A DNA stretch of 39,310 nucleotides from Bacteroidia bacterium (GTDB taxonomy: Bacteria > Bacteroidota > Bacteroidia > Flavobacteriales > Flavobacteriaceae), in contig JAUIFC010000014.1 in NCBI GenBank assembly GCA_030429455.1, forward strand, positions 1 through 39,310. The letters are read 5' to 3'. Positions 1-39,310 of this stretch are shown piece after piece. How positions within the stretch are numbered: the first letter of the stretch is position 1; each line of letters starts with the position of its first letter. Position numbers and translations under genes: made by a program. A model generated the notes under the pieces. The model worked only from the letters and a program-made list of their open reading frames with translations, was not told where the DNA came from and made no database searches.

Positions 1-921
1 CTCTTCGATTATTTGTGAATGATACTGTTGACTCTCATAAAAATTTAAAAAGCTATCTATGGCCATAGAAACATCTTCGGCCTTATTCGCAAAACCATAA
101 CATTCTGCAAGCTTTAGTGCTTTTAGGCCTTCAAAAATGAGCTTTTGATTGTCTACAAAATAACACGTTAAGAAAGGCTTTCTTAAAGCAACGGCTTCAA
201 AACTTAACATACTCGATGGTATGATTAAAACTTTACTCTTCTGCATATAACTTATCATATCTTGTTCTGATAAATTATTCAAAATAAAAAGATTATCTGA
301 TGAAAAATCATAACTATTTGAAGTTTTATTACTTACCCAATAGATTGGCAAGCTAAAACCTCTTTCCAGTAATGTACATACAAATTTCTCGCCTAGGTTA
401 TATGTATCGGCACCACCAAAACAAATAAATACACCTTCACCATAATTATTCTTTGCCTCAGTATTCTTCTCTGCATGTTTTAAAAATGCTTTCCTTAAAA
501 TTGCATACTTTAAACCTAAATGTAGTTCTGCAGTTGTGTTGCCAAAATGATTCTTATTTATGCCTGGAGTATGGTTTAGTACGACATCAACATTCTTTGC
601 TTCGTAAGGAATATCGTTAGTTTCAATTAGTTTGTACACCTTTTTTCTTAGTCGTTTTTTGTATTCCTCTGAAAAATTATAACCATCTATCCAAACTATA
701 TCATTGTGGTTTGTAAGAGCAAAAATTTCTTCTTCTTTTGAAATATATTTGACAGCAAAATTCAAATTTAAACTTTGAATATAGGTTTTATTCTCCTTAA
801 GACAAATTAAAGAAACATCAAAATTATCTTTCAACATTTCTGCTATTGCGACACATCTTGAAAGGTGTCCTCGTCCAATTTTTTTATTAGCATCTGCTCT
901 AAAGAAAACTCTTTTACTCAC
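1..921 (-). CDS. pseG: PseG/SpsG-type UDP-sugar hydrolase, 3' end outside the window
   Basis: At least 307 codons are open from a GTG start to the window edge, so the C-terminus is missing. The first 19 residues carry the G-x-G-H motif (IGRGHLSRC, His19) that holds the catalytic histidine of PseG, and a glycosyltransferase-B-like FGGAD motif lies at residues 168-172. In the pseudaminic acid pathway this family removes UDP from the 2,4-diacetamido sugar to free the substrate of the synthase encoded next to it; SpsG is the homologue in spore-coat loci. GTG is chosen because it overlaps the synthase stop (TAGTG) and no ATG precedes the conserved motif. Translational coupling is likely. Which sugar is made cannot be settled from this gene. 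The visible part already exceeds the roughly 275 residues of the Campylobacter enzyme, so a C-terminal extension is possible. Confidence 0.85.
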   Translation of the reverse strand, partial: MSKRVFFRADANKKIGRGHLSRCVAIAEMLKDNFDVSLICLKENKTYIQSLNLNFAVKYISKEEEIFALTNHNDIVWIDGYNFSEEYKKRLRKKVYKLIETNDIPYEAKNVDVVLNHTPGINKNHFGNTTAELHLGLKYAILRKAFLKHAEKNTEAKNNYGEGVFICFGGADTYNLGEKFVCTLLERGFSLPIYWVSNKTSNSYDFSSDNLFILNNLSEQDMISYMQKSKVLIIPSSMLSFEAVALRKPFLTCYFVDNQKLIFEGLKALKLAECYGFANKAEDVSMAIDSFLNFYESQQYHSQIIEE

Positions 922-2090
922 TAAAAATCAGATAACTTTAAGTAATCCCCTTGATTAATATCTCTTTTTAATGTTTGTCCAGATAATTCATCAATTTTGT
1001 AAGGAGGTATTCCATCTTTTGGGCATGGTCTTAGCACTTCTAAATCTGCTTTCTCTAGTATTTGCCCCTTTTTTAACTCGACTTTTGCCCTTATCGCTCT
1101 TCTTTGAACGACAATGGTATTGGCTTCGTTTTCGGATATCTTTTTTATCCCGTCTCCAATGACTAAATCTAGAAATTTAGAATCGTCAGCTATTTGTTTT
1201 ACCTTTTGATACCTTTCATTAAAATTGTCACTTTCAGCAATTTTATTTTTTAGAATATTGGTTTTCTCAGCCATTTCTTTCCATTCCAATGGCATCATAG
1301 AAAACGAGTGGTCTTGTCCTTTTTGACTGCTATCTAGGGTAAAATGCTTTTCTACAGCAACACAATCGTAAAGACCAACAGCTGCCAAAACTGTCAAATT
1401 TCCATGTGTGTGATCAGATAACCCTAACAGTAATTCTGGCCAGATGTTTGAAAACGTTTCCAATACTTTCAAATTTATGCTTGAAAATCTTTGTTTCGTC
1501 ATACTTACATCCTCATCATGCGAAGCCGTGTAATTCGTATTACATTGCATCAAAATAATATCCTCTGTTTTTTGTTTTGCAACATTTACTGCCATTTTTA
1601 CCTCCTCAAGCGTTGAAGCTCCTGTTGCGATAAGTATCGGTTTTTCTAAACTCGACATGAGGGCAATTTGTTCATGCCATGTTATATCTCCTGAGCCTAA
1701 TTTAAAGGCAGACACATGAGGCGCAACGGCTTTGGTCAGTTCTGGTGAATATGGAGAAGTAAAATAATCCATACCCAATTTTTCTGATAACTCTTTCAAC
1801 TCTAATGTCCAATCTAATGGTATCGACGCAGCATCATAAGAGTCAAAAACGGAGGTTTCCCATTTGCTCTGATGTGTGCTTACACCCTTTAGATTTTTGA
1901 AACCATAGTCCGAAACAATCGTTTTTGCTGTAAAGTTTTGCATTTTCACCGCATTTACACCCGATTCTGAACAAGCATAAATAAGTTCTTTAGCCTTCTG
2001 CAAATCACCATTGTGATTGGACGCTATATCTGCAATGAAATATACAGGATGATGTTTGCCTACAAAATGCTTTCCTATTTTAATGGCCAT
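921..2090 (-). CDS. pseI: Nonulosonic acid synthase (PseI/NeuB/SpsE family) with SAF domain
   Basis: 389 residues, the usual length for this family. The NeuB-type TIM barrel starts with ADIASNHNGD (residues 20-29) and keeps the metal-binding segments GLSDHTHG and VAVEKHFTLD; an SAF (antifreeze-like) domain closes the protein (about residues 315-389). The enzyme condenses phosphoenolpyruvate with a six-carbon acetamido sugar to make a nine-carbon acid (pseudaminic, legionaminic or sialic). Its partners here are a PseB-like dehydratase and a PseG-like hydrolase, which favours pseudaminic acid or a relative over sialic acid; that is inference from context. It overlaps the upstream SDR gene by 11 nt and the downstream hydrolase by 1 nt, so it is inside a tightly coupled operon. 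Confidence 0.88.
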   Translation of the reverse strand: MAIKIGKHFVGKHHPVYFIADIASNHNGDLQKAKELIYACSESGVNAVKMQNFTAKTIVSDYGFKNLKGVSTHQSKWETSVFDSYDAASIPLDWTLELKELSEKLGMDYFTSPYSPELTKAVAPHVSAFKLGSGDITWHEQIALMSSLEKPILIATGASTLEEVKMAVNVAKQKTEDIILMQCNTNYTASHDEDVSMTKQRFSSINLKVLETFSNIWPELLLGLSDHTHGNLTVLAAVGLYDCVAVEKHFTLDSSQKGQDHSFSMMPLEWKEMAEKTNILKNKIAESDNFNERYQKVKQIADDSKFLDLVIGDGIKKISENEANTIVVQRRAIRAKVELKKGQILEKADLEVLRPCPKDGIPPYKIDELSGQTLKRDINQGDYLKLSDF

Positions 2091-2955
2091 TAGAAAATCT
2101 TAGTTTTTGATATGCATTTAGTTTTGATACTTTAGTTAGTGTATCCGCTTCGTTAAAATATTTAGAATCTTTATAAATGTCAAAAATTTTATGAGGTATA
2201 CAATTCAGGTTTACATTTCTAACATAGTCTTTTGACATTACTCGACTTTCGCTGTATCCAAATAAAACAGCTTGTTTTCGAAGAAAATCAATTTCGTCCG
2301 AACAATCCGTTGCACCTATATGAATAATCCCTGTGATTTTATCCCTAATTATTCTATATAGTATTTCCACTGCATCATTTACAAACAATCTATTTTGAAA
2401 AACCTTTTGATCTACTCTAATATGTTCACCACTATGCAACTGTCTTAAAAACATTTCGTTCCTAATAATCTTGTGCTTACAAAATCCTTGAAGAGATGAA
2501 AATCTTAATATGCTCCAATTGAAGTTTTCATCGTAGAGTAATCGCTCACTATTTTGTTTAAAAATGCCATATTCGCTTATCGAATTGGCCAATAAATTTT
2601 CAGTAAGTGCTCTATCTTTATGGCCATCAAGAGCTAAAACGGAGGAACTAAACAGATAATGGCATTGGTTATTATTTCTACAATAGTTAACAATCTTTTC
2701 ATGTATTGCTAGTTCTTTAGAATTGTCACTTCTAAGAAAGTTAACTATAATATCAGGTTGAATTTCATTTAAAAAAACTGAATAATCCTTAATTAATTTA
2801 GATTCTACAAGATCTACAGGTTCTTGAAATTTTAAATAGGTATTAAAATAGGTAGCCGTTATTTCAAATTCTTGAGCAGATATTTTGTCCAAAAATAGAC
2901 TTCCCAGCCAAGATGCTGAACCAAGAACTAATATTCTATCCTTTTTTGCTGTCAT
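2080..2955 (-). CDS. Atypical SDR-family sugar-nucleotide reductase/epimerase
   Basis: 291 residues of the extended short-chain dehydrogenase fold, closest by eye to RmlD-like proteins. The N-terminal nucleotide-binding loop is GSASWLG (residues 12-18), a degenerate form of GxxGxxG, followed by FSSS (102-105) and a YxxxK pair at Tyr129/Lys133, so the catalytic triad looks intact. Overlaps of 20 nt with the SpsF-type gene and 11 nt with the synthase place it inside the nonulosonic acid operon. The standard six-enzyme pseudaminic pathway has no reductase here, so it may modify the precursor sugar or the finished acid. Its substrate cannot be read from the sequence. Confidence 0.75.
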   Translation of the reverse strand: MTAKKDRILVLGSASWLGSLFLDKISAQEFEITATYFNTYLKFQEPVDLVESKLIKDYSVFLNEIQPDIIVNFLRSDNSKELAIHEKIVNYCRNNNQCHYLFSSSVLALDGHKDRALTENLLANSISEYGIFKQNSERLLYDENFNWSILRFSSLQGFCKHKIIRNEMFLRQLHSGEHIRVDQKVFQNRLFVNDAVEILYRIIRDKITGIIHIGATDCSDEIDFLRKQAVLFGYSESRVMSKDYVRNVNLNCIPHKIFDIYKDSKYFNEADTLTKVSKLNAYQKLRFSNGH

Positions 2956-3634
2956 AATGCGCTAGATGGTCATAGACATCGGAAAAAGCTTTAATGTGTT
3001 TTAGGCGATTATCTTGGAATAGACTATGTAATCTCTTATAATCTTCTTCGGTGTCTACGGTTAAAAGTTTATCTAAATCAGGTCTTAAATCAAGCTCTTT
3101 AGGATCTGCTTCTATTACTTTGAATTTACTTGGATTTCGCCTTATATACATCGTTACATGTTCTCTGTCTTGACTATTAACTTTATTATTTTCATCTAGT
3201 TTTAGAAGAGTTTCAACATTTACAAATTCGTAGACAATATGAGATAAGCCTTTAACACATGTATAATCAGATTTTTGTGCAATGTGCTTGTCAAATAAAC
3301 GTTTTGTTGCTTTTGCGTTGTTTACAGGATTGTCTGCTGTTACTCTTATTATTACATCATTATCATCAAGACCTTTTGCGATTTTAATAAAACGACTTAG
3401 TACATCATTTTCGCTACCTCTAAAACACTTTATGTATAGAGATTTACATTTCTCTTCGATAACATCGTCTATACTCAGATTGGTTGTAGCCACTACTATA
3501 TCGTCAATAAAGTCATTTTTTTTTACAGAATGGATGACCGTTTCCAAAAGTGTAGAATTTGCAAGTTTCATTAAAGACTTTTTTGGTAGTCTTGAACTTC
3601 CCATTCTAGCTTGAATGATGGCAACGACTTTCAT
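2936..3634 (-). CDS. spsF: SpsF-type nucleotidyltransferase (CMP-sugar activating family)
   Basis: 232 residues with the signature VAIIQARMGSSRLP at the N-terminus, a Rossmann-like nucleotidyltransferase fold, and a RVTADNP motif in the middle where the CMP-Kdo/CMP-sialate synthetase relatives carry RxTGDxP. This is the SpsF family, distinct from classical PseF/NeuA proteins that begin IPARGGSK. In this operon the expected job is CTP-dependent activation of the nonulosonic acid made by the synthase two genes downstream. The gene follows the PseB-like gene after 24 nt and overlaps the SDR gene by 20 nt. Function as the CMP-sugar synthetase is inferred from family and location. Confidence 0.82.
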   Translation of the reverse strand: MKVVAIIQARMGSSRLPKKSLMKLANSTLLETVIHSVKKNDFIDDIVVATTNLSIDDVIEEKCKSLYIKCFRGSENDVLSRFIKIAKGLDDNDVIIRVTADNPVNNAKATKRLFDKHIAQKSDYTCVKGLSHIVYEFVNVETLLKLDENNKVNSQDREHVTMYIRRNPSKFKVIEADPKELDLRPDLDKLLTVDTEEDYKRLHSLFQDNRLKHIKAFSDVYDHLAHYDSKKG

Positions 3635-3658
3635 TTTACAAAAAAACTAGCTGACACT

Positions 3659-4657
3659 TTACAGTGGTCCGACGTGAGTATTTATCAAAGCCTTTAGACT
3701 CTCGATACTTTCAAAGTCTTTATTTTCACCAGAATTGTATGAAAACCCAAGATCTACTTTTTTGGCATTAAAGTGTTTTATGTAATCCTCTACTTCGAAC
3801 TTAGGCTGTGAAGGAAGAATGGAATAGTACGTCCCTAAGTCGTAAGTATAATGTGAGTCTGAGGCAGAAATCATTTCTTCGTGAATTTTCTCACCTGCTC
3901 TTATGCCTACTTCTTTGTATTCGCAATCTGGACCTATTGCTTTTGCCAAATCCATAATGCGATACGAAGGTATTTTTGGCACTAGTATTTCTCCGCCCCA
4001 GGCGTTTTCCAAAGTATACATAACCATTTCAACACCTTCTTGTAGGGAAATATTAAAACGTGTCATTTCCTTATTGGTGATTGGTAGCACACCTTCTTTT
4101 CGCTTTCGCATAAAGAATGGAATAACTGATCCATTAGAGCCCATCACATTGCCATATCTCACGACTGAAAATGTAATAGGATTTGTGCCCTTGATGTTAT
4201 TAGCCGCAACAAATAACTTGTCGGAAGTCAATTTTGTTGCCCCGTACAAATTTATAGGAGCGCAAGCCTTATCTGTTGAAAGCGCAACAACCTTTTTTAC
4301 TCCTGTTTTTAATGCTGCTGAAACTACATTTTCTGCACCGCCTACATTTGTTTTAATACATTCGTCTGGGTTATATTCTGCAATGTGAACGTGTTTCATT
4401 GCCGCTGCATGAATAACATAATCTATGCCATAAAAAGCCCTTTCTAATCGTACATGGTCCCTGACATCGCCAATAAAAAAACGAATTAGCGGGTATTTTT
4501 CAGGTGGATATTCCAATGCCATTTGATATTGTTTTTGCTCATCTCTAGAAAAGATGACCAAACGTACATTAGGATATTTTTCTAAAATATATTTTGTTAA
4601 GGCCTTACCTAAAGAACCTGTACCACCTGTTATAAGAATAGATTTATTATTTAGCAT
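3659..4657 (-). CDS. pseB: UDP-N-acetylglucosamine 4,6-dehydratase, inverting (PseB-like)
   Basis: 332 residues, typical for PseB/FlaA1. Visible are the NAD(P) loop GGTGSLG (11-17), STDKA with Asp129 and Lys130, and the YxxxK pair Tyr138/Lys142 (NLYGATK). The Asp-Lys-Tyr arrangement is that of the inverting soluble dehydratases, which convert UDP-GlcNAc to the 4-keto-6-deoxy-L-AltNAc nucleotide, the first step to pseudaminic acid. The dehydratase is 7 nt downstream of the UDP-glucuronate epimerase gene and 24 nt upstream of the SpsF-type gene. The usual next gene, the PseC aminotransferase, is not adjacent; it may lie beyond the left edge, or the DegT-family enzyme at 14637-15815 may do this step. 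Confidence 0.88.
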   Translation of the reverse strand: MLNNKSILITGGTGSLGKALTKYILEKYPNVRLVIFSRDEQKQYQMALEYPPEKYPLIRFFIGDVRDHVRLERAFYGIDYVIHAAAMKHVHIAEYNPDECIKTNVGGAENVVSAALKTGVKKVVALSTDKACAPINLYGATKLTSDKLFVAANNIKGTNPITFSVVRYGNVMGSNGSVIPFFMRKRKEGVLPITNKEMTRFNISLQEGVEMVMYTLENAWGGEILVPKIPSYRIMDLAKAIGPDCEYKEVGIRAGEKIHEEMISASDSHYTYDLGTYYSILPSQPKFEVEDYIKHFNAKKVDLGFSYNSGENKDFESIESLKALINTHVGPL

Positions 4658-4664
4658 TCTTATT

Positions 4665-5678
4665 TTAGATTTTAAAATAATCTATATACCACTTTACAAA
4701 TCTATCTGCACCTACTTGAATATCTGTATTAGGCTTATAGTTATAGTCTTTTTCAAGAGCTGTTGTATCCGCCCAAGTTTGCTCAACATCTCCAAGTTGC
4801 ATTGGCATCATTATCTTCTCCGCCGTTTTTCCAGTTGAATATTCTATGGCTTTTATAAAATCTAAAAGTTTTACAGGACTTCCATTACCAATATTATAAA
4901 GGCTGTATTTCTTTTCCTCTGGTTGCGGAACTAATAATGTATTCTTTACACCTTCTACAATATCGTCTATGTAAGTAAAATCTCTTGAAAGTTTGCCTTC
5001 ATTAAATACTTTGATTGGTTTATTATTTAGAATGGCGTCTGTAAACAAAAACATGGCCATATCGGGTCTTCCCCAAGGCCCATATACTGTAAAAAATCTA
5101 AGTCCAATTGTCTGAATACCATACAGATGACTATAAGTATACGCCATAAGTTCGTTACTCTTTTTTGTCGCAGCATACAAGCTGATCGGATGGTCTACAT
5201 TATCAGTAGCTTCGAATGGAACTTTTTTATTCAAACCATATACACTAGAGCTGGATGCATAAACTAACTTTTTAATTTTATGGTGTCTAATGCATTCTAA
5301 AAGGTTTAAAAAACCAACAATATTTGCGTCTATATAAGCACTTGGATTTTCTATACTATATCTCACTCCCGCTTGAGCTGCTAAGTTACATACCATATCG
5401 AATTCAAAACGATCAAACAGAGCATTTAAACCCTCAGAATCAGTTAAGTCAAGTTTGATGAACTGAAAGTTTTCAGCATGTTTCGAACTGCTCGTCAAGG
5501 TGTTAGAAATTTGTGTTATTCCTAATTCATTTAATCTATTTGATTTTAATGAAATTGAATAATAATCATTTATGTTGTCCAGTCCTACAACTTTATGACC
5601 TAGAGCGATTAATTGTTCGCATAAATGGTAACCAATAAACCCAGCTGCTCCGGTAACAAGAATAGTTTTTTTAAGCAT
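4665..5678 (-). CDS. NAD-dependent epimerase, probable UDP-glucuronate 4-epimerase
   Basis: 337 residues, extended SDR. The start TGAAGFIGYHL is the Rossmann loop; VVGLDNINDYYSISLK is the segment characteristic of UDP-glucuronate 4-epimerases (LspL/Gla/GAE group); SSSSVYG and YAATKK supply the catalytic Ser and YxxxK. It follows ugd directly (41 nt gap). UDP-glucose dehydrogenase makes UDP-glucuronate, and this enzyme would interconvert it with UDP-galacturonate, giving acidic sugars for the surface polysaccharide. The alternative is an epimerase acting on a related UDP-uronic acid such as the N-acetyl form. Confidence 0.82.
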   Translation of the reverse strand: MLKKTILVTGAAGFIGYHLCEQLIALGHKVVGLDNINDYYSISLKSNRLNELGITQISNTLTSSSKHAENFQFIKLDLTDSEGLNALFDRFEFDMVCNLAAQAGVRYSIENPSAYIDANIVGFLNLLECIRHHKIKKLVYASSSSVYGLNKKVPFEATDNVDHPISLYAATKKSNELMAYTYSHLYGIQTIGLRFFTVYGPWGRPDMAMFLFTDAILNNKPIKVFNEGKLSRDFTYIDDIVEGVKNTLLVPQPEEKKYSLYNIGNGSPVKLLDFIKAIEYSTGKTAEKIMMPMQLGDVEQTWADTTALEKDYNYKPNTDIQVGADRFVKWYIDYFKI

Positions 5679-5719
5679 TAGTAAATTATTTTTGATGTAA
5701 TTAAAACTGATTATATCGT

Positions 5720-7117
5720 CTATTCAGAACCGATAACATAGTATTCGAAGCCAATATGTTCCATTTCCTTTTTCTCAAGAATCATTCTTCCATCAAAAAC
5801 AAAAGCTGGCTTTTTCATATGCTCAAAAATCTTGTTCCAGTCGTAAGCCGTAAATTCATCCCATTCGGTTAAAACAGCAACCGCATGTGCGTCTTTACAA
5901 GCATCATAAGGATTATCTACTGTGGTTAAATACTGTTTATTCTCTTCATCAGTTCTGGTATTGAGATAATTTAAATCAGAATAAATTTGTTTTTCTTTTA
6001 CCTTTGGATCATATACTGAAATTTCAGCTTGTTCGTCTATTAGTCTATCTGCAACATAAATGGCTGCCGATTCTCTGGTGTCGTTTGTATCCTTTTTAAA
6101 TGCCCATCCTAAAAAAGCAATTTTCTTACCCGAAACAGTGTTGAAAAGTGTACTAACAATTCTTTCTGCAAATCTAACTTTCTGATGATCATTCATTATG
6201 ATGACCTGCTCCCAATAATCTGCAACAGCATTTAAGCCTAAAGATTTGGCGATATAAACTAAATTCAAAATGTCCTTTTGGAAGCATGACCCACCAAAAC
6301 CGACGGAAGCCTTTAAAAACTTCGGACCAATTCTGGAATCCATTCCAATGGCTCTTGCAACTTCATTTACACTAGCTCCTGTCGCTTCACATAGTTCTGA
6401 AATGGCATTGATTGAAGACACACGTTGTGCCAAAAATGCATTTGCTGTTAATTTTGATAATTCGGATGACCATACGTTTGTTGTCAGGATTCTTTCTTTA
6501 GGTAGCCATGCCGCATAAATATCGACCAATGCCTGGATAGCTTCTTGCCCTTCTTCTGATTCCTCTCCTCCAATCAAAACGCGATCAGCTTTTTCCAAAT
6601 CTGTAATCGCTGTCCCTTCTGCCAAAAATTCAGGATTTGATAGAATCTGGAAATTCACATTGTTTCCTGTATTATAGAGTATGGTTTTTATGGCTTGTGC
6701 TGTTCTTACCGGTAAAGTGGATTTTTCTACAACTATCTTATCATCCTTTGCAACAGCAGCGATTTGTCTTGCACATAATTCTACAAATTTTAGGTCGGCC
6801 GCCATATTTTTACCTTTTCCATAGGTTTTGGTTGGTGTATTTACAGAGATAAAAATCATTTCAGCTTCGTCAATCGCTTTATCTACTTCTGTAGAAAAAA
6901 ATAGATTTTTACCTCTTGCTCTACCAACAACCTCATCAAGACCTGGTTCGAATATTGGAAGCTTATCTAAATTTTCACTATTCCAAGCATCGATTCTTTG
7001 CTGATTGATATCGACTACAGTAACTTTGATGTGTGGATTTTTATCTGCTATAACTGCCATAGTTGGCCCTCCAACATAGCCAGCTCCAATACAACATACA
7101 TTTTTTATTTTTTTCAC
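5720..7117 (-). CDS. ugd: UDP-glucose 6-dehydrogenase, eukaryote-like type
   Basis: 465 residues, longer than the roughly 390-450 residues of most bacterial Ugd and close to animal UGDH. The N-terminus reads [18 protein letters not shown] (NAD loop), with the catalytic [10 protein letters not shown] segment around Cys278 and a C-terminal UDP-binding domain. The GGPT after the NAD loop and the overall length are typical of the eukaryote-like clade. It oxidises UDP-glucose twice to UDP-glucuronate, the substrate of the epimerase that follows. It is the first biosynthetic gene after the NusG-like regulator, separated by a 102-nt spacer with two small inverted repeats. Confidence 0.93.
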
Positions 7118-7156
7118 AATACTATAATATCACGGATTAAACTAATAAATTTACTC

Positions 7157-7189
7157 ATGGCTTCGCCATTGCAAGCCCCATCTAGGCTT
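7157..7189. other. Two small inverted repeats between the NusG-like gene and ugd
   Basis: The 102-nt spacer contains ATGGC-TTC-GCCAT (7157-7169) and, 3 nt further, AAGCC...GGCTT (7173-7189), each a 5-bp stem. They could form weak hairpins in the transcript just after the regulator gene. Short stems of this size also occur by chance; function is speculative. Confidence 0.3.
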
Positions 7190-7219
7190 ACTGAATTAAC
7201 TCATAAAATACGACTAGAA

Positions 7220-7729
7220 TTATCTTCTAACTTTAATCATAAATCCTAATCGTTCTAAATACACACAATAATGTGTTTTCGAGACGTACTTAAGGACTGC
7301 AACTTCTTCCTCGAATCCTAAGCCTTTCAATTTTATGTGATCACCTTTTCTTACATTCTCAACTTCAACAAGACTGGATTCATTGGAAAGTACATCTCTC
7401 AATATTTCTAACTCTTTATCTTTGACAATGGCTGGCTTTTTTAACCAAAATAAATACCTAACAACCGTATTTACTTGAAAAACTGAATTTCTTTCCTTAT
7501 CTGTTAAAAAAACAAATATCATCGAAGGCAAAACAGGCACTTCAATTTTTTTCTTTCTATCGCTCCATTGCCTAACTTCTATTCTTGTTGGGCAGTAAGC
7601 TTTTATGCCTATTTCATTGAGATTAAATGCCGTTTTTTTCTCGGTATTTGGTTTGCAATAAAGAACATACCAGTGTTTTTGTGCAGTAGATTGTACTGAA
7701 AAATTCTTTGTAGTCTCAAGACTATTCAT
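7220..7729 (-). CDS. NusG-like transcription antiterminator (UpxY/RfaH type)
   Basis: 169 residues from the ATG at 7729 (MNSLETTKNF). An in-frame ATG 12 codons upstream is less likely because those residues do not look like the family. The NGN domain begins with HWYVLYCKPNTEKKTAFNL and continues through YCPTRIEVRQWSDRKK; the last 55 residues (GDHIKLKGLGFEEEVAVLK) look like a KOW-type domain. Specialised NusG paralogues of this kind open capsule and LPS operons in Bacteroidota (UpxY) and enterobacteria (RfaH), where they bind paused RNA polymerase in the leader and suppress termination across the operon. Being the first gene before ugd fits that role. The housekeeping NusG would sit with ribosomal genes, so this is not it. 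Confidence 0.85.
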   Translation of the reverse strand: MNSLETTKNFSVQSTAQKHWYVLYCKPNTEKKTAFNLNEIGIKAYCPTRIEVRQWSDRKKKIEVPVLPSMIFVFLTDKERNSVFQVNTVVRYLFWLKKPAIVKDKELEILRDVLSNESSLVEVENVRKGDHIKLKGLGFEEEVAVLKYVSKTHYCVYLERLGFMIKVRR

Positions 7730-7791
7730 AAACAAATAGTTTAATTCTATTGCTTTAAAAAACAACTATTCTTAAAAGCAAAATAAATACG

Positions 7792-7799
7792 CAAACATA
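7792..7799 (-). promoter_or_regulatory. Candidate -7 box for the NusG-like gene operon
   Basis: TATGTTTG on the minus strand matches the Bacteroidota -7 consensus TAnnTTTG exactly. It lies 62 nt before the chosen ATG, leaving a leader of about 55-60 nt in which a NusG paralogue could act. I do not see a well-spaced TTTG -33 element. Confidence 0.45.
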
Positions 7800-7908
7800 T
7801 GAAAATTATAAATGTTTTAAGAATACTCTTCAAAAATTAATACCAATAAAAATCTTCTCAAAGTGAGCGGCAATAAGCCTTTAAACAATATAATTGAATT
7901 TCAAAATG

Positions 7909-8757
7909 TTAAATTTTTGTGCTTTTCAATGCATCATTCCAATGACGTATATTATAATCAAAATCGTTCTTAAATTTTTGCTTATTCAACACTGAAAAAA
8001 ATGGCCTTTTTGCCTTTGTTGGGAATTGTTCTGATGGAATTGGATTCACACGACATCTCATTTGATAACAATCGAATATTGCTTTTGTAAAATCATACCA
8101 AGAAGCGACACCTTCGTTAGAAAAATGATATAATTCACGCTTTGATTTCCAGAGTTTAGATTTTTCGACACAAACGAGTACAGCTTTTGCCAAGTCTAAG
8201 GCGTAAGTTGGTGATCCTATTTGATCGTCAACTACATTCAGTTCCTCTCTTTCTTTGCCAAGCCTAAGCATAGTATTAAAAAAATTATGCCCTTCTGACG
8301 AATACAGCCAAGAGGTTCTAATAACCAAAGCACTTATTTCTGAATTTAAAATTAATTCTTCTCCCGCTCTTTTAGATTCGCCATAAACACCTAATGGATT
8401 TGTTTTATCTGTTTCCTTATATGGTCTAAAGTGATTTCCATCAAAGACATAATCTGTTGAAATATGAATAAGGGCAACTCGATTCTGGTCACAGACTTCA
8501 ACAAGATTTTTTACGGCATCACGATTGACTAGAAATGCAGTATCTCTTTGATCTTCAGCAAGATCTACAGCTGTATATGCTGCGCAATTAATAATTAGAT
8601 TTATATTGCTCTTTTCGACAAAAGTAGATACTTGGTCTTTTTGACAAATGTCTAGGTCTGCTTTATCATTAAAAAAAAATCTATGGCTAGCGTCTCTTGA
8701 AATCTTTTGAAACTGTTTTCCCAATTGACCATTGCCACCTGTAACTAAAATATTCAA
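7909..8757 (-). CDS. rmlD: dTDP-4-dehydrorhamnose reductase
   Basis: 282 residues. NAD(P) loop VTGGNGQLGKQF (5-16), ISTDYVFDG (99-107) and the catalytic YxxxK at Tyr125/Lys129 (YGESK) are all present, and length fits RmlD. It catalyses the last step to dTDP-L-rhamnose, reducing the 4-keto group of the product of RmlC. It is the last gene of the rmlB-rmlA-NTase-rmlC-rmlD run, 24 nt after rmlC. I see no clear hairpin terminator in the 180 nt before the NusG-like gene. Confidence 0.95.
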   Translation of the reverse strand: MNILVTGGNGQLGKQFQKISRDASHRFFFNDKADLDICQKDQVSTFVEKSNINLIINCAAYTAVDLAEDQRDTAFLVNRDAVKNLVEVCDQNRVALIHISTDYVFDGNHFRPYKETDKTNPLGVYGESKRAGEELILNSEISALVIRTSWLYSSEGHNFFNTMLRLGKEREELNVVDDQIGSPTYALDLAKAVLVCVEKSKLWKSKRELYHFSNEGVASWYDFTKAIFDCYQMRCRVNPIPSEQFPTKAKRPFFSVLNKQKFKNDFDYNIRHWNDALKSTKI

Positions 8758-8781
8758 AATGTGTAATTAAACTTTTAATTG

Positions 8782-9333
8782 TTAAAAAGGCGAATCGAAT
8801 TCTTTGAATGATTGATGGCGCATATCCTTGTCTGAAATAATGAAATTTTCTTTTTCTAAGATCCAATCTATATTTAAATCCTTATCATTCCACATGATTC
8901 CACTGTCGTAATCTGGCGCATAGATATTATCCACCTTGTAAGAAAAAACGGCTGTTTTGCTCAAGACGACATAGCCATGAGCAAATCCTCTAGGAACAAA
9001 AAGTTGTTTCTTATTTTTAGCTGACAATTTGATCGCTTCATATTGTCCATAGGTCGGAGATTCTTTTCGTAAGTCGACTACAACATCGAGCACCTTGCCT
9101 TCTGTAACACGAACTAATTTGGCTTGAGTGTAAGGTGGCAACTGAAAATGCAGCCCTCTTAGTACTCCTTTTTTTGACTTTGCTTCGTTATCTTGAACAA
9201 AATCTACTTTGTTTCCTGTAACTTCTTCAAAAAGGCTTTTGTTGTAACTTTCTAAAAAATAACCTCTATTATCGCCAATCACATGTGGTCTAATGACATA
9301 ACAGTCTTGTAAATCTGTTTTTTCAATAACCAT
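8782..9333 (-). CDS. rmlC: dTDP-4-dehydrorhamnose 3,5-epimerase
   Basis: 183 residues from the ATG at 9333. A GTG two codons earlier (9339) overlaps the upstream stop as TAGTG and is an alternative start, but MVIEKTDL is the usual family beginning. The cupin fold is evident: DNRGYFLESY, then RGLHFQLPP with the catalytic histidine (His62) and DVVVDLRKESPTYG. It epimerises carbons 3 and 5 of dTDP-4-keto-6-deoxyglucose. Gene order places it between the small nucleotidyltransferase and rmlD. Confidence 0.94.
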   Translation of the reverse strand: MVIEKTDLQDCYVIRPHVIGDNRGYFLESYNKSLFEEVTGNKVDFVQDNEAKSKKGVLRGLHFQLPPYTQAKLVRVTEGKVLDVVVDLRKESPTYGQYEAIKLSAKNKKQLFVPRGFAHGYVVLSKTAVFSYKVDNIYAPDYDSGIMWNDKDLNIDWILEKENFIISDKDMRHQSFKEFDSPF

Positions 9334-9338
9334 TGTCA

Positions 9339-9758
9339 CTATTTAAGCAACCAACTGCTCGACTGAATTTTATCCCCTAAACCATCTAGAAGATGCACGC
9401 CTAATTCATTACAAATTTCAGCTTCAGGAATACTATTATTGTTTTGATCTCCGCCATTTGCAAAGGTAAAATCGTATTCATCACTATGATCTTTTACAAT
9501 TTTCTCTATGGACTTTCTTACGGTTCTGTCTTTATCAATAGATAAAAAAGTTTTGTCAACTGGCTTTATATTTGAAACGATGATGCATCTTTCCTCTTCG
9601 CCTTGAAACTCTTTACTGCCCTTTAACTCTCTTTGGTAGTCGCTATTGACGATAACGAATAATACGTCTGCGTGCTGTTTTGCATTATGGAAATACTCTA
9701 AATGTCCTTTATGTATAGGGTTGAAATACCCCGATACAATTATTGCTTTCTTTTTCAT
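9339..9758 (-). CDS. Small cytidylyltransferase-fold protein within the rhamnose operon
   Basis: 139 residues, one domain. IVSGYFNPIHKGHLEYF carries the HxGH nucleotide-binding motif (His16-His19) of the cytidylyltransferase superfamily, and the C-terminal SSSWLL segment takes the place of the ISSTxxR motif. The length and architecture resemble glycerol-3-phosphate cytidylyltransferase and the C-terminal domain of HldE. It is packed 1 nt after rmlA and overlaps rmlC, so it is cotranscribed with genes that need no such enzyme. The likely role is to make another nucleotide-activated group (CDP-glycerol-like, or an activated heptose or phosphopolyol) for the same polysaccharide. The substrate is unknown. 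Confidence 0.82.
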   Translation of the reverse strand: MKKKAIIVSGYFNPIHKGHLEYFHNAKQHADVLFVIVNSDYQRELKGSKEFQGEEERCIIVSNIKPVDKTFLSIDKDRTVRKSIEKIVKDHSDEYDFTFANGGDQNNNSIPEAEICNELGVHLLDGLGDKIQSSSWLLK

Positions 9759-9759
9759 A

Positions 9760-10629
9760 CTAATCTATTATGGATTTTAAATATTCGTAATAATTGCCCT
9801 TTAGGTTTTTAATTCTATTTGTTATCTCTGCCGAAGTGATCCAATTTTGAACAAATCCTATCTCTTCCAAACATGCAATCTTGAGACCTGTTCTCTTTTC
9901 CAGAGCCTTTACAAATTCTGTAGCTTCGGTAAGTGCTTCGTGTGTACCGGTATCTAACCACGCATAACCTCGACTTAAAATCTGCATTTTTAAATTGCTC
10001 TCTTCTAGATAATGTTGGTTGACCGATGTTATTTCGAGCTCACCTCTATTAGAAGGCTTAACGTTTTTGGCAACCTGAACTACAGAGTTGGGGTAAAAAT
10101 ATAATCCCACTACGGCATAATTGGATTTAGGATTATTTGGCTTTTCTTCAATACTAATTACGTTATTGTGCTCATCAAATTCTGCTACACCATAACGCTC
10201 AGGGTCGTTCACATAATTTCCAAATATGACTGCTTTTCCTTCTTCCGCTACTGTTTTTACTGAATTTGTCAAAAGTTTGCTAAAACCTGAGCCATAAAAA
10301 ATGTTATCACCTAATACCAAACAGACATCATCGCTTCCAACAAAATCTTCTCCAATAATAAATGCTTGAGCCAGACCATCTGGACTTGGCTGCTCTTTGT
10401 AAGATAATTTGATACCAAATCGAGATCCATCTCCAAGAAGTTTTTCAAAATTTGGCAAATCGTGTGGTGTCGAGATAATCAGAATATCTCTGATTCCGGC
10501 CAACATAAGCACGGACAATGGATAATAAACCATTGGTTTATCATAAATTGGCAATAATTGCTTTGACGTAGCTAGCGTTAATGGATGTAATCTTGTTCCC
10601 GAACCTCCTGCTAATACAATTCCCTTCAT
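9760..10629 (-). CDS. rmlA: Glucose-1-phosphate thymidylyltransferase
   Basis: 289 residues, standard RmlA length. The N-terminus [18 protein letters not shown] is the sugar-nucleotidyltransferase signature, followed by the [16 protein letters not shown] segment, [10 protein letters not shown] and the VVGLYFYP segment. It makes dTDP-glucose from dTTP and glucose-1-phosphate, the entry step to dTDP-rhamnose. It follows rmlB after 6 nt. Confidence 0.96.
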
Positions 10630-10635
10630 AATAAA

Positions 10636-11694
10636 CTAGTTAGCATATTGATTTTCGTAGTATTTCTGGTATGCACCACTCGTTACATTTTTAAGCCACT
10701 CCTTATTTTCTAAGTACCAATCAATAGTTTTAGAGAGTCCTTCTTCGAAAGTCACCGAAGGTTTCCAACCTAATTCTTTGTTGATTTTTGATGCATCTAT
10801 GGCGTAGCGCAAATCGTGTCCAGGTCTATCTTTTACAAAAGTGATTAACTCTTCACTTTCACCAGCCTTGCGCCCTAATTTGGCATCCATTTGTTGACAA
10901 AGTAGTTTTACAAGATCGATATTTTTCCATTCATTAAAACCACCTATGTTATAGGTTTGCTTGTTTTTCCCTTCTTTAAAAATTAAATCAATGGCTATGG
11001 CATGGTCCAAAACATACAACCAATCTCGAGTGTAATTGCCGTCGCCGTATACTGGCAAAGGTTTTTTCTTAATGATATTATTAATAAAGAGTGGAATTAA
11101 CTTCTCCGGAAACTGGTTTGGCCCATAATTATTGGAACAATTGCTAATCACATAAGGCAATCCATAAGTTTCTCCAAAAGCTCTTACAAAATGGTCTGAA
11201 CTCGCCTTGGAAGCCGAATAAGGTGAGTTGGGGTCATAAGAAGTCTCTTCTGTAAACAAACCTGTTTCGCCCAATGTGCCATAAACTTCATCTGTACTAA
11301 TGTGGTAAAAAAGATGATTGCTAAAATCGTCTTGCCATAAGCTTTTTGCAGAATGTAACAAATTGAGTGTCCCCATGATATTGGTTTCAACAAAAGCAAA
11401 AGGATTGGTAATCGACCTGTCGACATGAGATTCTGCCGCCAAATGTATCACACTTGTAAAACGATATTCATCGAATAATTGATTGATTGCATCTCTATCA
11501 CATATATCGACTTTAAGAAACGTGTAATTTTCAGAGTTTTCAATATCCTTTAAATTCTCTAGATTGCCAGCATAGGTCAAAGCATCGAGGTTATAAATTT
11601 GAGAATTTGGATATTGGTTAACAAAAAGACGAACCACATGGCTGCCGATAAAACCCGCTCCGCCCGTTATTAATATTTTATCGAATTTTGACAT
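10636..11694 (-). CDS. rmlB: dTDP-glucose 4,6-dehydratase
   Basis: 352 residues. The NAD loop GGAGFIGSHV (11-20), HISTDEVYG with Thr134-Asp135-Glu136, and YSASK with Tyr159/Lys163 are all where RmlB has them. It dehydrates dTDP-glucose to the 4-keto-6-deoxy intermediate used by RmlC. It is the first gene of the rhamnose operon, with a good -7 box 14 nt before its ATG. Confidence 0.96.
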   Translation of the reverse strand: MSKFDKILITGGAGFIGSHVVRLFVNQYPNSQIYNLDALTYAGNLENLKDIENSENYTFLKVDICDRDAINQLFDEYRFTSVIHLAAESHVDRSITNPFAFVETNIMGTLNLLHSAKSLWQDDFSNHLFYHISTDEVYGTLGETGLFTEETSYDPNSPYSASKASSDHFVRAFGETYGLPYVISNCSNNYGPNQFPEKLIPLFINNIIKKKPLPVYGDGNYTRDWLYVLDHAIAIDLIFKEGKNKQTYNIGGFNEWKNIDLVKLLCQQMDAKLGRKAGESEELITFVKDRPGHDLRYAIDASKINKELGWKPSVTFEEGLSKTIDWYLENKEWLKNVTSGAYQKYYENQYAN

Positions 11695-11708
11695 CTAAAA
11701 ATTTTTTA

Positions 11709-11716
11709 CAAATATA
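11709..11716 (-). promoter_or_regulatory. Candidate -7 box for the rml operon
   Basis: TATATTTG (minus strand) matches TAnnTTTG exactly and ends 14 nt before the rmlB ATG, which predicts an unusually short leader of about 10 nt. It is in the 78-nt gap after the ZIP transporter gene and would make the rhamnose genes independent of the metal genes upstream. Confidence 0.5.
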
Positions 11717-11772
11717 CCACTCTATAGTTTAAAATTAGTCATAGAACTTTAAGCTTACATCATGTTGTTCTT

Positions 11773-12597
11773 CTAACCTAAACCTACATCCAAAGTCATC
11801 ATTATGATAAATCCACCTACAAACCCTAAGGTAGCTATATCGGTATTTTTTTCAAGTTGAGACTCTGGAATAACTTCTTCGACAACCACAAAAATCATGG
11901 CGCCAGCGGCAAAACAAAGCGCATATGGCAGAATAGGCTCAAAGGTAAGGACTGCCCAAGCCCCTAAAACAGCCGCAAATGGTTCTACAATGGCAGATAA
12001 TTGTCCGTAATTAAAGCTTTTCCACTTGCTTTTACCCAAGGCACGTAGTGGCATAGCTACAGCAAATCCTTCTGGAAAATTTTGAATTCCTATTCCAATA
12101 GCTAGCGCTACAGCGCCTCCAATAGAAGCGCCTTCTATTCCTGCAGCTACTCCACCAAATAATACTCCTATAGCCAAACCTTCTGGAATGTTGTGCAAAG
12201 TGATAGCGAGGGTAAGCAATACGGATTTATGCCAAGGTGTTTTTATACCTTCTTTTCTACTTTCTTTAAAATTGACATGCAAATGCGGAAGCACCTTGTC
12301 AAGACCAAATATAAACAACGCGCCACCCAAAAACCCTACAGCAGCTGGGATGACTTTTACAAAACCATCACCCTCACTCATTTCGATACCTGGTGAGAGC
12401 AGACTCCAAAAACTGGCTGCAGTCATTACTCCTCCTGTAAACCCTAACATTCCGTCAAAAAATGTTCTATTCATTCTTTTAAACAAAAAAACCAAAGAAG
12501 CTCCGAGAGCTGTTAAACCCCAGGTAAAAAGTGTGGCATAAAATGCTGCCAAAATTGGGTTCAATGTTTCAAAATAGTCAATAATTTGTTCTATCAT
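11773..12597 (-). CDS. ZIP-family divalent metal transporter
   Basis: 274 residues with eight predicted hydrophobic segments. The two signature metal-site helices are plain: HNIPEG (135-140) and QNFPEG (172-177), as in ZupT/ZIP proteins that import Zn, Mn or Fe across the inner membrane. Its ATG overlaps the stop of the DtxR-like regulator (ATGA), so the two are translationally coupled and probably form a metal-sensing unit. The usual histidine in the second motif is Gln172, which may affect metal preference. Which metal is carried is not determinable here. Confidence 0.9.
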   Translation of the reverse strand: MIEQIIDYFETLNPILAAFYATLFTWGLTALGASLVFLFKRMNRTFFDGMLGFTGGVMTAASFWSLLSPGIEMSEGDGFVKVIPAAVGFLGGALFIFGLDKVLPHLHVNFKESRKEGIKTPWHKSVLLTLAITLHNIPEGLAIGVLFGGVAAGIEGASIGGAVALAIGIGIQNFPEGFAVAMPLRALGKSKWKSFNYGQLSAIVEPFAAVLGAWAVLTFEPILPYALCFAAGAMIFVVVEEVIPESQLEKNTDIATLGFVGGFIIMMTLDVGLG

Positions 12598-13256
12598 CTT
12601 TCATTTAGTTTTATATACAGGTTTTGAGCTGTAAGTGCTGTTATTCTTAAATGTTTATTATCATATTCTATAAGCAAAGAATTGTCATAGGCTTCCTTTT
12701 CTTTTACAGATAGGCTCTTGCCAAGCGCAATGCCCTGCTTATCTAAATAGACTAAAAAAGAGGCTGATGAATCCACTACGCCGACAAAAATTCCACTCTC
12801 ATTGAGTTGAAGGTCAGATAATCTTGTTTTGTTATGGACTTCAATTTCGCCATGTTTATTCGGTATGGGGTCTCCATGCGGGTCTCTTTTTGGGAAATTT
12901 AAAAAACTATCTAATCTATCAACTAGTTTTTCAGATTGAATGTGTTCGAGCTGCTCCGCAATTTCATGAACTTCATCCCAATTGAAATCCAATTTTTCGA
13001 CCAGAAAAACCTCCCATAACCTATGTTTTCTTATGATCATAAGAGCGGTTCTTTCACCTGTATTGCTAAGTCTTACGCCTTGATATTTCTTGTATTCTAT
13101 CAAAGATTTTGAAGCAAGTTTTTTAAGCATATCTGTAACTGATGATGCTTTGTTCCTGATGTATTCCGATAACTGACTAGTAGAGACTCTCTTGTTATCT
13201 TTGGTCTGAAGATGATAAATTGCCTTTATGTAATTCTCCTCTGAAAGGCTAAGCAT
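12594..13256 (-). CDS. DtxR/MntR-family metal-dependent repressor
   Basis: 220 residues in three parts: a winged helix (about 1-65, EENYIKAIYHL...SVTDMLKKLASK), the metal-binding and dimerisation domain with candidate ligands His78, Glu82, His97, Glu98, Glu101 and His105, then DPHGDPIP, and a C-terminal SH3-like/FeoA-type domain (about 150-220). The SH3 domain makes it longer than Bacillus MntR (about 140 residues) and like DtxR/IdeR. It probably represses itself and the overlapping ZIP transporter gene when metal is plentiful. A TTAG-N6-CTAA palindrome just upstream is a possible operator. Confidence 0.9.
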   Translation of the reverse strand: MLSLSEENYIKAIYHLQTKDNKRVSTSQLSEYIRNKASSVTDMLKKLASKSLIEYKKYQGVRLSNTGERTALMIIRKHRLWEVFLVEKLDFNWDEVHEIAEQLEHIQSEKLVDRLDSFLNFPKRDPHGDPIPNKHGEIEVHNKTRLSDLQLNESGIFVGVVDSSASFLVYLDKQGIALGKSLSVKEKEAYDNSLLIEYDNKHLRITALTAQNLYIKLNER

Positions 13257-13270
13257 TTGAAATTTTAAGG

Positions 13271-13278
13271 CAAATATA
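13271..13278 (-). promoter_or_regulatory. Candidate -7 box for the regulator-transporter operon
   Basis: TATATTTG on the minus strand is an exact TAnnTTTG match, 14 nt before the regulator ATG, in the 41-nt gap after waaA. The predicted leader is about 10 nt. Confidence 0.45.
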
Positions 13279-13287
13279 AAATATTTT

Positions 13288-13301
13288 TTAGTCTTGCCTA
13301 A
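13288..13301. promoter_or_regulatory. Candidate metal-repressor operator
   Basis: TTAGTCTTGCCTAA is a TTAG-N6-CTAA interrupted palindrome. DtxR-type operators contain TTAG...CTAA half-sites. It lies just upstream of the candidate -7 box and overlaps the waaA stop codon, the right place for autoregulation. The match is short and could be chance. Confidence 0.3.
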
Positions 13302-14542
13302 TTATTTTCTTCGAGTATTTTTTCAGTTATAATTTCTGTTGCTCCTTTTCTAGATTGCACATAGAATTTAGAGGATTCACTCATGCTTTGATAAAGATTT
13401 TTTTCAGCAAGAATGAGTTTTAGAAAATCTGAAAGCTCATTATGATTCGAAACAACCTCCAAGCCTTTAGCATCTCTAAGTTGTTGAGCTTCTGGAAATT
13501 TCTTGTAATTTGGACCAATTAATACTGGAATACCGAAAACTGCTGGCTCCAAAATATTGTGTAGACCTGTATCGCCCAATGCGCCACCAACATAGGCCAT
13601 ATTGGCATAAGCATAAATTTTTGTGAGTAAACCGATAGTATCTACAATCAAAACGTCATATTCTGCCAAATCCTGGTCTTTTATTTGAGTATAACGGATG
13701 CTTTTTTTGGCTAAACAATTTTCTAGTTTGTTGATTTTATCCTCATGGATTTGATGCGGTGCAATGACATATTTTATCTTTCTATCGAAAGTGTTTATTA
13801 CCTCTGAAATCATGTTATGCCCTTCTTGCCATGTGCTTCCTGCCACAAAGCAAAGCTCGTTTCCTACAAATCTATCCATAAAATCCAAGTCTCTCTCAAA
13901 AGATAAAAGTTGCGTTACCCTATCAAACCTAGTGTCACCAGACAACTTCCATTTTTTATAACTTAAAGTATTTAATAACTCTCCAGATTCCCTATTTTGA
14001 ACAAATATAAAATCGAAAGATTTTAAAGCTTCTCTAAATACTGAACCATAAAACTTAAAATACATTTGATTAGGCCTTAACCTAGCTGAAACAAGGTAAG
14101 TTCTTATCTTATGTCTCTTCAATTCCTTCAAAAAATTAGGCCAAACATCATACTTAATAAATACTGCTATCTCGGGTTGAACCAATCTTATAAATCTTTT
14201 GGCCATTTTTGGTGTATCTAGTGGTATGTAGTGTACAAAATCTGCAATTGAAGAATTTTTTTTAGCTCTAAATCCTGAGTCAGAAAAAAATGTGAGGAAT
14301 ATTTTATGGGTTTTAAAATGACATTTTAAGGATTCGATAACTGGAATTGCTTGCTCGTATTCGCCCAATGATGAAGCGTGAAACCATATGATTGGATTTT
14401 TATTCTGCTTAATAAAATTAATAAATGCCTTTTCGTTCGCTTGTCTTTCAACTTTAAAAGTTTTTAGTCTTTTGAAAAAAAGTCCTAATACTGGCAGCAA
14501 TAAATTAAATGCATTGATTAAAACATCATAAACAAGTTTCAT
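13298..14542 (-). CDS. waaA: 3-deoxy-D-manno-octulosonic acid (Kdo) transferase
   Basis: 414 residues. Family landmarks include IIWFHASSLGEYEQAIPVI in the N-terminal domain, LVSARLRPNQMYFKFYG, FVAGSTWQEGH, VIAPHQIHEDK and, in the GT-B C-terminal domain, GLHNILEPAVFGIPVLIGP. The N-terminal hydrophobic helix anchors the enzyme at the inner membrane, where it adds Kdo to lipid A precursor from CMP-Kdo. It is divergent from the aminotransferase gene (94 nt between starts) and 41 nt upstream of the metal regulator. Confidence 0.94.
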   Translation of the reverse strand: MKLVYDVLINAFNLLLPVLGLFFKRLKTFKVERQANEKAFINFIKQNKNPIIWFHASSLGEYEQAIPVIESLKCHFKTHKIFLTFFSDSGFRAKKNSSIADFVHYIPLDTPKMAKRFIRLVQPEIAVFIKYDVWPNFLKELKRHKIRTYLVSARLRPNQMYFKFYGSVFREALKSFDFIFVQNRESGELLNTLSYKKWKLSGDTRFDRVTQLLSFERDLDFMDRFVGNELCFVAGSTWQEGHNMISEVINTFDRKIKYVIAPHQIHEDKINKLENCLAKKSIRYTQIKDQDLAEYDVLIVDTIGLLTKIYAYANMAYVGGALGDTGLHNILEPAVFGIPVLIGPNYKKFPEAQQLRDAKGLEVVSNHNELSDFLKLILAEKNLYQSMSESSKFYVQSRKGATEIITEKILEENN

Positions 14543-14606
14543 AATTATTTAACTGATAAATATCAGGCTAAAATAAATAAAACAAGACAAAGCCATTTAT
14601 AATTAG

Positions 14607-14614
14607 TAATTTTG
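14607..14614 (+). promoter_or_regulatory. Candidate -7 box for the DegT-family aminotransferase
   Basis: TAATTTTG matches TAnnTTTG exactly, 22 nt before the ATG at 14637, in the 94-nt divergent region shared with waaA. No convincing -33 TTTG is seen. Confidence 0.45.
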
Positions 14615-14636
14615 TTCAAAACAAGACTTAAAATCT

Positions 14637-15815
14637 ATGAGAAAACTTCAAATGGTTGATTTAGTAAGTCAACGCACTCGTATCCAAGCAGAAATAGATG
14701 CTTCATTTTCTGAAATAATGAATAACGCCGCTTTTATAAATGGCCCTTATGTTCACCAATTTCAAGCAGATTTAGAAAAATATTTAAATGTAAAACATGT
14801 TATTCCTTGTGCAAATGGAACAGATGCCTTGCAAATTGCCATGATGGGACTAGGATTAAAACCTGGTGACGAAGTGATTACGGCAGATTTTACATTTGCC
14901 GCCACTGTAGAAGTTATTGCATTGTTAAATTTGACTCCTGTTTTAGTCGATGTAGAAGAAGATACTTTTAATATTTGTCCTGAGGCAATTGAAAAAGCGA
15001 TTACTCCTAAAACAAAGGCCATTGTTCCAGTTCATCTATTTGGACATGCAGCAAATATGGATGACATTATGGCAATAGCTAAAAAACATAACCTTTATGT
15101 TATTGAAGATAATGCTCAAGGCATCGGTTCTTCGTACCACTATAAAGACGGCAAAACTGAAAAAACAGGAACAATTGGACATGTTGCTGCCACTTCATTT
15201 TTTCCTTCAAAAAACTTAGGCTGTTATGGCGATGGCGGAGCGATTTTTACCAATGACGACGATCTTGCACATACCATAAGAGGGATTGTAAATCATGGCA
15301 TGTACAAACGTTATCATCACGATGTGGTTGGTGTAAATTCTAGGTTAGACTCCTTACAAGCGGCTGTTCTAAAAGCTAAGCTTCCACATCTTGACGACTA
15401 CAATAACAGTAGACAAAAAGCTGCTAGAGCCTACACTCAAGCCTTAAAACATCATAAAGACATTGTTACGCCGACCACTAAGACAAACCGAAACTGTGAT
15501 GCTGGCGAAAATGGCATTTGTGACACTTGCACCTGTCATGTCTTCCATCAATATACGCTGAGAATAACAAATGGAAAAAGGGATGAACTTTCAAACTATT
15601 TAAATTCTCAAAGTATTCCGCATGGTGTTTATTATCCTATTCCACTTCATCTACAAAAAGCATATGAAGACAGCAGATATAACAATGATGACTTTAAAGT
15701 GACCAACAAATTGTCTGAAGAAGTCATTTCTCTTCCGATGCATACAGAGCTAGATGAGGAACAAATTGAATTTATCACCAGTCATATTTTAAAATTTATG
15801 AATGGCGAAGTTTAA
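14637..15815 (+). CDS. DegT/DnrJ/EryC1-family PLP aminotransferase with a four-cysteine insert
   Basis: 392 residues of the sugar aminotransferase fold: CANGTDALQIAMMGLG (58-73), VPVHLFGHAANMD, VIEDNAQGIGSSY with the PLP-ring Asp158, and SFFPSKNLGCYGDGG with the Schiff-base Lys192. These enzymes (WbpE, PglE, PseC relatives) aminate UDP-4-keto or 3-keto sugars. The odd part is residues 287-300, a C-x7-C-x2-C-x-C cluster (Cys287, 295, 298, 300) next to the conserved HVFHQYTLRI strand; classical family members lack it as far as I know. The gene stands alone and converges on the 4-TM gene. It could provide the missing aminotransferase step for the nonulosonic acid locus or a lipid A sugar step, given waaA next door. 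Confidence 0.9.
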   Translation: MRKLQMVDLVSQRTRIQAEIDASFSEIMNNAAFINGPYVHQFQADLEKYLNVKHVIPCANGTDALQIAMMGLGLKPGDEVITADFTFAATVEVIALLNLTPVLVDVEEDTFNICPEAIEKAITPKTKAIVPVHLFGHAANMDDIMAIAKKHNLYVIEDNAQGIGSSYHYKDGKTEKTGTIGHVAATSFFPSKNLGCYGDGGAIFTNDDDLAHTIRGIVNHGMYKRYHHDVVGVNSRLDSLQAAVLKAKLPHLDDYNNSRQKAARAYTQALKHHKDIVTPTTKTNRNCDAGENGICDTCTCHVFHQYTLRITNGKRDELSNYLNSQSIPHGVYYPIPLHLQKAYEDSRYNNDDFKVTNKLSEEVISLPMHTELDEEQIEFITSHILKFMNGEV

Positions 15816-15837
15816 GTTTTTGCTTCTATAATTGGCA

Positions 15838-16275
15838 TTAAAACCACATTCCCCAAGGAATTCTTGATAATAAGAGAATCAAGGAAATCGTGTAGAAAAT
15901 AGCTAGAACTCTAAACTTTTTAGAAGACGATAATTTCTTTTTGTGCTTAGAATATCCTACGGTTAGCAATGCTACCGCAAGAATCATGGTTAACGGATGC
16001 TCTATCAAGTACAATCTTAAGGTAGAGTTTTTCATTATTTCGCCCATGCCTTCATTGGAAAAAGCATCAAAGTAGGGAGAAACAAAGTATAGAACTATGC
16101 CTATGAGCAATTGTAAGTGCATGACAATTAAAGCAAATAACGAAATTCTAAAATCCTGTGGTTGAAAACTCTTTTTTCCAAGAAGCTTAATGATGGCATT
16201 AAATGTTGCGAGAACTACAACTAGTAATACGAGGTAAGCCCAATAAGAGTGCAAATGTTTAACTGCTATGTCCAT
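15838..16275 (-). CDS. Small four-helix membrane protein, cytochrome b-like
   Basis: 145 residues with four hydrophobic segments (about 11-30, 43-64, 91-109 and 123-143). Histidines lie near membrane segments (His53, His92), which is why such proteins are sometimes labelled cytochrome b-like, but I see no firm haem motif. It is the last gene of the run HU/SPOR protein, thioesterase, 4-TM protein, with an 18-nt gap to the thioesterase gene. I do not know its function. Confidence 0.75.
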   Translation of the reverse strand: MDIAVKHLHSYWAYLVLLVVVLATFNAIIKLLGKKSFQPQDFRISLFALIVMHLQLLIGIVLYFVSPYFDAFSNEGMGEIMKNSTLRLYLIEHPLTMILAVALLTVGYSKHKKKLSSSKKFRVLAIFYTISLILLLSRIPWGMWF

Positions 16276-16293
16276 GATAAAAAATGTATTAGA

Positions 16294-16803
16294 TTATTCA
16301 AAAAGTGCTTTTAATTCTGTGGCGTCGTGAGGTTTCATTTTTCCTGCTAAAACCAAACTGAGCTGTTTACGGCGTAATGCTGCATTGTATCTTTCTTTTT
16401 CCAATGCTGTCTGAGGTTCTATACAAGGCACAGGAACAGGATTGCCAGAATCGTCTACCGCAACAAATGTGTAAATCGCTTCATTGGCTTTAAGTCTTCT
16501 GCCGCTTTCTCTATCTTCCAGCCAAACATCCAAAAAAACTTCCATAGATGTTTTAAAAGCTCTTGACACTTTTGCCTGAACAGTTACGACACTCCCAAGT
16601 GGAATTGCTTTGTTAAAGGCGACGTGATTGACAGAAGCTGTTACAACTATTCGTCTTGAATGCCTTCTAGCCGCTATGCTTGCAGCTCTATCCATTCTGG
16701 CCAATAGCTCTCCACCAAATAAGTTGTTTATTGGATTTGTCTCACTTGGCAACACCAAATCTGTCATTTCAGTTTTGGAATCATTTGGGTATTTAACCTC
16801 CAT
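16294..16803 (-). CDS. Acyl-CoA thioesterase, hotdog fold
   Basis: 169 residues from the ATG at 16803 (MEVKYPNDSK). A TTG five codons upstream is in frame but lies within the predicted -7 box, so the ATG is preferred. MTDLVLPSETNPINNLFGGELLARMDRAASIAA is the active-site region of the YciA/BFIT-type hotdog thioesterases, with the conserved Asn, Gly-Gly and Asp, followed by ASVNHVAFNKAIPLG. It hydrolyses acyl-CoA to free acid and CoA in the cytoplasm; chain-length preference is unknown. Confidence 0.9.
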   Translation of the reverse strand: MEVKYPNDSKTEMTDLVLPSETNPINNLFGGELLARMDRAASIAARRHSRRIVVTASVNHVAFNKAIPLGSVVTVQAKVSRAFKTSMEVFLDVWLEDRESGRRLKANEAIYTFVAVDDSGNPVPVPCIEPQTALEKERYNAALRRKQLSLVLAGKMKPHDATELKALFE

Positions 16804-16815
16804 TAATTTTTTTTG

Positions 16816-16823
16816 CAAATATA
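16816..16823 (-). promoter_or_regulatory. Candidate -7 box for the thioesterase gene
   Basis: TATATTTG on the minus strand (exact TAnnTTTG) ends 12 nt before the chosen ATG, so the thioesterase and 4-TM genes may have their own start with a leader of under 10 nt. Confidence 0.4.
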
Positions 16824-16846
16824 GAGAAGTGTCTAATTAAGAATTC

Positions 16847-17776
16847 TTAAAATTCCTTAACAAATAACCAAGCAGAAGGGCTAATTTCTCTTTTAATTTT
16901 CCTTAAGGCTTTTAAAGCTTCTATTCTGTCCGAATGACTTTCGTAAGAAATTTGATGAAGTCCAAAACGATTTTCTCCTAAGTATTTTGCATCAAAGCCT
17001 TGATCTTGAAGTTGGCCAATTCTCTTTGTTGCATTAGCTTTTATTCTAAATGCACCAGCGATAATATGATACTTTCCTTGAGGATTTTTTAAATTTACAT
17101 CAACAGACAATGCGCTTATTGGTTGTGAAATCACAAAGCTACTTTCTTGTATTTTTTGATTTACAATTTCTTTAGCCTTAACCTGTTCTGCAAAATTATG
17201 CGCTTTGACATTTTCCTTATAGAGACTTGAACCAATTATTCCTGCAACTCCTATGGCGATAATTCCTACAGCCGCATATCTCCAAAAATATGTTTTATGG
17301 GGTTTTTGCTTGGAATCGGATTCCTTGTGAGTAAGGATTGACTGACTATCTTCTTGTATATTGTCCAAAGTGCCAAGTTTAACATTTGGCAAACCATAGG
17401 CTCCGAGAAGCCAATCATGGCCTTTTTCAGGTTGAAAAATTATCTTGTTTTCTGGACTATAGACAAATGAACCAACATCTTTTATGCTAATATTCTTATC
17501 CTGTTTTAAGGAATTTATAAGGTTTTGACTAAAAGATTTTATATGCCGTTTTGCAATCTGATAGGATACTTTTTCATGTTTTGAAATATGGTTGGCAAGA
17601 AGACCATCATCTGTTTTAAGACCTGAATTAAAACTTAACACTCTTCTTGGCGGAAATATAAAACCTCCTTGAATCCTAGCTGGCTGTCTTTGGCATAAAA
17701 AAGCCCCAAATCCTTCTACAATTACACAGTCATTTCTGTATAATAAATACTTTATGTGATCTTGAATATTAGTCAT
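16847..17776 (-). CDS. CCDC81-type HU domains plus transmembrane segment plus SPOR domain
   Basis: 309 residues. The first 125 residues form the two HU-like domains of the Bacteroidota CCDC81 family (IKYLLYRNDCVIVEGFGAF near the start, then ISIKDVGSFVYS). One hydrophobic segment follows (about 165-185), and residues 234-309 look like a SPOR domain (GKYHIIAGAFRIKANA...). SPOR domains bind denuded glycan strands at the division septum, so the protein probably spans the inner membrane with HU-like domains in the cytoplasm and SPOR in the periplasm. Whether the HU part binds DNA is not known. Its start codon sits at the predicted transcription start (see the promoter entry). Confidence 0.9.
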   Translation of the reverse strand: MTNIQDHIKYLLYRNDCVIVEGFGAFLCQRQPARIQGGFIFPPRRVLSFNSGLKTDDGLLANHISKHEKVSYQIAKRHIKSFSQNLINSLKQDKNISIKDVGSFVYSPENKIIFQPEKGHDWLLGAYGLPNVKLGTLDNIQEDSQSILTHKESDSKQKPHKTYFWRYAAVGIIAIGVAGIIGSSLYKENVKAHNFAEQVKAKEIVNQKIQESSFVISQPISALSVDVNLKNPQGKYHIIAGAFRIKANATKRIGQLQDQGFDAKYLGENRFGLHQISYESHSDRIEALKALRKIKREISPSAWLFVKEF

Positions 17777-17780
17777 GAAA

Positions 17781-17810
17781 CAAAATTAGAATAAAATAAG
17801 TTTAACCAAA
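17781..17810 (-). promoter_or_regulatory. Candidate promoter for the HU/SPOR gene, leaderless arrangement
   Basis: On the minus strand TTTG (17807-17810), an 18-nt spacer and TAATTTTG (17781-17788) match both Bacteroidota promoter boxes. The -7 box ends only 4 nt before the ATG, so transcription would begin at or next to the start codon. Confidence 0.55.
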
Positions 17811-17952
17811 AAAGAAAAATGAAATTAATGTTTAATGTTCTCCAAATTTTTAGAAATTAACCTGTACAGTAACTTTATGATATTTGAATTGAATTGTTAT
17901 CCATGAATTAAAGAACACAAAATGCTTTTGCAAAACAAATGAAAAAAGCAGT

Positions 17953-18572
17953 TTACCTCTCTTTCAACCAACCAGTTACGCTGAAACGTATTGTGTTTTT
18001 TACAGGCTTGACTTCATGTTCCAACAATTGACTATCAAATACGACCAATCGACCAAATTCTGGATGAACAGTGACAGCTTTTTCCGAACCTTCCGCATTT
18101 GTATAGATGATGAGTTCACCTCCGTTGGTATAGCTCCATTCCTTATTTTAATATAGAATAACCTATAGTTTTCGTTTTTGGTCTTTTTGAAAAACATCCA
18201 AATGCCGTTTATAAAATCGACCCTAAGGATAAAGAGCATAGTGCAATTCCTTGCCAACAATACCCGTGTAGCAGGTTTGGTTTAAATAATCAATAAAGTC
18301 TTGAAGGTGTTTGTTAAAAAGTGTTTCATGAGTATTAAGATCATCATCCTGAATCCAATGGATATAGTCGCCTCTTATTTCGTACTGAATTTGATGCTTT
18401 TCTTGTTTTCCGATAGCAGATTTTTTAAACTTATTACTGCTATACAACTCATTTAAATACAAATACATCTCATCTACTAATTCGATAGGAAAAAAATGGT
18501 CTGAAACCGAATATTTTTTTCCAATAGTTGATTTATGATATGTTCGTATTTAGGAATATTGTCTACTGTCAT
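17953..18572 (-). pseudogene. Decayed 2-oxoglutarate/Fe(II) dioxygenase (prolyl 4-hydroxylase-like)
   Basis: Reading from ATG at 18572, one frame is lost at a run of seven A residues (plus-strand T at 18514-18520), where eight would restore it. The restored frame then runs to TAA at 17953-17955 but meets three in-frame stops: TAG at 18223-18225, TAG at 18163-18165 and TAA at 18148-18150. Each can come from a sense codon by one base change. Through these lesions the double-stranded beta-helix motifs survive: FYKRHLDVF (the HxD iron ligands), GRLVVFDSQLLEHEV (distal His) and RFSVTGW (the 2-oxoglutarate Arg). A live gene would encode about 206 residues. Alternative decoding is unlikely because neighbouring genes end with these same stops. 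Confidence 0.85.
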
Positions 18573-18725
18573 AGCATTTCAATTAAATTTTTACTAAAAC
18601 GATATATATTTCAGATAATGAGTTTGTTAATTTTTGTTAAAGCTCCCCGATTTCAAGTCCTAAATTTATTCAATTTTACGTTATCCAAAAGACTATTTTT
18701 TTAAATCTAAAAGGGAATGTAACAA

Positions 18726-18756
18726 AAAAGCAATCAAATTCTCTCTGATTGCTTTT
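18726..18756 (-). terminator. Intrinsic terminator after the small membrane protein gene
   Basis: AAAAGCAATCA and TGATTGCTTTT form an 11-bp stem with a 9-nt loop, and on the minus strand it is followed by further T residues. It lies about 55-85 nt past the stop at 18811, ending the lipoprotein/membrane protein transcript. Confidence 0.75.
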
Positions 18757-18810
18757 AGACATTAAATGTTTAAAAATAAAAGGGTTACATAAAGCTAGCA
18801 ACCAAAAATT

Positions 18811-19014
18811 TCAGATGTTTTCTTGTTTAGATTTGTGACTTGCCTTTAAGCCAAAATATAGAAAAATCAAACCAAGTACAAGCATAATACCCGAACCCCA
18901 GACATAGCCTTTACCGTATTCTGTTAGAACTTGATAGTCTAGAAAATACCTGCCTGTCTGTAAAGCGCCTAGCAATGTTAAAATAAACCCTAAAACTAAA
19001 AATAGTTTTTTCAT
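18811..19014 (-). CDS. Small two-helix membrane protein
   Basis: 67 residues from the ATG at 19014 (MKKLFLVLGF); a TTG two codons earlier is also in frame but less likely. Two hydrophobic segments (about 3-20 and 38-57) are joined by a polar loop containing GRYFLDYQVLTEYGKGYVWG, and the tail is basic. It follows the Bor-like lipoprotein gene after 47 nt in the same direction and ends at a strong terminator, so the two are probably cotranscribed. I do not recognise the family. Confidence 0.65.
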   Translation of the reverse strand: MKKLFLVLGFILTLLGALQTGRYFLDYQVLTEYGKGYVWGSGIMLVLGLIFLYFGLKASHKSKQENI

Positions 19015-19061
19015 AGACAACTTAGTAGCTTTTTATTCTAAAAACTTCTACTACTTTTTAA

Positions 19062-19355
19062 TTATTTCTGAACTTCCGTAGTCGTTGGATTATAAATTCC
19101 AAAAGTAATGGCACTAATTAAACCATCTAAAAAGGTATGCTGTATGGTAACAGTATAATCTGTTGCTCCACCTGCCATTTCGGTAGGACTAGAGGTGCCA
19201 ACAGGAAACAATCCATAAATTAAATAGTGGTTTTTTTCTTTAACTGTAACGCCTGTTTGAGCTCCATCTCCAACTGTATAAGTTAAGGTATAACAAGATG
19301 ACATCACAACTGAAAGCGCTAGTACAATAGCAAGATTAAAAATTGATTTTTTCAT
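19062..19355 (-). CDS. Bor/Iss-like lipoprotein
   Basis: 97 residues. A signal peptide with a lipobox-like site (VVMSSC, Cys21) marks it as a lipoprotein. After it, YTLTYTVGDG, KNHYLIYGLFPVG and the C-terminal QHTFLDGLISAITFGIYNP resemble the Bor protein of lambda, whose C-terminal part reads QTFVNGLLGFITLGIYTP. Bor and Iss are surface lipoproteins that give serum resistance in E. coli; in environmental Bacteroidota the role is unknown. No phage genes are nearby, so it looks like a resident chromosomal gene. Confidence 0.8.
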   Translation of the reverse strand: MKKSIFNLAIVLALSVVMSSCYTLTYTVGDGAQTGVTVKEKNHYLIYGLFPVGTSSPTEMAGGATDYTVTIQHTFLDGLISAITFGIYNPTTTEVQK

Positions 19356-19596
19356 AGGTTTGTGGTATATTTTTTCCTACTCTTAAGGCTTTTCGGTTTC
19401 GCCTCGTTTTTTTGAGTGGTTTCTGAGCTCCACTAAAGTTTCTATCGACAAATCTAATTATTTTTCTTAATGAATTCAAAATATGAAACTAACATTTCAA
19501 CAAAAGGATTTTACATTCATAGATCAATTAAAAATATAAGTATGGATTTATGCGTTGTTTAAGTATCTTTTTTAATTTTACAGCAAATTATTAATC

Positions 19597-20478
19597 TTGG
19601 CAAAAGGATTCGAAAAATACCAAAAACGGCGTTTAATTTCATCTTATATTTCTGTTGTGGTGAGCATTAGCTTGGTCTTATTTCTTGTTGGAGTGCTCGG
19701 TATACTGCTTATCAATACTCAAAAAGTAGCGAATCACTTTAAAGAGCAAGTAGCGATGAGTATTTACCTCAAAGATCAGGCAAAAGAAATTGAAATAGAC
19801 CAACTGCAAAAACAATTGGCTCTTGCAGAATACACAAAGGAAACAAAATATACGTCCAAGGAAGATGCAGCAGAAATCTACAAGGCAGAAATTGGTGAGG
19901 ATTTCATGGCATTCTTAGGCGACGAAAACCCACTGCCACAATCTATTGATATTTATTTTAAAGCCGATTATGTGGACGAAGTGCAATTGGCTGAAATTGC
20001 TAGAGATTTGGGAGAAAAGGATTTTATTGAAGAAATAATTTACGATAAACCCTTAATAGAATTACTGAACAATAATATTCAGAAGATTAGTTTTTGGGTG
20101 CTTGTCATATGCATCATTTTTACTTTTGTAGCAGTGCTTTTAATTAATAGTTCAATCAGATTATCGGTATATTCCAAACGATTTATTATCAAAACTATGC
20201 AAATGGTAGGAGCCACAAAATCCTTCATTAGACGACCCTTTATTTGGAAAAGTGTAAAACTTGGTATGATTGGTGCCGTAGTAGCAATGCTCGGCATGGG
20301 AACGGTACTGTATTTTTTAAATGAATCCTATCCAGAACTAGAATTACTTTTTGACCATTTGTTATTAGGACTTTTATTTTTAATTGTCTTTTTATTAGGG
20401 ATAGCCATTACTTATTTAAGTACCTTTTTTGCAACACAACGTTTCTTGAATTTGAAAACAGACGAATTATATTATTAA
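19597..20478 (+). CDS. ftsX: Cell division protein FtsX
   Basis: 293 residues from a TTG start (AKGFEKYQKRRLISSYISV). Four membrane segments are visible: one near residues 15-37, the large periplasmic domain (about 38-165) and three more in the C-terminal half, as in FtsX. FtsX with FtsE forms an ABC-type complex that couples division to activation of cell-wall hydrolases. ftsE is not in the window, which is common in Bacteroidota. It is followed after 3 nt by the DUF3098 gene. Confidence 0.9.
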   Translation: MAKGFEKYQKRRLISSYISVVVSISLVLFLVGVLGILLINTQKVANHFKEQVAMSIYLKDQAKEIEIDQLQKQLALAEYTKETKYTSKEDAAEIYKAEIGEDFMAFLGDENPLPQSIDIYFKADYVDEVQLAEIARDLGEKDFIEEIIYDKPLIELLNNNIQKISFWVLVICIIFTFVAVLLINSSIRLSVYSKRFIIKTMQMVGATKSFIRRPFIWKSVKLGMIGAVVAMLGMGTVLYFLNESYPELELLFDHLLLGLLFLIVFLLGIAITYLSTFFATQRFLNLKTDELYY

Positions 20479-20481
20479 AAC

Positions 20482-20754
20482 ATGGGAGAAAGCAAACGTA
20501 AACAAGAAAGAAAAGAAGAAAGAAAAGAATATTTCGTCTTTGAACGTAAAAATTATCTATTCATGATTATAGGTTTATTAGTCATTGCTTTTGGATTTAT
20601 ATTGATGAGTGGTGGCGGAAGTGACAATCCTGAAGTTTTCAATCCAGATATATTTAGCCCAAGAAGAATTAGACTTGCACCTATTATTGTCATCATAGGG
20701 TTTGCTATAGAAGTTTATGCCATACTTCTTGACCCTAAAACAGATAAGTCTTAA
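20482..20754 (+). CDS. DUF3098 small membrane protein
   Basis: 90 residues with a charged head (KRKQERKEERKEYFVFERKNY) and two hydrophobic segments (about 25-42 and 66-83), separated by SGGGSDNPEVFNPDIFSPRR. The FSPRRIRLAPIIV stretch identifies the DUF3098 family, which in Flavobacteriia sits just after ftsX. The function is unknown; the constant linkage suggests a part in envelope assembly or division. Confidence 0.85.
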   Translation: MGESKRKQERKEERKEYFVFERKNYLFMIIGLLVIAFGFILMSGGGSDNPEVFNPDIFSPRRIRLAPIIVIIGFAIEVYAILLDPKTDKS

Positions 20755-20763
20755 TCATTTATC

Positions 20764-21465
20764 TTGAAAGAAATTTTGTTTTCCGAAGCTTTCTTCAAAG
20801 AAGGTGTGGTACTTTCTTTTGACAAACCATTACATTGGACATCTTTCGATTTGGTCAACAAAGTAAGATGGCTGATTAGAAAAAGGTATAACATAAAAAA
20901 AATAAAAGTTGGCCATGCAGGAACTTTAGACCCATTGGCAACAGGTTTGGTCTTGATATGCACTGGAAAAGCTACGAAAACAATCCCAAATTTGATGGGA
21001 CAACAAAAGACTTACACCGGTCAAATTACCTTTGGTAGCACAACACCTTCTTATGACTTAGAAACTGAGATTGATCATACTTTCCCTACAGAACATCTAA
21101 CAGCAGAATTAGTAAAGTCCAAAACAAAAGACTTTACAGGTCATATTTTGCAACAACCACCTGTTTTTTCAGCACTTAAAAAAGACGGCGTTCGTCTTTA
21201 TGAATACGCCAGAAAGGGTGAACACGTAGACATACCAAAACGCCAGGTAGAGATCAAGTCTTTTGAAATCACATCCTTTAATCTTCCTAAAGTAGAATTT
21301 AGAGTTGTTTGTAGCAAAGGAACTTACATAAGAAGCTTGGCTCACGATTTTGGGAAAGCCCTAAATTCTGGAGCTCATCTTTCTGCTTTAAAACGTACTG
21401 ACATTGGAAACTACCATCTTGAATCGGCGCTCACTATTGAAACCTTTGAACAACTACTGCAATAA
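20764..21465 (+). CDS. truB: tRNA pseudouridine-55 synthase
   Basis: 233 residues from a TTG start at 20764. KVGHAGTLDPLATG carries the catalytic Asp56, with GATKT-type and KGTYIRSLAHDFG motifs further on, all diagnostic of TruB. It makes pseudouridine 55 in the T-loop of tRNAs. The 3' end overlaps the convergent thioredoxin-fold gene by 12 bp. The undecaprenyl-diphosphatase gene that I expect between DUF3098 and truB in this order is absent; only 9 nt separate them. Confidence 0.95.
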   Translation: MKEILFSEAFFKEGVVLSFDKPLHWTSFDLVNKVRWLIRKRYNIKKIKVGHAGTLDPLATGLVLICTGKATKTIPNLMGQQKTYTGQITFGSTTPSYDLETEIDHTFPTEHLTAELVKSKTKDFTGHILQQPPVFSALKKDGVRLYEYARKGEHVDIPKRQVEIKSFEITSFNLPKVEFRVVCSKGTYIRSLAHDFGKALNSGAHLSALKRTDIGNYHLESALTIETFEQLLQ

Positions 21466-22071
21466 TTCCAATTGCTTTCTAAAATCGTCTACAATGGTTC
21501 TTCCTTTGTCTTTATTATACCATTTCTGAAGATCTTCTTTGAATTCGGGCGTCAGTTTTCCATGCTCTTGCTTATAGGCTTGCACCAATTGTGTTGCTGT
21601 AGATGGTCTCGCTCCCCAAGTAAATAGGACTTCCAAATTGTGATTAAGTGCAATGACCTTTGGTATAGCACGACCACCATTGGTTAAAAACTGGTCCATA
21701 AGCTCTTCATTTTCATCTCTTAAAACAATTTTCAATTCCAAGTTCTTACTTTGCAGCGCAATTTTATTTAGCACGGGTAAAGCATGTGCAGCATCACCAC
21801 ACCAACCTTCGGCTATGGTTAGAAGAGTGATTGGTATTTTCCAATTTGAGAAAAAAGTCTCATCGTCTTCTGTAAATTTAAATACTTTATCCCATCGCTT
21901 CATTCGTCTTTCAGAAAGTTTGGAGTAATTAAGGTAATCTTCGGATTGGGTGTGTCCAGTAGATTTTCCCTCAGCTAAAAGTTTGCTTACCAATTCTTTA
22001 AATTCGATATAAGACATGGATTTTGGCAGTGTCTCCTCTATTAAGCTTTCAATTTTATGATCTATCAACAT
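21454..22071 (-). CDS. Thioredoxin-fold protein with a single active-site cysteine
   Basis: 205 residues. A helical N-terminal part (1-75) precedes a thioredoxin fold in which the CxxC is replaced by WCGDA (Cys91), so only the first cysteine remains, followed by IPKVIALNHN with the cis-proline. A disulphide exchange by CxxC is therefore impossible; the protein may act through a mixed disulphide or as a bacillithiol/glutathione-type monothiol enzyme. There is no signal peptide, so it is cytoplasmic. This family is common in Flavobacteriia. It has its own -7 box and a 17-bp palindrome upstream. Confidence 0.85.
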   Translation of the reverse strand: MLIDHKIESLIEETLPKSMSYIEFKELVSKLLAEGKSTGHTQSEDYLNYSKLSERRMKRWDKVFKFTEDDETFFSNWKIPITLLTIAEGWCGDAAHALPVLNKIALQSKNLELKIVLRDENEELMDQFLTNGGRAIPKVIALNHNLEVLFTWGARPSTATQLVQAYKQEHGKLTPEFKEDLQKWYNKDKGRTIVDDFRKQLELLQ

Positions 22072-22100
22072 TGTATTTGGTATTTTAAAAATTTATGATA

Positions 22101-22108
22101 CAAAAATA
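22101..22108 (-). promoter_or_regulatory. Candidate -7 box for the thioredoxin-fold gene
   Basis: TATTTTTG on the minus strand (exact TAnnTTTG), 29 nt before the ATG at 22071. It is directly downstream, in reading direction, of the TTAGAC-N5-GTCTAA palindrome. Confidence 0.45.
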
Positions 22109-22111
22109 CGA

Positions 22112-22128
22112 TTAGACAGGACGTCTAA
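22112..22128. promoter_or_regulatory. Candidate operator palindrome TTAGAC-N5-GTCTAA
   Basis: A perfect 6-bp inverted repeat with a 5-nt spacer lies 3 bp from the -7 box, within the expected -7 to -33 interval of the thioredoxin-fold gene. That position would let a bound dimer block RNA polymerase. No regulator gene adjoins it. Confidence 0.4.
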
Positions 22129-22153
22129 ATATGATTTATATCAACAAAAGGAA

Positions 22154-22179
22154 ACCCGTATAATCGAAATTATACGGGT
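22154..22179 (-). terminator. Hairpin with CGAA loop after the MORN-type gene
   Basis: ACCCGTATAAT-CGAA-ATTATACGGGT is an 11-bp perfect stem with a 4-nt loop, 25-50 nt past the stop of the MORN/YwqK-type gene. The T-tail on that strand is broken (TTTCCTTTTG), so termination may be partial. Confidence 0.65.
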
Positions 22180-22204
22180 GAAAATAAAACCAAAAGAACA
22201 TAGA

Positions 22205-22552
22205 TTAATCTATTACATAAACAGATTCTATTTTGTAAGCAACTACGCCAGCAATATCATTGTTATCATAATCGACTTCAATCATTTTGCCATCTTTCCA
22301 AAAAATCCATTTACCAACTTTTTTACCTTTATGGTAGTAAGCCATTGTATTTTTCTTTCCATCTCTATCATAAGAAATCCATTGGCCGTGTAGTTTTCCA
22401 TTTTTATAAGTTCCTTCTTGGCTAATTACGCCATTTTCATAATAAAAAACGCCTTGCGTTAAATCGCCCTTTTTCTGATACTCTACATTTGCTTGTTGTG
22501 CAAACATCACACTACTAAAAAGACATGCTACTATAATCATCATTGCTTTCAT
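22205..22552 (-). CDS. Secreted MORN/YwqK-like repeat protein
   Basis: 115 residues from the ATG at 22552 (MKAMMIIVACLFSSVMFAQ), which begins a clear signal peptide; the codons upstream are not family-like. The mature part has tandem repeats of the MORN/YwqK type: GVFYYENGVISQEGTYKNGK, GQWISYDRDGKK and GKWIFWKDGK. Such short secreted proteins are frequent in Flavobacteriia and their function is unknown; the repeats form beta hairpins that may bind the envelope. Confidence 0.8.
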   Translation of the reverse strand: MKAMMIIVACLFSSVMFAQQANVEYQKKGDLTQGVFYYENGVISQEGTYKNGKLHGQWISYDRDGKKNTMAYYHKGKKVGKWIFWKDGKMIEVDYDNNDIAGVVAYKIESVYVID

Positions 22553-22580
22553 TATCCTCGGGGTTTTAATGTTTATATAA

Positions 22581-22588
22581 CAAAGATA
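22581..22588 (-). promoter_or_regulatory. Candidate -7 box for the MORN-type gene
   Basis: TATCTTTG on the minus strand (exact TAnnTTTG), 28 nt before the ATG at 22552. The rest of the 254-nt divergent gap toward the DPP IV gene shows no other feature that I can support. Confidence 0.45.
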
Positions 22589-22848
22589 ATACATTTTTTA
22601 CGTTTTAGTTACTTTTACATAACATTAATTTTACATTAAACATGATATATGTCACTTTTTCAATAGTTTATAGATTTTACTCGTACTATTTAAATTTAAT
22701 ATTTAGAATCATTATTGATATCAAACCTTCACATGAAAAAAAAAGTAAGGAAAGAAAATGCTTCTTTGATTTATATTGGTCTTTTTAAGACTGAATAGCA
22801 CCAATAATTAAGGTTTTTTTTTGTAAAATTGAATTCTCAATACAAAAT

Positions 22849-25023
22849 ATGAAAATACAGAAGATTTTTGCGGTATTTCTCTTTTTAACCGTAAGCGTTT
22901 ATTCGCAAGACAAGAAAATTACTTTAGAAGAAATTTGGGCTTTCGAGTTTTACCAGCAAGGGATGGAATCTCTTCAATCTCTAAACAATGGAGAATCTTA
23001 TATCGTACAAGAATTCGATAGATCTGTGCCAGAGACAAGAGTTGATATTTATTCTTATTCCACTGGACTAAAAACAGGTGAGCTTATCAATAGTTCAGAA
23101 ATCGATCAGTTGCGCTATTTCCAAGATTTTACCTTAAGCGAAGATGAATCGAAGGCAATTCTTGGCGTCCAGATAGAGGGTATATTTAGAAATTCCTCAA
23201 AAGGCATTTACTTTGTTTACGATCTAGACTCCAAAAGCCTAAAAGGCATAGATGAAGAACAAATTCAAGAACCACATTTTTCGCCAGACAATTCCAAAGT
23301 AGCTTTTGTAAAAAATAACAACATATACTTTAGAGATTTAAGCTCAAACGAAACCATAACAGTGACGACAGACGGTGAGAAAAATAAGATCATCAATGGT
23401 GTGACAGACTGGGTTTATGAGGAAGAGTTTTCTTTTGTCAAAGCTTTTGAATGGAGTCCAGACGGCAAATATTTGGCATACCTGAAATTTAACGAGTTCG
23501 ATGTGCCTCAATTTTCAATGGATATGTATGGCACTTATGGCAACGACTTATACCCTAGTCAAAGCGTGTTCAAATATCCAAAAGCTGGAGAAGAGAATGC
23601 AAAAGTAAGCCTTCACATCTATGATGTGAGTAATAAAACATCAACTGAAATAAACCTGAATAACCCATACTATATTCCTAGACTAAAATGGAGTAAAGCC
23701 AATAATTTATTAAGCATTCAAACAACCAACAGAAAACAAAATGAACTAAAACTAAGTTTTGTAAATACCGACGATTATTCTGTAGAAACAATTTTAACAG
23801 ATACAGATAAGGCTTATGTTGATGTAAATGACGATTTAACCTTTTTAGAAGACAATTCATTTATTTGGACAAATGAGCAAGATGGATGGAAGCACATTTA
23901 TCATTACAATTCCAAGGGTAAGTTGATTAATCAAGTGACTAAAGGCAATTGGGAAGTGACCAAGTATTATGGATACAATCCAAAAACAAAGAGGATTTTT
24001 TACCAAAGTACAGAAACTGGAAGTGTAAACAGAGCAGTTTACAGCATAAAATTAAATGGAAAATCTAAGGTTGAACTTTCAACAAAAGCAGGCACAAATT
24101 CAGCAAATTTCAATGCCGATTTCAGTTATTTCATCAATACCTATAACAGCATTGAAGTTCCAAAAGTGTACACTTTACACGATGCAAAAAATGGGAAATT
24201 AGTTCGAGAGTTGAAGGATAACTCGGCTTTGCTGAATAAACTTGAAAACTATAGTTTGCCCAAAAAAGAACTCAGCACCATAACTATAAATGGCAATGAC
24301 CTAAACATGTGGATGATAAAACCTGTTGATTTCGATCCTACAAAAACATACCCTTTGTTTATGTACCAATATTCTGGACCCGGATCGCAGACTGTATCTA
24401 ATAGTTTTGCCGGAATTAATGATTTTTGGCATATGATGCTTGCCGACCGAGGTTATATTGTTGCTTGCGTAGACGGTAGAGGAACTGGTTACAAGGGAAG
24501 AGACTTCAAAAAAGTTACTCAATTGGAATTAGGCAAGTACGAACTCGAAGATCAAGTTGCCGCTGCAAAACTACTGGGTCAAGAATCTTTTATCGATGCC
24601 GATAGAATTGGGATTTGGGGCTGGAGTTATGGCGGGTTTATGTCGTCTAATGCAATTTTTCAGGCCAATGATGTGTTTAGCTTTGCCATTGCGGTTGCTC
24701 CGGTTACAAGCTGGAGATTTTATGACACCATTTATACCGAAAGATACATGACTACACCACAGGAAAATGCTTCTGGATACGATGAAAATTCGCCCATAAC
24801 GCATGTAGATAAGTTTGAAAAGGGCGATTATTTGTTAGTTCATGGTAGTGCAGATGACAACGTTCATGTGCAAAACACCATGCAATTGATAGAAGCATTA
24901 GTTCAAGCTAACAAAAAATTTGACTGGCGCATTTACCCAGACAAAAATCATGGTATCTATGGCGGTAATACAAGATTGCATCTTTATAATGTGATGACAG
25001 ATTTTATTCTGGAAAAGTTATAA
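22849..25023 (+). CDS. Dipeptidyl peptidase IV (S9 family), secreted
   Basis: 724 residues with an N-terminal signal peptide (MKIQKIFAVFLFLTVSVYSQ). An eight-bladed beta-propeller (about 40-460) carries DWVYEEEFSF with the paired Glu191/Glu192 that holds the substrate N-terminus. The alpha/beta-hydrolase domain has the catalytic triad: Ser593 in GWSYGG, Asp669 in HGSADDNVH and His701 in KNHGIYGG. It removes Xaa-Pro dipeptides from peptides in the periplasm or at the cell surface. The two POT transporters encoded downstream would import the products, so this is a peptide-use operon. Confidence 0.96.
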   Translation: MKIQKIFAVFLFLTVSVYSQDKKITLEEIWAFEFYQQGMESLQSLNNGESYIVQEFDRSVPETRVDIYSYSTGLKTGELINSSEIDQLRYFQDFTLSEDESKAILGVQIEGIFRNSSKGIYFVYDLDSKSLKGIDEEQIQEPHFSPDNSKVAFVKNNNIYFRDLSSNETITVTTDGEKNKIINGVTDWVYEEEFSFVKAFEWSPDGKYLAYLKFNEFDVPQFSMDMYGTYGNDLYPSQSVFKYPKAGEENAKVSLHIYDVSNKTSTEINLNNPYYIPRLKWSKANNLLSIQTTNRKQNELKLSFVNTDDYSVETILTDTDKAYVDVNDDLTFLEDNSFIWTNEQDGWKHIYHYNSKGKLINQVTKGNWEVTKYYGYNPKTKRIFYQSTETGSVNRAVYSIKLNGKSKVELSTKAGTNSANFNADFSYFINTYNSIEVPKVYTLHDAKNGKLVRELKDNSALLNKLENYSLPKKELSTITINGNDLNMWMIKPVDFDPTKTYPLFMYQYSGPGSQTVSNSFAGINDFWHMMLADRGYIVACVDGRGTGYKGRDFKKVTQLELGKYELEDQVAAAKLLGQESFIDADRIGIWGWSYGGFMSSNAIFQANDVFSFAIAVAPVTSWRFYDTIYTERYMTTPQENASGYDENSPITHVDKFEKGDYLLVHGSADDNVHVQNTMQLIEALVQANKKFDWRIYPDKNHGIYGGNTRLHLYNVMTDFILEKL

Positions 25024-25031
25024 TTTTAAAA

Positions 25032-25250
25032 ATGCAAATTAGTTTTCAAACCAAAGAAGAAAGCAAACAACAACAGCGTGAAGCTTTTTTAAAGCTATCC
25101 AAGGCAGAATGCTTTATGCGGTTTTTGGAATTATCCAGAACGATTAACCAGATTATGCCCGTAAAAAATAGAATGAGCTTCGAAGAACGAAATAAGGGGA
25201 ATTTTTTAATGATACATCCAGATTTGAAAGATGAGGAATTGGGGAGATAA
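25032..25250 (+). CDS. Small partner ORF of a nucleotidyltransferase module
   Basis: 72 residues, MQISFQTKEESKQQQREAFL at the start, rich in charged residues and probably helical, without membrane segment. It begins 8 nt after the DPP IV gene and overlaps the nucleotidyltransferase gene by 20 nt, so the two are translationally coupled. I recall similar small ORFs before related nucleotidyltransferase genes in Bacteroidota. It is not a recognisable HEPN protein, so calling it a toxin would be a guess. Confidence 0.65.
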   Translation: MQISFQTKEESKQQQREAFLKLSKAECFMRFLELSRTINQIMPVKNRMSFEERNKGNFLMIHPDLKDEELGR

Positions 25251-25704
25251 CATCGAAAAGTTTTTAGAATTAGCAAATAGGTATAATGTCCGTATGATAC
25301 TTGTTGGAGGAGGTGCTGTCAATTTTCACGGTTATCATAAATATTCAGCAATTGTCGATTTTCGGATAGACACCTATGAAGATCATATGACTAATTTGGC
25401 ATATTTTTTCAAGGACATGGGGTATAAAATTAATCAGTTTCTAAAAGCTGTGATGGTTAAAAAGCAGAATATATCCCTAAAGTTCTCTCCATATGACTTA
25501 GATTTGGAACTTATAACCAGATTTTCCGTCTGTAACACTTTTGAAGAGGCTTACAAGGAAAATGAAGAAGACCTTAAAAAAGGTAATAAATTATCAATGT
25601 GGAATGTTTTGAGTTTAGAAGATTTAATTACAAGCAAAATAAAATCGTCAAGGCCTAAAGACCTTCTTGATACCCAACAACTTAAACAAAACAACAATAA
25701 ATAG
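25231..25704 (+). CDS. MNT/AbiEii-like nucleotidyltransferase with altered active site
   Basis: 157 residues. VRMILVGGGAVNFHGY is the nucleotidyltransferase loop of small MNT-like proteins, and LKFSPYDLDLELITRF provides the later strand. The catalytic D-x-D expected after the loop reads SAIVDFRID: the first aspartate is Ile and only the second remains. The protein may therefore bind nucleotide without catalysing transfer. With its small partner it sits between the DPP IV gene and the first POT gene (7 nt gap). A toxin-antitoxin or phage-defence role is possible but unproven. Confidence 0.72.
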   Translation: MRNWGDNIEKFLELANRYNVRMILVGGGAVNFHGYHKYSAIVDFRIDTYEDHMTNLAYFFKDMGYKINQFLKAVMVKKQNISLKFSPYDLDLELITRFSVCNTFEEAYKENEEDLKKGNKLSMWNVLSLEDLITSKIKSSRPKDLLDTQQLKQNNNK

Positions 25705-25711
25705 AAAATAT

Positions 25712-27118
25712 ATGTCAGCAAAACCAGCACATCAGCAAGAACTTTTTGGACATCCTACAGGATTGTACATCTTATTTTTCACAGAATTATGGGAACGTTT
25801 TTCGTACTATGGTATGCGGGCGATACTGGTTCTTTTTTTAATTTCGGCTTCAACAGGCGATAATCCTGGTTTTGGTTGGAATGAAGCAGATGCCATAAAC
25901 TTATACGGAACTTACACCATGTTAGTTTATGTAATGTCTATTGCCGGAGGCTGGGTAGCGGATAAATTCTGGGGGCAAAAACGAACAGTTCTTATCGGTG
26001 GTATTCTTCTATGTTTTGGGCATGGTATTTTAGCTGTTGAAGCTTTATGGGCGTTTTATGCCGGTCTAAGTCTTATAGTTTTGGGAGTAGGGGGTTTAAA
26101 ACCTAATATTTCAACTATGGTAGGCGGTTTATATAAGCGAGGGGATGAGAGAAGAGACAAGGGCTTTACAATTTTCTATATAGGAATAAATCTTGGAGCT
26201 TTTTTATCAGCTTTATTAGTAGGATACGTAGGAGAGGTTCATGGATGGCACTATGGTTTTGGTTTAGCAGGAATAGGAATGGCTGTTGGTCAAGCAGTTT
26301 TTATGTTAGGTCAGAAATATCTAAAAGGTGTAGGTGAATCAACTACCGAAATGACTCCTGCTGAACAAGTTGCTAAGAAAAGACCTCTAACACCTATTGA
26401 AAAAGACAGGATGAAAGTTATGTTATTATCTTTCTTATTAATCATTGTTTTCTGGGGCGCATTTGAACAGGCAGGTGGTTTAATGAATATTTATACAAAA
26501 CAAAAAACAGACCTTAGTCTTGGTTTCACTATTCCACTATTAGATATTTCTGCTATACCTGCATCCTGGTTCCAATCTGTCAATGCTTTTTTTATAATTA
26601 CGCTCGGCATTCCCATTGCTTCATTTTGGATTTGGTGGAAGAGAAAAGGCAAAGAATCTTCATCTCTTCTCAAGATGGCCGTTGGTGTCATCATTATGGG
26701 TGGGGGCTTTTTATTTATGAGCGCAGCATCTTTAGAATATGAAGCTAATGGAGCATCAGCAATGTATTGGTTAGTTTTAGCCTATTTATTTCATACTATT
26801 GGTGAACTATGTGCTTCGCCTGTAGCTTTATCATTTATCACAAAACTCGCTCCATTAAAATACGCATCCTTAATGATGGGTGTATATTTTGCAGCCACAG
26901 GGCTTGGAAATAAAGTAGCCGGAATAATTGGAGAATATTCTCAGTCTGCAGGAGAATTGGAAATATTTACCGGAATAGCCATTTTCTGTACTATAATTGG
27001 GATACTAGTTTTGGCATTACTAAAACCACTGAAACGCCTCACCCACGGTGCAGAGGACAAAGAAGTAGAAGGGCTTGAACAAGAAGGCTTTGAATTAGCT
27101 GATGATGAAGTAAAATAA
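25712..27118 (+). CDS. POT-family proton-coupled peptide transporter
   Basis: 468 residues from the ATG at 25712 (MSAKPAHQQELFGHPTGLY). The signature of the POT/PTR family is clear: ELWERFSYYGMRAILVLFL (the ExxER motif in helix 1) and GGLKPNISTMVG plus FYIGINLGAFLS (the PTR2 signatures) with about 12 membrane helices. It imports di- and tripeptides with protons across the inner membrane. The paralogue follows after 23 nt, and the pair comes after a secreted DPP IV gene that would make the dipeptide substrates. Confidence 0.95.
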   Translation: MSAKPAHQQELFGHPTGLYILFFTELWERFSYYGMRAILVLFLISASTGDNPGFGWNEADAINLYGTYTMLVYVMSIAGGWVADKFWGQKRTVLIGGILLCFGHGILAVEALWAFYAGLSLIVLGVGGLKPNISTMVGGLYKRGDERRDKGFTIFYIGINLGAFLSALLVGYVGEVHGWHYGFGLAGIGMAVGQAVFMLGQKYLKGVGESTTEMTPAEQVAKKRPLTPIEKDRMKVMLLSFLLIIVFWGAFEQAGGLMNIYTKQKTDLSLGFTIPLLDISAIPASWFQSVNAFFIITLGIPIASFWIWWKRKGKESSSLLKMAVGVIIMGGGFLFMSAASLEYEANGASAMYWLVLAYLFHTIGELCASPVALSFITKLAPLKYASLMMGVYFAATGLGNKVAGIIGEYSQSAGELEIFTGIAIFCTIIGILVLALLKPLKRLTHGAEDKEVEGLEQEGFELADDEVK

Positions 27119-27141
27119 ATCGAATATTTAAAAAATAATTT

Positions 27142-28887
27142 ATGAATTCAAACGATAAATTTTTTGAAAATCAAGTCTTAGGACATCCCGCGGGACTATT
27201 TGTACTGTTTTTTACAGAAATGTGGGAAAGATTCTCCTACTATGGGATGAGAGCTATTTTAGTAATTTTCCTAACTGGAGCAATTATAGGAGATAATCCA
27301 GGTTGGGGTTGGGATACTTCTGCGGCTTTATCTTTACTTGGCACCTATGCCCTATTTGTATATCTCACTCCATTATTGGGAGGTTGGCTAGCTGATAACA
27401 AAATTGGCTATAGGATGGCGGTTGTCATCGGAGCCTTATTAATGACGTTAGGGCATGCGTCGATGGCTATAGAAACGCCAACATTCTTATACATTGGTAT
27501 TTTTTTCTTAATTATAGGGAATGGGTTTTTTAAACCAAATATGACATCGATTATCTCTAAAATGTATACCGGAAGAGATGAAAAAAAGGATGGAGCCTAT
27601 AACATTTTTTATATGGGTGTAAATGCAGGAGCCTTTATTGGCATCATGCTATGTGGCTATGTAGGTGAAAAAATAGGTTGGAGTTATGGATTTGGGTTAG
27701 CAGGAGTTTTTATGTTATTAGGCATGCTTCAGTTTTATTTTGCACAGCCCCTTTTTGGTAATATCGGAGATAAACCACAAAAAGAAACCAAAGCAAAACA
27801 AAAGATTGAAGTTACCGATGAGAAAAGAAATCCATTTATTTCTATAGACTACATCTTAGTGGGTATTTTCGTCATAAGTGCAATGATTTTTATTATCAAT
27901 GATCCTTTGAGCAAAATGGAAGGCATCAACGTTCTTAATTTCACAATTTTTGGAATGGCTGATTCTTTATTTTTTGCACTTCTTGCAGCTATTTCGTTTA
28001 TCTTGCTGTTAATCATTAGAATTCCTCGATATGTCAAAGTAGAAAGAGATAGAATGATTGCTTTTGCCATTTTTTGTTTGTTTACGGTTTTCTTTTGGGC
28101 AGCTTTCGAACAAGCAGCTGGTTCTTTACCTATTTATACAAGAGACTTTACAAACAGACTTTTAGAAGGAAATGCAGCAACTACCTTCAAGTTTATAGAC
28201 TTACTCATAACAATTGTACCTCTTGGTATTATCACCTATGTCCTAATAAGTTTATTTAGAAAGACTTATCAAAGAATCCCTTTTTCTAATGTTATTTTAG
28301 GAACAAGTTTTGTCATCGTATGGGGTATTGTAATTTTTAAAATTTATAACGAATTTCAATCAGGTAGTACAGAAGTGCCTGTAACTTGGTTTGCCATTTT
28401 AAATTCTTTATTCATCATTATTTTCGCTCCTCTATTCACTAAATGGTGGGATAGTAAATATAATCCACCCGCATCTGTAAAATATGCCTTAGGTCTTATT
28501 GTCATGGCTATAGGTTTTGGCTTACTTGCTTTTGCGACAAGAAATATTCCTTTAGGCGCAGAATCTGCTAAACTGAGCATGGCATGGTTGGTGTTAGCCT
28601 ACTTATTCCATACTTTAGGCGAATTATGTTTGTCACCAATGGGACTTTCTTATTTAAGTAAACTTATACCCGCAAGGATGGTTGCCTTTATGTTTGGTAT
28701 TTATTACCTATCCATAGCAATTGGTAATAAAATGGCACATTACATTGGCGGAGATATCGAAAAAATAACCGAAGAAAGTGGTCTTTCATTTTTCTTCTTA
28801 ATTTTCACGATAGTTCCAGTAGGTTTGGGCATCGTTTCATTATTACTACATCCATTACTTAAAAAACTTATGCATGGGGTAAAGTAA
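27142..28887 (+). CDS. POT-family proton-coupled peptide transporter, second copy
   Basis: 581 residues, about 110 longer than the copy upstream. EMWERFSYYGMRAILVIFL and GNGFFKPNMTSIISKMY with FYMGVNAGAFIG give the POT signatures. The extra length is in the middle, where an added linker and membrane segments lie between helices 6 and 7 (around residues 210-300); many bacterial POT proteins carry two extra helices there. The two paralogues may differ in peptide range. The gene is convergent with RNase H; 32 nt separate the stops. Confidence 0.94.
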   Translation: MNSNDKFFENQVLGHPAGLFVLFFTEMWERFSYYGMRAILVIFLTGAIIGDNPGWGWDTSAALSLLGTYALFVYLTPLLGGWLADNKIGYRMAVVIGALLMTLGHASMAIETPTFLYIGIFFLIIGNGFFKPNMTSIISKMYTGRDEKKDGAYNIFYMGVNAGAFIGIMLCGYVGEKIGWSYGFGLAGVFMLLGMLQFYFAQPLFGNIGDKPQKETKAKQKIEVTDEKRNPFISIDYILVGIFVISAMIFIINDPLSKMEGINVLNFTIFGMADSLFFALLAAISFILLLIIRIPRYVKVERDRMIAFAIFCLFTVFFWAAFEQAAGSLPIYTRDFTNRLLEGNAATTFKFIDLLITIVPLGIITYVLISLFRKTYQRIPFSNVILGTSFVIVWGIVIFKIYNEFQSGSTEVPVTWFAILNSLFIIIFAPLFTKWWDSKYNPPASVKYALGLIVMAIGFGLLAFATRNIPLGAESAKLSMAWLVLAYLFHTLGELCLSPMGLSYLSKLIPARMVAFMFGIYYLSIAIGNKMAHYIGGDIEKITEESGLSFFFLIFTIVPVGLGIVSLLLHPLLKKLMHGVK

Positions 28888-28919
28888 TTCCTCATCACAA
28901 AAACAAACTATTACTTACA

Positions 28920-29549
28920 TTACCTTTTCCTGCCGAAATCGGCAGGAATTTCTCCCCATAATTTTGTAGGCCATTTTACAATTTTGGTGGTATATGTATT
29001 TGTTTTTAACCATTGTTCAGCTCTTTCTACAAGTTCGAAGACATCTTTGTTTTTACGTGTCCTTTGTAGTTTGGAGTTGCACTTTTTCTTATACACCCAA
29101 CCAATGGCAATTTTAGAATCGGAATAAATGATACGATTGCTTTGTTGTTTTTTTAAAAATGCTAAACCATGTACCAATGCTAAAAATTCTCCAATATTAT
29201 TAGTCGCTTGTTCAAAAGGACCTTTGTAGAACATGACTTTTTTGGACATCGTATCTACACCTCTATATTCCATAATACCTGGATTTCCACTCGACGCAGC
29301 ATCAACTGAAATAGAATTTAAGATCACATCTTTGGGTAGTTGTGGCTTTAATTTGTCTAAACGTTTTAATCTACTAAATTCATAAAACCCCATATTAAAA
29401 GCTTCAACCGCAGTTTCCTTATTTGGAAAGGATTTGTATTTTGCCTGAGGATAACCTTTTATTTGAAGCTTACAAGCCTCCCAAGAGTCATAAATATCGG
29501 GATTATGCCCATCCCAAACGACGTAGTATTTTGTTTTGTTTTTACTCAT
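28920..29549 (-). CDS. Viroplasmin-domain ribonuclease H
   Basis: 209 residues. The N-terminal 45 residues (KYYVVWDGHNPDIYDSWEAC...) are the viroplasmin/RNase H N-terminal RNA-DNA hybrid-binding domain. The type 1 catalytic domain follows, with ISVDAASSGNPG (Asp), ATNNIGEFLALVHGL (Glu), IIYSDSKIAIGW (Asp) and an Asp in the last residues (IPADFGRKR). It cleaves RNA in RNA-DNA hybrids. The 3' end of the gene contains a 22-bp palindrome, listed separately. Confidence 0.93.
   Translation of the reverse strand: MSKNKTKYYVVWDGHNPDIYDSWEACKLQIKGYPQAKYKSFPNKETAVEAFNMGFYEFSRLKRLDKLKPQLPKDVILNSISVDAASSGNPGIMEYRGVDTMSKKVMFYKGPFEQATNNIGEFLALVHGLAFLKKQQSNRIIYSDSKIAIGWVYKKKCNSKLQRTRKNKDVFELVERAEQWLKTNTYTTKIVKWPTKLWGEIPADFGRKR
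28927..28948. terminator. Palindrome in the end of the RNase H gene, possible terminator for the POT operon
   Basis: TTCCTGCCGA-AA-TCGGCAGGAA is a 10-bp perfect inverted repeat with a 2-nt centre, 40 nt past the POT stop and inside the last codons of the convergent RNase H gene. It is unusually GC-rich here. It could fold in either transcript; neither strand has a long T-tail, so termination is uncertain. Confidence 0.4.
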
Positions 29550-29577
29550 AAATCAATTTAAAAACAGAATTCACTTG

Positions 29578-29589
29578 TGTTAATTAACA
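29578..29589. promoter_or_regulatory. Palindrome TGTTAATTAACA between RNase H and the 2TM-led operon
   Basis: A perfect 12-bp palindrome in the 138-nt divergent gap. A near-match to the -7 box (AATATTTG) lies downstream of it at about 29652-29659. Palindromes of this size arise by chance in AT-rich DNA, so an operator role is only a suggestion. Confidence 0.25.
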
Positions 29590-29687
29590 ATTCATCGTTC
29601 ATATTCAACAACTAGGAAACTTATTTTTTATTTAAATTTAAATATATTTAATATTTGTTACATCTAACACAACTAAACTATATAATC

Positions 29688-29999
29688 ATGACTAATTTTC
29701 AAAATTCCGACGATAGGCTGAAAGATGCTTACCTAAGAGCCAGACAAAAAACTGAAGAACTAAAGAGTTTTTACTACAGTCTTATTTCATACTTTATTGT
29801 CATTCCTTTTCTTATTTATATTTGGTTCGAATTTACACCTTACACCATTCAATGGTTTTGGTTTCCTTTAGCGTTTTGGGGCTTAGGCTTAGTGATTCAA
29901 GCCTTTAAGATTTATGGAAAAAACACCCCTTTTGGAGACAAGTGGGAGCGAAAACAAATTGAAAAATACATGAAAGAAGAGGAAGAAAATTCATTGTAA
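29688..29999 (+). CDS. 2TM-domain membrane protein, first of a tandem pair
   Basis: 103 residues from the ATG at 29688 (MTNFQNSDDRLKDAYLRARQ); an ATG 11 codons upstream belongs to sequence that does not resemble the family. DAYLRARQKTEELKSFYYS is the conserved lead of the 2TM domain, followed by two hydrophobic segments (about 33-52 and 61-78) and a charged tail with DKWERKQIEKYM. The domain also occurs at the end of LytTR-associated sensor kinases in Bacteroidota. It is followed after 21 nt by a paralogue, then by the AAA+ operon. Confidence 0.85.
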   Translation: MTNFQNSDDRLKDAYLRARQKTEELKSFYYSLISYFIVIPFLIYIWFEFTPYTIQWFWFPLAFWGLGLVIQAFKIYGKNTPFGDKWERKQIEKYMKEEEENSL

Positions 30000-30020
30000 A
30001 ACTTTATAAACCTGATCATT

Positions 30021-30341
30021 ATGGAAAATTTAAGCGAAAAATCAGATTACAGAAAAGAAGATGCTTACCTGAGAGCAAAAAAGAAAGTAGAATCTATCAA
30101 AGGTTTTTATTGGCATTTAGCCGTTTATATCGTTGTGAATGTTGTAATTGTTAGCATTATCGTATCTAGTGCAAATGTAAGTGTGTTTAGCGTAGCTGCC
30201 TTATCTACACCTTTGTTTTGGGGCATCGGGCTTGTTTTCCACTTCTTAGGTGTTTTTGGTGCAGATGTATTTTTTGGCTCCAACTGGGAAAAACGTAAAA
30301 TTAAAGAGTTCATGGATAAGGATTTGAATAATGACTTTTAA
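30021..30341 (+). CDS. 2TM-domain membrane protein, second of a tandem pair
   Basis: 106 residues. DAYLRAKKKVESIKGFYWHL aligns with the first copy, with two hydrophobic segments (about 31-50 and 60-85) and the conserved tail NWEKRKIKEFMDKD. The stop lies only 11 nt before the next start, so this gene is probably cotranscribed with the five-gene AAA+ system. The tandem copies have diverged in their membrane segments but keep the charged ends. Confidence 0.85.
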   Translation: MENLSEKSDYRKEDAYLRAKKKVESIKGFYWHLAVYIVVNVVIVSIIVSSANVSVFSVAALSTPLFWGIGLVFHFLGVFGADVFFGSNWEKRKIKEFMDKDLNNDF

Positions 30342-30352
30342 AAAAATTTTAG

Positions 30353-30976
30353 ATGCTCACCGACTTTCTAAAGGGCTTATTTGAAGATGGCAAACTTAAA
30401 GTCGAAAAAAAAATAACCGATTTTGATCCCGATGATGAAGACATTGCCCTAGACATCTTAGATTATTATTTTGAAAATTACAAGTTTGCTTTTCCACATA
30501 GTTCAGAATTAAAGTTTAATTCAAATACCTGCATTTGGGCTTTAAAATATTTATACAGACTATCCCAAGCGCTACTCATAAGAGAATTGTCGGAAGAGGA
30601 AGTCCAATCACTTTTACCTAAATATGCTTATGGCAAATCAAGAGACGAAGTTCTTTCTGTAGACCTCATTTTTCAATTTATACCTCAACTGTATAGAATT
30701 ATTGAAGAATTATCTCCATCGGACATTCTATCCGATGAAATAAAACAGCTTTCAAACGACTGGGGTTTCTCTCTTTTTGAAATAGCAGAAGATTTTACCG
30801 CAGATTATATTGAAAACGATGATATCCTTTTGGAGATTTTCTGCAACAGAATAATTGAAAACAAATGCAATAAAGCCATTGTATCGCTTCGGATAAAAAA
30901 TCAAATTTTAGTTCAATTAGGTGCCCATAAAGATTACTTTTGGAAAGACTTAAAGTTCGAAAATGATGCTACGTAA
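30353..30976 (+). CDS. Predicted all-alpha protein of the AAA+ ternary-type system
   Basis: 207 residues, strongly acidic and helical by composition, with no membrane segment or catalytic motif. Its opening MLTDFLKGLFEDGKLKV is followed by long helix-like stretches up to the C-terminus (VSLRIKNQILVQLGAHKDYF). It overlaps the AAA+ ATPase gene by 14 nt. It fits one of the bpX accessory domains predicted next to MoxR-vWA-beta-propeller systems, but I cannot assign which by eye. A role as adaptor for the ATPase is inference from its constant position beside it. Confidence 0.72.
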   Translation: MLTDFLKGLFEDGKLKVEKKITDFDPDDEDIALDILDYYFENYKFAFPHSSELKFNSNTCIWALKYLYRLSQALLIRELSEEEVQSLLPKYAYGKSRDEVLSVDLIFQFIPQLYRIIEELSPSDILSDEIKQLSNDWGFSLFEIAEDFTADYIENDDILLEIFCNRIIENKCNKAIVSLRIKNQILVQLGAHKDYFWKDLKFENDAT

Positions 30977-32117
30977 AAATGAAAAAATTGACCAACTCCA
31001 AGACGTTTTAAATCATATAAAAAATACGTTTGTTGGAAAAGATCAAATTATAGATTTGTTGGGTATTTGCTTAATTGCACAAGAAAACCTCTTCCTTTAT
31101 GGCCCTCCAGGAACAGCAAAGAGTGCCATAGTCAAAGAACTTTCTAAGACTCTTAAGGGCAAAACTTTCGAATATTTATTAACAAGATTTACAGAGCCAA
31201 ATGAACTTTATGGCCCATTTGACATTAGAAAATTAAAGGAAGGCGATTTGATTACCAATACCGAAGGCATGTTGCCAGAGGCGACATTAATTTTTTTGGA
31301 CGAGTTATTTAATGCCAACAGCGCCATACTTAATAGCCTCTTGATGATACTTAACGAAAAAGTCTTTAAACGCGGAAAAGAAACTAGAAAAATACCAGCG
31401 CTCATCTCTGTTGGTGCTAGCAATAACTTACCAGAAGACGAAGCTTTACAAGCCTTGTTTGATCGTTTTTTGGTGAGAGTAAAATGTGATAATGTCGCTT
31501 CAGAATTATTAGAAAATGTATTAAATGCAGGTTGGAAACTTCAGCAAATGACAACCAAAGAAATTCCGAGTATAGAGGTATCGGTTATTAAAGAATTGCA
31601 AGAAGATTTGCTTTCCATAGACTTAACCCCTATTCGAAAACCTTACATCGACATCGTTTCTAGACTAAGGAATGCAGGAATATCGGTATCCGACAGGAGA
31701 GCAGTTAAGCTACAAAGGCTTGTCGCGGCTAGCGCTTTAATATGTAAAAGAGAGAAAGCTATTTTGTCAGATTTATGGGTATTTAAATTCACTTGGGAAA
31801 ACAATGAACAACGAGAAATCCTAAACAATATAGTTGAGTCCATAATAAAAAATGATACTGAAGACCTTCAACATCCAAGATCGATGGAAAGCAATATTCC
31901 CGATCCAGATGAACTCTATAAAGATGCCGAAACACTATTGGAAAAATGGAAAAATCCTGACACAACCACTACTGAAAAAGCCGTCATAAAAGATAAACTT
32001 CGTAACCTCACGGGAAGATGCGACTGGATAAGCAACATAGACAAAAGAGAATATGTTCTTAGACCAATTAACGAACTATGGGAACTGATTATCAATACCA
32101 AAGAAATAACGAACTAA
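30963..32117 (+). CDS. MoxR/RavA-type AAA+ ATPase
   Basis: 384 residues. Walker A GPPGTAKS (47-54), Walker B LIFLDE (109-114), FNANSAILNSLL after it, a sensor-1 region VGASNNLPEDEALQALFDRF (150-169) and the arginine finger at Arg168. Length and the GASNNLPED motif match the RavA branch of MoxR. A C-terminal part (about 240-384) is family-specific. MoxR proteins work with vWA-domain partners to remodel or load protein complexes, and a vWA-like partner is encoded two genes downstream. The first Met may be either of two adjacent ATGs (30963 or 30966). It overlaps the gene before it by 14 nt. Confidence 0.93.
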   Translation: MMLRKNEKIDQLQDVLNHIKNTFVGKDQIIDLLGICLIAQENLFLYGPPGTAKSAIVKELSKTLKGKTFEYLLTRFTEPNELYGPFDIRKLKEGDLITNTEGMLPEATLIFLDELFNANSAILNSLLMILNEKVFKRGKETRKIPALISVGASNNLPEDEALQALFDRFLVRVKCDNVASELLENVLNAGWKLQQMTTKEIPSIEVSVIKELQEDLLSIDLTPIRKPYIDIVSRLRNAGISVSDRRAVKLQRLVAASALICKREKAILSDLWVFKFTWENNEQREILNNIVESIIKNDTEDLQHPRSMESNIPDPDELYKDAETLLEKWKNPDTTTTEKAVIKDKLRNLTGRCDWISNIDKREYVLRPINELWELIINTKEITN

Positions 32118-32120
32118 ACA

Positions 32121-32816
32121 ATGCAAGAAGACGTCATTTTACAAATTGACAAATCCCACAAAGCATCCCTAGCATCATTCAGACATTTGCCTTCTATAAT
32201 GATTACTGAATTTGAGGATTTTGTTTGGTTAAGATGTGCATTAAAAAATGAAGAGTTCGGCAAACAACTGTTTAAAATAAAATTTTCGAATTGGTATAAC
32301 CTTTCTGAGAATTACCTTTTTAAAAAGGACAAACTAACCCCAGAACGAAAATTCTTTCAAGCGGATTGGGTATCCATAGACGAGTACTTTCCCGTTACTT
32401 TACCCAATTTTGCATTAGGAGGAAAAGCAGATGTTTCTAATCCAAAATTAGTATTAAAAACACATCCTAATTTTGAAAAACCTATAGGCATGTTGGCTAA
32501 AACTTCGGATGTGAAGACCTATTTGAATACAGCTCCACATTTTAGGTTCAAAAATTTTAAATATGCTGAAAGCAAAGACGGGAATATGTTTTTGTTTGGA
32601 ACACCGCTATTGCCAATAATTGGCTTGTCCTTTTGGCAATACTACAATATCATTCTGCCAAATGGAAAAATTTTAGAATCCAAACTCCACATGGATATCT
32701 TTCGAAAACAATTCAATACAAAAGATGTTGTGTTGATTAAACTCGATTCGTCTTATGATGTAATTTTGAATCAAAATATTAAAGCTCTAACCAGACAAAG
32801 CATCCTGGAATCTTGA
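32121..32816 (+). CDS. Unassigned protein of the AAA+ ternary-type system
   Basis: 231 residues, no membrane segment. It begins MQEDVILQIDKSHKASLASFR and is rich in aromatic residues, with FGTPLLPIIGLSFWQYYN near the middle and beta-strand-like segments at the end (DVVLIKLDSSYDVILNQ). The gene is 3 nt after the AAA+ gene and its TGA overlaps the TTG start of the next gene (TTGA). Its fixed place between the AAA+ ATPase and the vWA/propeller protein fits a bpX-type linker component; I do not recognise a family beyond that. Confidence 0.7.
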   Translation: MQEDVILQIDKSHKASLASFRHLPSIMITEFEDFVWLRCALKNEEFGKQLFKIKFSNWYNLSENYLFKKDKLTPERKFFQADWVSIDEYFPVTLPNFALGGKADVSNPKLVLKTHPNFEKPIGMLAKTSDVKTYLNTAPHFRFKNFKYAESKDGNMFLFGTPLLPIIGLSFWQYYNIILPNGKILESKLHMDIFRKQFNTKDVVLIKLDSSYDVILNQNIKALTRQSILES

Positions 32817-35242
32817 ATCAAAAAATTACACATAGCAGTTTAGAGTATTTTAAATCGTACTCCGATTATTTTTGGAGTTGGGAAGAACACGGTGAAGTAA
32901 TTCAATCTCAACCTTTTAGTACAACTATTGGATATAGAGAAGATATTGTTAGAGTTTTAGAAGATGTTTCTCATGACATTTCGCCGCGTTTTGGCTCAGT
33001 CCTTCTGATTATCTATGCCTGTTCTCATCATTTTAAGCCCTATACCTACGACGAAGCTCTGCAAATGATTAGAAACGCTAAAGACGACGACACAGTATCG
33101 GATCAAGTTGTGGAATACCATGTGGTTAAAGCCTTTAAGCTGCTCAAGACCATAAATGCCTTGCCCGATCATCTTAAAAAAGGACAAAAAAGAGTACTAT
33201 TATTAGCCGAAATTCTGAAGGAAAACAAGCTTACAATTCCCAATTATAGCGAAATTTTAAAGGACTTCAATTCTGGTAATTCTGACGATGTCATATTTAA
33301 GAAAAAGTTTCAAATCACTTATGCGGAACTTCTTGCGGACTTTCATGTGTTGTCCAACGCAGACAATGAGTTATCTTCCACCGAAATACTTCAAGAAAAA
33401 CTAGAAACAGGCGTCATAGGATTACAAAAACAAGATCTGCCTTTAGAAAAAAAAGACATTTTAGCCGAACTTTTAAAGGAAAAGGAAACTGCCGCATTAA
33501 GCGATTTGGCAAAACACTTTATGGGCAGTCTAAAAATCCCTATTCATTTGGAAGATACAAGTGATATTTCTTTAGGTGGCGTATCTGACGTTTCAAACAA
33601 AGGCGATTTTGACAAACTCCTACTGAGCGAACTGGCTTATAGCGACGATGTGTTTTTATCCCGACTAATAAATAATGAAGCCCTTTACTTTAAAAGAGAA
33701 GCTTCTCCAGAGAACCTGACTAAAAACAGAATTATCCTTTTAGATGCCACCATCAAAGTTTGGGGATCGCCAAGACTATTGGCTTTAGCCTTGACTTTAG
33801 CCTTTAAATTTCATCCTAAATCTAAACTAAATACAAAATTAATTTTATTGGATGGAGAAAGCTACCTAGATAATGCCATCGACAATGTCGACCAAATTAA
33901 AGAAGCGTTGAAATTTCTATCGCCTTATTTGGACTGTAGTTTAAGTTTAAATGCTGTCATCAACTCTAAAGAAATCAGCAAAGAAGACGAAGTCATATTT
34001 GTGATTGAAGAATCGAATTTTTATGAAAAAAAACTTCAAAAAGTCTTTAATTTAAATAAAAAACTAATTGATTTTCTGGTCACTATAAAGCGAGATGGTC
34101 TTGTAAATTATTTCAGCATTGTAAACGAAAGTTTAAAGAAATTGGGGAAAGTGACCATAAATATGGAACAGGTCGTTAATACCAAAAGAAGATTTACAAA
34201 GGCGACCCGAAAAACGTCGATTCAAACCGATTTGCCATTTTTTCCTGCATTTTATGACCGCGCACCAACCTACCCGATTCTACATTGTGCCACACAGTAT
34301 CATTTAGAATCCAGTTTAATTTATTTACCCAATGGTGGCGCGATTGTTAAAACCAGATTTAATGAACTGGTCTACTATCCCAAAAAACAACCTAAAGGAA
34401 AAGCGGGTTATACCATAAAAAACAACACAGGAAATTATAAATTCAATTTTACTTTAAGCAAAACGAAGGATAAAGTTTATTTTTTGACCTATAGCCCGAG
34501 TAAATTAGCTGGGTTTTCTGTGATAAACTTAGATGATTTTTCTATTGCATATGTTGATTTAAAAACATTGATTAACAAAGAATTTCGTCGCTTTAAGGTA
34601 ACAACTCATGGTGAAGATTTTTACATTCATGCGGGCTCCGAGTCGTATATTTTTAACAGAATAGAAAAAAAATTATACCCTGTACGAGAGCCGAAATCGG
34701 ATGAAAAAAAAGGGAAAGACAGTAGAGTAAATTACAACCTTACAAGTGTGGAAACACCCTTTGTAAAAATGAACATCGTAAGAATCACAACCGATGGTTG
34801 CTTGGTCTTTAATGCCAAAAAACTTGACTTTCAGTCTTGGGATAAAAACCATTTACATTTTGCGCCAGAACACAGATTGGTGTTCAAAGGCAATAAAGAA
34901 AAGCATACCTACATTGCGACTTCAAGAACAACAGTATTGAAAAAAACACATGTTTTTGACAATCCTAAAATCAAATTTCGGCATGTTAGTTTTAAAGACG
35001 GCAGTGAAATCCTTTTTGACAATAAAGGTTTTGCGCACTTAAAGAGTTCTGACAAATACCTTCCTGAAATAACTGTCAAAATGCAACTCAACGCGCCGGT
35101 GAGCATTTATGTGTCAACAGGAGAAATTTCAGCTCAAGAGCATTTAATAAATGACAAGCTGAAGCTGTCTAAAATAAATGCCAAAGAAGCTCATAAAATG
35201 TATCTTCAGCCTTTTATTCAAAATATAATAAACGCATATTGA
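32813..35242 (+). CDS. vWA-like plus beta-propeller protein
   Basis: 809 residues from a TTG start that overlaps the preceding stop. The N-terminal third (1-290) is helical. Residues about 300-450 look like a vWA domain: NRIILLDATIKVWGSPRLLA with Asp311 at the place of the first metal ligand. The MIDAS motif DxSxS is degenerate here (Asp311-Ala-Thr313-Ile-Lys315). From about 487 to 780 the sequence shows repeated beta-strand units (YLPNGGAIVKTRFNELVYY and similar) like propeller blades. Fusing vWA and propeller in one chain is consistent with the MoxR-vWA-beta-propeller systems. Most likely it is cytoplasmic and a partner of the AAA+ ATPase. Confidence 0.75.
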   Translation: MNQKITHSSLEYFKSYSDYFWSWEEHGEVIQSQPFSTTIGYREDIVRVLEDVSHDISPRFGSVLLIIYACSHHFKPYTYDEALQMIRNAKDDDTVSDQVVEYHVVKAFKLLKTINALPDHLKKGQKRVLLLAEILKENKLTIPNYSEILKDFNSGNSDDVIFKKKFQITYAELLADFHVLSNADNELSSTEILQEKLETGVIGLQKQDLPLEKKDILAELLKEKETAALSDLAKHFMGSLKIPIHLEDTSDISLGGVSDVSNKGDFDKLLLSELAYSDDVFLSRLINNEALYFKREASPENLTKNRIILLDATIKVWGSPRLLALALTLAFKFHPKSKLNTKLILLDGESYLDNAIDNVDQIKEALKFLSPYLDCSLSLNAVINSKEISKEDEVIFVIEESNFYEKKLQKVFNLNKKLIDFLVTIKRDGLVNYFSIVNESLKKLGKVTINMEQVVNTKRRFTKATRKTSIQTDLPFFPAFYDRAPTYPILHCATQYHLESSLIYLPNGGAIVKTRFNELVYYPKKQPKGKAGYTIKNNTGNYKFNFTLSKTKDKVYFLTYSPSKLAGFSVINLDDFSIAYVDLKTLINKEFRRFKVTTHGEDFYIHAGSESYIFNRIEKKLYPVREPKSDEKKGKDSRVNYNLTSVETPFVKMNIVRITTDGCLVFNAKKLDFQSWDKNHLHFAPEHRLVFKGNKEKHTYIATSRTTVLKKTHVFDNPKIKFRHVSFKDGSEILFDNKGFAHLKSSDKYLPEITVKMQLNAPVSIYVSTGEISAQEHLINDKLKLSKINAKEAHKMYLQPFIQNIINAY

Positions 35243-37953
35243 TGACCATTAGGCTTACATATTCGACAGATAGACATGAGTTGGTTAGTGCATTTTACAT
35301 TCATTCAGAAAATCCGGATGACTGGTTAAATGTATTGAATGCTAATCATTTAGACCTTGAAGAAATCCATTGTTATCCAACTCCAAAGTCCATTGCAGAT
35401 ATTCGGTTATCTGGTGTATTTGTTATACTTAAAACCCCTCTAAAATATAATGAATGTGAGCTTAGACATCCTTTCTATCAATTGGGAAATCAAATGTATC
35501 TCCCCTTTAATACCGAATTATTTCCTCCAGTAACCAAGGACGAAATAAATGGATTGTCGTTATACCCTATTCAGTGTTTTCATAAAGACATCGGACTTAT
35601 TGGTTGGGAAAAAGAGGAAGCGCTTAATTGGAAAACCCTTAGTTTCGACATTAAAAAGGGCAGTGATCCTTGGGATTTGGCCACTCATAGGTCTTTTACA
35701 GTTCCTAAACTAACAAGCCTATCACTTATTTCGCCCGAAAGCGAAAATGAAGTTATAGATGAACTGGAATCTGAAATTGACAAAAAAGACTTGTCAGATA
35801 TTCCTTTAGATACAAATGAAAAACGTAACTATAAAGACGCGCTGATTTCTAAAATTGCCAAACCTCTTCTAAAAGGAGGTCTTGGAATTTTAGGCGCAAT
35901 TCTAGGCGGCTTAGGCATATTGGGGATTTTTCTATCAAAATTGTTTCCAAATTCCAACGGAAGTAGTCATGCACAGTCTTTTGAGAAAATGATGAATAAC
36001 AATTCGTCCAAACCAATGAAGCCCAATGCCTTGCATAAACTGCATGAATGGCTCAAAGCCAATCTCGACAAATTAGAAAAACAACAACAAAAAGAGCTGA
36101 ACAAACTCCTTAAGATGTTTGATAACAATATTTCTGAGGCTTTAAAATACGCCATTCCCTTAGGAGGTGACGAACTAGGACGAGGAGACGATGTTCCAAG
36201 TTTCAAATTATCAAAGTCAACACCTTCTTTTAATTTAGGACGTTTAGGTACTCGCGTGTCTTCGTACGGATGGGATTTAGGGAACCACTATTATGAACTA
36301 CGACAAAAATATATTGCAGCTGCAAAAAAGGAATTGGAACTTAAGAATTTCAGAAAAGCAGCCTATATCTATGCTCATCTACTCAAAGATTATCACAATG
36401 CAGCAAATGTGCTAGAACAAGGCGCCTATTATGAAGAAGCCGCAGTTCTTTATTTAAAAAAGATGAAAAACAAGGCTGCTGCTGCTTCATGTTATGAGAA
36501 AGGAATGCTCTACGAAAAAGCCATAGAAATTCAAAAGGAATTGGGTAACAACGAAAAAATAGGTGATTTATATGCATTAGCCAATAACAAACAACGCTCT
36601 GAGGACTATTATTCACTTACGTCCAACGAATATTTGGACAGAAAAGACTTTTTGAATGCGGCAAGAGTTCAAAAAGAAAAACTTAAGGCCTTGGAAACGT
36701 CAAAAACTTTGCTGCTTGAAGGTTGGAAAACCTCATCAAAATCTGAAATTTGTTTAACTACCTTTTTTAATGAATCGTTTGAAACAACTCCAAAAGCATT
36801 CCCAGAGCTTATCCATTCTGTTTACAAAAACGACACCTCAAGTCATCTAGAATCCAAATTTCTGAACGTACTTCAAAAAATACCTTTAAAAGACTATGCT
36901 GCTGAAGACCTGAGTACAGAAATTGCTTATCAGATTGTAAGTAAAAAGATTACCCAAGGCAATCATAAAGAGGTTCACAAGCTTAAACATTTTGTGACCG
37001 ACTCATTTTTAGAAAGCGACCTCACCCGTTTCATGACTCAGAAACCGAGAATCCCAAAGGCTAACCTGACAACGATAAAACTAGACACAAACATCACTTG
37101 GACCGATGCCATTGCTCATAGAGAAAGTATCATTTTAACAGGAAATAACCTAACGCATTGGTTCGTTTGTAGAGTAAATAAATATGGAAACAAAGAGTAT
37201 TACACACTTAATAACAAGTACGCAGAAGGCAAAAGTTTTACACTAACTAATAATCCGCTCTATTCTGACGAGATTCTAATTCTATTTACAAACGCTCATA
37301 AAGGTATTTCGGAAAAGCTCATTATGCATCAAAATAAATACTTTGAGAGAACCCTGACGCTCTCTCACTATTATCAATTTCAAGAAGATGGTGTAAATTT
37401 CAGCTTAAGTACTGACCATTATTTCAAAATTGACAGGCAATCAGAAATCGTAAAATACGACAAGGATAGCAAGTTAATAGGAAATGTAACACTTAATAGA
37501 AGTACGTTTAGGCATAGTTCAAAAATTCAATATGCTGAAGGTTTTGTGTTCATGTATAGCAACAGTCAATTCAATGCTGTTGAAGAACATAATGGAGTTG
37601 TTCACTCTTTTGATTTAAAATCAGGCATTAAGGATTTTACAGTTCTCAATAGCACAAACATTTTGGTAAAAACCTACAGTGGCATTGCTATTCTTGGATT
37701 TGTCGAAAAAGACTTTAGACTTAAAATTCCATTTTTTTCAAGCGATTTTTTTGGAGAAGAAGCATTCTTTTTAGGGAGTAATAAGGCCGTCGTTTATTCT
37801 AAACAAAAAATCGTAGTTTTTGCTTTTGAACAACACCAAGCCTATCAATACAAAGTCATCGAAAATGAAAGTACGATTAAATGCCTTCCCATCAGTCGAA
37901 GTGAAATCGCTGTTCTTACCTCAGACAAGGAAGTTTTGATATATAGTATTTAA
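35242..37953 (+). CDS. Large protein: N-terminal domain, Gly-rich hydrophobic segment, TPR-like repeats, beta-propeller
   Basis: 903 residues from the ATG at 35242, which overlaps the previous stop as TGATG; a TTG one codon earlier is also possible. Residues 1-150 form a domain with LFPPVTKDEINGLSLYPIQC, likely one of the bpX domains (bpX6 by general resemblance, unverified). Residues about 208-236 are a Gly-rich hydrophobic segment (GGLGILGAILGGLGILGIFL) that could cross or insert in a membrane. A linker with a lysine- and glutamine-rich helix follows, then TPR-like helices (about 345-470, FRKAAYIYAHLLKDYHNAANVLEQ-type repeats), and a beta-propeller (about 605-903). It is the last and largest gene of the operon. 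Confidence 0.75.
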   Translation: MTIRLTYSTDRHELVSAFYIHSENPDDWLNVLNANHLDLEEIHCYPTPKSIADIRLSGVFVILKTPLKYNECELRHPFYQLGNQMYLPFNTELFPPVTKDEINGLSLYPIQCFHKDIGLIGWEKEEALNWKTLSFDIKKGSDPWDLATHRSFTVPKLTSLSLISPESENEVIDELESEIDKKDLSDIPLDTNEKRNYKDALISKIAKPLLKGGLGILGAILGGLGILGIFLSKLFPNSNGSSHAQSFEKMMNNNSSKPMKPNALHKLHEWLKANLDKLEKQQQKELNKLLKMFDNNISEALKYAIPLGGDELGRGDDVPSFKLSKSTPSFNLGRLGTRVSSYGWDLGNHYYELRQKYIAAAKKELELKNFRKAAYIYAHLLKDYHNAANVLEQGAYYEEAAVLYLKKMKNKAAAASCYEKGMLYEKAIEIQKELGNNEKIGDLYALANNKQRSEDYYSLTSNEYLDRKDFLNAARVQKEKLKALETSKTLLLEGWKTSSKSEICLTTFFNESFETTPKAFPELIHSVYKNDTSSHLESKFLNVLQKIPLKDYAAEDLSTEIAYQIVSKKITQGNHKEVHKLKHFVTDSFLESDLTRFMTQKPRIPKANLTTIKLDTNITWTDAIAHRESIILTGNNLTHWFVCRVNKYGNKEYYTLNNKYAEGKSFTLTNNPLYSDEILILFTNAHKGISEKLIMHQNKYFERTLTLSHYYQFQEDGVNFSLSTDHYFKIDRQSEIVKYDKDSKLIGNVTLNRSTFRHSSKIQYAEGFVFMYSNSQFNAVEEHNGVVHSFDLKSGIKDFTVLNSTNILVKTYSGIAILGFVEKDFRLKIPFFSSDFFGEEAFFLGSNKAVVYSKQKIVVFAFEQHQAYQYKVIENESTIKCLPISRSEIAVLTSDKEVLIYSI

Positions 37954-38004
37954 CAGAGATTGAATTGTTATCCAAGCAAATAAAACCTCCTCAAAAAAAA
38001 TGCA

Positions 38005-38541
38005 TTATTCCGCGACAAAGCGTTTGTCTGTAGGCATAATTGTTCCACAATTGCTACAAGTACGTTTGTTGATATCGCCATAAAATGCTTTAAAATGCAT
38101 TAGGAAATCTTTTTCGATGTCAACCAATGGAAAAAAAACTTCATGAAGTTTATGGTTACAGTTGTCACAAAACCACATCAAGCCGTCCTTCTTATTCAAA
38201 TGTTTCCGTTTGCGTTCTATCACCAAACCTAAAGAATCTTTATGTCTTACTGGAGAATGCGGAACATTGGCCGGATGCAAATACATATCACCAGGACCTA
38301 ATTTCATCGTCTTTTTTTCGCCATTTTCCTGAATGTGAACTTCGATATGTCCTTCCAACTGGTAGAATAGCTCTTCTGTTTCGTTATAGTGGTAATCTTT
38401 TCTGGCATTTGGACCTGCTACAATCATGACGATATAATCACCCGATTCTTTATACAGGTTTTTGTTTCCAACAGGAGGTTTTAATAAGTCTCTGTGTTCT
38501 TCGATCCATTGGGTTAAGTTAAAGGGAGCAGCAATTGGCAT
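38005..38541 (-). CDS. nbaC: 3-hydroxyanthranilate 3,4-dioxygenase
   Basis: 178 residues from the ATG at 38541 (MPIAAPFNL); a longer in-frame reading upstream of it is a hydrophobic stretch foreign to the family. The metal ligands fall at His51, Glu57 and His95, and the second iron site is Cys125, Cys128, Cys162 and Cys165 (CDNC...CSNC), the same residue numbers as the Cupriavidus enzyme, which supports the start. It opens 3-hydroxyanthranilate to the precursor of quinolinate, in tryptophan catabolism or NAD synthesis. No other kynurenine-pathway gene is in the window. It is divergent from cdaA with 107 nt between starts. Confidence 0.95.
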   Translation of the reverse strand: MPIAAPFNLTQWIEEHRDLLKPPVGNKNLYKESGDYIVMIVAGPNARKDYHYNETEELFYQLEGHIEVHIQENGEKKTMKLGPGDMYLHPANVPHSPVRHKDSLGLVIERKRKHLNKKDGLMWFCDNCNHKLHEVFFPLVDIEKDFLMHFKAFYGDINKRTCSNCGTIMPTDKRFVAE

Positions 38542-38648
38542 GATTGTAAAAATTAAAATGAAAGTTACTAAAAATACAAAGTTTCGTCTTAATAACAAAA
38601 AACGAAAATAATAAGATAGATATACATTCAATTATGTAATTTTACATT

Positions 38649-39310
38649 ATGGGTTTGGATTTTTTAGACTTTGGAATATTCGATATTATCGACATTTTGC
38701 TGGTAGCAGCTCTGCTTTATTACATCTATAAACTCATTCGTGGCACTGTGGCCATCAATATATTTATTGGCATTGTCATCATCTATTTGGTTTGGAAACT
38801 GACAGATTTTCTTAAAATGGAAATGCTAAGCAGCTTTTTAGGACTGTTTAGTAGTGTTGGCGCTGTGATGTTGATTGTTGTATTTCAGCAAGAAATACGT
38901 AAATTTTTCTTACTTATTGGTTCCACGAATATTACCAATAAAAATGGGTTTTTTAAGGATTTGGGGTTTAGCAAAAGGTCTTCCGATGCTTTGGAACATA
39001 TTGACGATGTATTAAATGCATGTTTAAGCCTGAGCGACACCCACACTGGCGCATTAATCGTCATTCGGCGTCAGACCAATTTAGACTTTGTGAAAAACAC
39101 TGGAGATCAAATGGATATAAAAATAAATATCCCTATTATAGAATCCATTTTTTACAAAAACAGCACATTACATGACGGCGCCATTGTGATCGAAGGTGAA
39201 AAAATTACAGCAACTAGAACAATTTTGCCTGTTTCCAACGACCGTAAAATCCCACTAAGATTCGGGTTAAGACATCGTGCAGCAGTTGGTATAACCGAAA
39301 AAACAGATGC
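38649..39310 (+). CDS. cdaA: Diadenylate cyclase CdaA, 3' end outside the window
   Basis: 220 codons are visible. The N-terminus has three hydrophobic segments (about 13-30, 33-52 and 62-80, starting IFDIIDILLVAALLYY), then the DAC domain with LHDGAIVI (Asp176) and GLRHRAAVG (Arg208-His209-Arg210), the two signature motifs for cyclic di-AMP synthesis. The enzyme sits in the inner membrane with the catalytic domain in the cytoplasm and makes c-di-AMP from two ATP, a signal for potassium and turgor balance. The last part of the catalytic domain and the C-terminus are beyond the right edge. Confidence 0.92.
   Translation, partial: MGLDFLDFGIFDIIDILLVAALLYYIYKLIRGTVAINIFIGIVIIYLVWKLTDFLKMEMLSSFLGLFSSVGAVMLIVVFQQEIRKFFLLIGSTNITNKNGFFKDLGFSKRSSDALEHIDDVLNACLSLSDTHTGALIVIRRQTNLDFVKNTGDQMDIKINIPIIESIFYKNSTLHDGAIVIEGEKITATRTILPVSNDRKIPLRFGLRHRAAVGITEKTD

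What the first reader, a model, noticed from the sequence alone, without database searches (positions are those of the whole stretch)
29688..37953. A compact MoxR-vWA-beta-propeller-type system led by two 2TM proteins
Seven codirectional genes run from 29688 to 37953 with gaps of at most 21 nt and several overlaps (30963/30976, 32813/32816, 35242). The core five combine a RavA-type AAA+ ATPase, a vWA-like protein with a propeller, and a second propeller protein with TPR-like repeats, plus two proteins I cannot assign. This composition fits the predicted MoxR-vWA-beta-propeller ternary systems with bpX domains, for which I know of no biochemical work; they are thought to act in biological conflict or complex remodelling.
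Basis: partly seen in the sequence, partly recalled or inferred. Interest (0 to 1): 0.82.

Follow-up and report, generated by a model that had tools for sequence, protein, structure and literature searches.

The report
MoxR-vWA-propeller operon, RNA-repair-linked kin
This is a five-gene bacterial machine built around a ring-shaped ATPase, of a kind so far only predicted from sequence; its relatives in some other bacteria often sit beside RNA-repair enzymes and sets of odd tRNA genes, which gives a testable clue to what it may do.

Summary
Genes 30353-37953 form a beta-propeller MoxR-vWA ternary system: bpX4, bpMoxR, bpX2, bpX0-vWA-propeller-bpX1, and bpX3-TM-TPR-propeller. All five proteins exceed Pfam cut-offs. 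Models support a propeller in the last protein and, less firmly, a vWA and part of a propeller in the one before. The gene order recurs in 49 of 49 loci examined, three cut by contig ends. Kaur et al. 2020 described this kind: new member of a known kind.

Correction: the two leading 2TM genes are not part of it. In two congeners without the system a 2TM gene sits at the same RNase H; no 2TM match occurs in the 49 loci. Only the window's genome among 27 of its genus has the system, which suggests horizontal gain.

Lead: in a sister clade the operon sits among RNA-repair genes, retron-type genes and arrays of divergent tRNAs; 40 control windows show almost none. The window's own clade lacks this, except a Tenacibaculum ADP-ribose/NAD cluster. 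The window's genome has a divergent tRNA array with RtcB on another contig. An RNA-damage role is a hypothesis.

The parts
29688..29999 (+). 2TM protein a: adjacent, perhaps co-transcribed, but not part of the system
   Evidence: PF13239 E 8.7e-24; a fused 2TM-2TM gene beside the same RNase H in two congeners without the system
30021..30341 (+). 2TM protein b: adjacent, not part of the system; ends 11 nt before the core
   Evidence: PF13239 E 3.1e-24; same as above
30353..30976 (+). C: bpX4 protein (207 aa)
   Evidence: PF19920 E 6.4e-41
30963..32117 (+). D: bpMoxR AAA+ ATPase (384 aa), P-loop GPPGTAKS
   Evidence: PF20030 E 2.6e-101, AAA_5, AAA_lid_8; RavA E 4e-37 by sequence in PDB
32121..32816 (+). 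E: bpX2 protein (231 aa)
   Evidence: PF19918 E 1.6e-45
32813..35242 (+). F: vWA component, bpX0-vWA-propeller-bpX1 (809 aa)
   Evidence: PF19915 E 2.4e-27, PF19917 E 5e-13; model, folds
33713..34165 (+). vWA-like domain of F (residues 301-451); D311 kept, MIDAS otherwise degenerate (DxTxK)
34283..34708 (+). propeller-like part of F (residues 491-632)
35239..37953 (+). G: third component, bpX3-TM-TPR-propeller (904 aa)
   Evidence: PF19919 E 8.4e-31; model
35815..35901 (+). hydrophobic glycine-rich helix of G (residues 193-221), possible membrane segment
   Evidence: helix in a part of the model with pLDDT under 50; hydrophobicity read from the sequence, no TM predictor run
36277..37035 (+). 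TPR-like helical repeats of G (residues 347-599)
   Evidence: paired helices, pLDDT mostly 73-94; no Pfam TPR hit in G itself, weak ones in the g156 homologue
37069..37947 (+). beta-propeller of G (residues 611-903)
   Evidence: Foldseek to propeller proteins, best E 7e-8, probability 1.00

Best explanation
Genes C-G encode one AAA+ remodelling machine, probably tethered to the membrane. SHOWN: five-part composition, domain order, conserved gene order, patchy and once plasmid-borne distribution. INFERRED from RavA-ViaA-type pairs: D forms a hexamer that engages F through F's vWA domain. ATP hydrolysis remodels a client held by the propellers of F and G. G is anchored by its hydrophobic helix and offers a TPR/propeller docking surface. 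C (bpX4) and E (bpX2) are dedicated subunits or adaptors. INFERRED from context: the machine is an accessory stress/conflict module, and in its sister clade it works beside RNA-repair enzymes and divergent tRNA arrays. The client is therefore most likely part of an RNA-damage (tRNA-cleavage) response. My estimates: composition and family 0.97; AAA+ remodelling at the membrane 0.65; conflict/stress role 0.6; RNA-damage role 0.35 for the family and about 0.25 for this copy.
For: Pfam hits to bpX0-4 and bpMoxR. RavA-like ATPase. Propeller and vWA-like folds. Order C-D-E-F-G in 49 of 49 loci, 3 cut by contig ends. Patchy: 10 of 395 phylum genomes, 19 of 299 in g128, 1 of 27 in own genus, the window's own; full copy on a Hymenobacter plasmid. 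Context in clade B: at least one of RNA ligase/RNase_T/metallophosphoesterase/Band_7/p261 in 15 of 18 newly fetched g128 loci, 0 of 40 control windows. RNA ligase in g128: 12 of 19 system-positive, 10 of 280 negative (Fisher p 3e-11); in 12 of 12 both lie on one contig within 14 kb. tRNA arrays in 19 of 20 evaluable g156/158 loci, at least one tRNA in 14 of 22 g128 loci, against 4 of 40 controls. Own genome: 7-tRNA array beside RtcB on contig C31; RtcB in 2 of 27 genomes of the genus.
Against: No panel RNA-repair gene, RtcB or tRNA in the window. In the window's own MoxR clade the linkage is absent: no tRNA in 7 of 7 (window, L040-L044, L074), no RNA-repair panel gene in 7 of 7; only Tenacibaculum (L040) has an ADP-ribose/NAD cluster. 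Within g156 and g128 the loci are related by descent, so counts are not independent and the Fisher p is too small. Positive g128 genomes are mostly large (15 of 19 at 5.0 Mb or more), as are those with the ligase: a confounder. Four of 22 g128 loci (L066, L112, L116, L129) lack these genes in the stretch fetched. Two of 11 other comparable tRNAs of the window's genome are also divergent (64%, 67%). Nothing biochemical was tested; the F model is low confidence.
Confidence: 0.55

Rival explanations
1. Direct anti-phage or conflict system: F/G propellers sense an invader and the MoxR-vWA pair sets a threshold and releases a membrane effector (N-terminal part of G), as Kaur et al. proposed; RNA repair is only a neighbour.
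For: Published inference (PMC7159879, section 22 read). Patchy, once plasmid-borne distribution. SWIM/WGR genes beside the operon in 9 of 22 g128 loci; the pair tested from L068 matches PADLOC SWIM_XIII and WGR_XIII, and an RT-like ORF adjoins in 4 of 10 loci scanned.
Against: No strong PADLOC hit to the core. bpX3 of G (46% to L040) is more variable than its TPR part (60%) but not than its propeller (40%). 37 of the 43 positives lie in one genus, where the loci fetched share much of their neighbourhood, unlike fast turnover.
Confidence: 0.25
2. Housekeeping-like maturation chaperone for a membrane or respiratory complex, like RavA-ViaA.
For: D is RavA-like; RavA-ViaA acts at the inner membrane (PMC9489729, passages).
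Against: Absent from the 26 other genomes of the genus and from most relatives sampled; no respiratory gene noticed among the neighbours scanned, though this was not searched for.
Confidence: 0.12
3. The linkage to RNA repair and tRNAs is an island or insertion hot-spot effect without shared function.
For: tRNA genes are common integration sites (established knowledge); clade A copies lack the linkage; retron-type genes share the region.
Against: Array tRNAs are not ordinary targets: median 63% to same-anticodon housekeeping tRNAs of G845 against 84% for a cross-family control. The linkage has different layouts in g128 and g156. Integrases at these loci were not looked for.
Confidence: 0.25
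4. The two 2TM proteins are genuine subunits (membrane effectors) of this copy.
For: 11-nt spacing suggests co-transcription; weak PADLOC '2TM' effector match E 0.0026.
Against: A 2TM-2TM gene beside RNase H in two system-free congeners; no tblastn match near the core in 49 loci.
Confidence: 0.05

Closest known systems
MoxR-vWA beta-propeller ternary system (Kaur et al. 2020, eLife, PMC7159879, subsystem 4)
   Same: bpMoxR with GxxxTAKS P-loop, vWA protein with C-terminal propeller, third protein with TM, TPR and propeller, extra bpX genes; patchy in Bacteroidota
   Different: Two 2TM genes precede it by chance. In sister clade B, RNA-repair genes, retron-type genes and tRNA arrays adjoin the operon, which the section and passages I read do not mention
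RavA-ViaA (E. coli)
   Same: RavA-like AAA+ ATPase with a vWA partner; membrane association proposed here, reported there
   Different: No bpX subunits or propellers in RavA-ViaA (recalled); D matches RavA only over D residues 29-282
Systems with interspaced tRNA arrays (Altae-Tran et al. 2023 (authors recalled), PMC10910872, passages)
   Different: The passages name no MoxR-vWA-propeller operon at the arrays; MoxR-vWA-VMAP is mentioned there only with CRISPR loci; supplementary figures not seen
tRNA array with RtcB/slipin regulon of Anabaena (trn operon, TrcR; PMC10272220, passages) and tRNA array units of mycobacteria (PMC12803027, passages)
   Same: Accessory tRNA array, in Anabaena co-regulated with rtcB and a slipin gene
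   Different: No MoxR-vWA-propeller operon is named in the passages I saw; the Anabaena array is on a megaplasmid and rtcB on the chromosome
FtsH MoxR-vWA ternary system
   Same: Divergent vWA, same P-loop variant (stated in PMC7159879)
   Different: No FtsH among the flanking ORFs scanned

Membership tests
MoxR-vWA beta-propeller ternary system | bpMoxR AAA+ component | tested here: met
   PF20030, 337 bits, cut-off 27. Generic MoxR proteins also pass this cut-off at about 30-60 bits, so the margin matters
MoxR-vWA beta-propeller ternary system | vWA domain in the partner | tested here: inconclusive
MoxR-vWA beta-propeller ternary system | propeller C-terminal to the vWA | tested here: inconclusive
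MoxR-vWA beta-propeller ternary system | helical N-terminal and beta C-terminal domains of the vWA protein (about 62% of systems) | tested here: met
   bpX0 and bpX1
MoxR-vWA beta-propeller ternary system | third component with TM, TPR and propeller | tested here: met
   bpX3; TPR-like helices and propeller; the TM helix is low confidence
MoxR-vWA beta-propeller ternary system | highly variable N-terminal region of the third component | tested here: inconclusive
   bpX3 and linker 46% to L040, TPR 60%, propeller 40%; bpX3 and linker 20-29% to three others; only 4 relatives aligned
MoxR-vWA beta-propeller ternary system | P-loop GxxxTAKS (often present) | tested here: met
   GPPGTAKS in D
MoxR-vWA beta-propeller ternary system | acts in biological conflict | not testable with these tools
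   No experiment
RavA-ViaA | RavA equivalog score | tested here: not met
   NF010054, 160 bits, cut-off 681
Known defence systems (PADLOC-DB 2.0.0) | strong match of core proteins | tested here: not met
   Core: only IetA E 0.005 and DolB E 0.013, both on the AAA+ protein

The most novel reading that the evidence does not exclude
Beta-propeller MoxR-vWA ternary systems are the motor of a tRNA-damage surveillance and repair device. Arrays of divergent tRNAs that sample many anticodons act as baits or replacements for anticodon nucleases. Band_7, RNA ligase, exonuclease and metallophosphoesterase proteins repair or clear the fragments, and the AAA+ machine assembles or remodels the repair complex at the membrane.
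Probability: 0.25. Interest if true: 0.88.

Novelty: new member of a known kind. Interest (0 to 1): 0.58.

Why it matters
The searches listed no experimental work on a beta-propeller ternary system (open-licence papers only). The linkage found here turns 'some conflict role' into a specific test: does the operon change tRNA cleavage, repair or survival under tRNA-targeting toxins and phages? It also bears on what bacterial arrays of divergent tRNAs are for.

Tried and rejected
2TM proteins as subunits: rejected. Simple empty site: not shown; in congeners with both genes, RNase H and 3-HAO lie on different contigs or at least about 60 kb apart. Viral contigs: 5 pattern stretches, no relative. 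Phage records: 16 matches, all under 60% identity. Foreign base composition: GC 0.34-0.36 in the operon, like the flanks. L12/ClpS insertion in F: no Pfam hit. PDB by sequence for F: none. Promoter/terminator scans: no more than shuffles. The label 'Ploop261' in scripts was a guess: Pfam shows only weak ATP-grasp hits (E 0.07); I call it p261.

Burroughs and Aravind 2016 (review of RNA repair systems) is not held. As I recall it, it links Band-7 RNA-repair modules to a tRNA-like RNA; it may already note part of the linkage. 'Retron type XIII' for the PADLOC labels WGR_XIII/SWIM_XIII is recalled; a paper search found nothing.

Counting notes. Panel seeds came from L040, L065-L069 and L071, the discovery loci. 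For g128 the test set is the 18 loci L112-L129; misses L112, L116, L129 (the ligase of L116's genome lies about 13 kb from bpX0, outside the stretch). For g156/158 RNase_T, metallophosphoesterase, Band_7, cREC or p261 occur in 16 of 20 (L070 dropped: contig end; misses L078, L085, L089, L090); these share descent and include two discovery loci. Both g128 searches drew 299 genomes; I take them to be the same 299. Two of the 22 ligase hits are weak (G946, G1099), both in system-negative genomes. Control windows were chosen by hand at round coordinates in positive genomes. Counts include the window's own genome.

Changed on checking against the calls: vWA, F propeller and variable-N-terminus rows set to inconclusive; the membrane estimate lowered from 0.7 to 0.65; a published report of tRNA arrays with RNaseH and exonuclease genes found and added, interest lowered from 0.60 to 0.58; split G claimed only for loci where I saw it.
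Full report
WHAT IS THERE. Seven codirectional ORFs lie at 29688-37953. Five of them, C-G, match the Pfam families built for the MoxR-vWA-beta-propeller ternary systems: bpX4, bpMoxR, bpX2, bpX0+bpX1 and bpX3, E-values 5e-13 to 3e-101, all over the curated cut-offs. The two genes in front are 2TM-domain proteins. The nearest flanks are ordinary: two POT transporters and an RNase H1 upstream, a 3-hydroxyanthranilate dioxygenase and CdaA downstream. No tRNA lies in the window.

THE 2TM GENES. In congeners G557 and G559, which have no true bpMoxR, one gene with both 2TM domains sits divergently beside the same RNase H; this is 2 of the 20 congener RNase H loci fetched. tblastn with the two 2TM proteins finds none in the fetched stretches of 49 relatives' loci. 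The 2TM pair is an older neighbour. The operon landed behind it, 11 nt after its end, so it may use its promoter (inference).

DISTRIBUTION (own genome included). bpX2: 1 of 149 genomes of the family. bpX0: 10 of 395 in the phylum, 3 of 170 genera; 43 of 395 in the order, 4 of 108 genera, 37 of the 43 in genus g156. In genus g128: 19 of 299. True bpMoxR: 1 of 27 in the own genus (E 1e-101 against 3e-16 or weaker for generic MoxR). A full copy lies on a Hymenobacter yonginensis plasmid. The closest relative is Tenacibaculum sp. M341: MoxR 83% identical, the other four 42-57%. Gene order C-D-E-F-G is kept in 49 of 49 loci (L041, L042, L070 cut by contig ends); in some, such as L128, C stands 0.6-1.3 kb from D. 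In a MoxR tree of 50 rows the window falls with Tenacibaculum, Lewinella, Chitinophaga, a Bacteroidetes MAG and the plasmid ('clade A') on one side of a branch, and g128 (of the window's family) with g156/158 ('clade B') on the other. The root is a midpoint and the tool warns that long branches meet. With absence from the 26 other genomes of the genus, this suggests horizontal gain.

NEIGHBOURS OF RELATIVES. Pfam on neighbours: Tenacibaculum has NAMPT-like, adenylosuccinate synthetase-like, PARG-like, two ADP-ribosylglycohydrolase and NADAR genes around the operon. g128 has RNA ligase (RLIG1; also by PDB sequence), metallophosphoesterase, RNase_T exonuclease, Band_7 and endonuclease V. g156 has cyclic-phosphate receiver (cREC_REC), RNase_T, RNaseH_like and DUF434 genes. 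I turned these into a panel and searched new loci and 40 control windows from positive genomes. In g128 15 of 18 new loci have RNA ligase, RNase_T, metallophosphoesterase, Band_7 or p261; no control does (one control has an endonuclease V hit). The ligase is present in 22 of 299 g128 genomes and the system in 19; 12 have both, each time on one contig within 14 kb (Fisher p 3e-11, not corrected for descent or genome size). SWIM/WGR genes adjoin in 9 of 22 g128 loci. From L068 they match PADLOC SWIM_XIII and WGR_XIII; of the L066 pair only the SWIM gene does. An RT-like ORF (YADD) lies beside them in L116, L118, L119 and L121, 4 of 10 loci scanned.

tRNA ARRAYS. In g156/158, 19 of 20 evaluable loci carry 3-17 tRNA genes just downstream of the operon, 177 in all; L085 has none and L070 ends too early. 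No Ala, Gly or Val tRNA is among them. All 17 Leu are 74-76 nt (8 housekeeping Leu of two genomes: 83-87), and all 13 Cys are 83 nt (no housekeeping Cys was in the set; that tRNA-Cys is normally shorter is general knowledge). In g128, 14 of 22 loci carry at least one tRNA. Of 40 controls, 4 carry any, 5 tRNAs in total. tRNAs of 19 g156/158 loci are a median 63% identical to housekeeping tRNAs of the same anticodon in G845 (176 comparisons, a few of them tRNAs upstream of the operon); housekeeping tRNAs of G1166, from another family, are a median 84% (28 comparisons, range 69-96). Within G845 itself the array tRNAs are 57-72% identical to same-anticodon housekeeping copies. Array tRNAs score well as tRNAs there (up to 75 bits), so they are not decayed.

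THE WINDOW'S OWN GENOME. Contig C31 has seven clustered tRNAs (His, Gln, Asp, Arg, Cys, Asn, Lys). Of the 6 with a G845 counterpart, 5 are 56-63% identical and Lys is 81%, like the genome's other Lys copies (80%). Of 11 other comparable tRNAs fetched from this genome, 2 are also low (64%, 67%). Beside the cluster is an RtcB ligase. A second RtcB lies beside a release-factor-like gene on C294. RtcB is found in 2 of 27 genomes of the genus; the other, G536, has no tRNA in the 17 kb around it. The C31 contig is 5246 bp, so its distance from the window is unknown. This is one genome and shows no linkage.

AGAINST. Clade A, to which the window belongs, shows no tRNA in 7 of 7 and no RNA-repair panel gene in 7 of 7; the only hits are Tenacibaculum's own ADP-ribose/NAD genes, from which those seeds came. 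The clade B counts rest largely on shared descent. The RNA-damage reading is thus a lead carried over from the sister clade.

LITERATURE. Kaur et al. 2020 (PMC7159879: outline and abstract, section 22, passages) describe the system and call it enigmatic; a search of its main text finds 'RNA repair' only in a reference title. [quoted passage not shown] the g156 arrays look like this, so such arrays are not new, but those passages name no propeller operon. Paper searches listed none that I could see tying propeller ternary systems to RNA repair or tRNA arrays; most listed papers were seen only as listings, supplements were not readable and the 2016 review is not held. Passages were seen of PMC9489729, PMC8195603, PMC9503650, PMC10272220, PMC12803027 and PMC7824862.

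VERDICT. A sound, complete member of a known but functionally untested kind.

Noticed in passing
L170 (G000 contig C31) 188-1465 and 3887-5245: Seven clustered tRNA genes, at least five of them divergent, and a divergent RtcB ligase in the window's own genome, on a 5.2 kb contig.
   Followed up: partly
L195 (G000 contig C294) 8465-10610: A second RtcB beside an RF-1-domain protein, an RtcB-PrfH-like pair (name recalled).
   Followed up: no
L086 2739-5642 and other g156 loci: Arrays of up to 17 tRNA genes; by eye several in L086 share a similar anticodon stem (CCGG) with different anticodons, as if one scaffold had been copied with new anticodons.
   Followed up: partly
L116, L118, L119, L121: RT-like ORF with SWIM and WGR genes (retron type XIII-like by PADLOC labels) beside the ternary operon.
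   Followed up: partly
L069, L071, L072, L073: In these g156 loci the third component (G) is split into two genes; in L069 the first bears bpX3 and the second weak TPR matches.
   Followed up: no
L176 4179-4678: Four tRNA-like genes in G1166 with unusual ends and anticodons, about 8 kb from the RNA ligase.
   Followed up: no
window 19370-19438: DUF805 RNA motif (Rfam RF03081, 78.6 bits) on the minus strand.
   Followed up: no
window 28920-29549: RNase H1 with an N-terminal Cauli_VI domain, divergent from the 2TM genes; the 2TM pair is one fused gene in congeners G557 and G559.
   Followed up: yes
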